Positions 1 to 64,000 of a DNA stretch of 64,000 bases are shown here, in pieces. Origin of the DNA: Burkholderiales bacterium (lineage in GTDB: Bacteria; Pseudomonadota; Gammaproteobacteria; Burkholderiales; Burkholderiaceae_E); assembly GCA_026399835.1 (NCBI GenBank), contig JAPLQE010000010.1, positions 1 to 64,000 of the forward strand. Reading direction: 5' to 3'. The position numbers and the translations under genes were made by a program. The notes below the pieces were generated by a model. That model was not told the origin of the DNA, searched no databases, and saw only the letters and a program-made list of their open reading frames with translations. The stretch's first letter is position 1, and every line of letters begins with the position of its first letter.

Positions 1-91
1 CATCGGCGCGGGCCGACACCGCCAGTTCGCTGTCGTCGAACAACGCCGCAGTCTGGCCGGCACTTTCTCGTTCAAGGGGCTCGGTGCTCAT
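1..91 (-). CDS. Partial gene of unknown function, 5' end only
   Basis: An ATG at 91 reads leftward off the window edge, giving 30 codons that begin MSTEPLERES and remain open. A purine-rich AAGGGA lies about 11 bases upstream, so a real start is likely. Only the N-terminus is present and no family can be assigned. Because it diverges from the leader of a CRISPR array, it could be a cas gene or an unrelated neighbour; the sequence to the left would decide. Confidence 0.5.
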   Translation of the reverse strand, partial: MSTEPLERESAGQTAALFDDSELAVSARAD

Positions 92-358
92 GCGCCGATT
101 ATCCCTTCAACGAGCCGATTGCTTCACACGTTCTGAGTCGACGTGCGGAGAGGTCGGCCGCTCGGCGGGTGCGAGCGCTGAAATGCCTCGTCTGTTCCCG
201 GGCAGCGCTCGCATGGCAAGTTCTCTTTAACAATCAAACACTTGTCGTTTCAATGCCAAAACGCCTCGGCGACTGGCAGGTGCCCCTGCGCGGAAAATTT
301 GCGAGGTCTCGCAGATGCAGCTCAAAATCCGCGTGAGAGCAGCGATTCGAAGTCCCCT
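92..358 (+). promoter_or_regulatory. CRISPR leader
   Basis: This non-coding stretch lies directly before the first intact repeat. It contains an AT-richer patch around 225-300, unlike the surrounding GC-rich DNA. It is taken as the leader because the far end of the array carries the degenerate repeat, which normally marks the oldest, leader-distal end, and because the repeat 3' end in this orientation looks like a type I crRNA tag. The promoter itself cannot be pinned down. It also contains the upstream region of the divergent gene ending the window. Confidence 0.55.
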
Positions 359-3300
359 CTCATCCGAGGCCGTTGGCCTCGGCCTCATTGAAGCAAGCGC
401 GAGTTGCGCGGCGACCTGCAGCGCCTCGAGCTCATCCGAGGCCGTTGGCCTCGGCCTCATTGAAGCTTGACCACCAGGCTCACGAAGCGCCGCGCGTAAT
501 CGTCTCATCCGAGGCCGTTGGCCTCGGCCTCATTGAAGCTCTCCTGGGCCGCCGCGCGCCATGGGCACCAAGCCGTCACCTCATCCGAGGCCGTTGGCCT
601 CGGCCTCATTGAAGCTCGGCGAATGAATAGTGCTTGGTGCCCGCCACGATGAGCTCATCCGAGGCCGTTGGCCTCGGCCTCATTGAAGCGGGCTGGAAGC
701 TGTCGATAGCCTGTGCCCGCCGCTCTACTCATCCGAGGCCGTTGGCCTCGGCCTCATTGAAGCCGATGCGCCGACGGGTCAACAACGATGGGCGTCGCAT
801 CCTCATCCGAGGCCGTTGGCCTCGGCCTCATTGAAGCCGCTCGTCGTCGCTGACACGCGAGCCGCCAACCTTGTCTCATCCGAGGCCGTTGGCCTCGGCC
901 TCATTGAAGCGGTCATCCGAGGTGACTTCCGATGCGCCGACGGGGCTCTCATCCGAGGCCGTTGGCCTCGGCCTCATTGAAGCCTGTGGCGCAGGCGGTG
1001 ATTGAGGCGTGCGCAAACTCATCCGAGGCCGTTGGCCTCGGCCTCATTGAAGCGTCTCCACCGGCCTGCCCGGCATCGCGAACGAAGTCCTCATCCGAGG
1101 CCGTTGGCCTCGGCCTCATTGAAGCCAGGGCGATGCGACCGGCTCGAACCCGTCGGGCACCTCATCCGAGGCCGTTGGCCTCGGCCTCATTGAAGCACGA
1201 CCATCCACTTCGGCTTCGTCTCCACCGGCCTGCCTCATCCGAGGCCGTTGGCCTCGGCCTCATTGAAGCTTGCTGAACTGAGGTCTGCCCATGCCTGCAG
1301 TGTCACCTCATCCGAGGCCGTTGGCCTCGGCCTCATTGAAGCCGGACGTGACTCGCACGAGCCGACGGCCGCCGCCGACTCATCCGAGGCCGTTGGCCTC
1401 GGCCTCATTGAAGCGGGTTCAGAATCCACGGGTCATCGAACTGGAACGATTCTCATCCGAGGCCGTTGGCCTCGGCCTCATTGAAGCGCGAGGCGGGCTT
1501 CGACATCCCCGACTCGATCGCCGACTCATCCGAGGCCGTTGGCCTCGGCCTCATTGAAGCAATCCCAACTCGACCCACTGCCTCGCGCGGTGCTGCTCTC
1601 ATCCGAGGCCGTTGGCCTCGGCCTCATTGAAGCGTGACCTTGATCGTGAAGCCGTTGTACGTCTCCATCGCCTCATCCGAGGCCGTTGGCCTCGGCCTCA
1701 TTGAAGCTGCACCGTCGCGTTTCCGGTCAGCGCAAGCTGAAGCCCCTCATCCGAGGCCGTTGGCCTCGGCCTCATTGAAGCCCCATTGGCACAGCCGTGA
1801 TGATCGGGCCGTACGGCTCCTCATCCGAGGCCGTTGGCCTCGGCCTCATTGAAGCGCGCGGCGGTGCCCTGCTGCGTGCCGCGCCCGATCATGCTCATCC
1901 GAGGCCGTTGGCCTCGGCCTCATTGAAGCGCCTTCGCGGCCATCCGGTCGTTCGAGCGCTTTGCCTCATCCGAGGCCGTTGGCCTCGGCCTCATTGAAGC
2001 GCGATGGTCGCGCCGACGCTGGTGCAGACCGGCTACGCTCATCCGAGGCCGTTGGCCTCGGCCTCATTGAAGCAGCGGCCCGGCCGTCGTCGTGGCGCTT
2101 CCGACCTGCTCTCATCCGAGGCCGTTGGCCTCGGCCTCATTGAAGCAATGCCCGTCGTTACGACGCCGCCGCCCGTCCCTAGCTCATCCGAGGCCGTTGG
2201 CCTCGGCCTCATTGAAGCGCCGTCTCCCGCGCCCGGGTCATCGCCGAGATGTACCCTCATCCGAGGCCGTTGGCCTCGGCCTCATTGAAGCCGATGCGCT
2301 GGTTCCGCAACGTCAACCGGCTGCAGAGCTCATCCGAGGCCGTTGGCCTCGGCCTCATTGAAGCCCTTGGGACTCCGCGAAGGCGTGGAAAACGCCGCAG
2401 GACTCATCCGAGGCCGTTGGCCTCGGCCTCATTGAAGCGACGTTCCGGTCTTCGGCGAGCTGGGGTTCACCGAGCCTCATCCGAGGCCGTTGGCCTCGGC
2501 CTCATTGAAGCCGATGCGCTGGTTCCGCAACGTCAACCGGCTGCAGAGCTCATCCGAGGCCGTTGGCCTCGGCCTCATTGAAGCTGGGCGTCCCCCGATT
2601 GCAGGCATTTCAGCAAGGCCCTCATCCGAGGCCGTTGGCCTCGGCCTCATTGAAGCGCGCGCAGGCGAAGCGCCACGTACCGGCGCGTGCTCTGCTCATC
2701 CGAGGCCGTTGGCCTCGGCCTCATTGAAGCATCCCGACGAGCGTTCAGCCCGGGCCGCAGGCCATGCTCATCCGAGGCCGTTGGCCTCGGCCTCATTGAA
2801 GCACCGGCGCGAGTCTCGACTCGACCAAGTGGAACGACGCGATCTGCTCATCCGAGGCCGTTGGCCTCGGCCTCATTGAAGCGTCATATCGGCGGTCATG
2901 CGCGCGATCTGGTCGGTCACTCATCCGAGGCCGTTGGCCTCGGCCTCATTGAAGCATGGACGCCACGGGGTACGCGCCTGGCGTGACCGACCCTCATCCG
3001 AGGCCGTTGGCCTCGGCCTCATTGAAGCGAGCCGATGCACGCAGTACCCGGCGCAGAAGGGTGGACGCCTCATCCGAGGCCGTTGGCCTCGGCCTCATTG
3101 AAGCATCACCGGCCCCGCGACAACCGGCACAACCCGATCCTCATCCGAGGCCGTTGGCCTCGGCCTCATTGAAGCATCCGCTGCATTACTGACTCCCGCT
3201 CCTGCAGCGACTCATCCGAGGCCGTTGGCCTCGGCCTCATTGAAGCGGTTGAGACCATGACGATCGTCCGCGATGGGGTGCGGCTCATCCGAGGCCGTTG

Positions 3301-3836
3301 GCCTCGGCCTCATTGAAGCGGGCGCGAGACCAACAAGTCGTCGAGGTTGACCTGGCCTCTCATCCGAGGCCGTTGGCCTCGGCCTCATTGAAGCTACACG
3401 ACCATCTCCGGCCGGGCGTTCGCGAACATCCTCATCCGAGGCCGTTGGCCTCGGCCTCATTGAAGCGTCGGCAGCGTGCCCGGCGACCCTGCGACCGCGC
3501 CCCTCATCCGAGGCCGTTGGCCTCGGCCTCATTGAAGCGCGCGCGACCGGGTCGTCCTTCGTGCCCTCGTAGGCCGGCTCATCCGAGGCCGTTGGCCTCG
3601 GCCTCATTGAAGCCAGGCCTCGGGCACGTCGCCGATCACCTGGGCGCTCCTCATCCGAGGCCGTTGGCCTCGGCCTCACTGAAGCGTCACTTTCCCGCCG
3701 TCGTCTCCGCTGACGTATGCACCGCTCATCCGAGGCCGTTGGCCTCGGCCTCATTGAAGCCGGGCAAGCATCGCGCGGATTGCAAGAGTCAGGTCAGACT
3801 TTCATCCGAAGCCGTTAGCCTCGGTCTCATTGCCAC
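359..3836 (+). CRISPR. CRISPR array, 48 repeats of 36 bp and 47 spacers
   Basis: Repeats start at 359, 431, 504, 580, 654 and so on to 3725, with a degenerate last copy at 3801-3836 (seven mismatches) and one substitution in the copy at 3650. Each 36-bp repeat begins CTCAT, contains a perfect 8-bp hairpin CCGAGGCC-GTT-GGCCTCGG, then CCTC, and ends ATTGAAGC. That end resembles the ATTGAAAC-type 8-nt handle of type I crRNAs. Spacers are mostly 34-40 nt, with one of 44 (2803-2846). The spacers at 2292-2328 and 2512-2548 are identical. Transcription is inferred to run left to right: degenerate repeat on the right, handle at the 3' end, and a TTC motif 5' of two overlapped protospacers. Type I is likely from handle and PAM; the subtype (36-bp repeats fit I-G/I-U better than the 32-bp I-C repeat) cannot be fixed without cas genes. 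All open frames across the array are artefacts of the repeats. Confidence 0.98.
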
Positions 3837-3920
3837 TTGACCCATTCGACCAGCGCCCAAGAGAGCAACGCAACTCTTCCAGGAGACCATAACTCGCCAC
3901 CGACCGCCGACCCGCCTCCC

Positions 3921-5474
3921 TCAAGCCAGCCTGAACGTCGACACCGCCTGCACCAGCTGCCCGGCCTGCTGCTTGAGGCCCTCGGCCGCCGCCGCGCTTT
4001 CCTCGACCAGCGCCGCGTTCTGCTGCGTGACGCGGTCCATCTGCGAGACCGCCTCGCCGACCAGCGACACGCCGCGGCTCTGCTCCTCGCTCGCCGAGCT
4101 GATCTCGCCGACGATGTCGGTCACCTTGCGGATCGACGCGACGATCTCCTGCATGGTCGCGCCGGTGCGATCGACCAGGGCGGTGCCGCTGTTCACGCGG
4201 CCGACCGACTCCTCGATCAGCCCCTTGATCTGGCGCGCGGCGTCGGCGCTGCGCTGCGCGAGCGTGCGCACCTCGCTCGCCACCACCGCGAAGCCGCGGC
4301 CCTGCTCGCCGGCGCGTGCGGCCTCGACCGCCGCGTTCAGCGCCAGGATGTTCGTCTGGAACGCGATCCCGTCGATCACGCCGATGATGTCGGCGATCTT
4401 GCGCGAGCTCTCGTTGATGCCGCGCATCGTCTCGACCACCTCGCGCACCATCTCGCCGCCGTGCTCGGCGACCTGCGACGAGCCGATCGCCAGCTGGTTC
4501 GCCTGGCGCGCGTTGTCGGCGTTCTGGCGCACCGTCGTGCCCAGCTCCTCCATCGAGGCCGCGGTCTCCTGCAGCGAGCTCGCCTGCTGCTCGGTGCGCG
4601 CCGACAGGTCGGAATTGCCGCTGGCGATCTCGCCGCTCGCGCCGGCCACCGCATCGGCATTCGAGCGGACCTCCTGCACGGTGCGGGCGAGGTTGTCGCG
4701 CATGGTGCCCAGCGCCGCCATCACGCTGTCGGTGTCGCCCGCGCGCAGCTCGATGCGGGTCGCGAGGTCGCCCGCGGCCACCGCGCTCGCCACCTCCTTG
4801 AGACGCTCGGGCTCGCCGCCGAGCCGGCGCATCACGCGGGTCACGTACCAGGCGAAGCCGCCGATCCCGAGGCCGACGAACAGCACCGCGCCGATGACCA
4901 GCTTGCGCACGAGGATCGCCTCGTCGCCGACGGCGGCGAGGTCCGACTGCAGCACCGTGCCCTGGCGGTTCTTCTCGGCGTTGAGCGGCGCGAGCAGCAG
5001 GTTGCGCGCCGGCACCGTCTTGTCGGCCAGGAATGCGAACGCCTCTGCCTTCTTGCCTTCGCGGATCAGGATGACGTTCTCCCCGGCGACCTTCAGGAAG
5101 CTCGAGAGCAGCGCCGGCAACGGTGCGTGCGCATCGCGCCCGGCCTGCGTGACCATCGCCTTGCCGAAGTCTTCGAGCTTCTCCTCGAGCAGTCGGCCCT
5201 TGTCGGCGACATCGGCGAGCGCCACGCCCATCTCCTCCGGGGTGCGCGCGAGGATCGCGTGACGCAGCTGCAGCGAGGCTCGCGTCACGTTGAGCTCGAG
5301 CTCGGCGATGCGCTGCAGCTGCGGCACGCGCGCGGCGCCGACGAGCTCGGCATGGGCGGTCAGCTGACCGATCAGCACCCAGGTCATCGCGGCCACGCCC
5401 ACCATCGCGGCGATGAGCATCGTGCTGATGGCGAACAGGCGCTGCGCGAGCGTGAATCGATTCGAAGACGGCAT
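3921..5474 (-). CDS. Methyl-accepting chemotaxis protein
   Basis: A 517-residue transmembrane chemoreceptor that would pass ligand signals to CheA/CheW. It has TM1 at about 8-36, a periplasmic four-helix-bundle region at about 40-188, TM2 at 190-211, a HAMP domain at about 212-265 and a cytoplasmic coiled-coil signalling domain. The invariant hairpin tip is present at about 370-405 ([20 protein letters not shown]). It lacks a C-terminal NWETF-type CheR tether. The ATG at 5474 was chosen because the hydrophobic TM1 follows at once; the upstream open frame is Arg/Gly/Trp-rich and has no coding look. No chemotaxis genes are adjacent. It ends 84 bases from the CRISPR trailer. Confidence 0.95.
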
Positions 5475-5865
5475 GGTGGAGGGTCCGGGTAGCTCGGAGA
5501 ATGGGCCGGGTCGCGCAGGGCTGCGCCCGGTCGTTGTTCTTGACCAGAACAAAATAGGGTCTTCCCCATGGCCCCGAACCCACGAAAAGCCTGGCCAAAC
5601 CCGGCCGTTTACGGCGCCGGTGGCCGATCGTCCGCCCGTCCGCCCGTCCGCCTGCGCCGTCCGCCTAAGGCAGGTTCTCGCGCGTGACGATCGAGAATCG
5701 CACCGGCTCCACACCCGCCATCGGGTCGCCCCCGTCGCGTGCATTGGACAGGATGCGCACGCAGGCCTGCACCATCGCCTGCGACCCGGTACGTCCCTTC
5801 CCGGACCTGACGACGCTCTGAGGCTATCCTCACGGTCCCCGACGACGCGCCAGCGCCTCCCGCCG
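5475..5865. other. Intergenic region between chemoreceptor and RuBisCO-like gene
   Basis: The 391 bases between the divergent chemoreceptor and RuBisCO-like genes hold no intact gene. The middle (5665-5823) retains a C-terminal coding remnant listed separately. Promoters for both neighbours must lie here, but no clear -35/-10 pair or operator was recognised. Confidence 0.6.
5665..5823 (-). pseudogene. C-terminal remnant of a sugar-binding-type regulator or binding protein
   Basis: Read leftward, an open stretch of about 50 codons ends with TAG at 5665-5667 and gives text such as [20 protein letters not shown] and [13 protein letters not shown]. This resembles the C-terminal tail of periplasmic-binding-protein-fold proteins, either LacI-type regulators or ABC binding proteins. 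Two in-frame stops lie directly upstream, so only the tail survives. It may be the remnant of the regulator or transporter of the neighbouring catabolic cluster. The family call is from memory of the tail only. Confidence 0.4.
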
Positions 5866-7134
5866 ATGACCGACCGCATCCTCGCCACCTACCTGATCGA
5901 GACGCCGCTCGATCCCGCCCGCGTCGCCGACGTGCTCGCCGGCGAGCAGAGCAGCGGCACCTTCGTGCGGGTGGCCGGCGAGACCGACGACCTGCGCGCC
6001 CGCAGCCGGGCCACCGTCGAGCACATCGAGCCGCTGGCCGATGCGCCGGCGCCGAGCCTGCCGAACGCCTGGCTCGAGCGCCGCGGCGTGGGCGGCCCCT
6101 GGCACCGCGCTCGCATCACCGTCGCGTTCCCGCCGGCCAACCTCGGGCGCAACCTGCCGACGCTCGCGGCCACGGTCGCGGGCAACCTGTTCGACCTCGG
6201 CGAGACCACCGGCGTGCGGCTCGAGCAGCTCGTGCTGCCGGCCGCGTTCCGCGCCCGCTTCGAGCGGCCGGCGCAGGGCGTGGCCGGTACCCGCGCGGCC
6301 ACGGGCGTGGCGCGCGGGCCGCTGGCCGGGACGATCATCAAGCCGAACGTCGGGCTGTCGGCGACCGAGACCGCGGACCTGGTCGAGGCGCTGTGCCGCG
6401 CGGGCATCGACTTCATCAAGGACGACGAGGTCAACGCCGACGCCGAGCACGCGCCGCTCGCCGAGCGCGTGCCGGCGGTGATGGAACGCGTGCGACGCTG
6501 GCAGCACGAGTCGGGCAAGCACGTGATGGTCGCGTTCAACATCAGCGACGAGCACGAAGCGATGCTGCGCCACGCCGAGCTCGTCGAGCGCGAGGGCGGC
6601 AGCTGCGTGATGGCGAGCCTGAACTGGTGCGGCTTCTCGGCAATCCAGTCGCTGCGCCGGCACACGCGGCTGGCGATCCACGGCCACCGCAACGGCTTCG
6701 GCATGTTCGAACGGCATCCGGCGCTCGGCATGGGCTTCCAGCCCTACCAGGCGATGTGGCGGCTGGCTGGCGTCGACCACCTGCACGTGCACGGGCTGGG
6801 CGGGAAGTTCGCGCAGGCCGATGCCGACGTCGCGCAGGGCGCGCGCGACTGCCTCGCCCCGCTCGCCGATCCGGCCGACACCGCCGACCGCGTGATGCCC
6901 GCGTTCTCCTCGGGCCAGTGGGCCGGCACCCTGCCCGCGACCCTCGAGGTGGTGCCCGACGGCGACCTGCTGTTCATGTGCGGCGGCGGCATCCTCGCGC
7001 ATCCGGGCGGCCCGGCGGCAGGCGTGACGAGCGTGCGCCAGGCCTGGGCCGCGGTGCAGGCCGGCCGCACGCTGGCCGATGCGGCGCACGACGCGCCCGA
7101 GCTGCGCGAGGCGATCGCGTTCTTCGGAGCATGA
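5866..7134 (+). CDS. RuBisCO-like protein, OiaX/OiaT-like
   Basis: A 422-residue protein of the RuBisCO large-subunit superfamily. It keeps the catalytic [11 protein letters not shown] segment (Lys159) and the metal/carbamate loop FIKDDE (Lys185, Asp186-187), with GHRNGFG and a glycine-rich phosphate loop [14 protein letters not shown] near the end. It has no small subunit nearby and diverges from photosynthetic forms. The next gene is a DUF1537 kinase 7 bases downstream. In D-apionate catabolism such a pair (OiaK with OiaX or OiaT) phosphorylates 3-oxo-isoapionate and then decarboxylates it to an erythrulose phosphate or splits it to glycolate and 3-phosphoglycerate. That role is inferred from family and neighbour; apionate-oxidising genes are not seen here, so another acid sugar is possible. 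The first ATG after the stop-rich upstream was chosen. Confidence 0.88.
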
Positions 7135-7141
7135 GCGGCCC

Positions 7142-8491
7142 ATGAGCGGCCCGTATATCGCCTGGGTCGGCGACGACTTCACCGGCGCCTCCGACACCCT
7201 CGCCACGCTGGCCACGGGCGGCGCGCGCGCGCTGCTGTTCCTCGACGTGCCCACCCCCGCGCGCCTCGCCGCGGTCGGGCCGCTCGAGGCGGTGGGCGTG
7301 GCCACCGCGGTGCGCTCGATGGCGCCGGCCGCGATGCGCGAGGTGCTCGCGCCGATCGCCGACTGGCTCGCCGGCAGCGGCGTGCCGGTCGTGCACTACA
7401 AGGTCTGCTCGACCTGGGACAGCGCGCCCGGTACCGGGAACATCGGCGAGGCGGTCCGCACGCTGTGGCGGCCCGCGTATGCGCCCTGGGTGCCGCTGGT
7501 GGGCGGGCAGCCCAGCCTCGGGCGCTGGTGCGCACACGGCCAGCTGTTCGCGCAGGCGGGGGCGGGCGGGCCGGTGTACCGGATCGACCGGCATCCGACG
7601 ATGAGCCGCCATCCGGTCACGCCGATGGGCGAAGCCCGGCTCGCGGTGCACCTCGCCGCGCAGGGCTGCGCGCCGGTGGCGCGGGTGGACCTCGCGGCGT
7701 TCGCGGGCGGCGCGCCGGCGATCGATGCGGCGATCGTCGCGGGAATGGGCACGGGCGCGCCCGAGCATGCGACCGGCGCGCCGCACACCGTGCTCTTCGA
7801 CACGCTGAGCGCCGCCGACCTCGCCGCGACCGGCGCCGCGATCGCGCGCCATGCGCACGGCCGCACGGTGCTCGCGGTCGGCGCGAGCAGCGTCGCGCAG
7901 GCGATGCTCGCCCGCTGGCGCGCGAGCGGCGTGCTGGCCGCGGCGGTCGAGCCCTCGGTGGCGCGGGCCGCGGTCGCGCCCGCGCGCGGGCCGGTCTTCG
8001 TGCTGGCGGGCAGCCTGTCGCCGCTGTCGGCACGGCAGGTCGCGCAGGCACGCGCCTACGAGCGCGTGGCCCTCGACGCCGGGCGGCTCGCCGCGGGCGA
8101 CGCCGGCTATCTCGAGGCCACCGCCCGTGCGATCGGCGCGCGCCTGGCGCAAGGCGCGCACGTGCTCGCCGGCACCTCGATCGCCGGTCCCGCGCCGCGC
8201 GGCGCCGACCCGGCGCTCGCGCCCGCCTGCGGCGCGCTGCTGGCGGCCGTGCTCGGGCAGGCGCGCTGCGCACGCGTGGGCGTCGTCGGCGGCGACACCT
8301 CGAGCCGCGCGGTGCAGGCGCTCGCGCCCTGGGCGCTCGGCTGGGTCGGCCGCGTCGGCGCGAGCTCGCCGGTGGTCCGCGCCCATGCCGACGATCCGGC
8401 GGTCGACGGGCTCGAGCTGATGCTCAAGGGCGGCCAGATGGGCGAGGACGACGTGCTCGACCGGCTGGTGAGCGGCGACGCGCACCGCTGA
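7142..8491 (+). CDS. DUF1537 four-carbon acid-sugar kinase family protein, OiaK-like
   Basis: A 449-residue protein with the family's N-terminal signature GDDFTGASD at residues 10-18 and a glycine-rich C-terminal nucleotide-binding part ([23 protein letters not shown]). DUF1537 enzymes are ATP-dependent kinases of tetronates, erythronates and 3-oxo-isoapionate. The gene starts 7 bases after the RuBisCO-like gene, so the two are surely co-transcribed and likely act in sequence, the kinase providing the phosphorylated substrate. The ATG at 7142 is chosen over 7131, which runs into a stop after four codons; the two lie in an 11-bp tandem duplication. Confidence 0.88.
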
Positions 8492-8617
8492 GCCCAGCGC
8501 CACCGGGCGCGCCGGGACCGGCATCGCGGCCGCTGGAACGGCGGCCGCGGGCCGCGCTCGACGCGCGCAGACCACTCGGGCATCCTCGGCGGCTCCCGAC
8601 CGCACTGCCACGCACCG

Positions 8618-9436
8618 ATGACCCTGCCCAGCCCCGAGACCCTGCTCGCCGCCGCCGACGCCGGCCACTCGCTGCCCGCCGCGGTACCGGGCGGCGCCGA
8701 CCCCGCCGACATCGACGCCGCGCTGCGCACGCAGGCCGCGGTCGCCGCACTGCGCCGCGCACGCGGCGAGTTGCAGGTCGGCTGGAAGATCGGCTTCACC
8801 AACCGGACGATCTGGCCCCTGTACGGCGTGCAGCAGCCGATCTGGGGCCCGGTGTGGGACACGACGCTGACGCTGCTCGAGGGCACCGACGCGCAGGCCG
8901 CGATCGCGCGGCTCGCCGAGCCGCGGCTCGAGCCCGAGATCGTGCTCGGCCTGAAGGCCTCGCCGCCGCCCGACGCCGATGCGCACGACGCGGCCTCGAG
9001 CGCGGCGCTGCTGGCCTGCGTCGACTGGGTCGCGCCCGGCTTCGAGATCGTCCACAGCGTGTGGCCGGGCTGGAAGTTCGGCGCCGCGCAGGGCATCGCC
9101 GCGCAGGCGCTGCACGGCGCGCTGCTCGTCGGCCCGCGCGTGCCGCTCGCCGCACTCGGCACCGATCCGGCCGGGGCGCTGTCGGCGCTGCGGCTCGAGC
9201 TGTGGCGCGACGGCGAGCGCATCGCCCAGGGCGTCGGCTCGAACGTGCTCGACGGCCCGCTGCAGGCGCTCGGCCATCTGGTCGCAGGCCTCGCCGCGCG
9301 CGGCGAGCGCGTGGCGGCGGGCAGCGTGGTGACCACCGGCACCCTGACCGACGCGCAGCCGCTCGCCGCGGGCCAGACCTGGCGCACGACGCTCGCGGGC
9401 GTGCCGCTGCCCGGCCTGACCCTCGGGGTCGCCTGA
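8618..9436 (+). CDS. 2-keto-4-pentenoate hydratase / fumarylacetoacetate hydrolase-fold enzyme
   Basis: A 272-residue protein with the hydratase-type features GWKIGFTNR near residue 60, RLEPEIVLG near 105, a VxPGFEIVHS segment near 140 and the closing VVTTGTLTDAQPL loop. Family members hydrate 2-hydroxyalka-2,4-dienoates or cleave/decarboxylate related oxo-acids with Mg2+. The substrate here is not known. It lies 126 bases after the kinase and 2 bases before a dehydratase-like gene, so it may belong to the same catabolic unit. A distant paralogue of the same fold is at 35341. Confidence 0.8.
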   Translation: MTLPSPETLLAAADAGHSLPAAVPGGADPADIDAALRTQAAVAALRRARGELQVGWKIGFTNRTIWPLYGVQQPIWGPVWDTTLTLLEGTDAQAAIARLAEPRLEPEIVLGLKASPPPDADAHDAASSAALLACVDWVAPGFEIVHSVWPGWKFGAAQGIAAQALHGALLVGPRVPLAALGTDPAGALSALRLELWRDGERIAQGVGSNVLDGPLQALGHLVAGLAARGERVAAGSVVTTGTLTDAQPLAAGQTWRTTLAGVPLPGLTLGVA

Positions 9437-9438
9437 CC

Positions 9439-10449
9439 ATGGCGGGCACCCCCCAGGACATCACGCGGGCACCCGAGGCCACCGACATCGAGGCGGCGGC
9501 CGCACGGATCGCGCCGCACGTGCGGGTCACGCCGACGCTCGCGCTCGAGCACGCGCCGTGCCGCATCGAGCTCAAGCTCGAATGCCTGCAGGTCTCGGGC
9601 ACGTTCAAGGCGCGCGGCGCCTTCGCCCGGCTGCTGTCGGCGCGCGAATCCGCGCTCGCCGCGGGCCTGCCGCCGCCGTCGGGCGTGGTCGCGGCCTCGG
9701 GCGGCAACCACGGCATCGCGGTCGCGCATGCGGCGCGCGCGCTCGGGATGTCCGCCGACGTGTTCGTGCCGCGCACGACGCCCGCCGCGAAGCTCGCGCG
9801 GCTGCGCGGGCTCGGGGCGACGGTGCATGCCGTGGGCGACGAGTACTCGCAGGCCTTCGCGGCGAGCCGCGCCTGGGCGGCCGAGCGGGGCGCGCTCGAA
9901 TCGCACGCGTACGACCAGTTCGACACGCTCGCGGGGCAGGGCACGCTCGCGCGCGAATGGCTGCGCCAGTCGCCCGACCTGGACGTGCTGCTGGTCGCGG
10001 TGGGCGGCGGCGGGCTGATCGGCGGCATCGCCGCCTGGCTCGATTCGGCCGCACGCGCCGGCCAGCGGGTGCCGCGCCTGGTCGCGGTCGAATCCGAGGG
10101 CTGCCCGACGCTGCACGCGGCCCTGGCCGCGGGCCGGATCGTCGAGATCACGCCTTCGGGGCTCGCCGCCGACTCGCTCGGTGCGCGCCGGGTGGGCGAG
10201 CTGATGTTCCCGCTCGCGCAGCGGCGCATCGAGCGCGCCGTGCTCGTGCCGGATGCCGCGATCGCCGCCGCGCAGGCCGCGCTGTGGCGGCAGGTGCGCA
10301 TCGCCACCGAGCCGGGCGGCGCCACCGCCCATGCCGCGCTCGCCTCGGGCGCCTTCCGGCCCGCCGACGGCGAGCGCGTCGGCGTGCTGGTCTGCGGCGC
10401 GAACGTCGACCTGCGCGCCCTGGCCGACGGGGTCGACGCGGCGGCCTGA
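9439..10449 (+). CDS. PLP-dependent threonine/serine dehydratase-like enzyme
   Basis: A 336-residue fold-type II PLP enzyme. The PLP lysine lies in SGTFKARGAF (residues 54-63), the asparagine loop is SGGNHG and the phosphate-binding glycine loop is GGGGLIGG. These features fit threonine dehydratase, serine racemase or hydroxy-aspartate dehydratase; no ACT domain is present, so it is the catabolic or short form. It starts 2 bases after the stop of the hydratase-fold gene, which suggests translational coupling and a role in the same pathway. Substrate unknown. Confidence 0.85.
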   Translation: MAGTPQDITRAPEATDIEAAAARIAPHVRVTPTLALEHAPCRIELKLECLQVSGTFKARGAFARLLSARESALAAGLPPPSGVVAASGGNHGIAVAHAARALGMSADVFVPRTTPAAKLARLRGLGATVHAVGDEYSQAFAASRAWAAERGALESHAYDQFDTLAGQGTLAREWLRQSPDLDVLLVAVGGGGLIGGIAAWLDSAARAGQRVPRLVAVESEGCPTLHAALAAGRIVEITPSGLAADSLGARRVGELMFPLAQRRIERAVLVPDAAIAAAQAALWRQVRIATEPGGATAHAALASGAFRPADGERVGVLVCGANVDLRALADGVDAAA

Positions 10450-10691
10450 CCGGGGCGGGCAGCGGGTCGGAGGCCGCCTCGAATCGGCTGCGCCGCCCAC
10501 GGCCCCGGTAGGCACCCGGGTTGCGTGCGCCGCGAACGGTGACACAATGGCCTCGAACGGCCTGTCGCCCGTCCGCCCGAATCGCCCGCCCGGAACGTAC
10601 GGGACGTGCGCCGCGGCTGCGACAGGCATAGGATGATGTCGATCTTCCCGCCGTGGCGACTCGGGCCCCGGCACGACTCCCGGGTAGCGCC

Positions 10692-10868
10692 ATGGCCGAT
10701 CTCTCTCCCTCCCAGCGAACCGCAGGCACCGGCCGCATCCTCATGACGGCCGGCGCCCTGGTCGCGCTCGAGGCGATGTGGCAGGGCTCGGTCGCGCGCA
10801 CCGTCATCGCCAGCGGCCTGCTCGCCGTCGGCGGCGGCCTGCTGTTCTTCGCCAAGCGCGCCGACTGA
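10692..10868 (+). CDS. Small hydrophobic protein
   Basis: A 58-residue open frame from ATG 10692 with two hydrophobic segments (about 14-27 and 33-51: IASGLLAVGGGLLFF) and a short charged end AKRAD. It may be a small inner-membrane protein of two helices. No family recognised. An upstream in-frame start at 10653 would add a basic, less likely N-terminus. It stands alone between the catabolic cluster and gene A. Confidence 0.5.
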   Translation: MADLSPSQRTAGTGRILMTAGALVALEAMWQGSVARTVIASGLLAVGGGLLFFAKRAD

Positions 10869-10947
10869 ACGGTCGCGCCCCGGGGCCGCCCCCGCCCGGC
10901 GGGCACGTCCTGCCGCCCCCTGCGCCCTTCCTGGCGACGCACCCCTG

Positions 10948-12135
10948 ATGGACTTCGAGGCGATCCGAGTCGACGGCTTCCCGATCGACGCCGAGCTCAT
11001 CGACGCCGGCAACGTCGGGCCCGATCTCGCGGCGGCGATGCATGTCTACCTGGCCACGCCGCGCGCACTGGTCTGGCGCAACCCCTCGCCCGACTGGAAG
11101 CTGTTCGTGGTGCTGTTGCCGCTGGCCTCGCGGCTGTCGCTGATGGCCAACCCGATCTTCTCGCAGCTGGTGCGCGACTGGGGCCACACCATCCGATTCA
11201 TCGGCGTGGACCGCGACCAGTGCGTGCACGACTTCCGCAGCCTGCTGACCGACACCACGCTGCGCAAGCTCGTCGACGCGCTCGCCCGCTGGCTGCACGA
11301 GGCCGGTCCGCGCGAGGGCGATGGCCTGCCCGCACGCGCCGCCGAAGCCGCGACGCTCGACGTGCTGTTCGCCGCGCTCGGCGACGCGATGCTCACCATC
11401 CTCGAGGCGCGCCGCAACGACTGGGGCCGGCACCTGGCACGCGAACACCGACTGGAGCCCGGCGAGCCCGGCTCGCTGTTCGACCGCGCGTCGCGCTACC
11501 CCGACTTCCTCGCGCAGCTGCGCCATGCGCTGCGCCACGAGCTGCTCGACGTCGCCACCTACGGCCGCGTGCTGCGCTCGATCGACCTGCGCGAGGCCGC
11601 GGCCGAGCAGCGCGCCGCCGCGATGATCGAGGGCACGCTCGAGCCGGTGACCCTGGTCAAGCTCGGACGCACGCGCGCCGGCCGGCACCTCGGCTGCTAC
11701 AACTGGCTGCTGACCCACCCGCGCCACGCCGCGCAGCGCGCGTACGTGCTCGGCAGGCTGCCGCTCTTCGCGCAGTGCTTCGCCGATACGCTGATCGACG
11801 CGACGCCGCGGCGCCGCACCGGGCTGGTCGCCGCGGCCGAGCATGACGCACGCGCCGCGCTCCTGCCCGACCTCGCGCGGGAGTCGCTGCGCCAGGCCAT
11901 CGACTCCGGCCAGGACCGCTGGGTGATCGAGGCACTGGCCGCGCACTTCGGCGTGCAGCACAACGTGCTGCGCGCGCTGTGGCGCCACTGCCCGTCGGCC
12001 CTGCAGGCACCGCCCACCTGGCACCTCAAGCAGATCCTGCTGCGCCTGAACGAGTTGCCCGAGCGGGTCTGGCCGCGCGATGACGCGGGCTGGCTGCAGC
12101 TCGCGAGCCGCTCGGTGCCGGCGAGCGCGGGCTGA
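10948..12135 (+). CDS. Hypothetical protein (gene A), intact copy
   Basis: A 395-residue mostly helical protein without signal peptide or membrane segment. It reads smoothly from ATG 10948 (MDFEAIRVDGFPID) and shows features such as FIGVDRDQCVHDF, LGCYNWLLTHPRHA and PPTWHLKQILLRLNELPERV. I do not recognise a family. The last 470 bases (from about codon 240) are repeated almost exactly at 17245-17714, so the same tail occurs as a truncated second copy. Its downstream neighbours differ from those of the second copy because a foreign segment begins just after its stop. Confidence 0.75.
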   Translation: MDFEAIRVDGFPIDAELIDAGNVGPDLAAAMHVYLATPRALVWRNPSPDWKLFVVLLPLASRLSLMANPIFSQLVRDWGHTIRFIGVDRDQCVHDFRSLLTDTTLRKLVDALARWLHEAGPREGDGLPARAAEAATLDVLFAALGDAMLTILEARRNDWGRHLAREHRLEPGEPGSLFDRASRYPDFLAQLRHALRHELLDVATYGRVLRSIDLREAAAEQRAAAMIEGTLEPVTLVKLGRTRAGRHLGCYNWLLTHPRHAAQRAYVLGRLPLFAQCFADTLIDATPRRRTGLVAAAEHDARAALLPDLARESLRQAIDSGQDRWVIEALAAHFGVQHNVLRALWRHCPSALQAPPTWHLKQILLRLNELPERVWPRDDAGWLQLASRSVPASAG

Positions 12136-12391
12136 TCGGCGCTCGGGCTGCTCGCGGCATCGGGCGGGCGCCCAGTTCAGACACGCCCCGCGCCGAACAT
12201 ATCGAGATCACGACCCTCAAGCGGCACCAGAGAACCGAGCAGGTGATCGCATCACTGCACAGACAGGGTCGACCCTAGATAGGGTCGGCCCCAACTTGTT
12301 CGGCGGCCGATCATGGCACTACAGTTTAAGTTCGAAATCCGCCGCATTCGCGGAAATTTAAAACATGTACGCGAGGCATCTGCAGTAAATT
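12136..12391. other. Left boundary of foreign low-GC segment
   Basis: The GC content falls sharply within these 256 bases. An imperfect inverted repeat built on GGGTCGACCC and GGGTCGGCCC lies at about 12266-12292. No complete gene is present. The change of base composition right after the stop of gene A marks the left junction of an insertion. Confidence 0.5.
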
Positions 12392-13016
12392 ATGACACCC
12401 ATCGACAGGTTAGTCACCCAGTTCAATCAGGCCAGAGTTGATCTTGGCGCAGAGTTCAATTGGAAGCGTACCGGGCTGCTGCAAGTCAACAACAGAGGCG
12501 AGCTGGAAGGAAAAATACTCCAACGGCATATTTTTTCGCGGGAGCGCCTGGGCCTCGATTAGACGCGCAGAAGGGGTGAATTTTAGCAATTCCAAAATCA
12601 GGGTTTCTAACATGAGTGAGGTCCGGTCTAAACCCGGCACTTCATTCAAGAATTCCATTTTCGACGGCGCACGTATAGAAACTTGGAGATTCAATGAAAA
12701 AGTCCAGTTTTCGGGCGCCAGTTTTCAGCGCACCGTATTTGCTAATGTGGAGTTAAAAAATTCAGACTTCCGGAAGGCAGATCTTCAGAATGCGAAACTA
12801 TTCGGGGTTGCCTTGGGGGGCTCTGATTTTACTGGCGCGAAATTTACTGGCGCAAGGTTTAACAACACGGATATTTCCGGATGTGATTTATCCAAGGCGA
12901 TCGACTGGGGCACAGTTGAAGTAGGGAGGGATAAAATATACTACGATAAATACACCCGCTTTCCACCTGGCTTTGTTGTTCCAAACAGCGGGTTATGGGT
13001 ATTGAACCCTAATTGA
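12392..13016 (+). pseudogene. Pentapeptide-repeat protein, probably frameshifted near its 5' end
   Basis: The main open frame (12438-13016) encodes a pentapeptide-repeat stretch with the A(D/N)Lxx rhythm: DGARIETWRF, SGASFQRTVF, ANVELKNSDF, RKADLQNAKLF, SDFTGAKFTGARF, then a short C-terminal tail ending VLNPN. Such proteins form a right-handed quadrilateral beta-helix. An ATG at 12392 in another frame opens a plausible N-terminus (MTPIDRLVTQFNQARVDLG) that runs into a stop at about 12558. The two frames may once have been joined, with a slip in the A-run at 12511 or the T-run at 12531. If not, translation could start at ATG 12612. Base composition is far more AT-rich than the host genes, which suggests recent transfer. 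Confidence 0.6.
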
Positions 13017-13179
13017 TCTTTTTAGTCTGCGGCAAGCGTATCTGTCGAGACCCCCCCTCGCGCAGCTCTTAGAAAATCCTGTCCGACCGGACGGATGGCG
13101 GCGAACCGGTGCGGATGCGATTTAGGTTCAAATATCCAGCGGTCGTCATCGATAACTGGCGCCGCCCGAACGAAACACA

Positions 13180-16100
13180 TTGCATCCCGCCCTTTGCGGC
13201 CAGGGAAAAGTCGAAGTAAAGCGCAATGCTCTATCTTCCGTCGCCGTTCTTTCGCGTAACGTCTCTGCCGTGCCTGGAACACCTCGCCTGTCTCGCGCCC
13301 CCGCCGCCGCTCGCTCTGCAGGCACCGGCGCGCTGTCTGGCTTACCCCGGCCACTTCGCGCGGCCAGCGCGGCACCCGCGGCGGCCAACAACATCGCCCG
13401 CTTACTGCGCAGCACCAGTCTGCCAACGCCGGCAGCGTCGCAGCTTGCCCCGCTGGCTGCAGGTCTGGCCGAGATTGGCCGCAGGCTGATCGACTTCGCT
13501 CCCGTCGCCCGTAGGTTTCTCCCCTTCTCCCTTCTGTCGCTCGGCGGCGATTCGGCGCAACGCTTCGATCCTGCCACCGCGCTGCTGCCACGGCTGACCC
13601 AGAGCCGCGCCACGCTGGATCAGACCTTTGAAGCACTCGACGGCCTGGTGACCGCAACAACCCCTTGGCCTGACTTCAGCGGACAGCGCACCGCCCTGCA
13701 AACTCTGCTGACGCGCTCGCGCGAGCAGATTCGGGGGCTGGCGGTTTCTCGGCCGGAACAAGCAGCCCGGCAGCTGGCCGCCCTGTTCGACCTGTTCGAG
13801 CTGCGCGCCGGCAGCACAGGCGGAGCCGATCAAGGCAGGCTTGCCGCCGCGCGCGGCATCCTGGCACGCAGCCGCCCTTCGCGAGCGGCCGGGCGGCCCC
13901 AGGCGGTGCCGGCCCCACCGTCCGCCGCCGCGCCTGGCCCGACTGCTGCGGCCGCATCACGCCCTGGCATAGATCCGGCCGTCGCGGCAGCGCGCACCCG
14001 CCTCAAGGCGGTGCAGACCCAGGCCGGCGAGCGCAACCAGCAGGTGGGGGCGCAGCAGCGCACCGCGGCGGCGGGCTGGGACGCTGCGCAGGAGTCGCTG
14101 GCTCGCTTCTACTGGCAGGCGGCCGGCCAGCGGGCCGCACAGCCGGCGCTGCGCGGCGCACTTGGCGAAGTGGAAGCCCGCCTGCAGGCGCTGCGCACGG
14201 TCTACCGGCAAGCCAACGCCCCGGTGGCGGCGCTGAAAGCGGCCAGGCAGCAGCTGGGGCAGATTGCTGCAGGTGACGGCGGACACGGACTGGCGACGCA
14301 GACCGCACAGGCACGCAAGCAAGTGTCCAGCTGGGCGCAGGCGGCCGATGCCCGGCGCGGCCGCCTGAGCGAGCAGATCAACGCGCTGGCGCAGTGGCAG
14401 CAGGCCGGGCAGCGGTATGTGCAGGCGCTGGCGGCACCGGGGGCCGGCGCGCGGAAGGCAAGACTGCCGACGCTGCCCGCACTGACTGCGCTGCAAGCGC
14501 CCGCTGGAGGCCTTGCCCCCGAGGTGGCGCAGGCCGCGCGCAAGGCAACGGCGGCGCTGCACACGTGGCTGCCCGGGGATGCGCTACGGCCGCAGGAAAC
14601 CGACGCCCCAGGGACTGATCGCACCGCCTCGCCCGCGGCCGAAATCGACACTGATTCCACGCGGCAGACCGTAGCGTTGCTCACGCCTCGAGAGTCCGAA
14701 GACTGGCAGCGATACACCGAGCAATTCCCCGACATTGCCGACCTGATCCGCCACGCTGCGCACGACGCCACCGACGCTGAACTGGCCGAAGCGATCCGCA
14801 TGCTGCTGCGAGGCGCCGCTGGGCAGGATGTGGTGGCTGCCTTGCGCAATGATGGCGTTGCCTCGGGTGGGTTGCCTCCGGGCGGAAGAACACCCCCTGC
14901 TGCCTTGGCTGGCGAAGGACCGGAAAGCGACAATGCATTTCCAGAATTGCCGCTGCATGCCCCTGCGATCGGCGACCCGCGGCAGGGTCGGCGCGCACGC
15001 CCGCATGATGCAGCGGTTGTGCCCAGCGGGCCGGCGACCGCCCGTCCGCTACAGCCATTCGAGATCGAGTCGCCGGGTCTGCTGCCCCTGCCTTCAGCTG
15101 CGCCAGCGCTGAACGAAACTCGCACCGGCTTCCACTTTTCCTTGTCCATTCCCGGCTCATACGAGCTGTTCGTTCGCGCCTGGACCCAGGACGGCAATCC
15201 CCTGCCGGCTCTGTTGTGGTCGGAACTGATCAACACATTCGACCGCCGCGGCCCCATGGAGGCGATTGCAGATACCCTGTCGAAGCGTCTGCCGCCCGAA
15301 ATCTCGTGGCGTGTATCGATGTTCCCGCCGTCGCCCATCGGCTTGTCAAGCTTCGGCTTAGAGCGCCTGTCTTCGCTTGTGCTGGAGATAGAACCGGCAG
15401 TGGCATCGGGCGCGGTCAAGTACGACCCTCGGAAGAAAACCTATTCGCTGAATCTGATCGAAACCCCCGAAGGCCGGAGGCTTGCCGCGCCGCTGGCCGT
15501 TCAGGTCGTCGAAGCGCGCGGGGTGGCGCCGTTCGATATCCCGGGCCTGCCGTCGCTGCCGCTGCACCCGAGCTGGAAACACGAGGTGCTCAAGGTCTGG
15601 AACGTCACACTCGATGGCCCGATCGACGCACAACTGGCGGCCGCGATCACGCGCGCAATCAACCAGGGGGCGCTGTGCAAGGAGCTGTGGTACCAGCCGG
15701 GCCAGATCAAGGCGCGCGCCAAGTGGCGCGTTCGGTTCGCGCTGCCGGGATCGGTAGCCCGTGAGGGCACCCATCGACTCCCCAAGGGCTGGAGCAACCT
15801 GGCCGCGCGGCTACTCTCCCCAGATCGGCGGGAGACGCCCGACCAGGTCCTGAAATCGGACTGGCTCGGCATCAAGCTTCGTGCCGGACTGGCGGCAGCT
15901 CTTCAGGGCTACCGGCAAAGCATCACATCTTCACCGGCATACGCCAGGAAACAGCCCACCCTGTGGGCACCCTTGCCGACACGGCCACACGCGATGGAAC
16001 CGGCACCGCTGCCCGACCTCGCATTCGTACCTGGAAGCGTGCCCGGCGTAGCCGGGCGGATCGTTCTGCACGCCCCCGCAGGCGCCGAAGTAGCGGCGCC

Positions 16101-16464
16101 TGCGGGGCGCGAGCGCCTCGACCCCAAGGCCGTCACGAGGTTGGTGCTCCCCGATGCCGGCAACCGCAGGATCGCCATCTCGGGCGCGGTGCTCAACGCG
16201 CTGAACGGCCATGCGGTGCAGGCATCGGACCTGCCCGCGATCACACAGTTCCTGCGCAGCCTGGATATCGCATCCATCGGCCGTGGCCGCTCCGATCGCG
16301 GCGTACTTTCGTGGAATGCTGGCGTCGTGTACGAAGTCATGAGCGCATTCGAGCGAGGCCAGCCTTTCCCGCCCGAGACAATCGAAACCATCTACACCGC
16401 GATCGAGACGTTCGTCGAGTCTCTGCCATCTGCGTCCGGAACGCTCAACCTGCCAGGCCCATAG
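13180..16464 (+). CDS. Large orphan protein of 1094 residues, function unknown
   Basis: One uninterrupted frame of 1094 codons from TTG 13180; a GTG about 90 bases further in is an alternative start. The N-terminal ~480 residues are Ala/Gln/Arg-rich and predicted helical or coiled coil (many AQ, LAAL and RQQL runs), followed by a Pro/Ala linker at about 540-640. The C-terminal ~450 residues look like a folded domain (FHFSLSIPGSYELFVRAW, GNPLPALLWSELINTF, PPEISWRVSMFPPSP). No membrane segment, signal peptide or known catalytic motif was found. It follows the pentapeptide gene on the same strand inside the foreign segment. It could be a secreted or structural/effector protein; no function is claimed. 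Confidence 0.7.
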   Translation: MHPALCGQGKVEVKRNALSSVAVLSRNVSAVPGTPRLSRAPAAARSAGTGALSGLPRPLRAASAAPAAANNIARLLRSTSLPTPAASQLAPLAAGLAEIGRRLIDFAPVARRFLPFSLLSLGGDSAQRFDPATALLPRLTQSRATLDQTFEALDGLVTATTPWPDFSGQRTALQTLLTRSREQIRGLAVSRPEQAARQLAALFDLFELRAGSTGGADQGRLAAARGILARSRPSRAAGRPQAVPAPPSAAAPGPTAAAASRPGIDPAVAAARTRLKAVQTQAGERNQQVGAQQRTAAAGWDAAQESLARFYWQAAGQRAAQPALRGALGEVEARLQALRTVYRQANAPVAALKAARQQLGQIAAGDGGHGLATQTAQARKQVSSWAQAADARRGRLSEQINALAQWQQAGQRYVQALAAPGAGARKARLPTLPALTALQAPAGGLAPEVAQAARKATAALHTWLPGDALRPQETDAPGTDRTASPAAEIDTDSTRQTVALLTPRESEDWQRYTEQFPDIADLIRHAAHDATDAELAEAIRMLLRGAAGQDVVAALRNDGVASGGLPPGGRTPPAALAGEGPESDNAFPELPLHAPAIGDPRQGRRARPHDAAVVPSGPATARPLQPFEIESPGLLPLPSAAPALNETRTGFHFSLSIPGSYELFVRAWTQDGNPLPALLWSELINTFDRRGPMEAIADTLSKRLPPEISWRVSMFPPSPIGLSSFGLERLSSLVLEIEPAVASGAVKYDPRKKTYSLNLIETPEGRRLAAPLAVQVVEARGVAPFDIPGLPSLPLHPSWKHEVLKVWNVTLDGPIDAQLAAAITRAINQGALCKELWYQPGQIKARAKWRVRFALPGSVAREGTHRLPKGWSNLAARLLSPDRRETPDQVLKSDWLGIKLRAGLAAALQGYRQSITSSPAYARKQPTLWAPLPTRPHAMEPAPLPDLAFVPGSVPGVAGRIVLHAPAGAEVAAPAGRERLDPKAVTRLVLPDAGNRRIAISGAVLNALNGHAVQASDLPAITQFLRSLDIASIGRGRSDRGVLSWNAGVVYEVMSAFERGQPFPPETIETIYTAIETFVESLPSASGTLNLPGP

Positions 16465-16669
16465 CCCGCAGAGCCGCTGCAAGCGCCCTCAATCTCGGAG
16501 AACGGAGAATCGCGCCATCTGCGCAGCCACGCCCAGGCCCGCGCCGCGATCAAGGACATCGTGGATGCGGTCGGTCGCGCCTTCTAGGCCGGACCCAAGA
16601 GCGGTGCTGCCGAGACGAGCGACGATCGCGGCGGGCGCCTCGGCGAACGCCGCCGGCTACATTGCGCCC

Positions 16670-17192
16670 GTGCCGCACACCGAACCGTTCCTCGTGCCCG
16701 GCGACGACGCGACGCTCGAGATGATTCTCACGGTCGCGCGGTTGCGGCTCGAGCGCGCGGCTGCGGCCACCCGCGCCCCCAAAGACTGGCGCTGGCCCGT
16801 GCTCGCGAGTGTCGATTCCCGGGCCTGTCTGGTGTTCCACGACCGCGGCCGCGAGCTGCAGCAGCGCGCGGGCTGATGCGTCGGTCCACACCGGCGACGC
16901 GCTCGCGCGCCGGGCGTGGAACCGGCTGCACGCTTCGTCGCGGCGCGCCTACCTCGCGCCGCGCACGCCGGGCGGGGCAACCGCGACACCCGATGCGAAC
17001 CTGGCCGCGCACCTGGCGGCGCGGCTCCCCTGTGCCGCCGAGTCCGAACCGGAGTTCGCGTGGTTCGCAGCAATCGTGCTGCGGGTCCGCACGCTCGAAT
17101 GGCTGCGGCTCGATAGCGCCGGCCACCATCGCGCACGCTTCGAAGCCGACCCCGCGGGCGGCTCGCCCGCGATGCGCTGGGTGCGTCCCTGA
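16670..17192 (+). pseudogene. Decayed copy of gene B (pyridoxamine-phosphate-oxidase-like)
   Basis: This stretch aligns along its full length with the intact gene at 19480-20127: both begin VPxTEPFLVPGDDATLE and end GHHRARFEA-PAGG. It lacks 43 codons after VDSR, has a 6-base insertion earlier, and has lost 2 bases near 16877, which puts a TGA in frame at 16874-16876. The rest continues in another frame to the TGA at 17190. The gene is dead. It lies directly before the truncated copy of gene A. Confidence 0.85.
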
Positions 17193-17244
17193 GGCGCGTC
17201 ATAGCGCAACGCTGCCGGTACGCACGAGGCCCACGCCGACCTCG

Positions 17245-17714
17245 GGCGCACGCGCGCCGGCCGGCACCTCGGCTGCTACAACTGGCTGCTGACCCACCCG
17301 CGCCATGCGGCGCAGCGCGCGTACGTGCTCGGCAAGCTGCCGCTCGTCGCGCAGTGCTTCGCCGATACGCTGATCGACGCGACGCCGCGGCGCTGCACCG
17401 GGCTGGTCGCCGCGGCCGAGCATGACGCACGCGCCGCGCTCCTGCCCGACCTCGCGCGGGAGTCGCTGCGCCAGGCCATCGACTCCGGCCAGGACCGCTG
17501 GGTGATCGAGGCGCTGGCCGCGCACTTCGGCGTGCAGCACAACGTGCTGCGCGCGCTGTGGCGCCACTGTCCGTCGGCGCTGCAGGCACCGCCCACCTGG
17601 CACCTCAAGCAGATCCTGCTGCGCCTGAACGAGTTGCCCGAGCGGGTCTGGCCGCGCGATGACGCGGGCTGGCTGCAGCTCGCGAGCCGCTCGGTGCCGG
17701 CAGCCGCGGGCTGA
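17245..17714 (+). pseudogene. Truncated 3' copy of gene A
   Basis: About 470 bases nearly identical to 11666-12135, the last ~155 codons of gene A, ending in the same VP(A)AxG tail. Only scattered substitutions separate the two (for instance the arginine of LGRLPLF in the intact copy is lysine here, LGKLPLV). There is no 5' part and no native start. The high identity means a recent duplication or gene conversion. The join with the DNA to its left lies at about 17240-17245. Confidence 0.9.
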
Positions 17715-17715
17715 G

Positions 17716-18648
17716 TCAGCCGCCGCGCGGCGCGGGCTTCGGCCCGAGGCTCGTCCACACGATCGCCCCGACCACCAGCACCCCGCCGGCGACCTGCACC
17801 CATCCGATCCGCTGCCCGAGCAGCAGCCACGCCAGCGCCATCGAGGCGATCGGCTCCAGGTTCATCGCCGGCGCCGAGTTCACCGCGCCGAGCCGCGGCA
17901 GCAAGACGAACAGCGAGGTGAACGCGGTGCCGTAGAGCACGGTCAGCAGCGCCAGGCCCGTCCAGCCCGGCGTGTCCACGGGCCAGGCGAAGCCGTCGAT
18001 CGCGAGCCCGCCGGCCAACGCCACCGCCGACACCACCCCCATCGACCACAGCGTGCGCACGCGGCCGTCGACCGCGCCCATCCAGCGCGTGGTGAGCAGC
18101 AGCGCGGTGCCGAAGGCGAGCGAGGCCGCCAGCCCGAAGCCCACGCCCGCGGCGAAGCGCGCCGGATCCTCGAGCGAGCGCCCGCCCGATCTCAGCACGC
18201 CCGGCACGTCGAGGGCCAGCACCAGCCCCGACAGGATCACCGGCATCGCGATCGCGGTGCGCCGCGTCGGGCGCTCGCCGCCGGTCGCCCAGGAGAGCAG
18301 CGCCAGCACGACCGGAAAGCTGTTGAAGGTCAGCAGCGCCAGCGCCACCGGGATCCGCGCGACCGATGCGTACAGGCACACGCTCTGCACCGACAGCACC
18401 AGGCCGATGAGGACCGCGTGGCGCCGCGTCGGTGCGGCGAGCGACCACGAGGAGCCGGTCGCGCGCAGCAGCACGGCCACCGCGAGCGCGGTGACCGCCG
18501 AGCGCACGAGCACCGCGGCGACGACGCTCGTGCCATGGTCGAACGCGAGGCGCGCCGCGACGTGGTTCGACGCGAACAGCACCGCGATCCCGGCGATCAG
18601 CGCCAGGCCGACGCCGCGCGGGATCGGGCGCGCCGGCACCTCAGGCAC
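17716..18648 (-). CDS. EamA/DMT-family transporter
   Basis: A 310-residue inner-membrane protein with about ten hydrophobic segments arranged as two EamA repeats, for example VGLALIAGIAVLFASN near the start and the C-terminal repeat ending MALAWLLLGQRIGWVQVAGGVLVVGAIVW. Family members export amino acids, sugars or nucleotides; the cargo is unknown. It starts with GTG at 18648, inside the last codons of the upstream SDR gene (8-base overlap), so the two are translationally coupled. It ends 2 bases from the end of the truncated gene A copy. Confidence 0.9.
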   Translation of the reverse strand: MPEVPARPIPRGVGLALIAGIAVLFASNHVAARLAFDHGTSVVAAVLVRSAVTALAVAVLLRATGSSWSLAAPTRRHAVLIGLVLSVQSVCLYASVARIPVALALLTFNSFPVVLALLSWATGGERPTRRTAIAMPVILSGLVLALDVPGVLRSGGRSLEDPARFAAGVGFGLAASLAFGTALLLTTRWMGAVDGRVRTLWSMGVVSAVALAGGLAIDGFAWPVDTPGWTGLALLTVLYGTAFTSLFVLLPRLGAVNSAPAMNLEPIASMALAWLLLGQRIGWVQVAGGVLVVGAIVWTSLGPKPAPRGG

Positions 18649-19420
18649 GCCGCTTCAGGTCCTCGCCCCCGATGTAGAAGCGGTTCCAGGTCGGCGCGAT
18701 CACCACCTCGGCCAGGCACACGTGCGGCGGCGCGGTCACGACATAGCCGATCGCGTCGGCGATGTCGGCGGTGCGCAGCATGCGCGCGACCTCCTCGTCC
18801 GACGGCGGCACCGGCCGCGTCTTGAGGATCGGCGTGGCGACCTCGCCCGGGCAGAAGTGGCAGGCGCGGATGCCGTGCGGGCCCTCCTCGTCGTTCAGGC
18901 TCTGCACCAGCGGATCGAGCGCGGCCTTGCTCGCGCTGTAGGCCACGCCGGGGAAGTCCTTGTACGCCCAGCCGGCGAACGAGGAGACGACGACGATCGT
19001 GCCGGTGCCGGCCGCGCGCATGCCGGGCAGCGTGGCGAGCACCGCGTTCGCGACGCCGGCGAGGTTGATCTGCACGACCTTCGCGAAGCCTTCGGGCGCG
19101 AGCTTCTTCCAGCTGCGGTTCGGCACGTTGGTGCCGGCCGCGCACACCAGCACCGACACCGGGCCGTGGCCGGCGACGATCGCCGCGTGCGCCTCGGCGA
19201 CCGACGCGGGGTCCGACACGTCGGCCCGCGCGACCACGATCTTCAGCCCCTGCGCACCGAGCTCGGCCGCGGTCTTCTCGAGCTCCTCGATGCGGCGCCC
19301 CGAGATCGCGACGGTCGCGCCGGCGCGCGCCAGCCACTGCGCGGTCGCGCGGCCGATGCCCGTGCCGCCTCCGGTCACCCAGGCCAGGCGGCCGTCCAGT
19401 CCCTGCTGCGTTGCGCTCAC
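18641..19420 (-). CDS. Short-chain dehydrogenase/reductase
   Basis: A 259-residue classical SDR of normal length. It has the NAD(P)-binding motif TGGGTGIG (16-23), Asp in ARADVSD, a CAAG in place of NNAG, the catalytic Ser of VVSSFAG and the YSASK Tyr/Lys pair. The SGRRIEE after beta-2 (Arg pair) suggests NADPH preference. Start: GTG 19420 with a GAGGAGA ribosome site 8 bases upstream. It overlaps the following EamA gene. Substrate unknown. Confidence 0.92.
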   Translation of the reverse strand: MSATQQGLDGRLAWVTGGGTGIGRATAQWLARAGATVAISGRRIEELEKTAAELGAQGLKIVVARADVSDPASVAEAHAAIVAGHGPVSVLVCAAGTNVPNRSWKKLAPEGFAKVVQINLAGVANAVLATLPGMRAAGTGTIVVVSSFAGWAYKDFPGVAYSASKAALDPLVQSLNDEEGPHGIRACHFCPGEVATPILKTRPVPPSDEEVARMLRTADIADAIGYVVTAPPHVCLAEVVIAPTWNRFYIGGEDLKRRA

Positions 19421-19440
19421 CCTCGTCTCCTCGTCCGGTC

Positions 19441-20127
19441 ATGGGCCGGACGGCGGACGCCCCCGGCTACACTGCGCCCGTGCCGACTACCGAACCCTTC
19501 CTCGTGCCCGGCGACGACGCGACGCTCGAGGCGATTCTAGCGGCCGCGTGGTCGCTGCTCGGACGGGCCGCGGACCGGGCGCCCGAGGACTGGCGCTGGC
19601 CGGTGCTGGCGAGCGTCGATTCGAGGGAACCGGAACGCGGCGCGGCCGATGCACGGGTCGTGGTGCTGCGGCGGGCCGACGCACGCGACTGGACGCTCGA
19701 GGTCCACAGCGACGCGCGCGCCGGCAAGCTCGCGCAGCTGCGTGCCGCGCCGCAGGCCTGCCTCGTGTTCCACGACCGCGCACGCGAGCTGCAGCTGCGC
19801 GCCTGGGCCGACGCCTCGGTGCACGAGGGCGACGCGATCGCGCGCCGTGCCTGGGACGCGCTGCATGCATCCTCGCGCCGCGCCTACCTCGCGCCGCGCA
19901 CGCCCGGCGCGCCGACCGCGGCGCCCGATGCGAACCTGCCCGCAGGCCTCGGCGCGCGCCTGCCCGATGCCGCCGAATCCGAGCCCGGCTTCGCATCGTT
20001 CGCGGCGATCGTGCTGCGGGTGCGCGCGCTCGAGTGGCTGCGGCTCGATCGCGCGGGCCACCATCGCGCGCGCTTCGAGGCCGGCCCCGCCGGCGGTGTC
20101 CCGACCCTGTGCTGGCTGCGCCCCTGA
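19441..20127 (+). CDS. Pyridoxamine 5'-phosphate oxidase-like FMN protein (gene B)
   Basis: A protein of 228 residues from ATG 19441 (or 215 from GTG 19480). It has the split-barrel FMN-binding layout of the Pyridox_oxase_2 group: DWRWPVLASVDS, ARVVVLRRADARDWTLEVHSDARAGK, CLVFHDRARELQLRAWADA, and RAYLAPRTPG. These proteins may oxidise pyridoxamine phosphate or bind FMN/heme; the role here is open. The match to the decayed copy at 16670 begins slightly upstream of the GTG, which does not settle the start. It diverges from the SDR gene. Confidence 0.8.
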   Translation: MGRTADAPGYTAPVPTTEPFLVPGDDATLEAILAAAWSLLGRAADRAPEDWRWPVLASVDSREPERGAADARVVVLRRADARDWTLEVHSDARAGKLAQLRAAPQACLVFHDRARELQLRAWADASVHEGDAIARRAWDALHASSRRAYLAPRTPGAPTAAPDANLPAGLGARLPDAAESEPGFASFAAIVLRVRALEWLRLDRAGHHRARFEAGPAGGVPTLCWLRP

Positions 20128-20239
20128 TCCACCACGACGGGCCGCGCGCACGCGGCCTGCGCCGACCCGCCTTGGCGGTGCATGCGCGCCGCGCTCGCGC
20201 TATCGTGCGGACTCGATCCACCCCATCCGCGAGGCCCTC

Positions 20240-20872
20240 ATGGCCAACCCCACCCTGAAGCAGACGCTCGAGCACGTGGACGCCTGGATCCGCTCGGGCG
20301 CCGCCGCGCGCGACGTCGAGCGGCTGGCGCGCGAGACGGTTCGGCGCGCCGCCGAGCGCGTGCCGCCCGAGGCACTGACGCGGCTCGGCGAGATGCTCGA
20401 GCGGCTGCGCCCGATCGCCGAGCGCGCGGCCGCCGCCGCGCAGGCGGGGGCCGAGACCATGCGGCGCGCCGCGCAGACGCGTGGGGGCGGCGCGGCGGCG
20501 GGCGCCGCGGCCGCGGCGCAGGGCGGGTCGGCCGCGGCGCGCGCGCGTCGCGCCGCGGCGATGTCGGACGGCGACGCGCAGGACACCGCGCCGGCGAGCA
20601 AGCGCGCGCCGCGCAAGGCCCCGGCGGCGAAGGGTGCGGGTGCGAAGCGTGCGGGTGCGAGGGGCGCGGGTGCGAGGGGCGCGGGTGCGAAGGGCGCGGG
20701 TGCGAAGCGTGCGGGTGCGAACGCCACCGGCGCGAAGGCCACGCGCGCGAAGGGCACGGCCACGAAGGCCGCAGCGACGAAGGCCGCGGGCGCGAAGACC
20801 CGTGCGCGCCAGGCACCCGCCGCGAAGGCCCCTGCGCGCAAGGCCGCCGCGAACCGCAGCGCCGCAGCCTGA
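20240..20872 (+). CDS. Histone H1-like / phasin-type protein with Ala-Lys-Gly tail
   Basis: A 210-residue protein. The first ~90 residues are helical (HVDAWIRSGAAARDVERLAR, ERLRPIAERAAAAAQAG), and the last ~110 are almost only Ala, Lys, Arg and Gly with KGAGAKRAGARGAGA periods. Such basic tails occur in bacterial H1-like nucleoid proteins and in PhaF-type granule proteins; both bind DNA. The tail is encoded by 15-bp tandem units (about 20633-20720), a source of length variation. Next to it, on the other strand, lies a truncated thioesterase. Confidence 0.75.
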   Translation: MANPTLKQTLEHVDAWIRSGAAARDVERLARETVRRAAERVPPEALTRLGEMLERLRPIAERAAAAAQAGAETMRRAAQTRGGGAAAGAAAAAQGGSAAARARRAAAMSDGDAQDTAPASKRAPRKAPAAKGAGAKRAGARGAGARGAGAKGAGAKRAGANATGAKATRAKGTATKAAATKAAGAKTRARQAPAAKAPARKAAANRSAAA

Positions 20873-20899
20873 CCCGATCGGGGCCGCAGCGCGCCGCTG

Positions 20900-21133
20900 A
20901 CCGCAGCGCCCGCCGCCGAGCAGCGAGGACACCGCCAGCACCATCGCGGTGTCGGCCGCGGCCATCATCGCCTGCCCGCACACCGTGCCGCCCACGCGGG
21001 CCAGCCGCGCATCGAAGGGCAGGCGCAGCGTGACCTCGCCGGGCACGACGGACGTGACCTGCAGGCCAAGCGCCTGCACCCACGGCGCGAACAGATCGGC
21101 GAGCATCGCCTGCGCATCATCGACGGTCGTCAT
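20900..21133 (-). pseudogene. Truncated hot-dog-fold thioesterase (PaaI family)
   Basis: From ATG 21133 the frame reads MTTVDDAQAMLADLFAPWVQ, then GGTVCGQAMMAAADTAMVLAVSSLLGG, the classic hot-dog core with the active-site helix. The family normally continues for another 55-65 residues. Here the match stops at about 20905 and turns into unrelated low-complexity reading into the H1-like gene. The 3' half has therefore been deleted or replaced. The open frame beyond that point is not a real protein. Confidence 0.75.
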
Positions 21134-21254
21134 CGCTCCATCCCCCGAGTCGTCCGGACAGACGATACACGGCGCCGGGCACGGTCATTCTCGTCACCTG
21201 CATCCGCGCGGCATCTTGGCGCAGCGCAGCATGGCCGCGGCTGGCGTGGCGCTG

Positions 21255-21268
21255 GTAACGGGTGTTAC
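21255..21268. promoter_or_regulatory. Palindromic operator candidate before the TRAP operon
   Basis: GTAACGGGTGTTAC is a perfect inverted repeat with 5-bp arms and a 4-bp spacer, 40 bases before the dctQ start. The same architecture (GTAAC-N4-GTGAC) lies before the cupin gene at 25628. A MarR regulator is encoded at the end of the TRAP operon and is the natural candidate to bind both. Confidence 0.5.
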
Positions 21269-21307
21269 AGTTTCGGCCCGCTTCGCGCCCGTCAACCGCC
21301 CCCGTCG

Positions 21308-21841
21308 ATGTCGTCCAGCCCCGAGCCCGATGCCCCGCCCGCACCCCGTGCGCCGGTGATGATCGAGGAGATCATCGCAGTCGCCTGCATGGTCGTGCTG
21401 GTGCTGCTGACGCTGATCAACGTGGTGATCCGGTACTTCACCGACGAGAGCTTCGCGGCCACCGAGGAGGTCTCGATCTCGCTGATGGTCGTGATGACCG
21501 TCGCGGGTGCCTGCGCCGCCGCGGCCCGCGACCGCCACATCCGCATCGAGTACTTCTACGAGACCGGCAGCGCCGCCCGCCGCAAGCGCCTGGCGCTGCT
21601 GTCGGCGGCGGTGACCTGCGTGTTCTTCGTCGTGTTGTCGGCGCTGTCGGCGCGCGTGGTCTGGGACGAGTACCGCTACGAGGAGACCACCATGGCGCTC
21701 GGCTTGCCACGCTGGTGGTTCACCGTGTGGGTGCCGGCGATGTGCCTGGTGCTCGCGCTGCGCGCAGCCGCCGTCGCGCGCCGGGTGCGACGCGGGCTGA
21801 TGCTGCCGGGCGCGGACCCCGAGGCCGGTGGCGACCGATGA
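21308..21841 (+). CDS. TRAP transporter small permease (DctQ)
   Basis: A 177-residue protein with four hydrophobic segments (for example IIAVACMVVLVLLTLINVVIRY and FTVWVPAMCLVLALRAAAVA), typical of DctQ. It joins the large permease to form the membrane unit of a Na+/H+-driven organic-acid importer fed by the periplasmic binding protein. The acidic EE pair after the first helix and the RDRHIRIEYF segment fit the family. Its stop overlaps the next start (ATGA). Confidence 0.92.
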   Translation: MSSSPEPDAPPAPRAPVMIEEIIAVACMVVLVLLTLINVVIRYFTDESFAATEEVSISLMVVMTVAGACAAAARDRHIRIEYFYETGSAARRKRLALLSAAVTCVFFVVLSALSARVVWDEYRYEETTMALGLPRWWFTVWVPAMCLVLALRAAAVARRVRRGLMLPGADPEAGGDR

Positions 21842-23136
21842 TCGGCCTGATCCTCTTCGTCGCCTTCTTCGGTCTGATGTTCCTCGGCGTGCCGATCGGC
21901 GTGGCGCTCGGCGTCGGCGGCATGGTCGCGATCATGCTCGAGAACCCGGACACCCTGCTCTGGGGCACGCTCGCCGCACCGCAGAACTTCCACGCCGGCA
22001 TCGCCAAGTACCCGCTGCTCGCGCTGCCGATGTTCGTGCTGGTCGGCTCGATCTTCGACCGCTCGGGCGTGGCCCGCCGGATGGTCAACTTCGCGATCGC
22101 CTGCACCGGCCGCGGTCCGGGCATGCTGCCGGTGGTCGCGATCCTGGTCGCGATGGTGCTCGGCGGCATCTCGGGCTCGGGCCCGGCGAACGCCGCGGCG
22201 GTCGGCGGCGTGATGATCGCGGCGATGGCACGGGCCGGCTATCCGGCGCCGTTCTCGGCCTCGATCGTCGGCGCGGCCGCGGCCACCGACGTGCTGATCC
22301 CGCCGTCGATCGCCTTCATCGTCTACAGCGTGATCGTGCCGGGCGCCTCGGTGCCCGCCCTCTTCGCGGCCGGCATGTTCCCGGGCATCCTCGCCGGCCT
22401 GGCGCTGATCATCCCGGCGATCTGGCTGTCGCGCCACCACGGCCTGGGCGCCGCCGAGCGCGACCTGCCGCGCCCGCCGTTCTGGAAGAGCCTGCGCGAG
22501 GCGTCCTGGGGCCTGGCCGCGCCAGTGCTAATCCTGGGCGGCATGCGCGCCGGCTGGTTCACGCCGACCGAGGCCGCCGTGGTGGCGGTGGTCTACGGCC
22601 TGTTCGTCGGCATCTTCATCCACCGCACGATGGGCCTGCGCGACCTGTGGGACACCTTTCGCGAGGCCACCGAGATCTCGGCGGTGATCATGCTGGTGCT
22701 GGGGCTGGCCGCGATCTTCGCGTATGCCGTCTCCACGCTCGGCATGGCCGACCCGCTGGTCGAGGCGATCCGCGCGCTCGGCTGGAGCAGCGCGCTCACG
22801 CTGACGCTGCTCGCGCTGCTGCTGCTGATCGTCGGCATGTTCCTCGACGGCGTGTCGATCTTCCTGATCTTCCTGCCCCTGCTGCTGCCGCTGATGCGGC
22901 TCTACCAGTGGGACCCGGTGTGGTTCGGCGTGCTGATGACCATGCTCGTCGCGATCGGCCAGTTCACGCCCCCGATGGCGGTGAACCTGCTGGTGTCGTG
23001 CCGTATCGCCGGCGTGCGCATCGAGCAGACCATCCCCTGGGTGGGCTGGCTGGTGGTCTCGTTCCTGATGGCCGCCGCGCTGGTGGCCGTGTTCCCCGAG
23101 CTCGCGCTTTGGCTGCCGCGCTCGCTCGGCTATTGA
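21838..23136 (+). CDS. TRAP transporter large permease (DctM)
   Basis: A 432-residue polytopic permease of normal length. Conserved stretches include LFLGVPIGVALG, AALPMFVLVGSIFDRSG, the glycine-rich SGSGPANAAAVGG and ATDVLIPPSIAFIVY, and GMFLDGVSIFLIFLP near the end. It carries the transport pathway of the TRAP system and starts within the stop of dctQ, so they are coupled. Confidence 0.95.
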   Translation: MIGLILFVAFFGLMFLGVPIGVALGVGGMVAIMLENPDTLLWGTLAAPQNFHAGIAKYPLLALPMFVLVGSIFDRSGVARRMVNFAIACTGRGPGMLPVVAILVAMVLGGISGSGPANAAAVGGVMIAAMARAGYPAPFSASIVGAAAATDVLIPPSIAFIVYSVIVPGASVPALFAAGMFPGILAGLALIIPAIWLSRHHGLGAAERDLPRPPFWKSLREASWGLAAPVLILGGMRAGWFTPTEAAVVAVVYGLFVGIFIHRTMGLRDLWDTFREATEISAVIMLVLGLAAIFAYAVSTLGMADPLVEAIRALGWSSALTLTLLALLLLIVGMFLDGVSIFLIFLPLLLPLMRLYQWDPVWFGVLMTMLVAIGQFTPPMAVNLLVSCRIAGVRIEQTIPWVGWLVVSFLMAAALVAVFPELALWLPRSLGY

Positions 23137-23170
23137 GTCCTGCAGACGATCCCCCCAAGGAGACACAGAA

Positions 23171-24199
23171 ATGAATCGACGCGAGATCCTGAAGACCGGC
23201 GCAGCCGGCGGCGCGGTGCTCGGCTTCCCCGCCCTCCTCAAGGCGCAGAACGCCTACCGGCCCGAATACAAGATGTCGACGGTCGTCGGCACGGCGCTCG
23301 CCTGGGGCAAGTGCGGCGAGAACTTCGGCAACTACGTGCGCGAGCGCACCGGCGGCCGGATCAACATCAAGCAGTACCCGGGCTCGAGCCTGGTGCAGGG
23401 CCAGCAGGACCGCGAGTTCGCGGCGATGCGCCAGGGCATCATCGACGTGCTGTGCGGCGCGCCGATCAACTGGTCGGGCACGGTCCGCGAGTGCGGCGCG
23501 TTCGCGCTGCCGTTCCTGATGCCGGACCACAAGGCGTACGACGCGGTGATGGCGTCCGACGCGGTCCAGAAGGACTTCTTCGACATCATCCGCAAGTCGG
23601 GCGCCGAGCCGCTCGCCATCGGCGAGACCGGCTACCGCCAGCTGTCCAACAGCAAGCGCGCGATCAGGAAGCCCGAGGACCTCAAGGGCCTGAAGGTGCG
23701 CATCGTCGCGAGCCCGATGTACCAGGAGATCATGGCCGGCATGGGCGCGAACCCGACCGCGATGAGCTGGGCCGACGCGCAGCCCGCGATGGCCTCGGGC
23801 GCGGTCGACGGCCAGGAGAACCCGATGGAGCTGTTCCTCGGCCTGAAGGTCCACCAGCTCGGCCAGAAGTTCGTGACCAAGTGGAACTACTCGAACGACA
23901 TCCTGCTGATCGCGATCGCCAATCCGATCTGGCAGTCGTGGTCGCCGGCCGACCAGAAGATCGTCCGCGAGGCCGCGCTCGACGCCACGAAGGAGAACCT
24001 CCGCCAGGTCCGCGACGTCTACGCCAAGGACGTCGAGCTGGTCCGCGCCCTGGGCGTCGACGTGACGGTGCCGACCCCCGCCGAGATGGAGCAGTGGCAG
24101 ATCGCCTGCCGCCGCCCGTACGCGCGCTGGAAGGCCCAGATCAACCCGGGGCTGATCAGCAAGTTCGAGGAGGCCGTCGCCCGCAGCCGCAAGGCCTGA
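23171..24199 (+). CDS. TRAP transporter substrate-binding protein (DctP)
   Basis: A 342-residue periplasmic receptor. The leader MNRREILKTGAAGGAVLGFP has a twin-arginine motif (RREILK) before a short hydrophobic stretch, so export by Tat is likely. The family arginine that binds the substrate carboxylate is in LKGLKVRIVASP, with the downstream TAMSWADAQPAMASGAVDGQENP segment split as usual. A strong AAGGAG ribosome site precedes ATG 23171. Substrate not identifiable; many relatives take C4-C6 organic acids. Confidence 0.95.
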   Translation: MNRREILKTGAAGGAVLGFPALLKAQNAYRPEYKMSTVVGTALAWGKCGENFGNYVRERTGGRINIKQYPGSSLVQGQQDREFAAMRQGIIDVLCGAPINWSGTVRECGAFALPFLMPDHKAYDAVMASDAVQKDFFDIIRKSGAEPLAIGETGYRQLSNSKRAIRKPEDLKGLKVRIVASPMYQEIMAGMGANPTAMSWADAQPAMASGAVDGQENPMELFLGLKVHQLGQKFVTKWNYSNDILLIAIANPIWQSWSPADQKIVREAALDATKENLRQVRDVYAKDVELVRALGVDVTVPTPAEMEQWQIACRRPYARWKAQINPGLISKFEEAVARSRKA

Positions 24200-24207
24200 G
24201 GGACGAC

Positions 24208-24705
24208 GTGACCCGCGCACGCACCCCGGCGGCAGCCCGCAGCGACGCGCCGCCGCACGAGCGCACGCTGCTCTTCGCGATGGTCCGGCTGGTCAACCTG
24301 ACCGCGCGGCCCTTCCAGGAGGGCATCGGACGCAGCCACCGGCTCGGTCTGTCGGAGTGGCGGGTGCTCGCGGTGCTGCAGGCCCATCCCGGGTCGGCGG
24401 CCACCGCGATCGCGCAGCGCACCGGCCTCGACAAGATGAGCGTGTCGCGCGCGCTCGCCTCGCTCGAGTCGGCCGGGCGCATCGTGCGCCGGCCCGACCC
24501 GGACGACGGGCGCCGCGCGCTCGCCTCGCTCACCCCCGCGGGGCGTCAGCTCTACCGCGCGCTGCGCGGCGAGGCGCAGGCCCGCGAGGCGGCGGTCACC
24601 GGGTCGCTGAGCGCGGCCGAGCGCCGGCAGCTGACCGCGCTGCTCGCACGGATGACGGCGTCGGTGCTGGCCGCGGACGGCCTCGAGGACGTCGACGCGG
24701 ACTGA
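24208..24705 (+). CDS. MarR-family transcription regulator
   Basis: A 165-residue winged-helix protein. It has LSEWRVLAVLQAHP, the recognition helix region TGLDKMSVSRALASLESAG and the wing RRPDPDDGRRALASLTPAGR. MarR dimers repress nearby operons and release DNA on ligand binding. The gene starts with GTG only 8 bases after the TRAP binding-protein gene, so it is part of that operon. It probably controls the TRAP genes and the cupin gene, both preceded by GTAAC-N4-GTKAC palindromes. Confidence 0.9.
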   Translation: MTRARTPAAARSDAPPHERTLLFAMVRLVNLTARPFQEGIGRSHRLGLSEWRVLAVLQAHPGSAATAIAQRTGLDKMSVSRALASLESAGRIVRRPDPDDGRRALASLTPAGRQLYRALRGEAQAREAAVTGSLSAAERRQLTALLARMTASVLAADGLEDVDAD

Positions 24706-24710
24706 GCGTC

Positions 24711-24752
24711 GGGCACCGGGCACCGGGCACCGGGCACCGGGCACCGGGCGTC
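24711..24752. repeat. 7-bp tandem repeat after marR
   Basis: Five exact GGGCACC units followed by a degenerate sixth (GGGCGTC) lie between the marR stop and the convergent cupin gene end. Non-coding. Such short GC-rich arrays change copy number easily. Confidence 0.9.
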
Positions 24753-24767
24753 GCGGCCCGCGGCCGC

Positions 24768-25604
24768 TCAGTCGAACCCGAACAGCTCGGCCGGCGCCGC
24801 CGGCGGCTCCACCCATTCCAGCGTGCCCTCGGCCCACCCGAGCAGCAGCGCACCGAACGGGCTCGCGAGCTCGAACTCGGCCCCCGGCTCGATCACCACG
24901 AAGCAGCCGGCATGCACGATGCGGCCGTCGACCTCGAGCAGACCGCCGCGCACCCACAGCTCGACATGGTCGGTCGCGCGCAGCCGCGGCACGCGCACCT
25001 GCGGCCGGATCGAGAGCTGCACCATCCGGTGCGCGTCGCCCGTGCCGGCGTAGTCGAACACCATGCGTCGTTCGACGCCGTCGAGGCCGGTGGGCGCCGC
25101 GACGAGCGCGTCGACCGCCACGTTGATGTCGGGCGGGACCTCGGGCGCGGGGTTCACCAGCACGGCGTGGCGCGCGCCCGCGTGCAGCGCATGCAGCGGC
25201 CCGTCCTGAGGCGGGTAGGTCACCGGTCCCTGCAGCCGCGCGACGAAGAGCGTGCGTGCATAGGTGATCGCGTCGTGCGTCGCACCCTTCAGGTTGATGC
25301 CGACCTCGCCGGTGCGGATCGCACCCTGGTAGTCGGTGAGGCCGCCGTCGACGAAGTAGCTGGTGGCCACGCCCTGATGCTGGTGGAGCCCCGAGCGGAC
25401 CGTCGGCTCCATGCCGATCAGACCGAGGAACCAGCCGCGTTCGCCGTCGCGCCGCACGATCTTCTGCGCGACGCCCGCCTTGCCGGCGTCCTGCCAGGCC
25501 ATCTCGGCCGGGTCGAACACGTAGACGCCGCCGCGGCCGCCGCGCCGGCGAAGCTCGACGCCGCGGGCCGGCTGGGCGGTGGACACAAGGACGGTCTCGG
25601 ACAT
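24768..25604 (-). CDS. Two-domain cupin protein, dioxygenase or ChrR-like
   Basis: A 278-residue protein with two cupin barrels. The first has a metal-site-like SGLHQHQGVATSYFVDGG, the second HVELWVRGGLLEVDG with PGAEFELASPFG. Cupin enzymes of this type open acyl or aromatic ketone compounds; ChrR-like cupins bind zinc in sensing. Which applies is not clear. A GAGGAGA ribosome site lies 8 bases before ATG 25604. It is likely in the same regulon as the TRAP transporter, because a shared palindrome lies 24 bases upstream of the start. Confidence 0.7.
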   Translation of the reverse strand: MSETVLVSTAQPARGVELRRRGGRGGVYVFDPAEMAWQDAGKAGVAQKIVRRDGERGWFLGLIGMEPTVRSGLHQHQGVATSYFVDGGLTDYQGAIRTGEVGINLKGATHDAITYARTLFVARLQGPVTYPPQDGPLHALHAGARHAVLVNPAPEVPPDINVAVDALVAAPTGLDGVERRMVFDYAGTGDAHRMVQLSIRPQVRVPRLRATDHVELWVRGGLLEVDGRIVHAGCFVVIEPGAEFELASPFGALLLGWAEGTLEWVEPPAAPAELFGFD

Positions 25605-25627
25605 GGTGGGATCTCCTCGTCAGGATC

Positions 25628-25641
25628 GTAACACTCGTGAC
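25628..25641. promoter_or_regulatory. Palindromic operator candidate before the cupin gene
   Basis: GTAACACTCGTGAC, embedded in TCGTAAC-ACTC-GTGACGA with one arm mismatch, lies 24 bases upstream of the cupin start. It has the same arm sequence and 4-base spacing as the site at 21255 before the TRAP operon. Confidence 0.5.
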
Positions 25642-25737
25642 GAGTTCGGTCGATGCTGCGATGCATGGTGCCGCCGGCGCCGCTGCGGCCTACACTGGCC
25701 GGATGAACCACCGCCCGGCGCATCGCACCGCCCGCCG

Positions 25738-26577
25738 ATGACCCTGTCGCCTTCCACCGGTGCCGGCACGCCGCCCGGCGAGGCGCCGCCGTCCGCCCCG
25801 GCCGCCGCCGACGCCGTGCGCGCACCCTTCCCCGAGGTCCGGCGCGTCGGGCCCGGCGCGCCGTTCCGTTGGCTCGCGCACGGTGCGCGCGACTTCCGCG
25901 ACCGGCCCCTGCCCAGTCTGTTCTACGGGGTGTGCTTCGCGGCGATGGGCTGGCTGCTCGGCGCGCTGCTGCGGCCCGCACCCGGCACGATGATGGCGAT
26001 GACCGCCGGCTTCCTGCTGGTCGGCCCGTTCATGGCGATGGGGCTCTACGAGGTTGCGCGCCGCGCCGAGGCGGGGCTGCCCTGCAGGCTGTCGGCGACC
26101 ACCGTGGCCTGGCGGCGCAACCTGTCGAACATCGCGATCCTCGGCATCGGCATGGGCGTGCTGCTCGCGCTGTGGGCGCGCTCCTCGATGATGGTGATCG
26201 CGATCTTCTTCCCGCGCCGGATGCCGAGCGTCGCCATCCTGCTCGACGAGATCGCGCGCGGCGAGAACGTCGGCTTCATCGCCACGTGGCTCGGCGTGGG
26301 CGCGGCCTTCGCGACGCTGGTCTTCGCGTTCACCGCGGTCGCGATCCCGCTGATGCTCGACCGCGGCACCGACGCGATCACCGCGATGCTCGCGAGTGCG
26401 CAGGCCTTCGGCCGCAACCTCGTGCCGATGGCGATCTGGGCCGCGCTGATCGTGTCGCTGACAGGGGTCGGCTTCGCGACCCTGTTCGTGGGGCTGATCG
26501 TCACCGTGCCCTGGATCGGCCTGGCGACCTGGCACGCCTATCGCGATCTGGTCGCACCGGCGCCGGGCAGCGCCTGA
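25738..26577 (+). CDS. DUF2189 integral membrane protein
   Basis: A 279-residue membrane protein with about six hydrophobic segments. It fits DUF2189: a soluble N-terminus of ~45 residues, then FRDRPLPSLFYGVCFAAMGWLLG, LVGPFMAMGLYEVARR, and a final GLIVTVPWIGLATWHAYRDLV. Function unknown. It diverges from the cupin gene. ATG 25738 is preferred to the upstream in-frame start because the extension has no coding character. Confidence 0.8.
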   Translation: MTLSPSTGAGTPPGEAPPSAPAAADAVRAPFPEVRRVGPGAPFRWLAHGARDFRDRPLPSLFYGVCFAAMGWLLGALLRPAPGTMMAMTAGFLLVGPFMAMGLYEVARRAEAGLPCRLSATTVAWRRNLSNIAILGIGMGVLLALWARSSMMVIAIFFPRRMPSVAILLDEIARGENVGFIATWLGVGAAFATLVFAFTAVAIPLMLDRGTDAITAMLASAQAFGRNLVPMAIWAALIVSLTGVGFATLFVGLIVTVPWIGLATWHAYRDLVAPAPGSA

Positions 26578-26584
26578 GCGCGGC

Positions 26585-27061
26585 TTACGCGTCGAGCGAA
26601 CCGATCGAGGCGCGGCGTGCGCGGTGCAGGTCGGTGTCGGCGGCGCGCACCAGGCCCTCGAGCCCGAAGGACTTCATGCCCGGCGCGGCCGCGGCGGCGC
26701 CGATCGTGCACGACAGGGTCCAGACGCGGCCGGCCAGCGCCAGCCGCAGGCCCTGGACGCCTTCGCGCAGCCGCTCGGTGATCACCGGCAGCGCGTCTTC
26801 CGACGCACCGGGCAGCACCGCGAGGAACTCGTCCTCGCGCAGCAGCGCGAGCCGGTCGTCGCCGCGCAACCGGCGGCGCAGGCAGTCGGCGACCGCGCGC
26901 GTCACCTGCTCGCCGGCATCGGTGCCGTGCATCGCGCGGATCGCGGAGAACTGGTCGACGTCGACGATCACCACCGCGTCACCGCGGCCCGGGCGGCGCG
27001 CGCGTCGGACTCCGGTCTCGCCGGGCTGCGTCCTGAGGCTCGTCTGCGTCTGTCTGTCCAT
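26585..27061 (-). CDS. Degenerate GGDEF-domain protein
   Basis: A 158-residue protein that is mostly one GGDEF-type domain: VVIVDVDQFSAIRAMHGTDAGEQVT (metal/nucleotide region), then LLREDEFLAVLPG where the signature should read GG(D/E)EF. The two glycines that contact GTP are Arg and Glu, so cyclase activity is unlikely; it may bind GTP or act as a partner. There is no sensor domain. ATG 27061 was chosen; the upstream extension is Arg/Cys-rich and looks non-coding. Confidence 0.75.
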   Translation of the reverse strand: MDRQTQTSLRTQPGETGVRRARRPGRGDAVVIVDVDQFSAIRAMHGTDAGEQVTRAVADCLRRRLRGDDRLALLREDEFLAVLPGASEDALPVITERLREGVQGLRLALAGRVWTLSCTIGAAAAAPGMKSFGLEGLVRAADTDLHRARRASIGSLDA

Positions 27062-27326
27062 GGTCTCGTCACTCGTGCAACCGTGGACGCAGTCTAGGCC
27101 GCGCTCCGCGGCCCTGCGCAGGACATCCGTCACGACGCGCGTCGGTGCGTGCGGCTCGATCCTGCAGGCCCCGCCGTCCGTCGGTCGCGGCGACCCGTTG
27201 GCGGGGCAGATCGATTGCGGCGCGTCAATTTCCGCGCCCGACGCCCGCCGGATCGGCCACGGCAGACCCGCTGCGGCAGACCCGCTGCGACCGGTCGTGC
27301 CTGGCCGGCTCAGCCGGCGCCGTCGA

Positions 27327-28331
27327 TCACGGCCGGCGCATCAGCGCCTGCGCCGCGGCGACGATCCCCTCGGGACCCAGGCGCGCCTGCGCCTCGAGCC
27401 CCGGCGAGTAGCCGACCGGCGCGCGCGGCGCACCGAGCCGCGCGACCCGCGCGGCGCCCGCCTCGGCGATCGTCGCGACGATCTCGGCGCCGAAGCCGGC
27501 GACCTGCACCGCCTCGTGCACCACCAGCACGCGCCGCGTGCGCTCGGCCGAGGCGAACACCGCGTCGCGGTCCCACGGCCACAGCGTGCGCAGGTCGATC
27601 ACCTCGGCGTGGATGCCTTCGGCGGCGAGCGTCCCGGCCGCGGCGAGCGCCCAGTGGACGGCCTTGCTCCAGGTGACGATGGTCAGGTCGCCGCCCGCGC
27701 GCGCGACGTTGGCCCGGCCGAGCGGCACCGGCTGCGCGGCATGGACCTCGCCGCTGGTGCCCCACAGCTCCTTGTGCTCGAGATAGGCGACCGGGTCGCC
27801 GCAGTCGATCGACGCGCGCAGCAGGCCATGGTGGTCCTGCGGCGTCGCGGGGGCGACCACCACCAGTCCGGGCACGTGCACGAACCAGGCCTCGAGCGAC
27901 TGCGAGTGCTGGGCGGCCGACGCGCTCCAGATGCCGATCGGCATGCGGATCACCATCGGTACGCGGCCCTGGCCGCCGAACATGAAGCGGTTCTTCGCGG
28001 CCTGGTTGACGATCTCGTCCATCGCGCACAGCGCGAAGTCCATCACGCGCATCTCGACCACGGGCTTGAGGCCCGTGAGCGCCATGCCGACCGCGGCACC
28101 GACGATGGTGGACTCGCTGATCGGCGTGTCGATCACGCGGTCGCCGCCGAACTCGGCCTGCAGGCCGGCGTACTGGCCGAAGATGCCGCCGCGGCCCACG
28201 TCCTCGCCGAGCGCCACCACGCGCGGGTCCTCGCGCATCGCCTGCGCGAGCGCCGCGTTGCCCGCCTGCACGTACGTCATCGTCGCCACGTTCGCTGCCC
28301 CTGTCGCCGCCACTTTCGCCGCATCCGTCAT
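27327..28331 (-). CDS. TPP-dependent 2-oxoacid/acetoin dehydrogenase E1 beta subunit
   Basis: A 334-residue E1-beta subunit. The conserved core begins MTYVQAGNAALAQAM, with LGEDVGRGGIFGQY, DTPISESTIVGAAVGMAL, and VVHEAVQVAGFGAEI near the C-terminus. It pairs with the E1-alpha just upstream to decarboxylate a 2-oxoacid or acetoin on thiamine diphosphate. Start choice: ATG 28331 has AAGG 6 bases before it; a GTG overlapping the alpha stop (28355) and ATG 28280 are alternatives. No E2 or E3 gene lies in the window, so a lipoyl partner must be supplied elsewhere. Confidence 0.92.
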   Translation of the reverse strand: MTDAAKVAATGAANVATMTYVQAGNAALAQAMREDPRVVALGEDVGRGGIFGQYAGLQAEFGGDRVIDTPISESTIVGAAVGMALTGLKPVVEMRVMDFALCAMDEIVNQAAKNRFMFGGQGRVPMVIRMPIGIWSASAAQHSQSLEAWFVHVPGLVVVAPATPQDHHGLLRASIDCGDPVAYLEHKELWGTSGEVHAAQPVPLGRANVARAGGDLTIVTWSKAVHWALAAAGTLAAEGIHAEVIDLRTLWPWDRDAVFASAERTRRVLVVHEAVQVAGFGAEIVATIAEAGAARVARLGAPRAPVGYSPGLEAQARLGPEGIVAAAQALMRRP

Positions 28332-28351
28332 CGCTGCCTTCACCGCGCCGC

Positions 28352-29362
28352 TCACCGCCAGACCCCCGCACCGACATCCTGGATGTCGGTGTACGCCGCC
28401 TCGGGCGCCGGCCAGGGCGCGGCCGCGGCGGCCTCGATCGAGCGCGCGAGCTCGGCGCGCGCCTCGGCCATCACCGCATCGATGCGCGCCTGCGGCACGC
28501 CGCGCGCGGCGAGCTTGGCCATCACCGCCGGCAGCGGGTCGCCCTTCACGGCGGCCGCGACCTCGGCCGGATCGCGGTACGAGGCCGGGTCCACCGACAC
28601 GTGGCCCTTGAAGCGGTAGGTCTTCGCGTGCAGCAGCCGCGGCCCGCTGCCGGCGCGGATCTCGGCGATCAGCCGCTGCGCGGTCGCGTGCACCGCCTCG
28701 ACGTCCATGCCGTCGATCGTCACCGAGGGCACGCCCGAGGCCAGCGCGCGCGCAGCGGCCCCCTCGCCGGCGGAGATCGTCGAGGTCTTGGTGGTCGCCG
28801 ACCACTGGTTGTCCTCGCAGACGAAGAGCATCGGCAGCCGGAACGCGGCCGCCCAGTTCAGGCCCTCGGCGAAGGGGCCGCGGTTGATCGCGCCATCGCC
28901 GAAGAAGCTGACCGCGATCGCGTCGACGCCGCGCAGCTTGAGCGACTGCGCCGCACCCACCGCGATCGGGATGCCCGCGGCCACCACGCCGTTGGCGCCG
29001 AGCATGCCGACCGAGAAGTCGGCGATGTGCATCGAGCCGCCCTTGCCGCCGCAGTAGCCGCCGGCCTTGCCGAACAGCTCGAGCATCATCCGCGTCGGGT
29101 CCGCGCCCTTGGCGAGCGTGTGGCCGTGGCCGCGGTGCGTGGAGGTCAGGCAGTCGGCCGGGCGCAGGTGCGCGCACACGCCGGCGGCGACCGCCTCCTG
29201 CCCGGTGGACAGGTGCAGCGGGCCGCGCACCGCGGCGTTGCCGATCGCCTGGCCGAGCACGGCGACGCCGCCTCGGCTCGCCTCCTCGGCGGCGTCCTCG
29301 AACGCGCGGATGCGGCACATGGTGCGATACAGGGACAGCAGGGTGTCGTCGGGCAGGCTCAT
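28352..29362 (-). CDS. TPP-dependent 2-oxoacid/acetoin dehydrogenase E1 alpha subunit
   Basis: A 336-residue E1-alpha subunit with the full TPP motif: GDGAINRGPFAEGLNWAA, and the phosphorylation-loop-like YRFKGHVSVDPASYRD. HRGHGHTLAKG and GGKGGSMHIAD are typical of the AcoA/PdhA group. The first gene of a two-gene operon with E1-beta, with overlapping ends. The AcoA-like sequence suggests acetoin or a branched/short 2-oxoacid as substrate; not proven. Confidence 0.93.
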   Translation of the reverse strand: MSLPDDTLLSLYRTMCRIRAFEDAAEEASRGGVAVLGQAIGNAAVRGPLHLSTGQEAVAAGVCAHLRPADCLTSTHRGHGHTLAKGADPTRMMLELFGKAGGYCGGKGGSMHIADFSVGMLGANGVVAAGIPIAVGAAQSLKLRGVDAIAVSFFGDGAINRGPFAEGLNWAAAFRLPMLFVCEDNQWSATTKTSTISAGEGAAARALASGVPSVTIDGMDVEAVHATAQRLIAEIRAGSGPRLLHAKTYRFKGHVSVDPASYRDPAEVAAAVKGDPLPAVMAKLAARGVPQARIDAVMAEARAELARSIEAAAAAPWPAPEAAYTDIQDVGAGVWR

Positions 29363-29466
29363 CGCTCGGACCATCGGGGGATCGGCCGATTGTACGGAAA
29401 GCCCCCTGCGCCCATCGTGGCCGCGCGGCGACCGCGATTCCGAGGACGCCGTGGCAGACTGCCGCC

Positions 29467-30423
29467 ATGCCCAAGACGACCGCTTCGACCCGCGACGCGG
29501 ACGCAGACGCGCCCGCGGGCCCCTCGATCTACCTGATCTCGCCCTCGGGCGCGGTCGCCGACCCCGAGCGGGCACGGCGCGCGGCGGGCATCCTCGCGTC
29601 GCTCGGCCACCCCGCCCGCTTCGACCCCGCCGCGCTCAGGCGCTCGCAGCGCTTCGCCGGCACCGACGCGCAGCGCGCCGCCGCGTTCACGCGCGCCGCC
29701 GCCCAGGACGCGCCGGTGGTGATGATCACGCGCGGCGGCTACGGCTTGGGGCGGCTGCTGCCACTGCTCGACTTCCGCGCGCTCGCGCGCTCGGGCAAGC
29801 AGTGGGTCGGCCTGTCCGACTTCACCGCCTTCCATCTCGCGATGCTCGCCCGCGCGAAGGCGATCACCTGGGCGGGCCCGGCGCTGCTCGACGACTTCGC
29901 GGTCGACACGCCGGCCGACGTCGACGAGGTCACGCTCGGCTGCTTCCGCGAGGCGATGTCGGGCGCGCTCGAGGTCGTCGGCTTCAAGGCCTCGGGGCCC
30001 GACGGCGTCGATGCCCGCGGCACGCTGTGGGGCGGCAACCTGTCGGTGCTGTGCGCGATGCTCGGGACGCCGTGGTTCCCGAAGGTCCGCGGCGGCATCC
30101 TGTACCTCGAGGACGTCAACGAGCATCCGTACCGCATCGAGCGGATGCTGGTGCAGCTGCTGCACGCGGGCGTGCTCGACGCGCAGCAGGCGGTGGTGCT
30201 GGGCTACGTGAACCGCTACGCGCTCGCGCCGCACGACCGCGGCTACGACCTGCCGGCGGCCCTCAAGTGGCTGCGCGCACAGACGAAGACCCCCATCGTC
30301 ACCGGCCTGCCCTTCGGCCACGACCGCCCCAAGCTCACGCTGCCGCACGGCGCGACCGTCGGCTTCGCGACCGAGCGCCGCCACGGCTGGCTGGTCTTCG
30401 ACCACGTCAACCACGACCACTGA
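29467..30423 (+). CDS. ldcA: LD-carboxypeptidase, peptidase family S66
   Basis: A 318-residue S66 peptidase. The nucleophile is the Ser of GLSDFTAF (~118), with the catalytic Glu in YLEDVNE and His in GLPFGHDRPK. In the cytoplasm it removes the terminal D-Ala from recycled murein tetrapeptides. No signal peptide; the N-terminal ~20 residues are variable. It diverges from the E1 operon and is followed 16 bases later by the CidA-like gene. Confidence 0.92.
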   Translation: MPKTTASTRDADADAPAGPSIYLISPSGAVADPERARRAAGILASLGHPARFDPAALRRSQRFAGTDAQRAAAFTRAAAQDAPVVMITRGGYGLGRLLPLLDFRALARSGKQWVGLSDFTAFHLAMLARAKAITWAGPALLDDFAVDTPADVDEVTLGCFREAMSGALEVVGFKASGPDGVDARGTLWGGNLSVLCAMLGTPWFPKVRGGILYLEDVNEHPYRIERMLVQLLHAGVLDAQQAVVLGYVNRYALAPHDRGYDLPAALKWLRAQTKTPIVTGLPFGHDRPKLTLPHGATVGFATERRHGWLVFDHVNHDH

Positions 30424-30439
30424 CCCGGCGCCGCGCGCG

Positions 30440-30865
30440 ATGATCCCCGGGCTGCTGCAGCTGCTGGTGTTCCAGGGGATCGGCGAGCTCCTCGCGCGAT
30501 TCCTGCTGCCGGTGGTGCCCGGACCGGTGATCGGCCTGGTGGCGCTGCTCGCCTGGCTGCGGCTGCGCGGCCGGGCGGGCGAGGGGCTCGAGCAGGTGTC
30601 GGGCGCGTTCTCGCGGCACCTGGGGCTGCTGTTCGTGCCGGCCGCGGTGGGCGTGGTGATGTTCCTGCCGCAGCTGCGCGAGTCGCTGCCGGGGCTGCTC
30701 GCCGCGCTGGTCACGAGCGTGGTGGCGACGATCGCGGTGTCGGCGTGGCTGATGAAGGTGCTGTCGCCGCGCGAGGACGGCGACGGGGAGGGCGACGCAG
30801 GCCTGGATGCCGCGCCCGCGGATCGCGCCCCCCGCGACGCCGCGCCCGCGGAGCCGCGCCGGTGA
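30440..30865 (+). CDS. cidA: CidA/LrgA-family holin-like protein
   Basis: A 141-residue membrane protein with four hydrophobic segments (LLPVVPGPVIGLVALLAWL, HLGLLFVPAAVGVVMFLPQL, and VTSVVATIAVSAWLMKVL) and a long acidic tail rich in Asp, Ala and Pro. The PGPVIG and FVPAAVG motifs define the family, which affects murein hydrolase export and pyruvate/3HP transport. It overlaps the CidB/LrgB gene by 4 bases (GTGA). Confidence 0.92.
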   Translation: MIPGLLQLLVFQGIGELLARFLLPVVPGPVIGLVALLAWLRLRGRAGEGLEQVSGAFSRHLGLLFVPAAVGVVMFLPQLRESLPGLLAALVTSVVATIAVSAWLMKVLSPREDGDGEGDAGLDAAPADRAPRDAAPAEPRR

Positions 30866-31584
30866 ACACCGCGCTGCCGCCGATCCACGAGATCTGGGTC
30901 TACCTGTCGGGCAGCCCGCTGCTGGCGCTCACGCTCACGCTCGCCGCCTGGCAGCTCGGCACCTGGCTCTACGAGCGCAGCGGGCGCCACTCGCTGGTCA
31001 ACCCGGTCGCCATCGCGGTGACCGCGGTCGCGATGGCGATCCTCGCGATCGACATGCCCTATGCCACCTACTTGCAGGGCGCGCAGTTCGTGCACTTCCT
31101 GCTCGGCACCGCCACGGTCTCGCTCGCGGTGCCGATCCACCGGGGCCTCGCGCAGCTGCGCGGGCGCGTGCTGCCGCTGGCCGCCGCGCTGCTGGGCGGC
31201 GGCGCGGCCTCGATCGGCGTGGCGATCGGCATGGCGCGCCTCTTCGGCGTCGACGCGCCGCTGCAGCAGGGCCTGTGGGCCAAGTCGGTGACCGCGCCGA
31301 TCGCGATGGGCGTGGCCGAGAGGATCGGCGCGTCGCCCACGCTGACCGCGGTCTATGCGGTGGTCACCGGCGTGCTGGGTGCGGCGCTCGGTCGCTTCGT
31401 GCTCGATGCGGTCGGCTGCCGTGCCTGGTGGCAGCGGGGCGCGGCGATCGGCATCGCGGCGCACGGCATCGGCACTTCGCGCGCGTTCACCGTGCATCCC
31501 GAGGCGGGCGCCTGGGCGAGCCTCGCGATGGGGCTGCACGGCGTGATCGGCGCGGTGCTGATTCCGCTCGCGTTCGCCTACTGA
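30862..31584 (+). CDS. cidB: CidB/LrgB-family membrane protein
   Basis: A 240-residue polytopic protein. FLLGTATVSLAVPIH, LWAKSVTAPIAMGVAE and AAHGIGTSRAF match the LrgB signature (KSVTTPIA, GxGTxRA). It works with CidA as the second partner. GTG 30862 is within the stop of cidA, so they are coupled. Confidence 0.93.
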   Translation: MNTALPPIHEIWVYLSGSPLLALTLTLAAWQLGTWLYERSGRHSLVNPVAIAVTAVAMAILAIDMPYATYLQGAQFVHFLLGTATVSLAVPIHRGLAQLRGRVLPLAAALLGGGAASIGVAIGMARLFGVDAPLQQGLWAKSVTAPIAMGVAERIGASPTLTAVYAVVTGVLGAALGRFVLDAVGCRAWWQRGAAIGIAAHGIGTSRAFTVHPEAGAWASLAMGLHGVIGAVLIPLAFAY

Positions 31585-31630
31585 GCGCGGGCACCGGGCC
31601 CACGCGCCGGACGTCGGCGCCGTGGGCGAC

Positions 31631-31700
31631 CGCGTGACGCCGCGTACTGCCGCGTACTGCCGCGTACTGCCGCGTGCCGCCGCGTCCTGCCGCGTGGTGC
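31631..31700. repeat. 10-bp tandem repeat
   Basis: Seven 10-bp units of the type CGCGTACTGC lie in the intergenic region between cidB and the AI-2E-type permease. Three central units are identical; the outer ones vary at positions 6-8. Non-coding, no promoter element recognised in it. Confidence 0.9.
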
Positions 31701-31795
31701 CCCGCGACGCGTCCTCTCGCATTCGGCATCCGCCGCCACGCCGCCGCGACAGCTCGGCCGGGCGGCGAGCGCACCGCGCCGCTTACGATCGGCCG

Positions 31796-32971
31796 ATGCA
31801 CGACGCCCGACCCACGCTGCCGAAAACCGGCGCCGTCCTCGACCCCGCCCCCGGCGACGCGCCGCCCGCGCCCGCCGTCGCCGACCCCGACGCGAACTGG
31901 ACCGCGCACCGCCTCGCGCTGCTCGCGCTCACCGCGCTCGCGCTGTGGCTGTGCTGGCTGGTCGCCCGTCCGTTCGTCGCCTCGCTGACCTGGGCGTGCG
32001 CGCTCGCCGTGGTCGCCTGGCCGCTGCAGCGGCGCTTCGTGCGCCACCTGCACCGGCCCGGGCTCGCCGCGCTGCTGTCGTGTCTGGTCGTGTTCATCGT
32101 GATCGGCGTGCCGACCACCGCGCTGGTGCCTCGCATCGTCGGGCAGGCGGGCTCGGCGATCGACCTCGCGCGCACCTGGTTCGCCTCGGACGAACCCGCG
32201 CGGCTGCTCGCGTCGCAGGCCTGGCTCGCGCCGGCCTGGTCGTGGCTGCAGGCGAACCTGGATGCGGGTGCGCTCGTGCAGCGGGCCGGCGACCTCGCGG
32301 CGGGCCTGGGCACGCTGGCGGTTCAGGCCTCCTTCGAAGGCGTGCTGCAGCTGACGCTGACCTTCTTCCTGCTGTTCTACTTCCTGCGCGACCGCGACGA
32401 GGTGCTCGGGGCGATCGTCACGCTGCTGCCGCTGTCGCGACCCGAGGGTCGGGCGCTGCTGCGCGAGATCGGCGACATGCTGTACGCGACGCTGGTCGGC
32501 AAGGTGCTGGTGTCGCTGCTGCAGGGCGCGCTCGGCGGCCTGATGTTCTTCATCCTCGGCGTGCCCGCGGCCCTGTTCTGGTCGGTCGTGATGGCGGTAA
32601 CCGCGCTGGTGCCAGTGCTAGGCACGCCGGTCGTCTGGCTCCCGGCGGCGCTCTGGCTCGCGCTCGACGGCAGCTGGATCAAGGCCGTGGTCATGCTCGC
32701 CTGGGGCACGACGGTGGTCGGCATGGCGGACAACCTGCTCTATCCGATGATGGTCGGCAACCGCGTGCGGCTGCACACCGTGCCGATGCTGATGTCGATG
32801 ATCGGCGGCCTGTTCGTGTTCGGCATGGCGGGCTTCTTCGTCGGGCCGGTGCTGCTCGGCGCGACGCTCGCGCTGCTGCGGATCTGGTCGCGGCACACCG
32901 AGAGCGAGGCGGCGGCCGAGGATCCGGCCGAAGCGGCCCGCGTCAGTCCGTCCGCTTCGGCACGCCCCTGA
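31796..32971 (+). CDS. AI-2E-family (PerM-like) transporter
   Basis: A 391-residue membrane protein with eight hydrophobic segments; family features are LFYFLRDRDEV before the LLPLSRPEGRALL loop, YATLVGKVLVSLLQGALGG, and NLLYPMMVGNRVRLH near the end. Members export signals or sodium; the cargo is not predicted. The last 29 bases overlap the convergent end of the hydrolase gene at 32943. Confidence 0.92.
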   Translation: MHDARPTLPKTGAVLDPAPGDAPPAPAVADPDANWTAHRLALLALTALALWLCWLVARPFVASLTWACALAVVAWPLQRRFVRHLHRPGLAALLSCLVVFIVIGVPTTALVPRIVGQAGSAIDLARTWFASDEPARLLASQAWLAPAWSWLQANLDAGALVQRAGDLAAGLGTLAVQASFEGVLQLTLTFFLLFYFLRDRDEVLGAIVTLLPLSRPEGRALLREIGDMLYATLVGKVLVSLLQGALGGLMFFILGVPAALFWSVVMAVTALVPVLGTPVVWLPAALWLALDGSWIKAVVMLAWGTTVVGMADNLLYPMMVGNRVRLHTVPMLMSMIGGLFVFGMAGFFVGPVLLGATLALLRIWSRHTESEAAAEDPAEAARVSPSASARP

Positions 32972-34052
32972 ACCACGCATCGAACTCCGCCTTCCACCAC
33001 TTCGCGTTTGCGGTGGTGCCGTGGCCGGCGGTATCGGGGCCGCCCTTCACCCACAGCATCCGCGCGTTGCGGACGCGGGCGAGCTCGCGCTCCATCACGC
33101 CGAGGTCCGGCGGGTTGCGCTCGTCGTCGCTCGAATTGATCGCGAGCACGTGCGCCTCGATCGCGCCGAGCTTCGACGACGGGTCGTAGTCGCGCGAGGC
33201 GTCCCACTGCCACACGTGGTCGTTCGCATCGCCGGCGAACGGGGCCTTCATGCGGGCGTCGAGCAGCGCGTCGGCGCGCGCGCGGTCGGGGGCGGCCCTG
33301 ACCAGCGCCTGGTTGCCGCCGTTGGTGGCGATGCCGTAGAACACCGAGGCGAACTGCAGGCTGCGCGGCTGCACGGTGTAGTCGCCGCCCTTGTACTCGG
33401 GGTCGCTGCGCACCGAGTCGATGATCAGCCGGCGCGTGAGCCAGTTGCGGCCCGACATCGCGGCGGGCATCGAGGCCATCGGCACCGCGGCATCCATCAT
33501 CTTCGGATAGCGGGTCGCCCAGACCCAGGTCTCCATGCCGCCCATCGAGTTGCCGAGCACGAGACGCAGGCGCTTGATCCCCAGCCCCTCGGTCACCAGC
33601 CGGTACTGCGCATCGACCATGTCCTCGTAGCTGTAGCGCGGGAACTTCGCGCGCAGCCCGTCGGAGGGCTTGGACGAGCCGCCGGTGCCGATCGCGTCGG
33701 GCAGGATGATGAAGTACCGGCGCGCGTCGAGCGGCTGGCCGGGGCCGAACATCTCGCCGGCGAAGGTGGCGCCCATGAAGTTCGAGCCATTGCCCGTCGT
33801 GCCGTGCAGCAGCAGCACAGGCTCACCCGACGGGTCGCCCACGGTGCGGTAGGCGACGTTCATCGCGGCCATCGTCTCGCCGGTGTGGAAGCGGAAGTCG
33901 CGCGCGACCCAGGTGGCGGTCTTCGCCTCGGGCAGGGCCGCGGCAGCGGCAGTGGTTGCAGCCGGGGCCGGGGCCGATTGGGCGAAGACCTCGCCGGGCA
34001 GGATCGCGGCGGTGGTCAGCGCGAGCGCCAGGCTCGCGAGCAGGGTGCGCAT
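32943..34052 (-). CDS. Secreted alpha/beta hydrolase related to homoserine O-acetyltransferase
   Basis: A 369-residue protein with a clear signal peptide (MRTLLASLALALTTAAILPG, cleavage near AxA-Q at about 25). The fold has the MetX-like features LLHGTTGNGSNF, the nucleophile Ser of LVLGNSMGGMETW, Asp in INSSDDERNPP and His in DTAGHGTTANAKWW. Periplasmic location and the absence of other Met genes argue against methionine synthesis; an esterase or acyl-transfer role is likely. ATG 34052 has GAGGAGA 9 bases upstream. Confidence 0.88.
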   Translation of the reverse strand: MRTLLASLALALTTAAILPGEVFAQSAPAPAATTAAAAALPEAKTATWVARDFRFHTGETMAAMNVAYRTVGDPSGEPVLLLHGTTGNGSNFMGATFAGEMFGPGQPLDARRYFIILPDAIGTGGSSKPSDGLRAKFPRYSYEDMVDAQYRLVTEGLGIKRLRLVLGNSMGGMETWVWATRYPKMMDAAVPMASMPAAMSGRNWLTRRLIIDSVRSDPEYKGGDYTVQPRSLQFASVFYGIATNGGNQALVRAAPDRARADALLDARMKAPFAGDANDHVWQWDASRDYDPSSKLGAIEAHVLAINSSDDERNPPDLGVMERELARVRNARMLWVKGGPDTAGHGTTANAKWWKAEFDAWFRGVPKRTD

Positions 34053-34295
34053 GGGGGTCGTCTCCTCGGTGTGGACCGGCGTGTCGCGCGGCCCCGCACG
34101 ACCGGGGACGGCGCACGCCGTGACCCGATGATGCGCGCGGCCGTCGCCGCATGGCGTTCCGGTTTCGGGGAGGTGGACCCGGTCGTGGCCCGCAGGCGGC
34201 AGCCGGCGCCCGGTGTCCGGACTAAGCTGGCTCCGCAGGCGGCTCCAGGCGTCGCGCCGTCCGCCCAGACGCCCCGAACTCCGGGAGGAGACTCC

Positions 34296-34400
34296 GTGCA
34301 CCCCATCGTTCCCCGCACCGCGCTGGCCGCGGCGCTCGCCGACGACGCGCGCCGGCTGGTGGCCGAGGCCGAGCGCGACGGCGTGCGGAAGGGTCCATGA
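34296..34400 (+). CDS. Possible 34-residue ORF with strong ribosome site
   Basis: GTG 34296 is preceded at ideal distance by GGGAGGAG (34283-34290) and opens 34 codons ending KGP with a TGA that overlaps an ATG (ATGA at 34397). The peptide is Ala/Arg/Asp-rich and helical (ALAAALADDARRLVAEAERD). It may be a small protein, a leader peptide coupled to the next frame, or the truncated start of a lost gene. Nothing recognised. Confidence 0.35.
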   Translation: MHPIVPRTALAAALADDARRLVAEAERDGVRKGP

Positions 34401-34564
34401 GCCCGGCAGGCCCGCCGAGAGGTCGCACCGGACCCGCCGTCCGCGGCGCCGCCCCCATCGGCGGAGCCGGGGCGCGCGTCCGTCGGTCGGACGCGATGCG
34501 GCGGGCGGCGTGCCGACTAGAGTCCGCCGCAGCGGGACGCCCGAGCGTCCCTGGAGCCTTCGAG

Positions 34565-35289
34565 ATGCCGGGCGGAGCACGACCCCTGCTGAAACTCTGC
34601 CTGGCGGCCGTGCTGGGTACGGCCCTGGCGAGCGCGCACGCGCAGTCCGAGCCGGCGCCGGCCTGGACCGAGACTCAGGGGCTGCTCAACATGTCGCGCG
34701 TCTGGGTCTCGCCCGAGCGGGTCGAGGGCCTGCGCACGCTGCCCGTGCAGACGCCGGACGTGCGGGTCGACTGGACCGCGGGCGCCGAGCTCGAGGACGG
34801 CACCACCCAGGCCGAGCGCGAGATGCTGCTCGATGCGACCGCGCTCGCGCTGATGTCGTCCGACACGAAGAGCGGGACGCGATCCCTCCCCGACGAGACG
34901 AGACGAGCGTCCGGTATCGCATCGAGGCGCGCATCACGGAAGTATGGCGCCCGCACCGGCTGGTGAACGTGGTGCTCGCGGTGCTGCCCTGGCCGCTCGC
35001 GCCGCTGTTCTCGCAGGGCGGCGCGGCGACCGAGATGACACTCGTCGACACGGCCGACGACACGCACCCGATCGCGCGTTTCGAGTGCCGCCGCCATGCC
35101 GGCGTGCTGCAGTTCTACAACGCGTTCTGGCGGGTCGCCCACACTCGCATCGCGCTCACCGACTGCGCGCGCGAGTTCCATGCCGCGCTGCGGCGTGCGC
35201 CGGTGCCGCCGGATGCAGCCCCGCTCGCCGGCGCTGCGGCGCACAGGCCGCTCGGCTCGCTCGCGGTGGTCGGCGCCTCCATGTACTGA
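34565..35289 (+). pseudogene. Secreted hypothetical protein, frameshifted at a 5-bp repeat
   Basis: ATG 34565 opens a signal peptide (LLKLCLAAVLGTALASAHAQ) and a frame ending at 34966. The downstream frame (to 35289) continues the same protein: RYRIEARITEVWRPHRLVN, then PLFSQGGAATEMTLVDTADD and HPIARFECRRHAGVLQFYNA. The break is at three tandem GACGA units (34892-34906). Deleting one unit gives one continuous 239-codon frame from 34565 to 35289. So the gene is either phase-switched by repeat slippage, inactivated, or mis-sequenced there. Function of the family unknown. Confidence 0.7.
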
Positions 35290-35340
35290 GGGCGCCGGCC
35301 GCAGGCTTACGATGCGGTGATCGACTCGAGGATCACCGCC

Positions 35341-36111
35341 ATGCCCCCCGCTCCCGACGACCCGATCCTGCGCGCCACGCTCGCGCTGCTCGAGGCGCGT
35401 CGCCTCGGCACCGCCGTGCCCGCCCCCGGCCTGCCCGACGCTTCGGCGGCCTATGCCGTGCAGCGTGCGGTGCTCGCCGCGCTCGGCGATCCGGCCGATG
35501 CCGGTGCGCGTCACTGGAAGACCGGCGGCTCGGGCCCCGCGACGCACGCACCGCTGCCCTCGGCCGGCGTGCTGCGCGCCACCGCGGCCACACCCGCCGA
35601 CGCCACGGCGCTGCCGCTGCGGCTGCGCCTCGTCGAGGCGGAACTCGCGCTGCGCCTGGGCCGTGACGTCGATGCCGCCGAGGCCGCTGCGGCCACGCCG
35701 GACTCGGCACGCGCCTGGGTCGACGCGGTCTGCGTGTCGATCGAGCTGGTCGAGTCGCGCTGGCTCGAAGGCCTGCATGCCCCGGCCCCCGACACGCTGG
35801 CCGACCTGCAGTCGCACGGCGCGCTGGTGCTCGGCGACTGGGTGCCCTTCGCGCCGCGCGACTGGTCGCGTCAGCGCTGCACGGTGAACATCGACGCGCG
35901 CGAGACGGTCGAGCGCACCGGCACCCATCCGCTCGGCGACCCGGTGCGCGGCCTGCCCGAGTGGGCGCGCCACGCGTGCGCGGACGGCTCGGTGCTGCGC
36001 GCCGGCACGGTGGTCACCACCGGCAGCTGGGTCGGCATGCTCGAGGCGGCAGAGGGCGAGCGCGTCGACGTCGTCTTCGACGGCATCGGCCGCGCCGCGG
36101 TCAGGCTGTAG
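35341..36111 (+). CDS. 2-keto-4-pentenoate hydratase-like protein
   Basis: A 256-residue protein from ATG 35341 (GTG 35317 is an alternative). Family features: GARHWKTGGSG (the GWKIG equivalent), VEAELALRLGRDV (ExE metal ligands), VCVSIELVESRW, and the closing GTVVTTGSWVGM loop. It is a second, divergent member of the fold found at 8618; substrate unknown. Its last 11 bases overlap the end of the response-regulator gene on the other strand. Confidence 0.75.
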   Translation: MPPAPDDPILRATLALLEARRLGTAVPAPGLPDASAAYAVQRAVLAALGDPADAGARHWKTGGSGPATHAPLPSAGVLRATAATPADATALPLRLRLVEAELALRLGRDVDAAEAAAATPDSARAWVDAVCVSIELVESRWLEGLHAPAPDTLADLQSHGALVLGDWVPFAPRDWSRQRCTVNIDARETVERTGTHPLGDPVRGLPEWARHACADGSVLRAGTVVTTGSWVGMLEAAEGERVDVVFDGIGRAAVRL

Positions 36112-36820
36112 CCGGGCGGTCCGCCTTGCCCGGTGCTGCGGGCGCATCGAACCGGTAGCCCACGCCGTACACCGACACGATGCCCTCGAACCCCGGGTCC
36201 ACCGCCTCGATCTTGCGGCGCAGGTTCTTCACGTGGCTGTCGATCGCGCGGTCGCTGACGTCGCGCAGGTCGGCATGCACCGCGTCGAGCAGCATCGCCC
36301 GCGCGAACACGCGGCCCGGCCGCTCGAGCAGCAGCCGGAACATGCGGAACTCCAGCGGCGTGAGCGGCAGCCAGTGCCCGCGCCACGCGATGCGCAGGCC
36401 CGCCTCGTCGATCTCCCAGGCCAGCCGCTGGCGCACCAGCCGCCCTTCGGCGCGGCGCAACTGCGCCTTGACGCGTGCCACCACCTCGCGCGGGCTGAAG
36501 GGCTTGCACACGTAGTCGTCGGCGCCGACCTCCAGGCCGATCAGCCGATCGATCTCGTCGATGCGCGCGGTCAGCATCACGATCGGCACGTCGCTCGTGG
36601 CGCGCACCGCGCGGCACAGCGCGAGGCCGTCGAGCCCGGGCAGCATCAGGTCGAGCACCAGCGCCGACGGCGGGTCGGCCTCGAACGCGCGCAGCGCCTG
36701 CAGTCCGTCGCCGATCGCGATCGCCGCGAGGCCCTCGTTCTCGAGGTAGTCGACCAGCAGCCGGGCGATCTTCGGATCGTCCTCGACCACCATCACCGCG
36801 GTACGCCTCGCTTCGGTCAT
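36101..36820 (-). CDS. OmpR-family response regulator
   Basis: A 239-residue regulator: receiver domain with acidic pair E13-D14/D15, phospho-acceptor Asp57 in LVLDLMLPG, Thr of MLTAR and Lys of KPFSPRE, then a winged-helix DNA-binding domain (LTPLEFRMFRLLLERPG, VSDRAIDSHVKNLRRKI). Its start overlaps the histidine-kinase stop (ATGA), so it is the second gene of the operon. BaeR/CreB-like. Targets unknown. Confidence 0.95.
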   Translation of the reverse strand: MTEARRTAVMVVEDDPKIARLLVDYLENEGLAAIAIGDGLQALRAFEADPPSALVLDLMLPGLDGLALCRAVRATSDVPIVMLTARIDEIDRLIGLEVGADDYVCKPFSPREVVARVKAQLRRAEGRLVRQRLAWEIDEAGLRIAWRGHWLPLTPLEFRMFRLLLERPGRVFARAMLLDAVHADLRDVSDRAIDSHVKNLRRKIEAVDPGFEGIVSVYGVGYRFDAPAAPGKADRPATA

Positions 36821-38394
36821 TCGCCGGCCCTCCCCGGCCGTCTGGGCAACATCACGTCGATGCGCAGGCCGCCCTGCGGCGAGCGTGCCGCGCGGATCTC
36901 GCCCTCGTGCGCGCGTACGATCGCCTCGCAGATCGCCAGGCCCAGGCCGCTGCCGCCGGCGTGGCGCGCCCGCGAGACCTCGGCCCGCCAGAGCGGCTCG
37001 AAGAGCCTGGGCAGATCGGCCGGTGCCACGCCCGGCGCCGTGTCGTCGACGCGGATCCGCACCCGGTGCGCATCGGCGCGCACCGCGAGCTCGATGCGGC
37101 CCGGCGCGTCGGTGTAGCGCACCGCGTTCTCCAGCAGGTTCGACAGCAGCTGCGCGATGCGGGCCGGATCCCAGCGGACCGCGGCCGCGCCGGCGGGCGC
37201 ATCGAGCGACAGCACGAGCCCGGCGGCCTGTGCGCGGGTCTCGAAGCGGCGCTGCGCCTCGCGCATCAGCTCGATCGCGTCGGCCTCGGCCCACCGGCAC
37301 GGCATCGCGTTCAGGTCCGACATCGCCAGCAGGTGCAGGTCGTCGACCAGGGTACCGAGCCGCAGCACCTCCTCGCGCAGCGAGCCGATCGCCGCGCCCG
37401 TCAGCGGGCGCACGCCATCGAGCATCGCCTCGACCTCGCCGCGCAGCACCGACAGCGGGGTGCGCAGCTCGTGCGCGATGTCGGCCACCCAGCGCCGCCG
37501 CGCGCCCTCCATGCGTTGCAGGGCCTCGGCCATCGCGTCGACGTTGCGCATCACGTCGCCGATCTCGTCGTCGCGGGTCGTCGGCAGCCGGACCGACAGC
37601 TCGCCGCGCGCGATCCGCGCCGTCGCCGCCTGCACCTCGGCGAGCGGCGAGGTCCAGCGACGCGCGAGCCAGGCCGCGGCGCCGATCGCCAGCAGCACGA
37701 GCGCGGCCGCGACGCCGGCGATGCCCAGGTACTGCGAGCGCAGGAAGTCGAGGTCGTTGGCCTCCGGCGAGCCGCCGATCGGCCGCAGCCGCGCGATCGC
37801 CACCACCGCGCCTCGCCAGCGTACCGGCCGATCCACGAAGGGCAGCGGGCCTTCGGACAGCGGGCGGCCGAGCAGCTGACGGCCCGCCGGATCGAGCAGC
37901 ACGACCCGGGCGGCGAACGCGTCCTCGGGCAGGCGACGGCCCGCACCGGGCGGCGGCCGGCCGTCACGCGGCGGACCGGCTCCGGGTGGGCCGTCTCTGG
38001 GTGGGCCGTCTCTGGGTGGGCCGTCTCTGGGTGGGCCGTCTCTGGGTGGGCCGTCGCGGGGTGGGCCGTCGCGGGGTGGGGCGTCGCGGGGCGGCCCGTC
38101 TCCGAACGGACCGTCGCGGGGCGGCCCGCGCAGGCCCTCGCGCCGCAGGACCTCGTCGACGAGGCTGCGCATCGGCAGCCGGCCCTCGGTCAGCACGCCC
38201 GCATCGCCGCCCGCGTCGAGCGCATCGATCACCACCCGCACGAAGGTCTCGAGCCGCTGTACGTCGCGCGACTGCACGTAGGCCGCGAAGCCCTGGCGCA
38301 GGTTCCACGCCGTGAAGCCGCCCATCGCGACCACGCTGACGACGACGGCCGACAGCAGGGCGAGCGACAGGGAGTGGACGAGACGCAGGCGCAT
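36817..38394 (-). CDS. Sensor histidine kinase with Pro-Arg-Asp-Gly repeat in the periplasmic domain
   Basis: A 525-residue kinase: TM1 at about 8-28, periplasmic domain to ~222, TM2 at about 223-245, HAMP at about 246-298, HisKA with H308 (DIAHELRTPLSVL), and HATPase with N-box LLSNLLENAVRYTD and G-boxes DTAPGV and GGSGLGLAICEA. Residues 91-145 are about ten PPRDG repeats in the periplasmic part, encoded by 15-bp tandem units (37960-38124). BaeS-like. It likely senses envelope stress or cations; the repeat is not a normal part of the family. The ATG at 38394 was chosen because the hydrophobic TM1 follows. Confidence 0.92.
   Translation of the reverse strand: MRLRLVHSLSLALLSAVVVSVVAMGGFTAWNLRQGFAAYVQSRDVQRLETFVRVVIDALDAGGDAGVLTEGRLPMRSLVDEVLRREGLRGPPRDGPFGDGPPRDAPPRDGPPRDGPPRDGPPRDGPPRDGPPRDGPPGAGPPRDGRPPPGAGRRLPEDAFAARVVLLDPAGRQLLGRPLSEGPLPFVDRPVRWRGAVVAIARLRPIGGSPEANDLDFLRSQYLGIAGVAAALVLLAIGAAAWLARRWTSPLAEVQAATARIARGELSVRLPTTRDDEIGDVMRNVDAMAEALQRMEGARRRWVADIAHELRTPLSVLRGEVEAMLDGVRPLTGAAIGSLREEVLRLGTLVDDLHLLAMSDLNAMPCRWAEADAIELMREAQRRFETRAQAAGLVLSLDAPAGAAAVRWDPARIAQLLSNLLENAVRYTDAPGRIELAVRADAHRVRIRVDDTAPGVAPADLPRLFEPLWRAEVSRARHAGGSGLGLAICEAIVRAHEGEIRAARSPQGGLRIDVMLPRRPGRAGE
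37960..38124. repeat. 15-bp tandem repeat within the kinase gene
   Basis: About ten units of 15 bp encode PPRDG in the periplasmic domain of the histidine kinase. Four central copies are identical at the DNA level, which implies recent expansion. Unit number may differ between strains without shifting the frame. Confidence 0.9.
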
Positions 38395-38584
38395 CGGAAC
38401 CGGACAGTGGGCCCCTGCATTGTGGATGCACCGTGGAGATCCGGGCGAGGACACGCGGACCCGGTTGGCGGCGCGCGCTCGCGACGCGCGATGACGAACC
38501 GTCACACGGCGCCCAAGGCGCACCGGTAGACTCGCGCGGCGCCGTCCGCCGGGGCGGCGCGAGATCCCCCCCGACGGAGCCCCC

Positions 38585-39445
38585 GTGCGCAGACCCGCCC
38601 CATCCGTGCGATCCGCCCGCCCCGACCCCGCACGAGCCGCCTCCCCTCGCCCTGATCCCGGCCGTCACGGTCCGGCTCGGACCGTTCGCCGCGGCGCGCC
38701 CGACGGAGCCCTTCGCCAGGCCCTGCGCACCTGCGCCGCCGGCCTCGCGCTCGCAGTCGTCGCGCTGACGGTGACCGCCACCGCCCCCGCCCGCGCCGCG
38801 CGGCCGATGATCACCGACGATGCGCGACTGGTCGACCCGAAGGCCTGTCAGGTCGAGTCGTGGATGCGCATGAACCGCGGCCGCGCCGACGAGCTCTGGG
38901 CGATCCCGAGCTGCAACCCCACCGGCAACCTCGAGCTCGCCCTCGGCGGCTCGCTGCTGAGCGACGGCTCCGGCCTGTCGACGGGCAACTCGCTCGCGCA
39001 GGTCAAGACCCTGTTCCGCCCGCTCGTGCCCAACGGCTTCGGCTGGGGCCTGGCGGTCGGCGTCGCCCACGATTCCTCGATCGCCACCACCGCCAACCTG
39101 ATCGACAACCTCTACGCGTACGTTCCGGCCAGCCTGTCGCTCGCCGACGACGCAGTGGTGCTGCACCTGAATCTCGGCGCGCTGCACGACCGCCAGGCGC
39201 GTGCCACACGGGGCACCTGGGGCCTGGGGACCGAGATCCGGCTGTTCGGCCGCACCCAGCTCATCGCCGAGACCTTCGGCGAGAGCGGCTCGCGGCCCTT
39301 CGGCCACGCGGGGCTGCGCATCTGGCTGATCCCCGATCACCTGCAGGTCGACACGACGCTCGGCCTGCGACTGAGCGGCGCCGCGCAGGCCGAGCGCTGG
39401 TTCTCGGTCGGGCTGCGCTGGATCTCGGTGCCGTTCCTGCCCTGA
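38585..39445 (+). CDS. Hypothetical exported beta-strand-rich protein
   Basis: A 286-residue frame from GTG 38585 with a long basic N-terminus before a signal-like stretch (AAGLALAVVALTVTATAPARA), so the real start may be further in. The mature part begins ARPMITDDARLVDPKACQVE and is built of alternating strands ending in a Phe-rich C-terminus (RWISVPFLP), which suggests an outer-membrane barrel. No family recognised with confidence. Faces the kinase operon divergently. Confidence 0.6.
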   Translation: MRRPAPSVRSARPDPARAASPRPDPGRHGPARTVRRGAPDGALRQALRTCAAGLALAVVALTVTATAPARAARPMITDDARLVDPKACQVESWMRMNRGRADELWAIPSCNPTGNLELALGGSLLSDGSGLSTGNSLAQVKTLFRPLVPNGFGWGLAVGVAHDSSIATTANLIDNLYAYVPASLSLADDAVVLHLNLGALHDRQARATRGTWGLGTEIRLFGRTQLIAETFGESGSRPFGHAGLRIWLIPDHLQVDTTLGLRLSGAAQAERWFSVGLRWISVPFLP

Positions 39446-39448
39446 GCG

Positions 39449-40492
39449 TCAGAACACCGCGTGCTCGCCGCGCTCGGCCGTGGCCTCGCCGCGCAGCAGC
39501 CGCTCGTAGTAGTCGAACAGCGTGCGCGTGCCGGTCGACGGCGTGGCCGCCGCATCGTAGCGGCCGGTGACCGGGTCGAGCACCAGCATCGACTCGGTCG
39601 CGTAGTAGCGGCCGATCCGTGCGAGCTCGGCCTTCGCCGCGAGCGCCGGCACCACGCGGCCCGCCGTGCCCAGCACGCCCACGATCGCGTCGAGCAGGCC
39701 CACCGGAACCTGCTTGAACCGCGGCGTGCGCCCGAGCAGCGCGAACAGCCGCTCGCCCTGCTCGCGCGGCGTGATCGCATCGCCCGGCCCGCCGATCGGC
39801 AGCACGCGGTCGCGCCGTGCGGGATCGTCGAGGCAGTCGGCCAGGTAGTCCGCCAGGTCCTCGTCGGCGATCGGCTTGCACGCGGTCAGCGTGCCGTCGC
39901 CGAACACCAGGAAGGGCCGGCCCTGCCGCACGCGCTCGACCTGGCCCGACAGCGACTTGAAGAACGCGGTGGGCCGCACGATCGAGTAGCCGATGCCCGA
40001 GTCGACCAGCACGCGCTCGAAGGCGAGCTTCGCGTGCTGGAAGGCGAGCAGCGGACGCTGCACGCAGATCGCCGACAGCAGCACCATCTGCGAGATGCCC
40101 GCCTCGCGCGCGGCCTCGAGCGCGTTCACGTGCGCCCGGTGGTCGATCGCCCAGGCGTCGGCGGGGGCGCCGGTGCGCGAGGCCAGGCACGACACCAGCG
40201 CATCGAAGCGCTCGCCGCGGACCGCGTCGCGCGCCAGCGAGGCCGGGTCGGCGACCTGCGCCATGCGCACCTGCGCACCCGCCGGCAGCATGCCGTCGGG
40301 CGAAGCGGGCGTCGCGCCCGCGGACCCGCCCGCGCGGGGCCGCAGGACACACACCACCTCGTGGCCGCGACGCACCAGCGCGTGGGCCGTCGCGCGGCCG
40401 ATGGTGCCGGTCGCGCCGAGCATCAGGATGCGGCGTGGCGTCGGGGAGCGCGCTCCGGCCGGGCTGTCGATCGGCGGCTGAAGGGAGGGCAT
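39449..40492 (-). CDS. NAD(P)-binding reductase, NmrA/BciA-like
   Basis: A 347-residue Rossmann protein. The N-terminal GATGTIGRATAHALVRRGHE binds NAD(P). Size and the tail (YYATESMLVLD, ATPSTGTRTLFDYYERLLRG) resemble 3,8-divinyl chlorophyllide 8-vinyl reductases of the BciA group. No bacteriochlorophyll genes lie in this window. It may be a BciA homologue with another substrate or a remnant of a photosynthetic ancestor. Next to NDH-2 on the same strand, 22 bases after it. Confidence 0.6.
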   Translation of the reverse strand: MPSLQPPIDSPAGARSPTPRRILMLGATGTIGRATAHALVRRGHEVVCVLRPRAGGSAGATPASPDGMLPAGAQVRMAQVADPASLARDAVRGERFDALVSCLASRTGAPADAWAIDHRAHVNALEAAREAGISQMVLLSAICVQRPLLAFQHAKLAFERVLVDSGIGYSIVRPTAFFKSLSGQVERVRQGRPFLVFGDGTLTACKPIADEDLADYLADCLDDPARRDRVLPIGGPGDAITPREQGERLFALLGRTPRFKQVPVGLLDAIVGVLGTAGRVVPALAAKAELARIGRYYATESMLVLDPVTGRYDAAATPSTGTRTLFDYYERLLRGEATAERGEHAVF

Positions 40493-40514
40493 CGGTCGGC
40501 TTCCTGCGTCCGGA

Positions 40515-41876
40515 TCAGTGCAGCTTCACCCGCGGCTCCGTGCTGCGGGTGAGCAGCCGCGAGGCCGAGCCCACCGCGGTCTTCCAGTATCCGTGCAGCG
40601 CCACCTGGTGCATCTTGTAGAGCGACTTGTACATCGCGCGGGCGAACAGGCCCTCGACCCACAGGTTGCCGCCCACCAGCGCGCCCATCAGGTTGCCCAC
40701 CGTCGAGTACTCGCCGAGCGACACCAGCGAGCCGAAGTCGCGGTAGCGCCACTCGGCGAGCGGCCGCCCCTCGATGCGACGCCGCAGCTGCGTCACCAGG
40801 TGCGAGGCCTGCTGGTGCGCGGCCTGCGCCCTCGGCGGCACGTTGCCCTGGTGTCCGAGCCAAGGGGCCGCCGCGCAGTCTCCGAGCGCGAACACCGCAT
40901 CGTCGAGCGTCGTCTGCAGCGTCGGACGCACGACGAGCTGGTTGAGCCGGTTGGTCTCCAGACCCGACAGGTCCTTGAGGAACTCGGGCGCCTTCACGCC
41001 CGCCGCCCACACCACCAGCTCCGCCGGCAGCAGCTCGCCGCTGGCGAGCTGCACGCCGGCCTCGGTGACCGCGGTGACCCGCGCATCGGTGCGCACCTTC
41101 ACGCCCAGCCCGAGCAGCAGCTCCGTGGCCGACATCGCGATGCGCTCGGGCAGCGCCGGCAGGATCCGCGGCCCGGCCTCGATCAGGTTCAGCCGGATGT
41201 CGCGCTCGGGATCGATGTTCTCCAGGTTGTACGACACCAGCGTGCGCGTCGCCTTGTGCAGCTCCGCCGCCAGCTCCACGCCGGTGGCGCCCGCGCCGAT
41301 GATCGCCACCTGGAGCTGGCGCGGCGTCAGCGGCCCCTCCTGCATGTGCGCGCGCAGGCAGGCGTCGACCAGCTTGCGGTGGAAGCGCTGCGCATGCGCC
41401 GGCGTCTCCAACGCGATCGCATGCTCGGCCACGCCCGGCGTGCCGAAGTCGTTGGTGCGGCTGCCCACCGCGATCACCAGCGTGTCGTAGGCGCGCGTGT
41501 AGGGCGCGGTGACCGGCGTGCCGTCGTCGTCGATGACCGGCGCCACGTGCACCAGCCGCTGCTCGCGGTCGAGCCCCACCATCTCGCCGACCCGATAGCG
41601 GAAGCCGTGCCAGAACGATTGCGCGAGGTAGTCGGTCGCATGCACGTGCAGGTCGATGCTGCCGGCGGCGATCTCGTGCAGGTGCGGCTTCCAGAAGTGC
41701 GAGCGCGACTTCTCGATCAGCGTGACATGCGCCAGACCCTTGCGGCCGAGCGTGTCGCCCAGCCGCGTGGCGAGCTCGAGGCCGCCGGCGCCGCCGCCGA
41801 CGATGACGATGCGGTGCGGACCGCGATAGGCGGCAGGCTCGGCGGAAGTGGGGTCCGACGTCGGTTCGGCAGGCAT
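40515..41876 (-). CDS. ndh: Type II NADH dehydrogenase (NDH-2)
   Basis: A 453-residue FAD enzyme that passes electrons from NADH to quinone without pumping. FAD motif RIVIVGGGAGGLELATRL (22-39), NAD motif QVAIIGAGATGVELAAEL, and the second FAD contact FALGDCAAAP. The C-terminal ~60 residues are amphipathic (LGEYSTVGNLMGALVGGN, LWVEGLFARAMYKSLYKMH) and serve to bind the membrane. It is followed by the BciA-like gene and preceded by the redox operon on the same strand. Confidence 0.9.
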   Translation of the reverse strand: MPAEPTSDPTSAEPAAYRGPHRIVIVGGGAGGLELATRLGDTLGRKGLAHVTLIEKSRSHFWKPHLHEIAAGSIDLHVHATDYLAQSFWHGFRYRVGEMVGLDREQRLVHVAPVIDDDGTPVTAPYTRAYDTLVIAVGSRTNDFGTPGVAEHAIALETPAHAQRFHRKLVDACLRAHMQEGPLTPRQLQVAIIGAGATGVELAAELHKATRTLVSYNLENIDPERDIRLNLIEAGPRILPALPERIAMSATELLLGLGVKVRTDARVTAVTEAGVQLASGELLPAELVVWAAGVKAPEFLKDLSGLETNRLNQLVVRPTLQTTLDDAVFALGDCAAAPWLGHQGNVPPRAQAAHQQASHLVTQLRRRIEGRPLAEWRYRDFGSLVSLGEYSTVGNLMGALVGGNLWVEGLFARAMYKSLYKMHQVALHGYWKTAVGSASRLLTRSTEPRVKLH

Positions 41877-41962
41877 GAGGAGGGTCCTGGGTCGGCCCGT
41901 GCGATGCGCCGGCCCGTGCGGAGACTGTACAGGCTGGACGGCGGGCGGGGAACCGGGGCGAC

Positions 41963-42700
41963 TCAGTCCCGCTTGCGCCGCTCCCGGTCCCCGCCGCCCT
42001 CCTTCGAGGGCTCCACACGCGGGTCGCGATGGCATTCGACGCAGTTCTCGAAGTTCCGGATGCCTTCCTTCAGATGCTCGGCGCGCACGTTCGCCGGCGA
42101 GTGCTCGTGGCAGCCGTAGCAGGTGTAGCGGCTGTAGTCGCCGTTGCGGTGACAGGTGTCGCAGCTCGTGCGGTGATGGCGGTCGAACACGAAGAACCGG
42201 TCGTGCTCCAGCGTCGCCGGCTTCCACGCGGTGTTCGCATGGCACTGCGAGCACTCGGCCGTGGCGCTGCGGTGCATCGTGTCCTTGGGCGCCTCGTGGC
42301 AGGACGTGCAGCGCTCGCGCACCGGCTCCTTGAGCAGCCCATGCGAGAACGGCTTGCGGCTGCGCTGCGTGAGCTTCGGACCCTGGTGGTCGCTGTGGCA
42401 GGCCGTGCAGTCCTGCTCGATGAGTTCCTGATGGAACGAGCCCTTGATCGTCTGGGCGGCGATGAGCACCCCCAGCGTCGTCCGCAGTCCGATGTCCGGC
42501 GCCGCATGGCATTCGACACAGCGCGACGACGAGGCCCCGCGCAAGGGGGCATGGCAGGCGAAGCAGTCGGTGGCGAGCTCGGCGTGGCCCTTCACCAGCG
42601 GCCCCGGACTCACCATCAGGTGCGGATAGGCGAAGACCAGCGCCACCAGCCCGATCAGGTTCAGCGCGATGACGGTCAGCAGGACAGGACGCTTCTTCAA
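41963..42700 (-). CDS. Membrane-anchored octaheme cytochrome c
   Basis: A 245-residue protein with one N-terminal anchor (VLLTVIALNLIGLVALVFA) and eight CxxCH heme sites: CFACH, CVECH, CTACH, CTSCH, CSQCH, CDTCH, CYGCH, CVECH. It lies in the periplasm and should carry electrons between the cytochrome b upstream and unknown acceptors. NrfB/c7-like spacing. TTG 42700 was chosen as start because it overlaps the stop of the cytochrome b gene (TTGA); a leftward GTG/CTG start is possible. Charged C-terminus (GGGDRERRKRD). Confidence 0.85.
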   Translation of the reverse strand: MKKRPVLLTVIALNLIGLVALVFAYPHLMVSPGPLVKGHAELATDCFACHAPLRGASSSRCVECHAAPDIGLRTTLGVLIAAQTIKGSFHQELIEQDCTACHSDHQGPKLTQRSRKPFSHGLLKEPVRERCTSCHEAPKDTMHRSATAECSQCHANTAWKPATLEHDRFFVFDRHHRTSCDTCHRNGDYSRYTCYGCHEHSPANVRAEHLKEGIRNFENCVECHRDPRVEPSKEGGGDRERRKRD

Positions 42701-43281
42701 TTCCAGCCCCAGAACAGCATGATGGCGACGATGTGCGCGAGCGCGAGCACCGTGAACGCGAGCGTGATCGGCACGTGCACCACGCGCCACTGCCGGACGG
42801 CATCGAAGGTCATGCTGTCCCAGTACATGCGCTCGGCGAGTTCCGCCTCGCCGAGCCCGCGCTCGCGCAGCGTCAGCCGGGCCGCATCCATGCGTCGGCG
42901 CGCCCGCGCCAGCAGGAACTTGCCGGTCAGGCCGCTGCCCACGTTGACGAGCATCGCCCACACCGCGAGCCAGCCCAGGATCGCGTTGAAGTGCACCCCC
43001 GCGTGCACCAGCACCAGCAGCGAGCCCGCCCAGGCGAGCCCCTCGTGCCAGCGCAGCAGCCGCGCCGGCTGACTCAAGCGGATCACCTTGCGCTTGCGCA
43101 GCGAGTAGACGGTGGACCCGATGATCAGCAGCGTCCCCGGGATGCCGAGCCAGCGGCCGATCCACAGCAGGTCGAAGACATGCAGCACGCCGTCGACGGC
43201 CAGCGACGCGAGCGCGAGCGCCGCCAGGCTCGCGAAGAAGGGCAGCACCTCGTGACGCATCAGACGGGCCTGGCCTTGCAT
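42697..43281 (-). CDS. Cytochrome b-like membrane protein
   Basis: A 194-residue protein with four hydrophobic segments. Histidines that could hold b-hemes lie in helices: RLLRWHEGLAWAG, LVLVHAGVHFNAI and VHVPITLAFTVLALAHIVA. It probably joins the flavin/2Fe-2S partner and the octaheme cytochrome through two hemes. Starts at ATG 43281, at the end of the reductase gene, and ends overlapping the start of the cytochrome c gene. Confidence 0.75.
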   Translation of the reverse strand: MQGQARLMRHEVLPFFASLAALALASLAVDGVLHVFDLLWIGRWLGIPGTLLIIGSTVYSLRKRKVIRLSQPARLLRWHEGLAWAGSLLVLVHAGVHFNAILGWLAVWAMLVNVGSGLTGKFLLARARRRMDAARLTLRERGLGEAELAERMYWDSMTFDAVRQWRVVHVPITLAFTVLALAHIVAIMLFWGWN

Positions 43282-44537
43282 CACGCCTCCAGCACCAGCG
43301 GCGACGCCGGTCGGCCCACGCACAGCAGACAGTGGCCCGCGGCCGGTGCGTGGTCGGGCGGACTCGCGTAGGCCACCGAGCCCGCCAGCACCCGGGTCTC
43401 GCAGCTCCCGCAGCCGCCCGAGCGGCAGCCCGACTCGACCGCGACGCCATGGCGTTCGGCGAAATCGAGCAGCGTCGCGTCCTGGCCGTCCCAGACGAGC
43501 GTGCGGCCCGAGCGCGTGAAGCGGATGTCGACGTCGGTGACCTGCGCTGTGCCGTCGGCCGCGGCCGCGCCGGGCAGCCTGACCGTCGCCGGCCCGAAGG
43601 CCTCGAAGTGGATGTCGGCGACCGGCACGCCCCAGTCCGCCAGCGCCGGCACCAGCGACTGCATGAGCCCGGGCGGACCGCAGACGTAGAACGGGTGACG
43701 GCCGGGCGGCAGCGTGCGCTGCAGCAGCGCGACATCGATCCGCCCCGCGTGCCGCAGTTCGCGGCCGACGAGATCAGTGGGATCCGGGCAGCTGTACACC
43801 ACGTTCAGCCTGAACGCCGGATGTGCGGCGGCGAGGGCCTCGAGCTCCAGCTTGAACGCCTGCTCGCGACCGTGCCGCACCCCGTAGTAGAGGTGCACCG
43901 GTCGCTGCGGCTGGACGGCCGCGCACCCGCGCAGCATGCTCATCATCGGCGTGATGCCGATGCCGCCTGCGATCAGCACGACGGACACGTTCGGGTCGGG
44001 GTCGATGAAGAAGTTGCCGCCAGGCGCCTTCACCTGGAGGACATCGCCGACCTGCACCCGGTCGTGGAACTGGTTGGACGCCAGCCCCGCCAGGTACTCC
44101 GGATGATCGGGTGGCGCGGGTACGCGCTTGATCGTCACGCGGTAGTGCGTCGGATCGGGAGCGTCCGACAGCGAGTAGCAGCGCGTGACCGAACGGGTCG
44201 CCATCGCGCCGTCCGGGCCCGGCGCCGCGACGTCCAGCGTGAAGGTCAGGAACTGCCCGGGCCGGAACGCGGGCAGCGCTGCGCCGTCGACCGGCTGCAG
44301 GTGGAACGAGCACTGCGAACGCGCGGCGTCTTCGTATTCGCGCTTCGTCACGCGGAACGCACGCAGACCCTGCCAGGCGGCCTCCGTCCGGGCGCCGCGC
44401 TCGGGCAGCGCCACGGACGGCCCGGCCGGTCCGATCACGCTGCCGACCCGCCCGCGCCACAGCATCCAGCCGACGCCCGCGCCGAGCTGCAGCAGCATCG
44501 CGGCGACGATGAGGGCGAGGAGCTGCGGGGCGGTCAT
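43281..44537 (-). CDS. Membrane-anchored FAD/NAD(P) reductase with 2Fe-2S ferredoxin domain
   Basis: A 418-residue protein: N-terminal TM (LLALIVAAMLLQLGAGVGWM), a ferredoxin-NADP reductase module with RCYSLSDAP (FAD), APGGNFFID, IAGGIGITPMMSML (NAD) and FYVCGPPGLM, then a plant-type ferredoxin with cysteines in ESGCRSGGCGSCETR and the last in HCLLCVG. It takes electrons from NAD(P)H to a 2Fe-2S center. First gene of a three-gene operon with cytochrome b and the octaheme cytochrome; overlapping ends. ATG 44537 was chosen because the TM follows. Confidence 0.9.
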   Translation of the reverse strand: MTAPQLLALIVAAMLLQLGAGVGWMLWRGRVGSVIGPAGPSVALPERGARTEAAWQGLRAFRVTKREYEDAARSQCSFHLQPVDGAALPAFRPGQFLTFTLDVAAPGPDGAMATRSVTRCYSLSDAPDPTHYRVTIKRVPAPPDHPEYLAGLASNQFHDRVQVGDVLQVKAPGGNFFIDPDPNVSVVLIAGGIGITPMMSMLRGCAAVQPQRPVHLYYGVRHGREQAFKLELEALAAAHPAFRLNVVYSCPDPTDLVGRELRHAGRIDVALLQRTLPPGRHPFYVCGPPGLMQSLVPALADWGVPVADIHFEAFGPATVRLPGAAAADGTAQVTDVDIRFTRSGRTLVWDGQDATLLDFAERHGVAVESGCRSGGCGSCETRVLAGSVAYASPPDHAPAAGHCLLCVGRPASPLVLEA

Positions 44538-44699
44538 CGTTCGACGGGGGGGCTCGGGGGACCGGCGTCCACCTATAGCACCCGCGATGCGACCGCACGG
44601 CGCGGGCCGGGCGGGCGGGTTGATGACCGTCAAGGATTCGGGCTTGAGGCCTGCGCGACGCTGGCGGGGCCAGGCCTGAGCGCCGACATGCGCAATGAA

Positions 44700-44715
44700 C
44701 GTTCCCGCAGGAACG
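44700..44715. terminator. Small hairpin, possibly the displaced mnmE terminator
   Basis: CGTTCC-CGCA-GGAACG forms a 6-bp stem 6 bases beyond the left att copy. In the uninterrupted chromosome it would lie directly downstream of mnmE. No strong T-run follows on either strand, so terminator function is uncertain. Confidence 0.35.
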
Positions 44716-44721
44716 CCCGCC

Positions 44722-44739
44722 CTACTTCCCGATGCAGAA
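44722..44739 (-). other. Left copy of the mnmE 3' end (att site of the island)
   Basis: CTACTTCCCGATGCAGAA, which on the minus strand reads FCIGK plus stop, is identical to the 3' end of mnmE at 53809-53826. Identity extends to 21 bases (44720-44740 and 53807-53827). The site lies 9.1 kb from mnmE in the same orientation. It is taken as the far end of an integrated element: the displaced original gene end. Confidence 0.85.
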
Positions 44740-44836
44740 CTGCATCATGGGCTGGAAGGCTCGTGGTTGCTGGGGTTTAGCGGGCGGGGGGCTGATGTGT
44801 ACATGGGAACTCGAAGATTCTTGGAAGTCAGCGCTG

Positions 44837-44919
44837 GATAACAAGTATCACGTCAAGTAGTTGATGCGTATGGATTTTTCGGCACCCCGCGCGTTGTTAT
44901 CTCCCAGCGAAGATAACAA
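44837..44919. repeat. GATAACAA motifs and 9-bp inverted repeat at island end
   Basis: GATAACAA occurs at 44837-44844, and TTGTTATCT-N8-AGATAACAA forms a perfect 9-bp hairpin at 44894-44919. The stretch is AT-richer than its surroundings and lies just inside the left att copy. It could be an arm-type site for integration proteins, a transcription end for the leftward operon, or an operator. No T-run follows the stem. Confidence 0.5.
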
Positions 44920-45038
44920 ATCAGGCTCCTCGCCGCGCGGCCCGGCGCGGCCGCAGGCCGCCTGCGGATGGGCTGCAGTCTGCACGTGCAAGAGCCCCTG
45001 CACATCGGGCTCAACCACTCGCCCATGCCAAGGCTTGC

Positions 45039-45569
45039 TCACAGCAAGGTGATTTGCCGAGCCGGCATGCGCAGGCCCGCCTTGGCCAACGTCCTGGCCT
45101 CTTTGCTAGTGGCGGTGATTCGACACACGCCCTGCGGGGTCAGCAACCAGTGGAAGCGCTGGATGCCCTGGTTGTGCTTGAAGGTCATGGCATTCAACTG
45201 CGTGAACGGTGGGGTCTTCAGCTTGGCTTTCAGCCAGTCCAGCTTCTTCAGCATGGTTCCCACACTACCGGTGCTGGAAGCCGGGTGCGGCTCCACCCAG
45301 CAGGCGATCTCTGCGCCGTCTGAAAGCGCGAGGCCGAGACCGTAGTCCCATCGATGGCTCTGAGGCTCGGCAATACTGAAGTGCCCGTCCACGTCCACGC
45401 TTCCGGTGAACTGCGCCCCCTTGCTGACGATGATCTGGGCGCGGTAACTGCCTTCAACAGCATCTTTGCCGCCGAGCGGCAGCAAGCCTGCAGCGGAGGC
45501 TGCAACATGAAAGGCTGTTGTTTCTTGAAGGCCGGTCCCCCTCGCGGCCTTCTTGCCCCGACCCTTCAT
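45039..45569 (-). CDS. Small protein of unknown function paired with the ATPase
   Basis: A 176-residue protein without membrane segments, starting with a basic MKGRGKKAARGTG and ending ARQITLL. It seems to hold a beta-rich core (RAQIIVSKGAQFTGSVDVDG, DYGLGLALSDGAEIACWVEP) and a helical C-terminal part with FHWLLTPQGVCRITATSKE. No family recognised. Its ATG overlaps the stop of the ATPase (ATGA), so the two are made together. Likely a partner or effector of the ATPase in a defence unit; inference only. Last gene of the island operon. Confidence 0.7.
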   Translation of the reverse strand: MKGRGKKAARGTGLQETTAFHVAASAAGLLPLGGKDAVEGSYRAQIIVSKGAQFTGSVDVDGHFSIAEPQSHRWDYGLGLALSDGAEIACWVEPHPASSTGSVGTMLKKLDWLKAKLKTPPFTQLNAMTFKHNQGIQRFHWLLTPQGVCRITATSKEARTLAKAGLRMPARQITLL

Positions 45570-46843
45570 GTCCCGCTTCCTTCAGAGGCGGCGTTCTGCT
45601 GCCTCTTCCTCTTCCTCTTCGGCGGGGCCGCGGCTGTGTTCACCGCATCGGCAATGGCCTCGTTCGTGCGCGCAGCAAACCCGCTGATCCCGCCCCAATC
45701 AGCTTCAGACGGGTCCACCGACGCCGGGTCCAGGTTGGAGATGTCGCGCACGGAGCCATCGCGCTCGAAGTAATACACGGCGTAGTCTTTGCTCAGAGCC
45801 GACAGGGCGATCTTCTTGGCCTCCGCGGTGGCAGGCAAATCAAGAATTCGCCGGACGGAAAGCTCGGAACTGTGCAACTTCTTGAATTCCTGCAAGGCCC
45901 AAACCATCTCCAGCACCACCGGCGAATGGGAAGACAGCACCACCCGGTAGCCCCGTCGCATCAGCTCCAGCACGAGCAACAACACCGCCGCGATGCCCTG
46001 AGGGTGCAAGCCCATCTCGGGCTCTTCGATCACAACCCATTCGATGCTCTCATTGGCGGTATTGCCCGTCTTACGGCGGTAGGTCGTTGGGCATAGCCAA
46101 TAGACGCCCATGAGCAGCGGCGTGAACTCGCGCTGTCCAGCCGACCACGACAAGAAGCCCAGCGGCTTGGCCTGCCCCTTGACCTGAAGTCCCAAGCGCT
46201 TGGTGAAGTCCTTGTCGTCGATCAGCAAGCGGTGGCCGCCATACAGATGGGTCTGAATGGGCTTGCGCAGCGTCTCATTCAACCGGTTCGGCCCTGGAAA
46301 CAGTTCGCCTTTGGCCCCGAATTCGTTCTGAATCAGGTCGTGCACGGCATCGCTGAAAGCGCGAAGCGTGTATGGATCGCCAAAGTTGAACTGGCCGAAG
46401 TTTTGCGACACCCCTCCGGGCAGGCTCATCACCCGCTGGGCCGGGATGTAGAACATCCGCTCATAACGGATCTTTGACTTGGTGGGCTTTGCATAGTCGG
46501 TGAGCGCGGCCGCGGTACCGTTCCAGGTCAAGGTTGCTTGCGCTCCCCAGACGCCGGCCATGCCACGGCCAAAGTACCCCTCCATGAAGGCTCCGGCCTT
46601 GTCGTTGAACGACATGCTGTGGTGCTTGAAGGTGTCGTGAATATGGTCGCGGTCCACCAGCAGCTTCAGCGTCTGCAGGAAGATGCTCTTGCCCGTGGCT
46701 TGCGGCCCCACGATGACCGTGAGATCGCCAAAGCTCACATCGGCCGACTGAATCGGCCCCAGGTGGGTCAACTGCAAACGCGGCCGCCTGGCCTTGCGGA
46801 CCCGCTTCCTGGTGGTGGTGGAGATCTCAGCGGATGGGTTCAT
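45566..46843 (-). CDS. ABC-type AAA ATPase of the island (defence ATPase-like)
   Basis: A 425-residue ATPase with an ABC-type head: Walker A GPQATGKS (46-53), signature-like SAGQRE, Walker B WVVIEEPEMGLHP and H-loop LSSHSP. The AAA_21/OLD-type arrangement is common to phage-defence ATPases (Septu PtuA, PARIS AriA, OLD-like), but no nuclease, Toprim or HNH domain is attached. A basic tail KRKRKR lies near the C-terminus. It starts 47 bases after hsdS and overlaps the 176-residue gene. Base composition is lower in GC than host genes. Confidence 0.85.
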   Translation of the reverse strand: MNPSAEISTTTRKRVRKARRPRLQLTHLGPIQSADVSFGDLTVIVGPQATGKSIFLQTLKLLVDRDHIHDTFKHHSMSFNDKAGAFMEGYFGRGMAGVWGAQATLTWNGTAAALTDYAKPTKSKIRYERMFYIPAQRVMSLPGGVSQNFGQFNFGDPYTLRAFSDAVHDLIQNEFGAKGELFPGPNRLNETLRKPIQTHLYGGHRLLIDDKDFTKRLGLQVKGQAKPLGFLSWSAGQREFTPLLMGVYWLCPTTYRRKTGNTANESIEWVVIEEPEMGLHPQGIAAVLLLVLELMRRGYRVVLSSHSPVVLEMVWALQEFKKLHSSELSVRRILDLPATAEAKKIALSALSKDYAVYYFERDGSVRDISNLDPASVDPSEADWGGISGFAARTNEAIADAVNTAAAPPKRKRKRQQNAASEGSGT

Positions 46844-46890
46844 GGCAGGTTCCTGCGGCGGTCGTTTACCTTGCGGCGGAGATAGGCCGG

Positions 46891-48585
46891 TCAAGCCGTT
46901 GCCACCGACTCCACCAAGGCCCCAGCCAGGCGCGACTGGGTGGCCTGGCTGGCGGCGAGTCGGCGGCGAAGGTCGGCGCACAGGCAGCGGAGTTCGATGA
47001 CACGGGCGACGATACGAGCTTGTTCGGCGAGGGGAGGCAACGGGATCGGCAGCGAGAAGATTTTGGCCGACTCGAGCTTGCAGGTTCCGTGTGTCGACCG
47101 CTCAACCAGCGCCAAGATCTCCGGCTTCATGCCCATGCAAACCAGCGAGAGATAAGGCAGAACCGAAGAGTCGAGCGGGGTAAGGGCCTTCATGTCTTGG
47201 TTGATCGTGACCGGTACCCGCGTCACTGCGACCGGGAACGAATGCGCGAGGATCATTCCTCGCACCACCATGAGTAGGCTTCCGGGCTGAATCAGCGACA
47301 AGCTGCCCTTCAAAGCACTGCGCGACACATGATCCTGAGCATCTTCGATAGTGGGAACCTTCATGTCCTTGGGCGAGACCCAAGGAATATCGCCGGACCA
47401 GTTGCTTGCAACCGCTTTTGACGGCGTCGCCCCACCGGTAATCGAGCACATCTCGCTCAAACTCGAAAAAGCCCAACCGGCAGGCAGCTTGAACGGAGCC
47501 CGAACAAGGTCAGCCGAAGGCGTCTCTGCTGATCGAGCGCCTGCAACGCTGGGCGGTGCGCTCTTCAGCCGCGCCAGCCACACACAGGCCGCTTCCTCCT
47601 GCTCAAGCTGAGAAACAAGCAGCCCCCGCACCGCCAACTGCAGCACCGTCTGCTCCAACACGTCCACCGCTTGCGGCCGATCCAACAGCAGGTCGAAGTG
47701 CTCGGCCACGCGTTGCCAGTTGGCGGCTAGTTCCTCGGGCGTGGTGCTGTCGGTCAGCGTGCCCAGCAGGGTTTCGAGCAGGCGGGCATGCTGCTGCGCT
47801 TCGAGCCGGCCCTTGGCTTCGAGGGCATCGCACAGCTGCATCAGTTCGTCGACGCAGGTGACGATGCGGGATTGCTCCGCAAGCGGGGGCAATGGGATCG
47901 GCAGTCCAAAGACCTTGTGCGACTCAAGCTTGCACGTGCCATGGGTGGATCGATCCACCAAGGCCAGTACCTCGGTCTTCATCCCTTGGCACAGCAACAT
48001 CAAGAACGGCAGGGTCCCGGGCTCGAAGGGCGTGAGCGCCTTCATATCCTGATTGATGGTAACTGGCACCTGCGTCACTGCGACGGGAAACGAGTGCGCC
48101 AAGATCATCCCTCGAACAACCATCAACAAACTGCCCGAGGGGATGAGAGAAAGGCTCCCAGCAAGCGCTTGTGAGGAGACGTGGTCCACGGCATCCTCGA
48201 TCACCGGAACCTTCATGTCCTTCGGGCTCACCCAAGGGATACCCCCGATCCAGTTGCTCGCTAAAGCCTTCGAGGGAGTCGAGCCGCCGGTGATCGCACA
48301 CAGATCGGGCAACGTCGACCAAACCCAACCAGCTGGCAGCGTGAATGGCTCTTCGCGCATTGCATGCAATACCGGAGGGCGACCGCGTTTGCCTCGGCCC
48401 GGCAACTCGTTGTTCTCGCGTGCGACACGAACGCGATGCATGAGTTCGGTTGCCGGCTCGTCACTCGGATCCTGCGGAACCAACTGCCCTCGCACCGCCA
48501 GCGACAAGATCAACTCCCGCAGCCGCGCCACGCCGCCCGGCGCATGCGCGAGCCGATCGAACTCCTGGAGAAGCAAGCCGCTCAC
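46891..48585 (-). CDS. hsdS: Type I restriction-modification specificity subunit with two near-identical TRDs
   Basis: A 564-residue HsdS. Each half has a target-recognition domain: TRD1 at about 83-240 (LPAGWVWSTLPDLCAITGG) and TRD2 at about 380-540 (LPAGWAFSSLSEMCSITGG). Both share GGxTPSKAxASNW, IPWVSPKDMKVP, IEDAxDHVS, RGMILAHSFPVAVT and PVTINQDMKALTP and end LPIPLPPLAEQ. The conserved helical spacer lies between. It directs the HsdM/HsdR complex to its bipartite site. GTG 48585 overlaps the stop of the nuclease gene. The duplicate TRDs are unusual and predict two equal half-sites. Confidence 0.95.
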   Translation of the reverse strand: MSGLLLQEFDRLAHAPGGVARLRELILSLAVRGQLVPQDPSDEPATELMHRVRVARENNELPGRGKRGRPPVLHAMREEPFTLPAGWVWSTLPDLCAITGGSTPSKALASNWIGGIPWVSPKDMKVPVIEDAVDHVSSQALAGSLSLIPSGSLLMVVRGMILAHSFPVAVTQVPVTINQDMKALTPFEPGTLPFLMLLCQGMKTEVLALVDRSTHGTCKLESHKVFGLPIPLPPLAEQSRIVTCVDELMQLCDALEAKGRLEAQQHARLLETLLGTLTDSTTPEELAANWQRVAEHFDLLLDRPQAVDVLEQTVLQLAVRGLLVSQLEQEEAACVWLARLKSAPPSVAGARSAETPSADLVRAPFKLPAGWAFSSLSEMCSITGGATPSKAVASNWSGDIPWVSPKDMKVPTIEDAQDHVSRSALKGSLSLIQPGSLLMVVRGMILAHSFPVAVTRVPVTINQDMKALTPLDSSVLPYLSLVCMGMKPEILALVERSTHGTCKLESAKIFSLPIPLPPLAEQARIVARVIELRCLCADLRRRLAASQATQSRLAGALVESVATA

Positions 48586-49712
48586 GCCTCGTCCCTCGCG
48601 CCCCGCGCCCCTTCCAGCAAAGCGCGGTCGCGGGTCAGTTCGGCCTGCAGTTCCGCCTCGGTAGGCAGCCACGGCTGGTAGCGGCTGGCAAAGAGCTGGC
48701 CGCTCTCTGCCAGCAGCGAGTAGCGCGCCACGGCCTCGTTGCGCTCGCTGCACAGGATGAGGCCGATGGTCGGCCCGTCGCCCTCGCCGCGCATGCGCTC
48801 GTCGAAGACCCGCACGTACATGTCGAGCTGGCCCACGTCCTGGTGGCTGAGCTTGCCCACCTTCAACTCCACCAGCACGAAGCACTTCAGGATGTAGTTG
48901 TAGAAGACGAGATCGACGAAGCCGTCTTCGCCCTCGATGTGCAGGTGCCGCTGGCGCGCCACGAAGGCAAAGCCCTTGCCCAGCTCCAGCAGGAACTTCT
49001 GCAACTGGTCGAGCAGGCCCTGCTCGATGTCTTTCTCGTACAGGCTGGCGCCGGGCTGCGCGCCCAGGAACTCCAGCACGTAAGGGTCGCGGATGAAATC
49101 GCGCGGATCGGCACGGGCCTCGCGTTCAACGAGGACCTGAGCCTCACGCTGCACGCCGGCCTTGTCCTGGCTGGAGAGCAGGCGCTCGTAGTAGAGGGTA
49201 CCGATCTGCCGGTCGAGCGCGGCCACGCTCCAGCGCTGTTGCGCGGCCTCCTGGGCGTACCAGCGCCGGGCCTGCTCGTCGCCCACGCGCATCAAGGCCT
49301 TCAGGTGCGACCAGCTCAATTCGCTCCACGGCATGGAGCGAATCTCGTCCGCGCCAAGGGTCAGGTAGAACTGGCGAAAGTTGCGCAGGCTCTGGACGGC
49401 AAAGCCCGGACCGAACTCGGCGGTCAGTCGGTGGGCCAGGCTCTGCAACAGGCCGGTTCCGTAGGCGGCGCGAGCCTGCCCCGCCTGCTCGTGCTCGACG
49501 ATCAGCCGCCCCACCTGCCAATACGCCTGCACCATGGTCTGGTTGACCTGGCGCCAGGTCTGCTGCCGCGCCTGCGCCAGCACCTCGCGAATCTGACCAT
49601 ACAGCGCCTCGGGGGCCGTATCGCCTATCGCAGGTGCCGAACCCTTGCGCGGCACGACCTGGGCCGCTGCAGCAGGGGTGGCCGGTACGCCCGCCTTGGC
49701 CCGGCGCGTCAT
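48582..49712 (-). CDS. DUF1016 (YhcG-type) PD-(D/E)xK nuclease-family protein
   Basis: A 376-residue protein. The N-terminal half is a DUF1016_N helical domain (WRQVNQTMVQAYWQVGRLI, FGPGFAVQSLRNFRQFY). The C-terminal nuclease domain has DGFVDLVFYNY (Asp) and FVLVELKVGKL (E-x-K) of the PD-(D/E)xK fold. Members are common inside or beside type I RM loci and mobile elements; their job is not settled. Overlaps hsdM and hsdS by 4 bases at each end, so it is an inserted part of the operon. Confidence 0.93.
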   Translation of the reverse strand: MTRRAKAGVPATPAAAAQVVPRKGSAPAIGDTAPEALYGQIREVLAQARQQTWRQVNQTMVQAYWQVGRLIVEHEQAGQARAAYGTGLLQSLAHRLTAEFGPGFAVQSLRNFRQFYLTLGADEIRSMPWSELSWSHLKALMRVGDEQARRWYAQEAAQQRWSVAALDRQIGTLYYERLLSSQDKAGVQREAQVLVEREARADPRDFIRDPYVLEFLGAQPGASLYEKDIEQGLLDQLQKFLLELGKGFAFVARQRHLHIEGEDGFVDLVFYNYILKCFVLVELKVGKLSHQDVGQLDMYVRVFDERMRGEGDGPTIGLILCSERNEAVARYSLLAESGQLFASRYQPWLPTEAELQAELTRDRALLEGARGARDEA

Positions 49713-51178
49713 CGCCCACCCCGCAGCGACTCCGCCAGGACCGCCTTCAACTGGTCCCGCAAAGCCTGCGCCTCGACCTGCAGCCGGGCGTAGTCGCGCA
49801 ACAGTTCATCGGGGTCATGGCTCACCGCCTCGGCGGCGTGCGGGTTCTTCTGGTCGAGGTTGAAGCCCGCTGCGCGAATGGCGTCGATGCTCACCCGCCA
49901 GGCCTGCTCGTTCTCCACCCGCGTCGCAAAACCGTCCGCCTCGCTACCCCACCAAGCCTTCTCCACATCGAACTCCTCGATGCGGATGGGCTTGGTCTTG
50001 TTGTAGCTCTTCGCGCCCGGCGGGTAGGGGTGCTCGTGGTACCAGATGGCCTGCGTCGGCCGGCCCTTGGTGAAGAAGAGCAGGTTGGTCTTGATGCCGG
50101 TATAGGGCGCGAACACGCCGTTGGGCAGGCGTACGATGGTGTGCAGGTCGCACTCGGCGAGCAGCTGCTCCTTGATGCGTGTCTTCACGCCCTCGCCGAA
50201 CAGGGTGCCGTCGGGCAGCACCAGCGCGGCGCGGCCGTTGGCCTTCAGGATGTGCTTGATCAGCACCAGAAAGAGATCGGCCGTCTCCTTGGTGCGTATA
50301 TCGGCCGGAAAGCCCGCCTCGATGCCCGGCTCCTCGATGCCGCCAAAGGGCGGGTTGGTGAGCACCACGTCCACGCGCTCGGCGGGTGTGTAGTCGCGCA
50401 GCGGCCGGGCCAGCGTGTTGTCGTGGCGGACATTGCTCGGCACCTCGATGCCGTGGAGCATCAGGTTGGTCACGCACAGCAGGTGCGGCAGCTGCTTCTT
50501 CTCCACGCCCAGGATGCTGGTCTGCAGCAGCGCCTCGTGCTCGGTGTTGCGCACCTGCTTGCGAAGGTGCTCGATGGCGCACACCAGAAAGCCACCCGTG
50601 CCGGTGGCGGGGTCGAGCACCCGCTCGCCCAGCTGCGGGTTGACCATGTCCACCATGAACTGCGTGACGGCGCGCGGCGTGTAGAACTCGCCCGCGTTGC
50701 CAGCGCTCTGCAAGTCGCGCAGGATCTTCTCGTACAGGTCGTTGAACTGGTGGCGGTCGGCCTGGCGGTTGAAGTCGATGCCGGCGAGCTTGTTGATCAC
50801 CTGCCGCAGCAGCTGCCCGCTCTTCATGAAGTTGTTGGCGTCCTCGAACACGCCGCGCACGACCCAGCCCCGTGGGTTGCGCACCGGGTCGGCCGCGAGG
50901 TTCTTCAGCTTGGGGAAGAGCTGGTTGTTCACGAAATCCAGCAGCGCGTCGCCGGTGATGCCCTCGGGGTCGGCGGCCCAGTTCCGCCAGCGCAGGTTCT
51001 CCGGGATGGGGCTGCGGTAGTCGTCGCGGGTGAGTTCGAGCTCTTCCTCCAGCGCGTCGAACACCTTCAGGAACAGCAGCCACACCATCTGCTCGATGCG
51101 CTGCGCATCGCCGTTGATGCCGGCGTCCTGGCGCATGACGTCCTGGATGGACTTGATGACGGGGGACAGGTTGGACAT
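49709..51178 (-). CDS. hsdM: Type I restriction-modification DNA methyltransferase subunit
   Basis: A 489-residue N6-adenine methyltransferase. It has the HsdM N-terminal helical domain, the SAM motif LDPATGTGGFL at about 188-198 and the catalytic NPPF (~274), followed by the target-recognition partner region. It forms M2S1 with HsdS and methylates the recognised site. It lies 38 bases after hsdR and overlaps the nuclease gene. Confidence 0.97.
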   Translation of the reverse strand: MSNLSPVIKSIQDVMRQDAGINGDAQRIEQMVWLLFLKVFDALEEELELTRDDYRSPIPENLRWRNWAADPEGITGDALLDFVNNQLFPKLKNLAADPVRNPRGWVVRGVFEDANNFMKSGQLLRQVINKLAGIDFNRQADRHQFNDLYEKILRDLQSAGNAGEFYTPRAVTQFMVDMVNPQLGERVLDPATGTGGFLVCAIEHLRKQVRNTEHEALLQTSILGVEKKQLPHLLCVTNLMLHGIEVPSNVRHDNTLARPLRDYTPAERVDVVLTNPPFGGIEEPGIEAGFPADIRTKETADLFLVLIKHILKANGRAALVLPDGTLFGEGVKTRIKEQLLAECDLHTIVRLPNGVFAPYTGIKTNLLFFTKGRPTQAIWYHEHPYPPGAKSYNKTKPIRIEEFDVEKAWWGSEADGFATRVENEQAWRVSIDAIRAAGFNLDQKNPHAAEAVSHDPDELLRDYARLQVEAQALRDQLKAVLAESLRGGR

Positions 51179-51216
51179 GCGGTCTCAGTGATGGGGGGTG
51201 CAGAGCGAGCGGCACA

Positions 51217-53700
51217 TCAGTTCAAGCCGGGCGCATAGAGCTCGTGTTCGAGCGCCTGCAAGGCCTGCAGGTACTGCGGCCGGCCGCCGAAGCTGCGCAC
51301 CAGCTCCACCGGCGAACCCAGCTCGGAAAGCGGCTGCACGCGCAGCACCTCGTTGCTCTCGATGGTGGCAATGCCTTCGTCGGCGTACTTGTCGAGCAGT
51401 GCGTCCAACACCTTGCGGGCCACCGGCCCGTACTGCCCGAAGGCGTTGCGCTTCTTCACCCGTTGCGCGCGCTCGCGGCGGGTGAGCGGCGGCAGGTCAT
51501 AGGCCACATGCAGCAGCAGGTCGAAGGGGTCCAGGTCTTTCATGCCGGCCTGCGCCACCTCTTCGGCGAGCGCATCCAGGAACACGCCCTGGCGCTCCAG
51601 CTCCTCGATCAGCACAGCCTTGCGCTCGGCACTGTTCCAGGCCTGCAGGAAGTGATCGAGCGAGGAATAGGCCTTGCTCAGGTTGATGCGCGTGTAGTCG
51701 CGCAGGCTCTCGGTGACGAGCTTGCCGTCGGCGTTCAGGTACTGCACCCGCTCGCGGGCCACGCTTACGCTCACTGAGCCGCCCAGCAGGTACTTGCGCG
51801 GCTGGGCATTGGCAGGCCCGCCCTTGAAGGGGCCCAGCGCTGGGGGCACGGGCGGTGTACCGAGCGGCGAGTCACCCGCCCCGGTTCCACCGCCGTCGCC
51901 TTCCTGTTCACCTCCAGGATCCGGTGGGTCGATGGGGTCATCGCCCTTCGGCTCGTAGATCTGCACCGGGTCGCCGTCGAAGTCCTTGTCGGCGAAGAGC
52001 TCGGTGGCACGCTTGAAGTCCAGGATGGTGAACCAGCTTTTGCCCAGGTCTTCGCGCAGCCGGGTGCCGCGGCCGATGATCTGCTTGAAGAGCGTCATCG
52101 ACTTGATGTTCTGGTCGAGCACGATCAGCTTGCAGGTCTGCGCATCCACCCCGGTGCTCATCAGCTTGGAGGTGGTGACGATCACCGGCAGCGACTTCTC
52201 GGGGTCGATGAAGTTGTCGAGCTGCGCCTTGCCCTCGGCGTTGTCGCCGGTGATCTGCACGACGTAGTTCGGCTGGGTCTGACAGATGTCGGCGTTGGCG
52301 TTGCTCAACGCTTGCCGCATGCGGGCTGCGTGGTCGATGTCTTCGCAGAAGACGATGGTCTTGTCGTAGCGGTTGGTGGCTTTGAGGTACTGGGTGATTC
52401 TGGCCGCCACCACCTCGTCGCGCCGCTCCAGCACCAGACGGCGGTTCATGTCGCGCCCGGTGTAGACGCGATCCTCGATCACATGACCGAGCTTGTCGGT
52501 CATGCCAGCGGTGGGGCGCCAGCCGAAGGTGTCCTTGTCCAGATCGACTCGGATCACCTTGTACGGCGCCAGGTAGCCGTCCTCGATGCCTTGCCTGAGG
52601 CTGTAGGTGTAGAGCGGGTCGCCGAAATAGTGGCTGTTGGAGACGTCTTCAGTCTCCTTTGGCGTCGCGGTCAGGCCGATCTGGGTCGCGCTGCCGAAGT
52701 AGCTCAGGATCTCGCGCCAGGCCGAGTCTTCGGCTGCGCTTCCGCGGTGACACTCGTCCACCACAATGAGATCGAAGAAGTCCGGCGAGAACTGCTTGTA
52801 GATGTTGCGCGACTCCTCGGCGCCCGACACCGCCTGGTACAGCGAGAGATAGATCTCGTAGCTCTTGTTGACCTGCTTGGTGGTCGGGCTCACGGCGAGA
52901 TCGAGCTCTTCAACCGTGAGCTTGCCCTGCGCGTCCACCCGCTCCACACCCTTGGCATTCAGGCTGAGCTTGGCCATGGCGCCCTTGAACGGGCGGAAAT
53001 CGTTGACCATGGTCTGGTCGATCAGAATGTTCCGATCAGCCAGGAACAGGATGCGTTTGCGCGCTCCACTCTTCCACAGTCGCCAGATGATCTGAAAGGC
53101 CGTGTAGGTCTTGCCCGTGCCAGTGGCCATGACCAGCAGCACGCGTTTGCGACCGCAGGCAATGGCCTCTACCGTTCGGTTGATGGCCTGCAACTGGTAG
53201 TACCGTGGGGTCTTGCTCGGGGCGTAGTCGAACTCCGTCACCTGCCGGACTTCCGACGTCCAACCTTTCCACAAGCAATAGCGCGTCCACAGTTCCGCGG
53301 GAGACGGGAATTCATCGAGCGTCAGCGTGCGTTCGAGCACACCGTCGGCCAGCGTGGCATCGCGGAACACGAAGCCGTCGCCGTTGCTCGAAAAGCAGAA
53401 CGGCACATCCAGCAGCTCGCCGTAGCGGATGGCCTGGGCCATGCCGGCGCCGATGGCATAGGTGTTGTCCTTGGCTTCGACGACCGCTATGGGAATGTTG
53501 GTCTTGAAGAACAACGCGTAGTCGGCACGCAGCACCGTGCTTGCGTCGCGCCGTGCCGTGCGCCCGCGCACCACCATCCGGCCCGCTCGCAGCGGGTACT
53601 CCCGGTAGATCTGCTCCATGCCGTTCCATCCCGCGCGCTCCATGGCAGGCCGGATGAACTTGTCGCAGACATCGCTTTCGGAGAGTGCTCTCTTGTCCAT
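51217..53700 (-). CDS. hsdR: Type I restriction endonuclease subunit R, EcoEI-like
   Basis: An 827-residue motor nuclease. The N-terminal PD-(D/E)xK domain has Asp60 (RADYALFF) and Glu75-Lys77 (VVEAK). Helicase motifs: GTGKT at ~194-198 (MATGTGKTYTAFQ), DECHRGS, LTATP and IIGRGTRLR. A Pro/Gly-rich linker (~620-660) leads to the EcoEI-type C-terminal domain. It cuts DNA lacking the host methyl mark after translocation. It is the first gene of the island operon, with 108 bases between its start and mnmE. Confidence 0.97.
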   Translation of the reverse strand: MDKRALSESDVCDKFIRPAMERAGWNGMEQIYREYPLRAGRMVVRGRTARRDASTVLRADYALFFKTNIPIAVVEAKDNTYAIGAGMAQAIRYGELLDVPFCFSSNGDGFVFRDATLADGVLERTLTLDEFPSPAELWTRYCLWKGWTSEVRQVTEFDYAPSKTPRYYQLQAINRTVEAIACGRKRVLLVMATGTGKTYTAFQIIWRLWKSGARKRILFLADRNILIDQTMVNDFRPFKGAMAKLSLNAKGVERVDAQGKLTVEELDLAVSPTTKQVNKSYEIYLSLYQAVSGAEESRNIYKQFSPDFFDLIVVDECHRGSAAEDSAWREILSYFGSATQIGLTATPKETEDVSNSHYFGDPLYTYSLRQGIEDGYLAPYKVIRVDLDKDTFGWRPTAGMTDKLGHVIEDRVYTGRDMNRRLVLERRDEVVAARITQYLKATNRYDKTIVFCEDIDHAARMRQALSNANADICQTQPNYVVQITGDNAEGKAQLDNFIDPEKSLPVIVTTSKLMSTGVDAQTCKLIVLDQNIKSMTLFKQIIGRGTRLREDLGKSWFTILDFKRATELFADKDFDGDPVQIYEPKGDDPIDPPDPGGEQEGDGGGTGAGDSPLGTPPVPPALGPFKGGPANAQPRKYLLGGSVSVSVARERVQYLNADGKLVTESLRDYTRINLSKAYSSLDHFLQAWNSAERKAVLIEELERQGVFLDALAEEVAQAGMKDLDPFDLLLHVAYDLPPLTRRERAQRVKKRNAFGQYGPVARKVLDALLDKYADEGIATIESNEVLRVQPLSELGSPVELVRSFGGRPQYLQALQALEHELYAPGLN

Positions 53701-53808
53701 AAGTCCATGGAACTCGGCAGCCCCGCGCGCGGTCTGTGCTGCGGTGGCGTGTCTCGGAGGTCTGCGGCATTTTGGGGTAAGCCGTGTCTTCTGTCGCCGG
53801 CCTCCTCC
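53701..53808 (-). promoter_or_regulatory. Upstream region of the hsdR operon, right island edge
   Basis: These 108 bases lie between the right att copy and the hsdR start and should hold the operon promoter. No good -35/-10 pair was recognised. Transcripts from mnmE would also run into the operon from the same direction. Confidence 0.4.
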
Positions 53809-53826
53809 CTACTTCCCGATGCAGAA
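53809..53826 (-). other. Right copy of the mnmE 3' end (att site inside mnmE)
   Basis: The 18 bases coding FCIGK and the stop of mnmE are repeated exactly at 44722-44739 in the same direction. SGI1-family integrases are known to insert at this gene end, rebuilding the CIGK codons. This is the junction with the intact gene. Confidence 0.85.
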
Positions 53827-55266
53827 CCTCGAGAAGATCACCCCCAGCAGATCGTCCGCACCGAACTCGCCAGTGATCGACCCCAACCGCTCCTGAGCCA
53901 ACCGCAGCTCCTCGGCGAACAGGTCCAGCACCTCGTCGCTGCGCTGCGCATGCACATGCGCGGCGGCCAGACACTCGCACGCCTCGCGCAGCGCCTGCAG
54001 GTGCCGCTCGCGCGCGATGAACATCCCCTCGCCCGCGCCGTGCCAACCGGCCAGGCGCAGCAGCGCCGCGCGCAGCAGGTCGATGCCCTGGCCGTCGCGC
54101 GCCGACAGCCAGACCGCGTCCTCGGTCGCGCGCGCGGGCAGCCCGGCGAGGTCGACCTTGTTCCACACCCGCAGGATCGGCTTGTCGCGCGGCAGGCGCG
54201 CGGCGATGTCGGCGTCGAGGTCGGCCGCGAGCGCGAGCCGCGCGGCGATGTCGCCGCCCGCCACAGCGCCGACGCCGTTCGCCGAACCGCTACCCGACAC
54301 GCCACCGCCCTGCCCCGCCTGCGACCCGTCCGCCACCCCCAGATGCAGGATCACATCCGCCCGCCCCAGCTCCTCCCAGGTCCGCTCGATGCCGATGCGC
54401 TCGACCTCGTCGCCGGTCTCACGCAGCCCCGCGGTGTCAACCACCACCAGCGGCACGCCGTCGACCTGGATGGCCTGCACGATGCGGTCGCGCGTGGTGC
54501 CGGCCACGGGCGTGACGATCGCGACCTCGGCGCCGGCCAGCGCGTTCAGGAGGCTCGACTTCCCGACGTTCGGCGCACCGGCCAGCACGACGTGCAGCCC
54601 CTCGCGCAGCAGCGCGCCCTGGCGCGCTTCGGCCAGCAGCACGTCGAGCTCGGCGCGCACGCGCGCCAGCCGCCCGCGCGCATCCGATCGCTCGAGGAAG
54701 TCGATCTCCTCCTCGGGAAAGTCCAGCGTCGCCTCGACCAGCATGCGCAGCTCGATGAGCTGGTCGACCACGACATGCACCGCGCGCGAGAAGGTGCCGG
54801 ACAGCGAGCGGCTGGCCGAGCGCGCGGCCTGCGCGGTGCTGGCGTCGATCAGGTCGGCGACGGCCTCGGCCTGTGCGAGGTCGAGCTTGTCGTTGAGGAA
54901 GGCGCGCCGCGTGAACTCGCCGGGCTCGGCCACGCGCAGCCCGATGTCGCGCCCCGCATCGAGCACGCGCTCGAGCAGCAGCTGCATCACCACCGGCCCG
55001 CCGTGACCCTGCAGTTCGAGCACGTCCTCGCCGGTGTACGACTGCGGCGCAGGGAAATGCAGCGCCAGGCCGGTGTCGAGCGTGCCGCCGTCGGCCGCGC
55101 GGAACGGCAGCAGCGTGGCCGTGCGGGGCGCGAGCACACGCCCGCACAGCGCATCGATCACGGTCGACAGGTCGCGGCCCGACACGCGCACCACACCGAT
55201 GCCGCCCCGGCCGGGGGCGGTGGCGATGGCGGCGATCGGGTCGGCGTCGTGCAACGGTGCGGGCAT
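53809..55266 (-). CDS. mnmE: tRNA modification GTPase MnmE
   Basis: A 485-residue GTPase that works with MnmG on the wobble U34 of tRNAs. It has the N-terminal tetrahydrofolate domain ([20 protein letters not shown]), helical domain, G-domain with [17 protein letters not shown] and NKVD, and the C-terminal FCIGK with the family cysteine. A glycine/serine-rich insert of ~30 residues lies before the NKVD region. The last 18 bases are the integration site of the adjoining island and remain functional. Normally next to yidC; here a LysR gene separates them. Confidence 0.97.
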
Positions 55267-55315
55267 CGGCCGATTCTATCGGGCCGGTTGTGGCCCGCGG
55301 CTCAGAGGGCGGAGG

Positions 55316-56221
55316 TCAGGCGCCGGAGGCCGGCGTGAACTCGCGCATCATCTGCACGAAGCGCCGCTCGAACGGGAGCAGCGGCATGCCGATGCGCGAG
55401 GCGATCCGCGTGGTGTGCACCGGGAAGCCCTCGGGGAGCGGGCGCTTCACGATGCCGGGGTCGCGCTCCGCATCGACCGCGATCTCTGCGATCACGCCGA
55501 TGCCGAAGCCGAGCTCCACGTACGCCTTGATCACGTCGGAGTCGATCGCCTCGAGCACCACGTTCGGTGCGAGGCCGTGGCGCGCGAACGCGGCGTCGAT
55601 GCCGCGGCGGCCGGTGAACTGCGGCGTGTAGGTGATCAGCGGCTCGGCCGCGAGCTGCTCGATGGTGGGCGCGGTGCCCGCCGCTGCGAGCGGATGCCCG
55701 GTCGGCACGATCACGCAGTGCCGCCACGAATACGCCGGGCGCGTGTCCAGCGACGGATGGTCGTCGAGCGTCTCGGTGGCCAGCCCGAAGGTGGCGTCGC
55801 CGTGCACGACGTACTCGGCGACCTGCGCCGGATTGCCCTGCAGCAGCTTGAACTGCATGGTCGGGAACTCGGCGCGGAAACGCGCCAGCACCGCGGGCAG
55901 CGCGTAGCGCGCCTGGGTGTGGGTGGCCGCGATCGACAGCGTGCCGCCGTGGCCGGCGGCGTACTGCTCGCCGACCCGGCGCAATGCGGCGGCCTCGTCG
56001 AGCACGCGCTCGGCGGCTTCAAGGATCTTCTGGCCGGCCTCGGTGAGCGCGGTGTAGCGCTTGCCGTGGCGGACGAAGATCTGCACGCCGAGCTCGTCCT
56101 CGAGCTCGCGGATCTGCTTGGACAGCGCGGGCTGCGAGGTGTGCAGCACCTCGGCCGCCGCCGTCAGGTTCAGCCCGCGGCGGACGGTCTCCCGGAGCGA
56201 ACGCAGCTGCTGGAAGTTCAC
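55316..56221 (-). CDS. cysB: LysR-type regulator of the CysB/Cbl group
   Basis: A 301-residue LTTR: helix-turn-helix LTAAAEVLHTSQPALSKQIRE (split by 19 residues from the start MNFQQLRSLRE), and the effector domain with IAATHTQARYALPAVL, ITYTPQFTGRRGIDAAF and IKAYVELGFGIG, which match CysB proteins that bind O-acetylserine and sulfate/thiosulfate. It should control sulfur assimilation. Lies between yidC and mnmE, an unusual spot. No cys genes nearby. CysB versus Cbl is not certain. Confidence 0.88.
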   Translation of the reverse strand: MNFQQLRSLRETVRRGLNLTAAAEVLHTSQPALSKQIRELEDELGVQIFVRHGKRYTALTEAGQKILEAAERVLDEAAALRRVGEQYAAGHGGTLSIAATHTQARYALPAVLARFRAEFPTMQFKLLQGNPAQVAEYVVHGDATFGLATETLDDHPSLDTRPAYSWRHCVIVPTGHPLAAAGTAPTIEQLAAEPLITYTPQFTGRRGIDAAFARHGLAPNVVLEAIDSDVIKAYVELGFGIGVIAEIAVDAERDPGIVKRPLPEGFPVHTTRIASRIGMPLLPFERRFVQMMREFTPASGA

Positions 56222-56240
56222 GCCGCTTCCTCGACGCCCG

Positions 56241-57977
56241 TCAGGCAGCAGCCCGCCCGAACACCGGCTTGCCTTCGATGCGCCGCGTGATGACCCACTG
56301 CTGCGCGATCGAGAACAGGTTGTTCACCAGCCAGTACAGCACCAGGCCCGCCGGGAAGAAGAAGAACATGACGGAGAAGATGAGCGGCATCCACATCATC
56401 ATCTTCGCCTGCAGCGGATCCGGCGGCACCGGGTTCAGCTTGGTCTGCGCGAACATCGAGATCGCCATCAGCAGCGGCAGGATGTAGAACGGATCCGGCG
56501 CCGAGAGGTCCTTGATCCAGCCGATCCAGGGCGCATCGCGCATCTCGACCGATGCGAACAGCACCCAGTACAGCGCGAGGAACACCGGGATCTGGACCAC
56601 GATCGGCAGGCAGCCGCCGAGCGGGTTGATCTTCTCGGTCTTGTACAGCTCCATCATCGCCTGGTTCATCTTCACGCGGTCGTCGCCGAAGCGCTCGCGC
56701 AGCTGCTGCAGCTTCGGGCCGACCTTCTTCATCTTGGCCATGGAGCGGTAGCTCGCGGCCTGCAGCGGGAAGAACGCGAGCTTGACGACGAGCGTGAGCA
56801 GCACGATCGCCCAGCCCCAGTTCTGCACGATGCCGTGCAGGAACTGCATCAGCGAGAACAGCGGCTTGGCGATGACGGTCAGCCAACTGTAGTCGACGAC
56901 CAGGTCGAGCCCGGGCGCGACCTCGGCCAGCACGCGCTGGTCCTGCGGACCGACGTACAGGGTGGCGTTCGCGGCGACGGTGGCGTTGGGCGCGATCTCC
57001 TCCATCGGCTCGCGCAGGCGGACCGTGTAGAGGTTGTTGTCGATCTTCGCGGTCTCGAAGGTGCGCGGGGTGCCCTGCTTGGGCACCCAGGCGGCGACGA
57101 AGTAGTGCTGGATCACACCGACCCAGCCATCGTTGGCGGCCTTCGCATGCTCCTGCTTGCCCTTCTCGATCGTCGGGAAGTCGACCTTCTGGAACTTGTC
57201 CTTGTCGGTGTAGACCACCGGACCGTAGTAGCCGCTGGTGACGAAGGTCGATGCCAGGCCTTGGGACAGGTACGGCGAGTTGCCGTCGCGGGTGAGCTGC
57301 ATGTACAGGGTGGGCCTGACCGGCTCGGCGCCGAGGTTGGTCACCTCGGTCTTGACCTCGATCGCATACGAGCCGCGCTTGAGCACGTAGCTGCGGACCA
57401 GCCGCACGCCGCCCTGCTCGGCGCTCATCTTCAGCACGATCTGGTCACTGCCGGCGGCGAGCTCGCGCGGGCCGGACTCGATGGTGAACGGCGTACGGTG
57501 GTTCGGCAGCGTCGTGCCGGCCGCACCGACCAGTCCGCTCTGCGCGACGTACACGTTGCCCTGGCGCTCGTCGAACAGCACGACGTTGGCCTTCGCGTCG
57601 GGCTTGTCGGTGTCGCGGAACTTCAGCAGCTCGGCGCGCTGGATCTCGCCGCCGATCGGGTCGACGTCGAGCGCGAGCACGTCGTTGGCGATCCGCACCG
57701 GCGGCTGGGCGCCGGCCGCGGGCGCCGCGGCACCCGGCACCACGGCGGGCGCGGTGGACGGGCTGGTCGGCACGGCCGCGGTCGGACCGGGCGCCGGCAC
57801 GGAGCCGTCGGCCTTGGCGGGACCGCCGGCCGCCCCGGGTGCCTGGGCCGGCTGCGTCTGGGTGGTCGTGCTGCCGCCGAACATCGACGGTTGCCCCTGG
57901 TGGCGTTGCCATGCGTCCCAGAGGAACAGCACGGACATGGTGAAGATCACCCACAGGATGGTGCGTTGGGTCTGCAT
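56241..57977 (-). CDS. yidC: Membrane protein insertase YidC
   Basis: A 578-residue Oxa1-type insertase. N-terminal TM (ILWVIFTMSVLFLWDAWQRH), a Pro/Ala-rich linker, the large periplasmic beta-domain (IANDVLALDVDPIGGEIQRA, YVGPQDQRVL), then five TMs including the conserved NWGWAIVLLTLVVKLAFFP with the catalytic Arg region (SYRSMAKMKKVGPKLQQL). It inserts membrane proteins alone or with Sec. Follows yidD by 15 bases. Confidence 0.97.
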   Translation of the reverse strand: MQTQRTILWVIFTMSVLFLWDAWQRHQGQPSMFGGSTTTQTQPAQAPGAAGGPAKADGSVPAPGPTAAVPTSPSTAPAVVPGAAAPAAGAQPPVRIANDVLALDVDPIGGEIQRAELLKFRDTDKPDAKANVVLFDERQGNVYVAQSGLVGAAGTTLPNHRTPFTIESGPRELAAGSDQIVLKMSAEQGGVRLVRSYVLKRGSYAIEVKTEVTNLGAEPVRPTLYMQLTRDGNSPYLSQGLASTFVTSGYYGPVVYTDKDKFQKVDFPTIEKGKQEHAKAANDGWVGVIQHYFVAAWVPKQGTPRTFETAKIDNNLYTVRLREPMEEIAPNATVAANATLYVGPQDQRVLAEVAPGLDLVVDYSWLTVIAKPLFSLMQFLHGIVQNWGWAIVLLTLVVKLAFFPLQAASYRSMAKMKKVGPKLQQLRERFGDDRVKMNQAMMELYKTEKINPLGGCLPIVVQIPVFLALYWVLFASVEMRDAPWIGWIKDLSAPDPFYILPLLMAISMFAQTKLNPVPPDPLQAKMMMWMPLIFSVMFFFFPAGLVLYWLVNNLFSIAQQWVITRRIEGKPVFGRAAA

Positions 57978-57992
57978 GGCTGGAGGCGGCTT

Positions 57993-58394
57993 CTACGGAC
58001 GGTGAGGCGAGGGCGTGCGGTCCTCGCGCGCGGAGCGCGCAGGGTCGCACGGACAGGTCGCGTCGGGCGCGCCGCGATGTGCGGCGTGTCGGATCGCGCG
58101 ACCGAGATAGGTATGACGAATGGCGAAGGTGTCGGGCACCGGGTCGACGCCCCCGGGATGCCACGGGTGGCAGCGTACCAGCCGCGCGCCCGTCAGCCAC
58201 AGGCCGCGCGCCATCCCGAAGCGCCGGAGCGCGTCGAGCCCGTACTCGGAGCAGCTCGGATGGAAGCGACAGCGCGGCCCGATCACCGGGCTGATGCCGT
58301 AGCGGTAGACCAGGATGGGCAGGCTCGCGAGACGGGCGCGCAGCCGGCGCAGCGCCTGGGCGAGCGCCGACGGGGCAGGGCGGGGCATGTCCAT
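57993..58394 (-). CDS. yidD: Membrane insertion efficiency factor YidD
   Basis: A 133-residue protein from ATG 58394 (58388 also possible). It has the YidD core: [29 protein letters not shown], and [11 protein letters not shown], with three conserved Cys. The C-terminal ~45 residues are an Arg/His/Pro-rich extension beyond the usual ~70-85-residue size. It is a peripheral membrane protein assisting YidC. Confidence 0.92.
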
Positions 58395-58413
58395 CGTCTC
58401 GCTCCGCCCGCCC

Positions 58414-58899
58414 TCAGGCGACCCGGGCGAGCAGGCCGTCGAGCTCGGCACGCACGAGCCGCCTGAGTGCGCCATCGGTCGGGCGGCGCGCGAACGGCCT
58501 GAGCGGACGACCGTCCGGGCCCTTGGGCGGACTCGCCGGATCCTGAGGCACGGCGACCAGCTGGATGCGCAGCGACAGCGCGTGCAGGCCCGGGCGCCCG
58601 AGCAGCGTCGCACGGTGCGACTCGCGGATCACGCGCCGGATCAGGTTGCGGACCGGCGACGAGGGCACGAGCTTCTTGGGGATGGCCATCATCAGTCGGG
58701 GAGTCGCTCCGTCGGTCGTGCGGCGCGCGCCGACCGCGAAATGGGCACCGACCAGCCGCGCAGGACGCTTCGATCCGGAGCGTGCTGCGCCGGAACGGGT
58801 GGGCGGACTCGTACCGGGGCTGACCACGGCAGCCGGGGAGCCGGCGTCGGGGCCTGCACGGGCGCCTGCCGGAGCGCCGGACGATGCCGCTTCTGGCAC
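58414..58899 (-). CDS. rnpA: Ribonuclease P protein component
   Basis: A 161-residue protein from GTG 58899. The diagnostic RNR-type helix is [17 protein letters not shown] with the preceding strand [11 protein letters not shown]. It binds the RNase P RNA to process tRNA 5' ends. The N-terminal ~55 residues (Ala/Gly/Pro-rich) are not part of the family, so the real start may be nearer the RNA-binding core; no better start is evident. It lies downstream of rpmH. Confidence 0.85.
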
Positions 58900-58927
58900 G
58901 CGTGCCTGGCGGCGCCCGGCGCGCGGC

Positions 58928-59062
58928 TCAGACGGCCAGGCGCTTGCGGCCCTTGGCGCGGCGGGCGCGGATGACGGCACGGCCGCCACGGGTCTTCATG
59001 CGGACCAGGAATCCGTGGGTGCGCTTGCGGCGGACCACCGAGGGTTGATACGTGCGTTTCAT
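58928..59062 (-). CDS. rpmH: 50S ribosomal protein L34
   Basis: A 44-residue protein [20 protein letters not shown]..., with the [18 protein letters not shown] core and ending RLAV; full family length. Located in the 50S subunit near the exit tunnel. First gene of the rpmH-rnpA-yidD-yidC group, driven by a consensus promoter (59093-59121). Confidence 0.98.
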
Positions 59063-59092
59063 GGCTGCAGCCGTTTTCGGAAAAAGCCTGCC

Positions 59093-59121
59093 ATTACATC
59101 AAGCGCGGCCCCGGCTGTCAA
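59093..59121 (-). promoter_or_regulatory. Sigma-70 promoter of the rpmH operon
   Basis: On the minus strand TTGACA (59121-59116), a 17-base spacer and TGTAAT (59098-59093) form a near-consensus promoter, 31 bases before the rpmH ATG. A TG-free but AT-rich stretch follows. Confidence 0.8.
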
Positions 59122-59265
59122 TTTGTGCCGATCGGTCACCCGCCGCGCGACCCCTCCTGCCGGGCAGGGCGGTCGGGGTGCGCCCTGCATGCCATACGCA
59201 CGCCACCTGCGCGACGGACACACGGCAGCGATGCCCCGGCCAAGCCTACCGCCGTGCTTTCGGCC

Positions 59266-59274
59266 TGTGGATAA
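59266..59274 (-). promoter_or_regulatory. DnaA box TTATCCACA upstream of dnaA
   Basis: On the minus strand a perfect TTATCCACA, placed 150 bases before dnaA and just before a TAAAAT -10-like element. It suits autoregulation of dnaA and/or origin function. Confidence 0.8.
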
Positions 59275-59424
59275 GGTAAAATTCTCGTTTCCTTTCAGTC
59301 GACTCGCGATTCCCGCGCAGCCGGCCCGGCGCCCGTCAGCGTTGCCGTTGCATGCCACGGCCAGCCCTGACCTCCAGCCGGCCGGACCCGTCCCTCACGC
59401 CACGGCCCACGCCAGACACGACCG

Positions 59425-60924
59425 ATGAACGACCTGTGGCAAGCCTGCGCGTCGCACCTGGAGAGCGAGCTGCCCGCCCAGCTGTACCGCACGTGGATCA
59501 AGCCGCTGGTCTTTCTCGGCTACGACGAGGAGGGGCGGATGCTCAAGCTGGGCGCGCCGAATCGCGTCAAGCTCGATTGGGTGCGTACGCAGTACGGGGA
59601 CAGGATCGCCGAGCTCGCGTCGCAGCTGATCAACCCCGATGCGAAGGTGAGTTTCGAGATCTCGGCCGCTGCTGAACTCGATGCCGATCTGCGCGCCACG
59701 GACGGCAACGGACATGGCGCCGGCACCGGTCACACCAACGGCCCTGGCGTCACGCATGAATCGCTGCAGATGGCTGCGGGCACGTCGCTGCCGGGGTTCG
59801 CGGTGCAGACCGGCGGGGCCGAAGCGCCGGCAGCGAGGGACCGTGTTGCGCTGCCCGGGTTCTCCGCATTGCAGCCCTCGGTGTCGCCCGCGGCCGAGCG
59901 TTCGCGCCTGAACCCGGACCTGACCTTCGGCACCTTCGTCACCGGCAAGGCCAACGACCTCGCACGCGCCGCAGCGCTGCAGGTGGCCGAGCGGCCGGGC
60001 GGGGCCTACAACCCGCTGTTCCTCTACGGCGGCGTGGGCCTGGGCAAGACCCACTTGATCCATGCGGTCGGCAATTCGATCCTCGCGCGTGCCCCGGCCG
60101 CGAACATCCGCTACATCACCGCGAACCAGTTCTTCCAGGACATGGTGGCCTCGATCCGACGGCAGTCGGTCGACGAGTTCAAACGGTATTACCAATCGCT
60201 CGACCTGCTGCTCATCGACGACATCCAGTTCTTCGCAGGCAAGGAGCGCTCGCAGGAAGAGTTCTTCTACGCCTTCGAGAACCTGATCGCCGAACGCAAG
60301 CAGATCATCATCACTTCGGACACGTATCCGAAGGAGATGTCGGGCATCGACGACCGGCTGATCTCTCGCTTCAACTCCGGGTTGATCGTCGCCATCGAGC
60401 CGCCCGAGCTCGAGATGCGGGTCGCGATCCTGATGCGCAAGGGCGAGTTCGCCGGGCATGCGCTCGATGAGGACGTTGCATTCTTCGTCGCCAAGCACAT
60501 TCGCCAGAACGTCCGCGAGCTCGAGGGCGCGCTGCGCCGGATCCTCGCCTATGCCCAGTTCCGCAACCAGCCGATCACCCTCGATCTGGTCAAGGAAGCG
60601 CTCAAGGACCTGCTGTCGTTCAACCGCGGGCAGATCTCGGTCGAATTCATCCAGAAGACGGTCGCCGACTTCTACAAGATGAAGGTGGCCGACATGTATT
60701 CCAAGCGCCGGCCCGCCAACATCGCGCTGCCCCGCCAGATCGCGATGTACCTGGCGAAGGAGCTGACGCAGAAGAGCCTCCCCGAGATCGGCGAGCTCTT
60801 CGGCGGACGTGATCACACCACGGTGCTCCATGCGGTCAGGAAGATCGCCGAGCTCAGGCAGCACCGCCCCGAGCTGAACCACCAGATCCACGTGCTCGAC
60901 CAGACGCTCCGGGAGTACCTGTGA
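59425..60924 (+). CDS. dnaA: Chromosomal replication initiator DnaA
   Basis: A 499-residue initiator: domain I ([15 protein letters not shown]-rich), a long flexible domain II (~95-160, Gly/Thr/Ala-rich), AAA+ domain with Walker [10 protein letters not shown] and Walker [10 protein letters not shown], and the domain IV signature [15 protein letters not shown] that reads DnaA boxes. Domain II is longer than in E. coli. It opens the origin and starts replication; dnaN follows. Confidence 0.99.
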
Positions 60925-61212
60925 GCGCTTCCTCACATCCACCGCTGTTGTATACGCCTGGGGACAACCCCGTGGACAACCCGGTGGACGACGGGGGGGG
61001 TCTCCGGTGGACGGCCCCGGGACTCGCAGGGAACAACCCGGCTCCGGGACGCTCAGGACACGATTCGTCCCCGGCCGTCCCGCGATCCCACGAGGGTGGT
61101 GCACAGGGTTCACATCACCCGCAGCGTCAGCACCCGTGCGGCTCGCAGCGGTTGTCCACATATCCACCGACCACAACAACTAACTAACAACAATCATATA
61201 AAAGGAAAAGAG
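60925..61212 (+). promoter_or_regulatory. dnaA-dnaN intergenic region with DnaA-box-like sites
   Basis: This 288-base region has TTGTCCACA at 61152-61160 followed by TATCCAC, and near-boxes in inverted sense (GTGGACAA at about 60971; GGGGACAA at about 60961). An AT-rich tail (61176-61207) precedes dnaN. It could be part of oriC or only the dnaN control region; the classical origin in such genomes lies near dnaA. An AAAAGGAAAAG ribosome site is before the dnaN start. Confidence 0.5.

Positions 61213-64000
<2,788 letters not shown>

Follow-up and report, generated by a model that had tools for sequence, protein, structure and literature searches.

Can a CRISPR array disclose its own PAM when the targets of its spacers are unknown? 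The window analysed here, the whole stretch of 64,000 nucleotides, carries near its left end an array in which two pairs of spacers overlap. According to the original prediction, the bases TTC stand 5' of the common part in each pair, so that the array by itself gives away the PAM. Our parse of the array confirmed both pairs and both TTC triplets, and the numbering and coordinates of the four spacers concerned (6, 8, 10, and 12) proved exact. The earlier observation is sound and its reading mostly right. The array is very probably nothing out of the ordinary, a type I-G array with a TTN-type PAM; what is unusual is the way in which the PAM was read, and that way is reproducible.

Array Layout and Orientation

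The array occupies positions 359-3836 of the + strand and consists of 48 repeats of 36 nt, with the sequence CTCATCCGAGGCCGTTGGCCTCGGCCTCATTGAAGC, between which lie 47 spacers, 34-44 nt long. The repeat belongs to the family RF01330 (CRISPR-DR16), the model of which matches 46 of the 48 copies. Forty-six repeats are exact, one has a single mismatch at 3650, and the terminal one (3801-3836, +) is degenerate with seven mismatches. As the right-hand repeat is decayed, the right is taken as the old (trailer) end and the left as the leader side, which makes the low-numbered spacers the newer ones. The presumed leader (95-358, +; its left border is arbitrary) lies at the end opposite to the decayed repeat. 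The window opens at the first base of contig C26, so the array starts at contig base 359; the source assembly has 4.95 Mb in 93 contigs and is 98% complete.

It had been claimed that the overlaps fix the crRNA strand as +. The strand is supported, but the overlaps by themselves leave it unfixed, because a GAA 3' of the protospacer on the opposite strand would look identical. What places the crRNA on the + strand is the ATTGAAGC handle at the 3' end of the repeat, the hairpin geometry described below, and the decayed right-hand repeat.

Two smaller features of the array deserve mention. Spacer 27 (2292-2328, +) is identical to spacer 30 (2512-2548), and spacers 28 and 29, placed between them, are unique, so this was not one simple block duplication. 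Spacer 8 contains, near its 5' end, 10 nt that equal the start of the repeat (TCATCCGAGG).

Overlapping Spacers and the PAM

In one pair, the newer spacer 10 (1054-1089, +) begins with 16 nt, GTCTCCACCGGCCTGC, that also close the older spacer 12 (1197-1233, +), positions 1-16 of the former being positions 22-37 of the latter. Directly 5' of this common stretch, inside spacer 12, stands TTC (1215-1217, +), which we read as the PAM of the spacer 10 protospacer. The other pair is built alike: positions 1-15 of the newer spacer 6 (764-801, +), CGATGCGCCGACGGG, recur as positions 20-34 of the older spacer 8 (911-947, +), and the TTC directly 5' of them (927-929, +) is read as the PAM of the spacer 6 protospacer. 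Spacers 6 and 8 had been described as diverging in the last three bases of spacer 8. They do diverge there, but only two of the three bases differ (GCT versus TCA, which gives two mismatches when 18 nt are compared).

Leaving aside the identical spacers 27 and 30, the longest exact stretch common to any other two spacers, on either strand, is at most 11 nt. Among the trinucleotides of the window's spacers TTC accounts for 1.1% and TTN for 2.4%; at the former rate, TTC would be met at both overlaps with a chance of about 1.3e-4. The array itself shows a PAM of the TT type, TTC in both window pairs, and since the window offers only two readings, TTC is here indistinguishable from TTN or TTY.

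One further argument had been put forward, namely that the joined spacers 12 and 10 (a 57-mer) read as one protein frame and hence come from one gene. We have dropped it: a stop codon is lacking in every one of the six frames, so the peptide is uninformative on coding strand or gene, and this openness is not special, as base shuffles of the 57-mer mostly leave three to five frames open.

The account that we consider highly probable is that of a type I-G array that acquired its spacers next to PAMs of the TTN type, TTC wherever the window allows a reading. In two instances, a protospacer 19-21 nt downstream of an earlier-sampled site, and on the same strand, would have been acquired later, so that the older spacer still holds the newer one's PAM together with its first 15-16 nt. 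Cas4/Cas1 would cut at the PAM during uptake, by analogy with the I-G systems that have been studied, and each overlapping pair would derive from one phage lineage.

Sister Arrays of the Same Repeat Family

The exact window repeat was absent from the GTDB contigs searched, and with up to three mismatches it was present in its own genome only, with none in the other 73 of the 74 genomes of the host family. Genomes with the family RF01330 number 20 among 399 from the order, 24 among 369 from the class, 7 among 349 in a draw from the phylum, and 12 among 117 from one further family; the own genome is included in the order, class, and phylum sets, and the order and other-family sets share four genomes. 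One further search for genomes with RF01330 gave no new genome. For the order, arrays were retrieved from 16 of the 19 genomes other than the own one; the corresponding figures are 20 of 23 for the class, 5 of 6 for the phylum, and 4 of 8 new ones for the other family. Stretches from 45 other genomes, one Cereibacter plasmid, and the window yielded 44 arrays with 1314 spacers, spacers that contained N or fell outside 20-60 nt being excluded. Stretches in which the later parser saw no array (L110-L114, L228, L243, and L331) were left out, as was, later, L094, which had none in an earlier parse; L107 was omitted from one step only. Some of the 44 arrays are pieces that lie, in each case, on two contigs of a single genome (L103/L104, L108/L109, and L326/L332).

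These 44 arrays contain six exact same-strand overlaps with the start of one spacer falling within another, and all six are preceded by TTY (TTC in four, TTT in two). In addition to the two window pairs they comprise spacers 3/7 (26 nt, TTC) and 59/77 (14 nt, TTC) of L095, 9/16 of L225 (22 nt, TTT), and 21/37 of L099 (12 nt, TTT). With a TTN background of 5.0%, TT at -3/-2 in six of six has a probability of about 1.6e-8. At 12 nt, the L099 overlap is no longer than chance allows when all kinds of match are considered, and the count without this pair is five of five; start-to-end overlaps of that length appear 0.025 times per shuffled set. Part of the original claim thus has to be relaxed: a TT-type PAM stands, with TTC in both window pairs, but a strict TTC does not, in view of the TTT of the sister arrays and of the TGC beside the spacer 16 target discussed below.

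A mismatch-tolerant scan with a score of at least 11 found eight same-strand pairs, seven of them with TTN; it adds L239 1/19 (TTG). The exception, L097 34/13, has three mismatches in 29 nt and reads TCA. The score cut was chosen after seeing the null (five shuffled sets), which gives 0.2 pairs per set at this cut.

Might the overlaps be accidental, or the product of array rearrangement and not of separate uptake from neighbouring sites? We regard this as extremely improbable. Spacers are duplicated in these arrays, as the identical spacers 27 and 30 of the window testify, together with a tandem duplication in the sister array L325, where the eight-spacer block 3-10 is repeated as 11-18. However, rearrangement copies whole spacer-repeat units, and a register shift of 19-21 nt is not expected of it. 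Accident, for its part, has to contend with the rarity of long matches, since shuffling letters within spacers (40 sets of the 44 arrays) gave within-array matches of at least 14 nt only 0.17 times per set, and neither process accounts for a TTY flank at every one of the six exact overlaps.

In L240, two overlapping pairs lie on opposite strands (spacers 34/45 and 42/44, with 27 and 17 nt exact, respectively), and no PAM is readable from them.

Where the Spacer Begins

C is the last base of all 48 repeats of the window and of the PAM too, so the window alone cannot assign this base to the repeat or to the PAM. Two sister arrays are helpful here. The last repeat base of L095 changes in blocks along the array (C48-G33-C1), and that of L106 does the same (G23-C31-A1), the other positions of the repeat being nearly invariant in both. 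Spacer 59 of L095 sits in the G block, and spacer 77 has TTC 5' of the part common to both. As the repeat ends in G there and TTC nevertheless precedes, the spacer begins after a complete TTC. We also considered the last repeat base as a record of the PAM and rejected this, because variation in blocks, in L095 as in L106, points to inheritance by repeat copying. The block switches in the two arrays are, as an observation in their own right, a trace of the copying of repeats from the leader side.

System Type

The original prediction had named type I-C first and mentioned I-U, with its TTN, as an option. It is the second that is the more likely. The Cereibacter plasmid array (L093) follows genes annotated as cas3u, cas8c, cas7u, cas5u6u, cas4/cas1, and cas2, type I-U. 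For three further arrays of the family (L095, L096, and L101), ten selected open frames nearby were checked for cas genes. The neighbours of L096 include Csx17/Cas8g (145 bits, cut-off 150), Csb1/Cas7g, Csb2 in two pieces, an Xpf-like nuclease, and a partial Cas4g/Cas1g (509 bits, cut-off 560); next to L095 lie Cas4g/Cas1g and an IS21 transposase, and next to L101 Csb2 and Cas4g/Cas1g. I-G cas genes thus adjoin all four RF01330 arrays for which neighbours were examined.

Type I-G has also been studied in Thioalkalivibrio sulfidiphilus. The publications consulted in part describe work on this type in Geobacter sulfurreducens and Methanosarcina barkeri. In the sections of PMC9638904 consulted, Csb2 of type I-G is reported to cut 4 nt from the base of a hairpin, leaving an 8-nt handle, and a TTN PAM is stated for I-G with reference to another paper. 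The window repeat is predicted to fold accordingly, with an 8-bp hairpin at 6-24, then CCUC, then the 8-nt handle AUUGAAGC; the predicted hairpin base, 4 nt 5' of the handle, matches the reported cut geometry. The TTN expected of type I-G agrees with TTC in both window overlaps and TTY in all six of the family. PMC10504553 describes an assay of a Cas4/1 of type I-G in which the PAM strand was 5'-GAA, corresponding to TTC on the opposite strand, and the PAMs given for I-G in the portion of PMC8482600 consulted include TTC and TTN, but also TAC, TAN, and AAN.

From the repeat family and the cas neighbours in other genomes, then, the window array is most likely of type I-G (formerly I-U), not I-C. 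It resembles type I-G systems in its 36-nt repeat, in the hairpin base 4 nt before an 8-nt handle, in its TTN PAM, and in belonging to a repeat family that, in other genomes, adjoins Csx17, Csb1, Csb2, and a Cas4/Cas1 fusion. It differs in that its repeat was absent from the other genomes of the host family and from the GTDB contigs searched, and in that its own assembly gave no match to the four cas models searched. These stood for Cas1, Csb1, Csb2, and Cas4g/Cas1g (PF01867, PF09617, TIGR02165, and NF049935); only the two that contain Cas1 matched control genomes, PF09617 and TIGR02165 matching no control genome either. With the first repeat only 359 bases into the contig, the cas operon may lie in the gap to the left of it, or the array may be an orphan.

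A type I-C array with a TTC PAM would also account for the two window readings, and TTC is indeed listed as a PAM of I-C in the same portion of PMC8482600. We nonetheless judge type I-C very improbable, as the likeness ends with the PAM: the repeat falls in RF01330, the cas neighbours of that family at L093, L095, L096, and L101 are those of I-G, and the spacing of hairpin, 4 nt, and 8-nt handle is that of the I-G Csb2.

Targets Outside the Array

The original prediction suggested searching the joined spacers against phages and looking for TTC 5' of all matched protospacers. For the joined spacers 12 and 10 this yielded no target: 50,697 phage records gave 13 weak matches, none covering 80%, and there was no match in IMG/VR (two degenerate patterns) or in GTDB contigs. 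Neither did the phage records, IMG/VR, and GTDB contigs searched contain targets of spacers 6, 8, 10, and 12. Spacers 8 and 6 taken as one pattern matched a single IMG/VR contig (L115); no spacer reaches 77% in it, so the match was treated as chance. Searches with single-spacer patterns gave one match for spacer 16, three for spacer 23, and 85 stretches for spacer 31, and none for spacer 18.

Matches were then aligned in 176 phage loci (2.26 Mb), a non-random set obtained mostly via a methylase protein or the spacer 31 pattern; reversed window spacers had no match at 77% in it. In a separate search, 81 phage records matched, of which 60 were listed and the flanks examined in six. Plasmids were searched with the native array, and of the 18 plasmid records obtained two were opened, for arrays or cas genes of their own.

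Spacer 16 (1488-1524, +) has the only perfect protospacer found, 37 of 37 nt at 5839-5875 of IMG/VR contig L418, within the gene for the portal protein. The 5' flank of this protospacer is GAGCTGC, which puts TGC, not TTN, at the PAM position. The reading frame at this target is E-L-R-E-A-G-F-D, and the Leu codon CTG takes up positions -4 to -2. CTG and CTT are synonymous, and with CTT the PAM position would read TTC. The TGC may thus stem from a silent change of the PAM, from a PAM laxer than TTN, or from a related phage in which TTC was never present.

Spacer 23 (2001-2037, +) fits a TTN-type PAM, its best phage matches (35, 34, and 34 of 37) lying behind TTT, TTC, and TTC. They fall in a C5-cytosine methylase gene family that is also the best target of spacer 31 (2585-2620, +; 32 of 36, flanks CTG, TTC, and GTC), the gene being that of phages RcapNL, BgManors32, LPPA36, and IMG/VR relatives; the flanks of the spacer 23 matches all sit in one conserved gene and so are not independent. 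For spacer 23, TTN precedes three of three phage matches at 90% or more, and 15 of 27 at 77% or more. Spacer 31 has no match at 90%; TTN stands before three of its 16 matches at 85% or better, and before at least 12 of its 90 at 77% or better. Spacers 18 (32/38, TCG) and 26 (31/37, GCC) match phages without TTN, and spacer 43 has one phage match (28/36) with the flank CAG. Taken over all arrays, ten spacers match the 176 loci at 80% or more, and the best match has TTN for three of them: window 23, L225 31, and L093 22. The two best matches of L225 spacer 31 (92%) stand behind TTT, and the next two (89%) behind TTC. Best matches without TTN are those of window spacers 16 (TGC), 31 (CTG, with TTC in a tie), 18, and 26, and of L225 13 (GCC), L105 9, and L098 21. 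Restricted to best matches of at least 90%, TTN is found for two of three spacers. For the other protospacers of the window, then, TTC was borne out in part by spacer 23, but not by spacer 16 or by most weaker matches, and protospacers that lack it weaken the case for a strict TTC.

On chromosomes of the order, the native array has matches (E ≤1), mostly weak, in 344 of 399 genomes, and 20 places were aligned. Eleven places are matched at 78-86%, by spacers 1, 4, 10, 22, 23, 26, and 35, and TTN is missing from all of these places; the best chromosomal match of spacer 10 (31/36) has the flank CGC. These, and the weak matches without TTN in general, are probably related or chance sequences and not the source of the spacers. 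The TTN reading rests on the overlaps, and chromosomal matches give it no help.

Could the PAM then be laxer than TTN, for instance TNC, with TT at -3/-2 owing in part to luck? The perfect spacer 16 protospacer with its TGC speaks for this, as do the CTG, GTC, and CTC beside spacer 31 matches and the seven of ten spacers for which the best phage match lacks TTN. Against it, luck would have to supply TT at all six exact array-internal readings, at the background probability given above. The L418 deviation, being silent within a Leu codon, fits a changed PAM just as well, and matches at 80-89% are likely to be related genes, in which the flank is not necessarily kept. We therefore think a laxer PAM quite unlikely and retain a TTN-type PAM.

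Direction of Uptake and Use of the Approach

In each of the six exact pairs it is the newer spacer that lies downstream (two-sided sign test, 0.03), and the same is true of seven of the eight pairs of the tolerant set (0.07). This polarity is a lead, not a result: exact matching could favour the direction observed, since overlaps of the reverse type would be lost if the target had escaped by a change in the old seed. In the portions of the type I-G literature consulted, we found no report of primed uptake or target re-sampling. It is possible, though unlikely, that the overlaps record a rule by which re-sampling of a site places the newer spacer on the same strand and downstream, away from the old PAM, as a trace of primed uptake in I-G, and that the spacer 16 phage escaped via a silent PAM change from TTC to TGC.

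As in the PAM inference from mapped spacers described in the consulted part of PMC8482600, the PAM is read here beside the origin of a spacer. That approach takes the flank from matches outside the array, whereas in the window it comes from within the array, out of an older spacer, so the target sequence is not needed. Overlapping spacers by themselves can therefore give the PAM of an array with unknown targets, as shown for one array, with three relatives consistent. We expect this to be useful for orphan arrays, for arrays cut by the end of a contig, and for hosts with unknown phages. It also yields dated pairs of an older and a newer spacer on one site, which could show whether type I-G re-samples its targets.

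Genes Near the Array

Positions 5413-9436 of the window, near the array, encode a RuBisCO-like protein (closest to OiaX, the 3-oxo-isoapionate-4-phosphate decarboxylase), which scores below the curated cut-off, as well as an OiaK-like kinase and a hydratase-like protein, both likewise below their curated cut-offs. These genes probably belong to an acid-sugar pathway.
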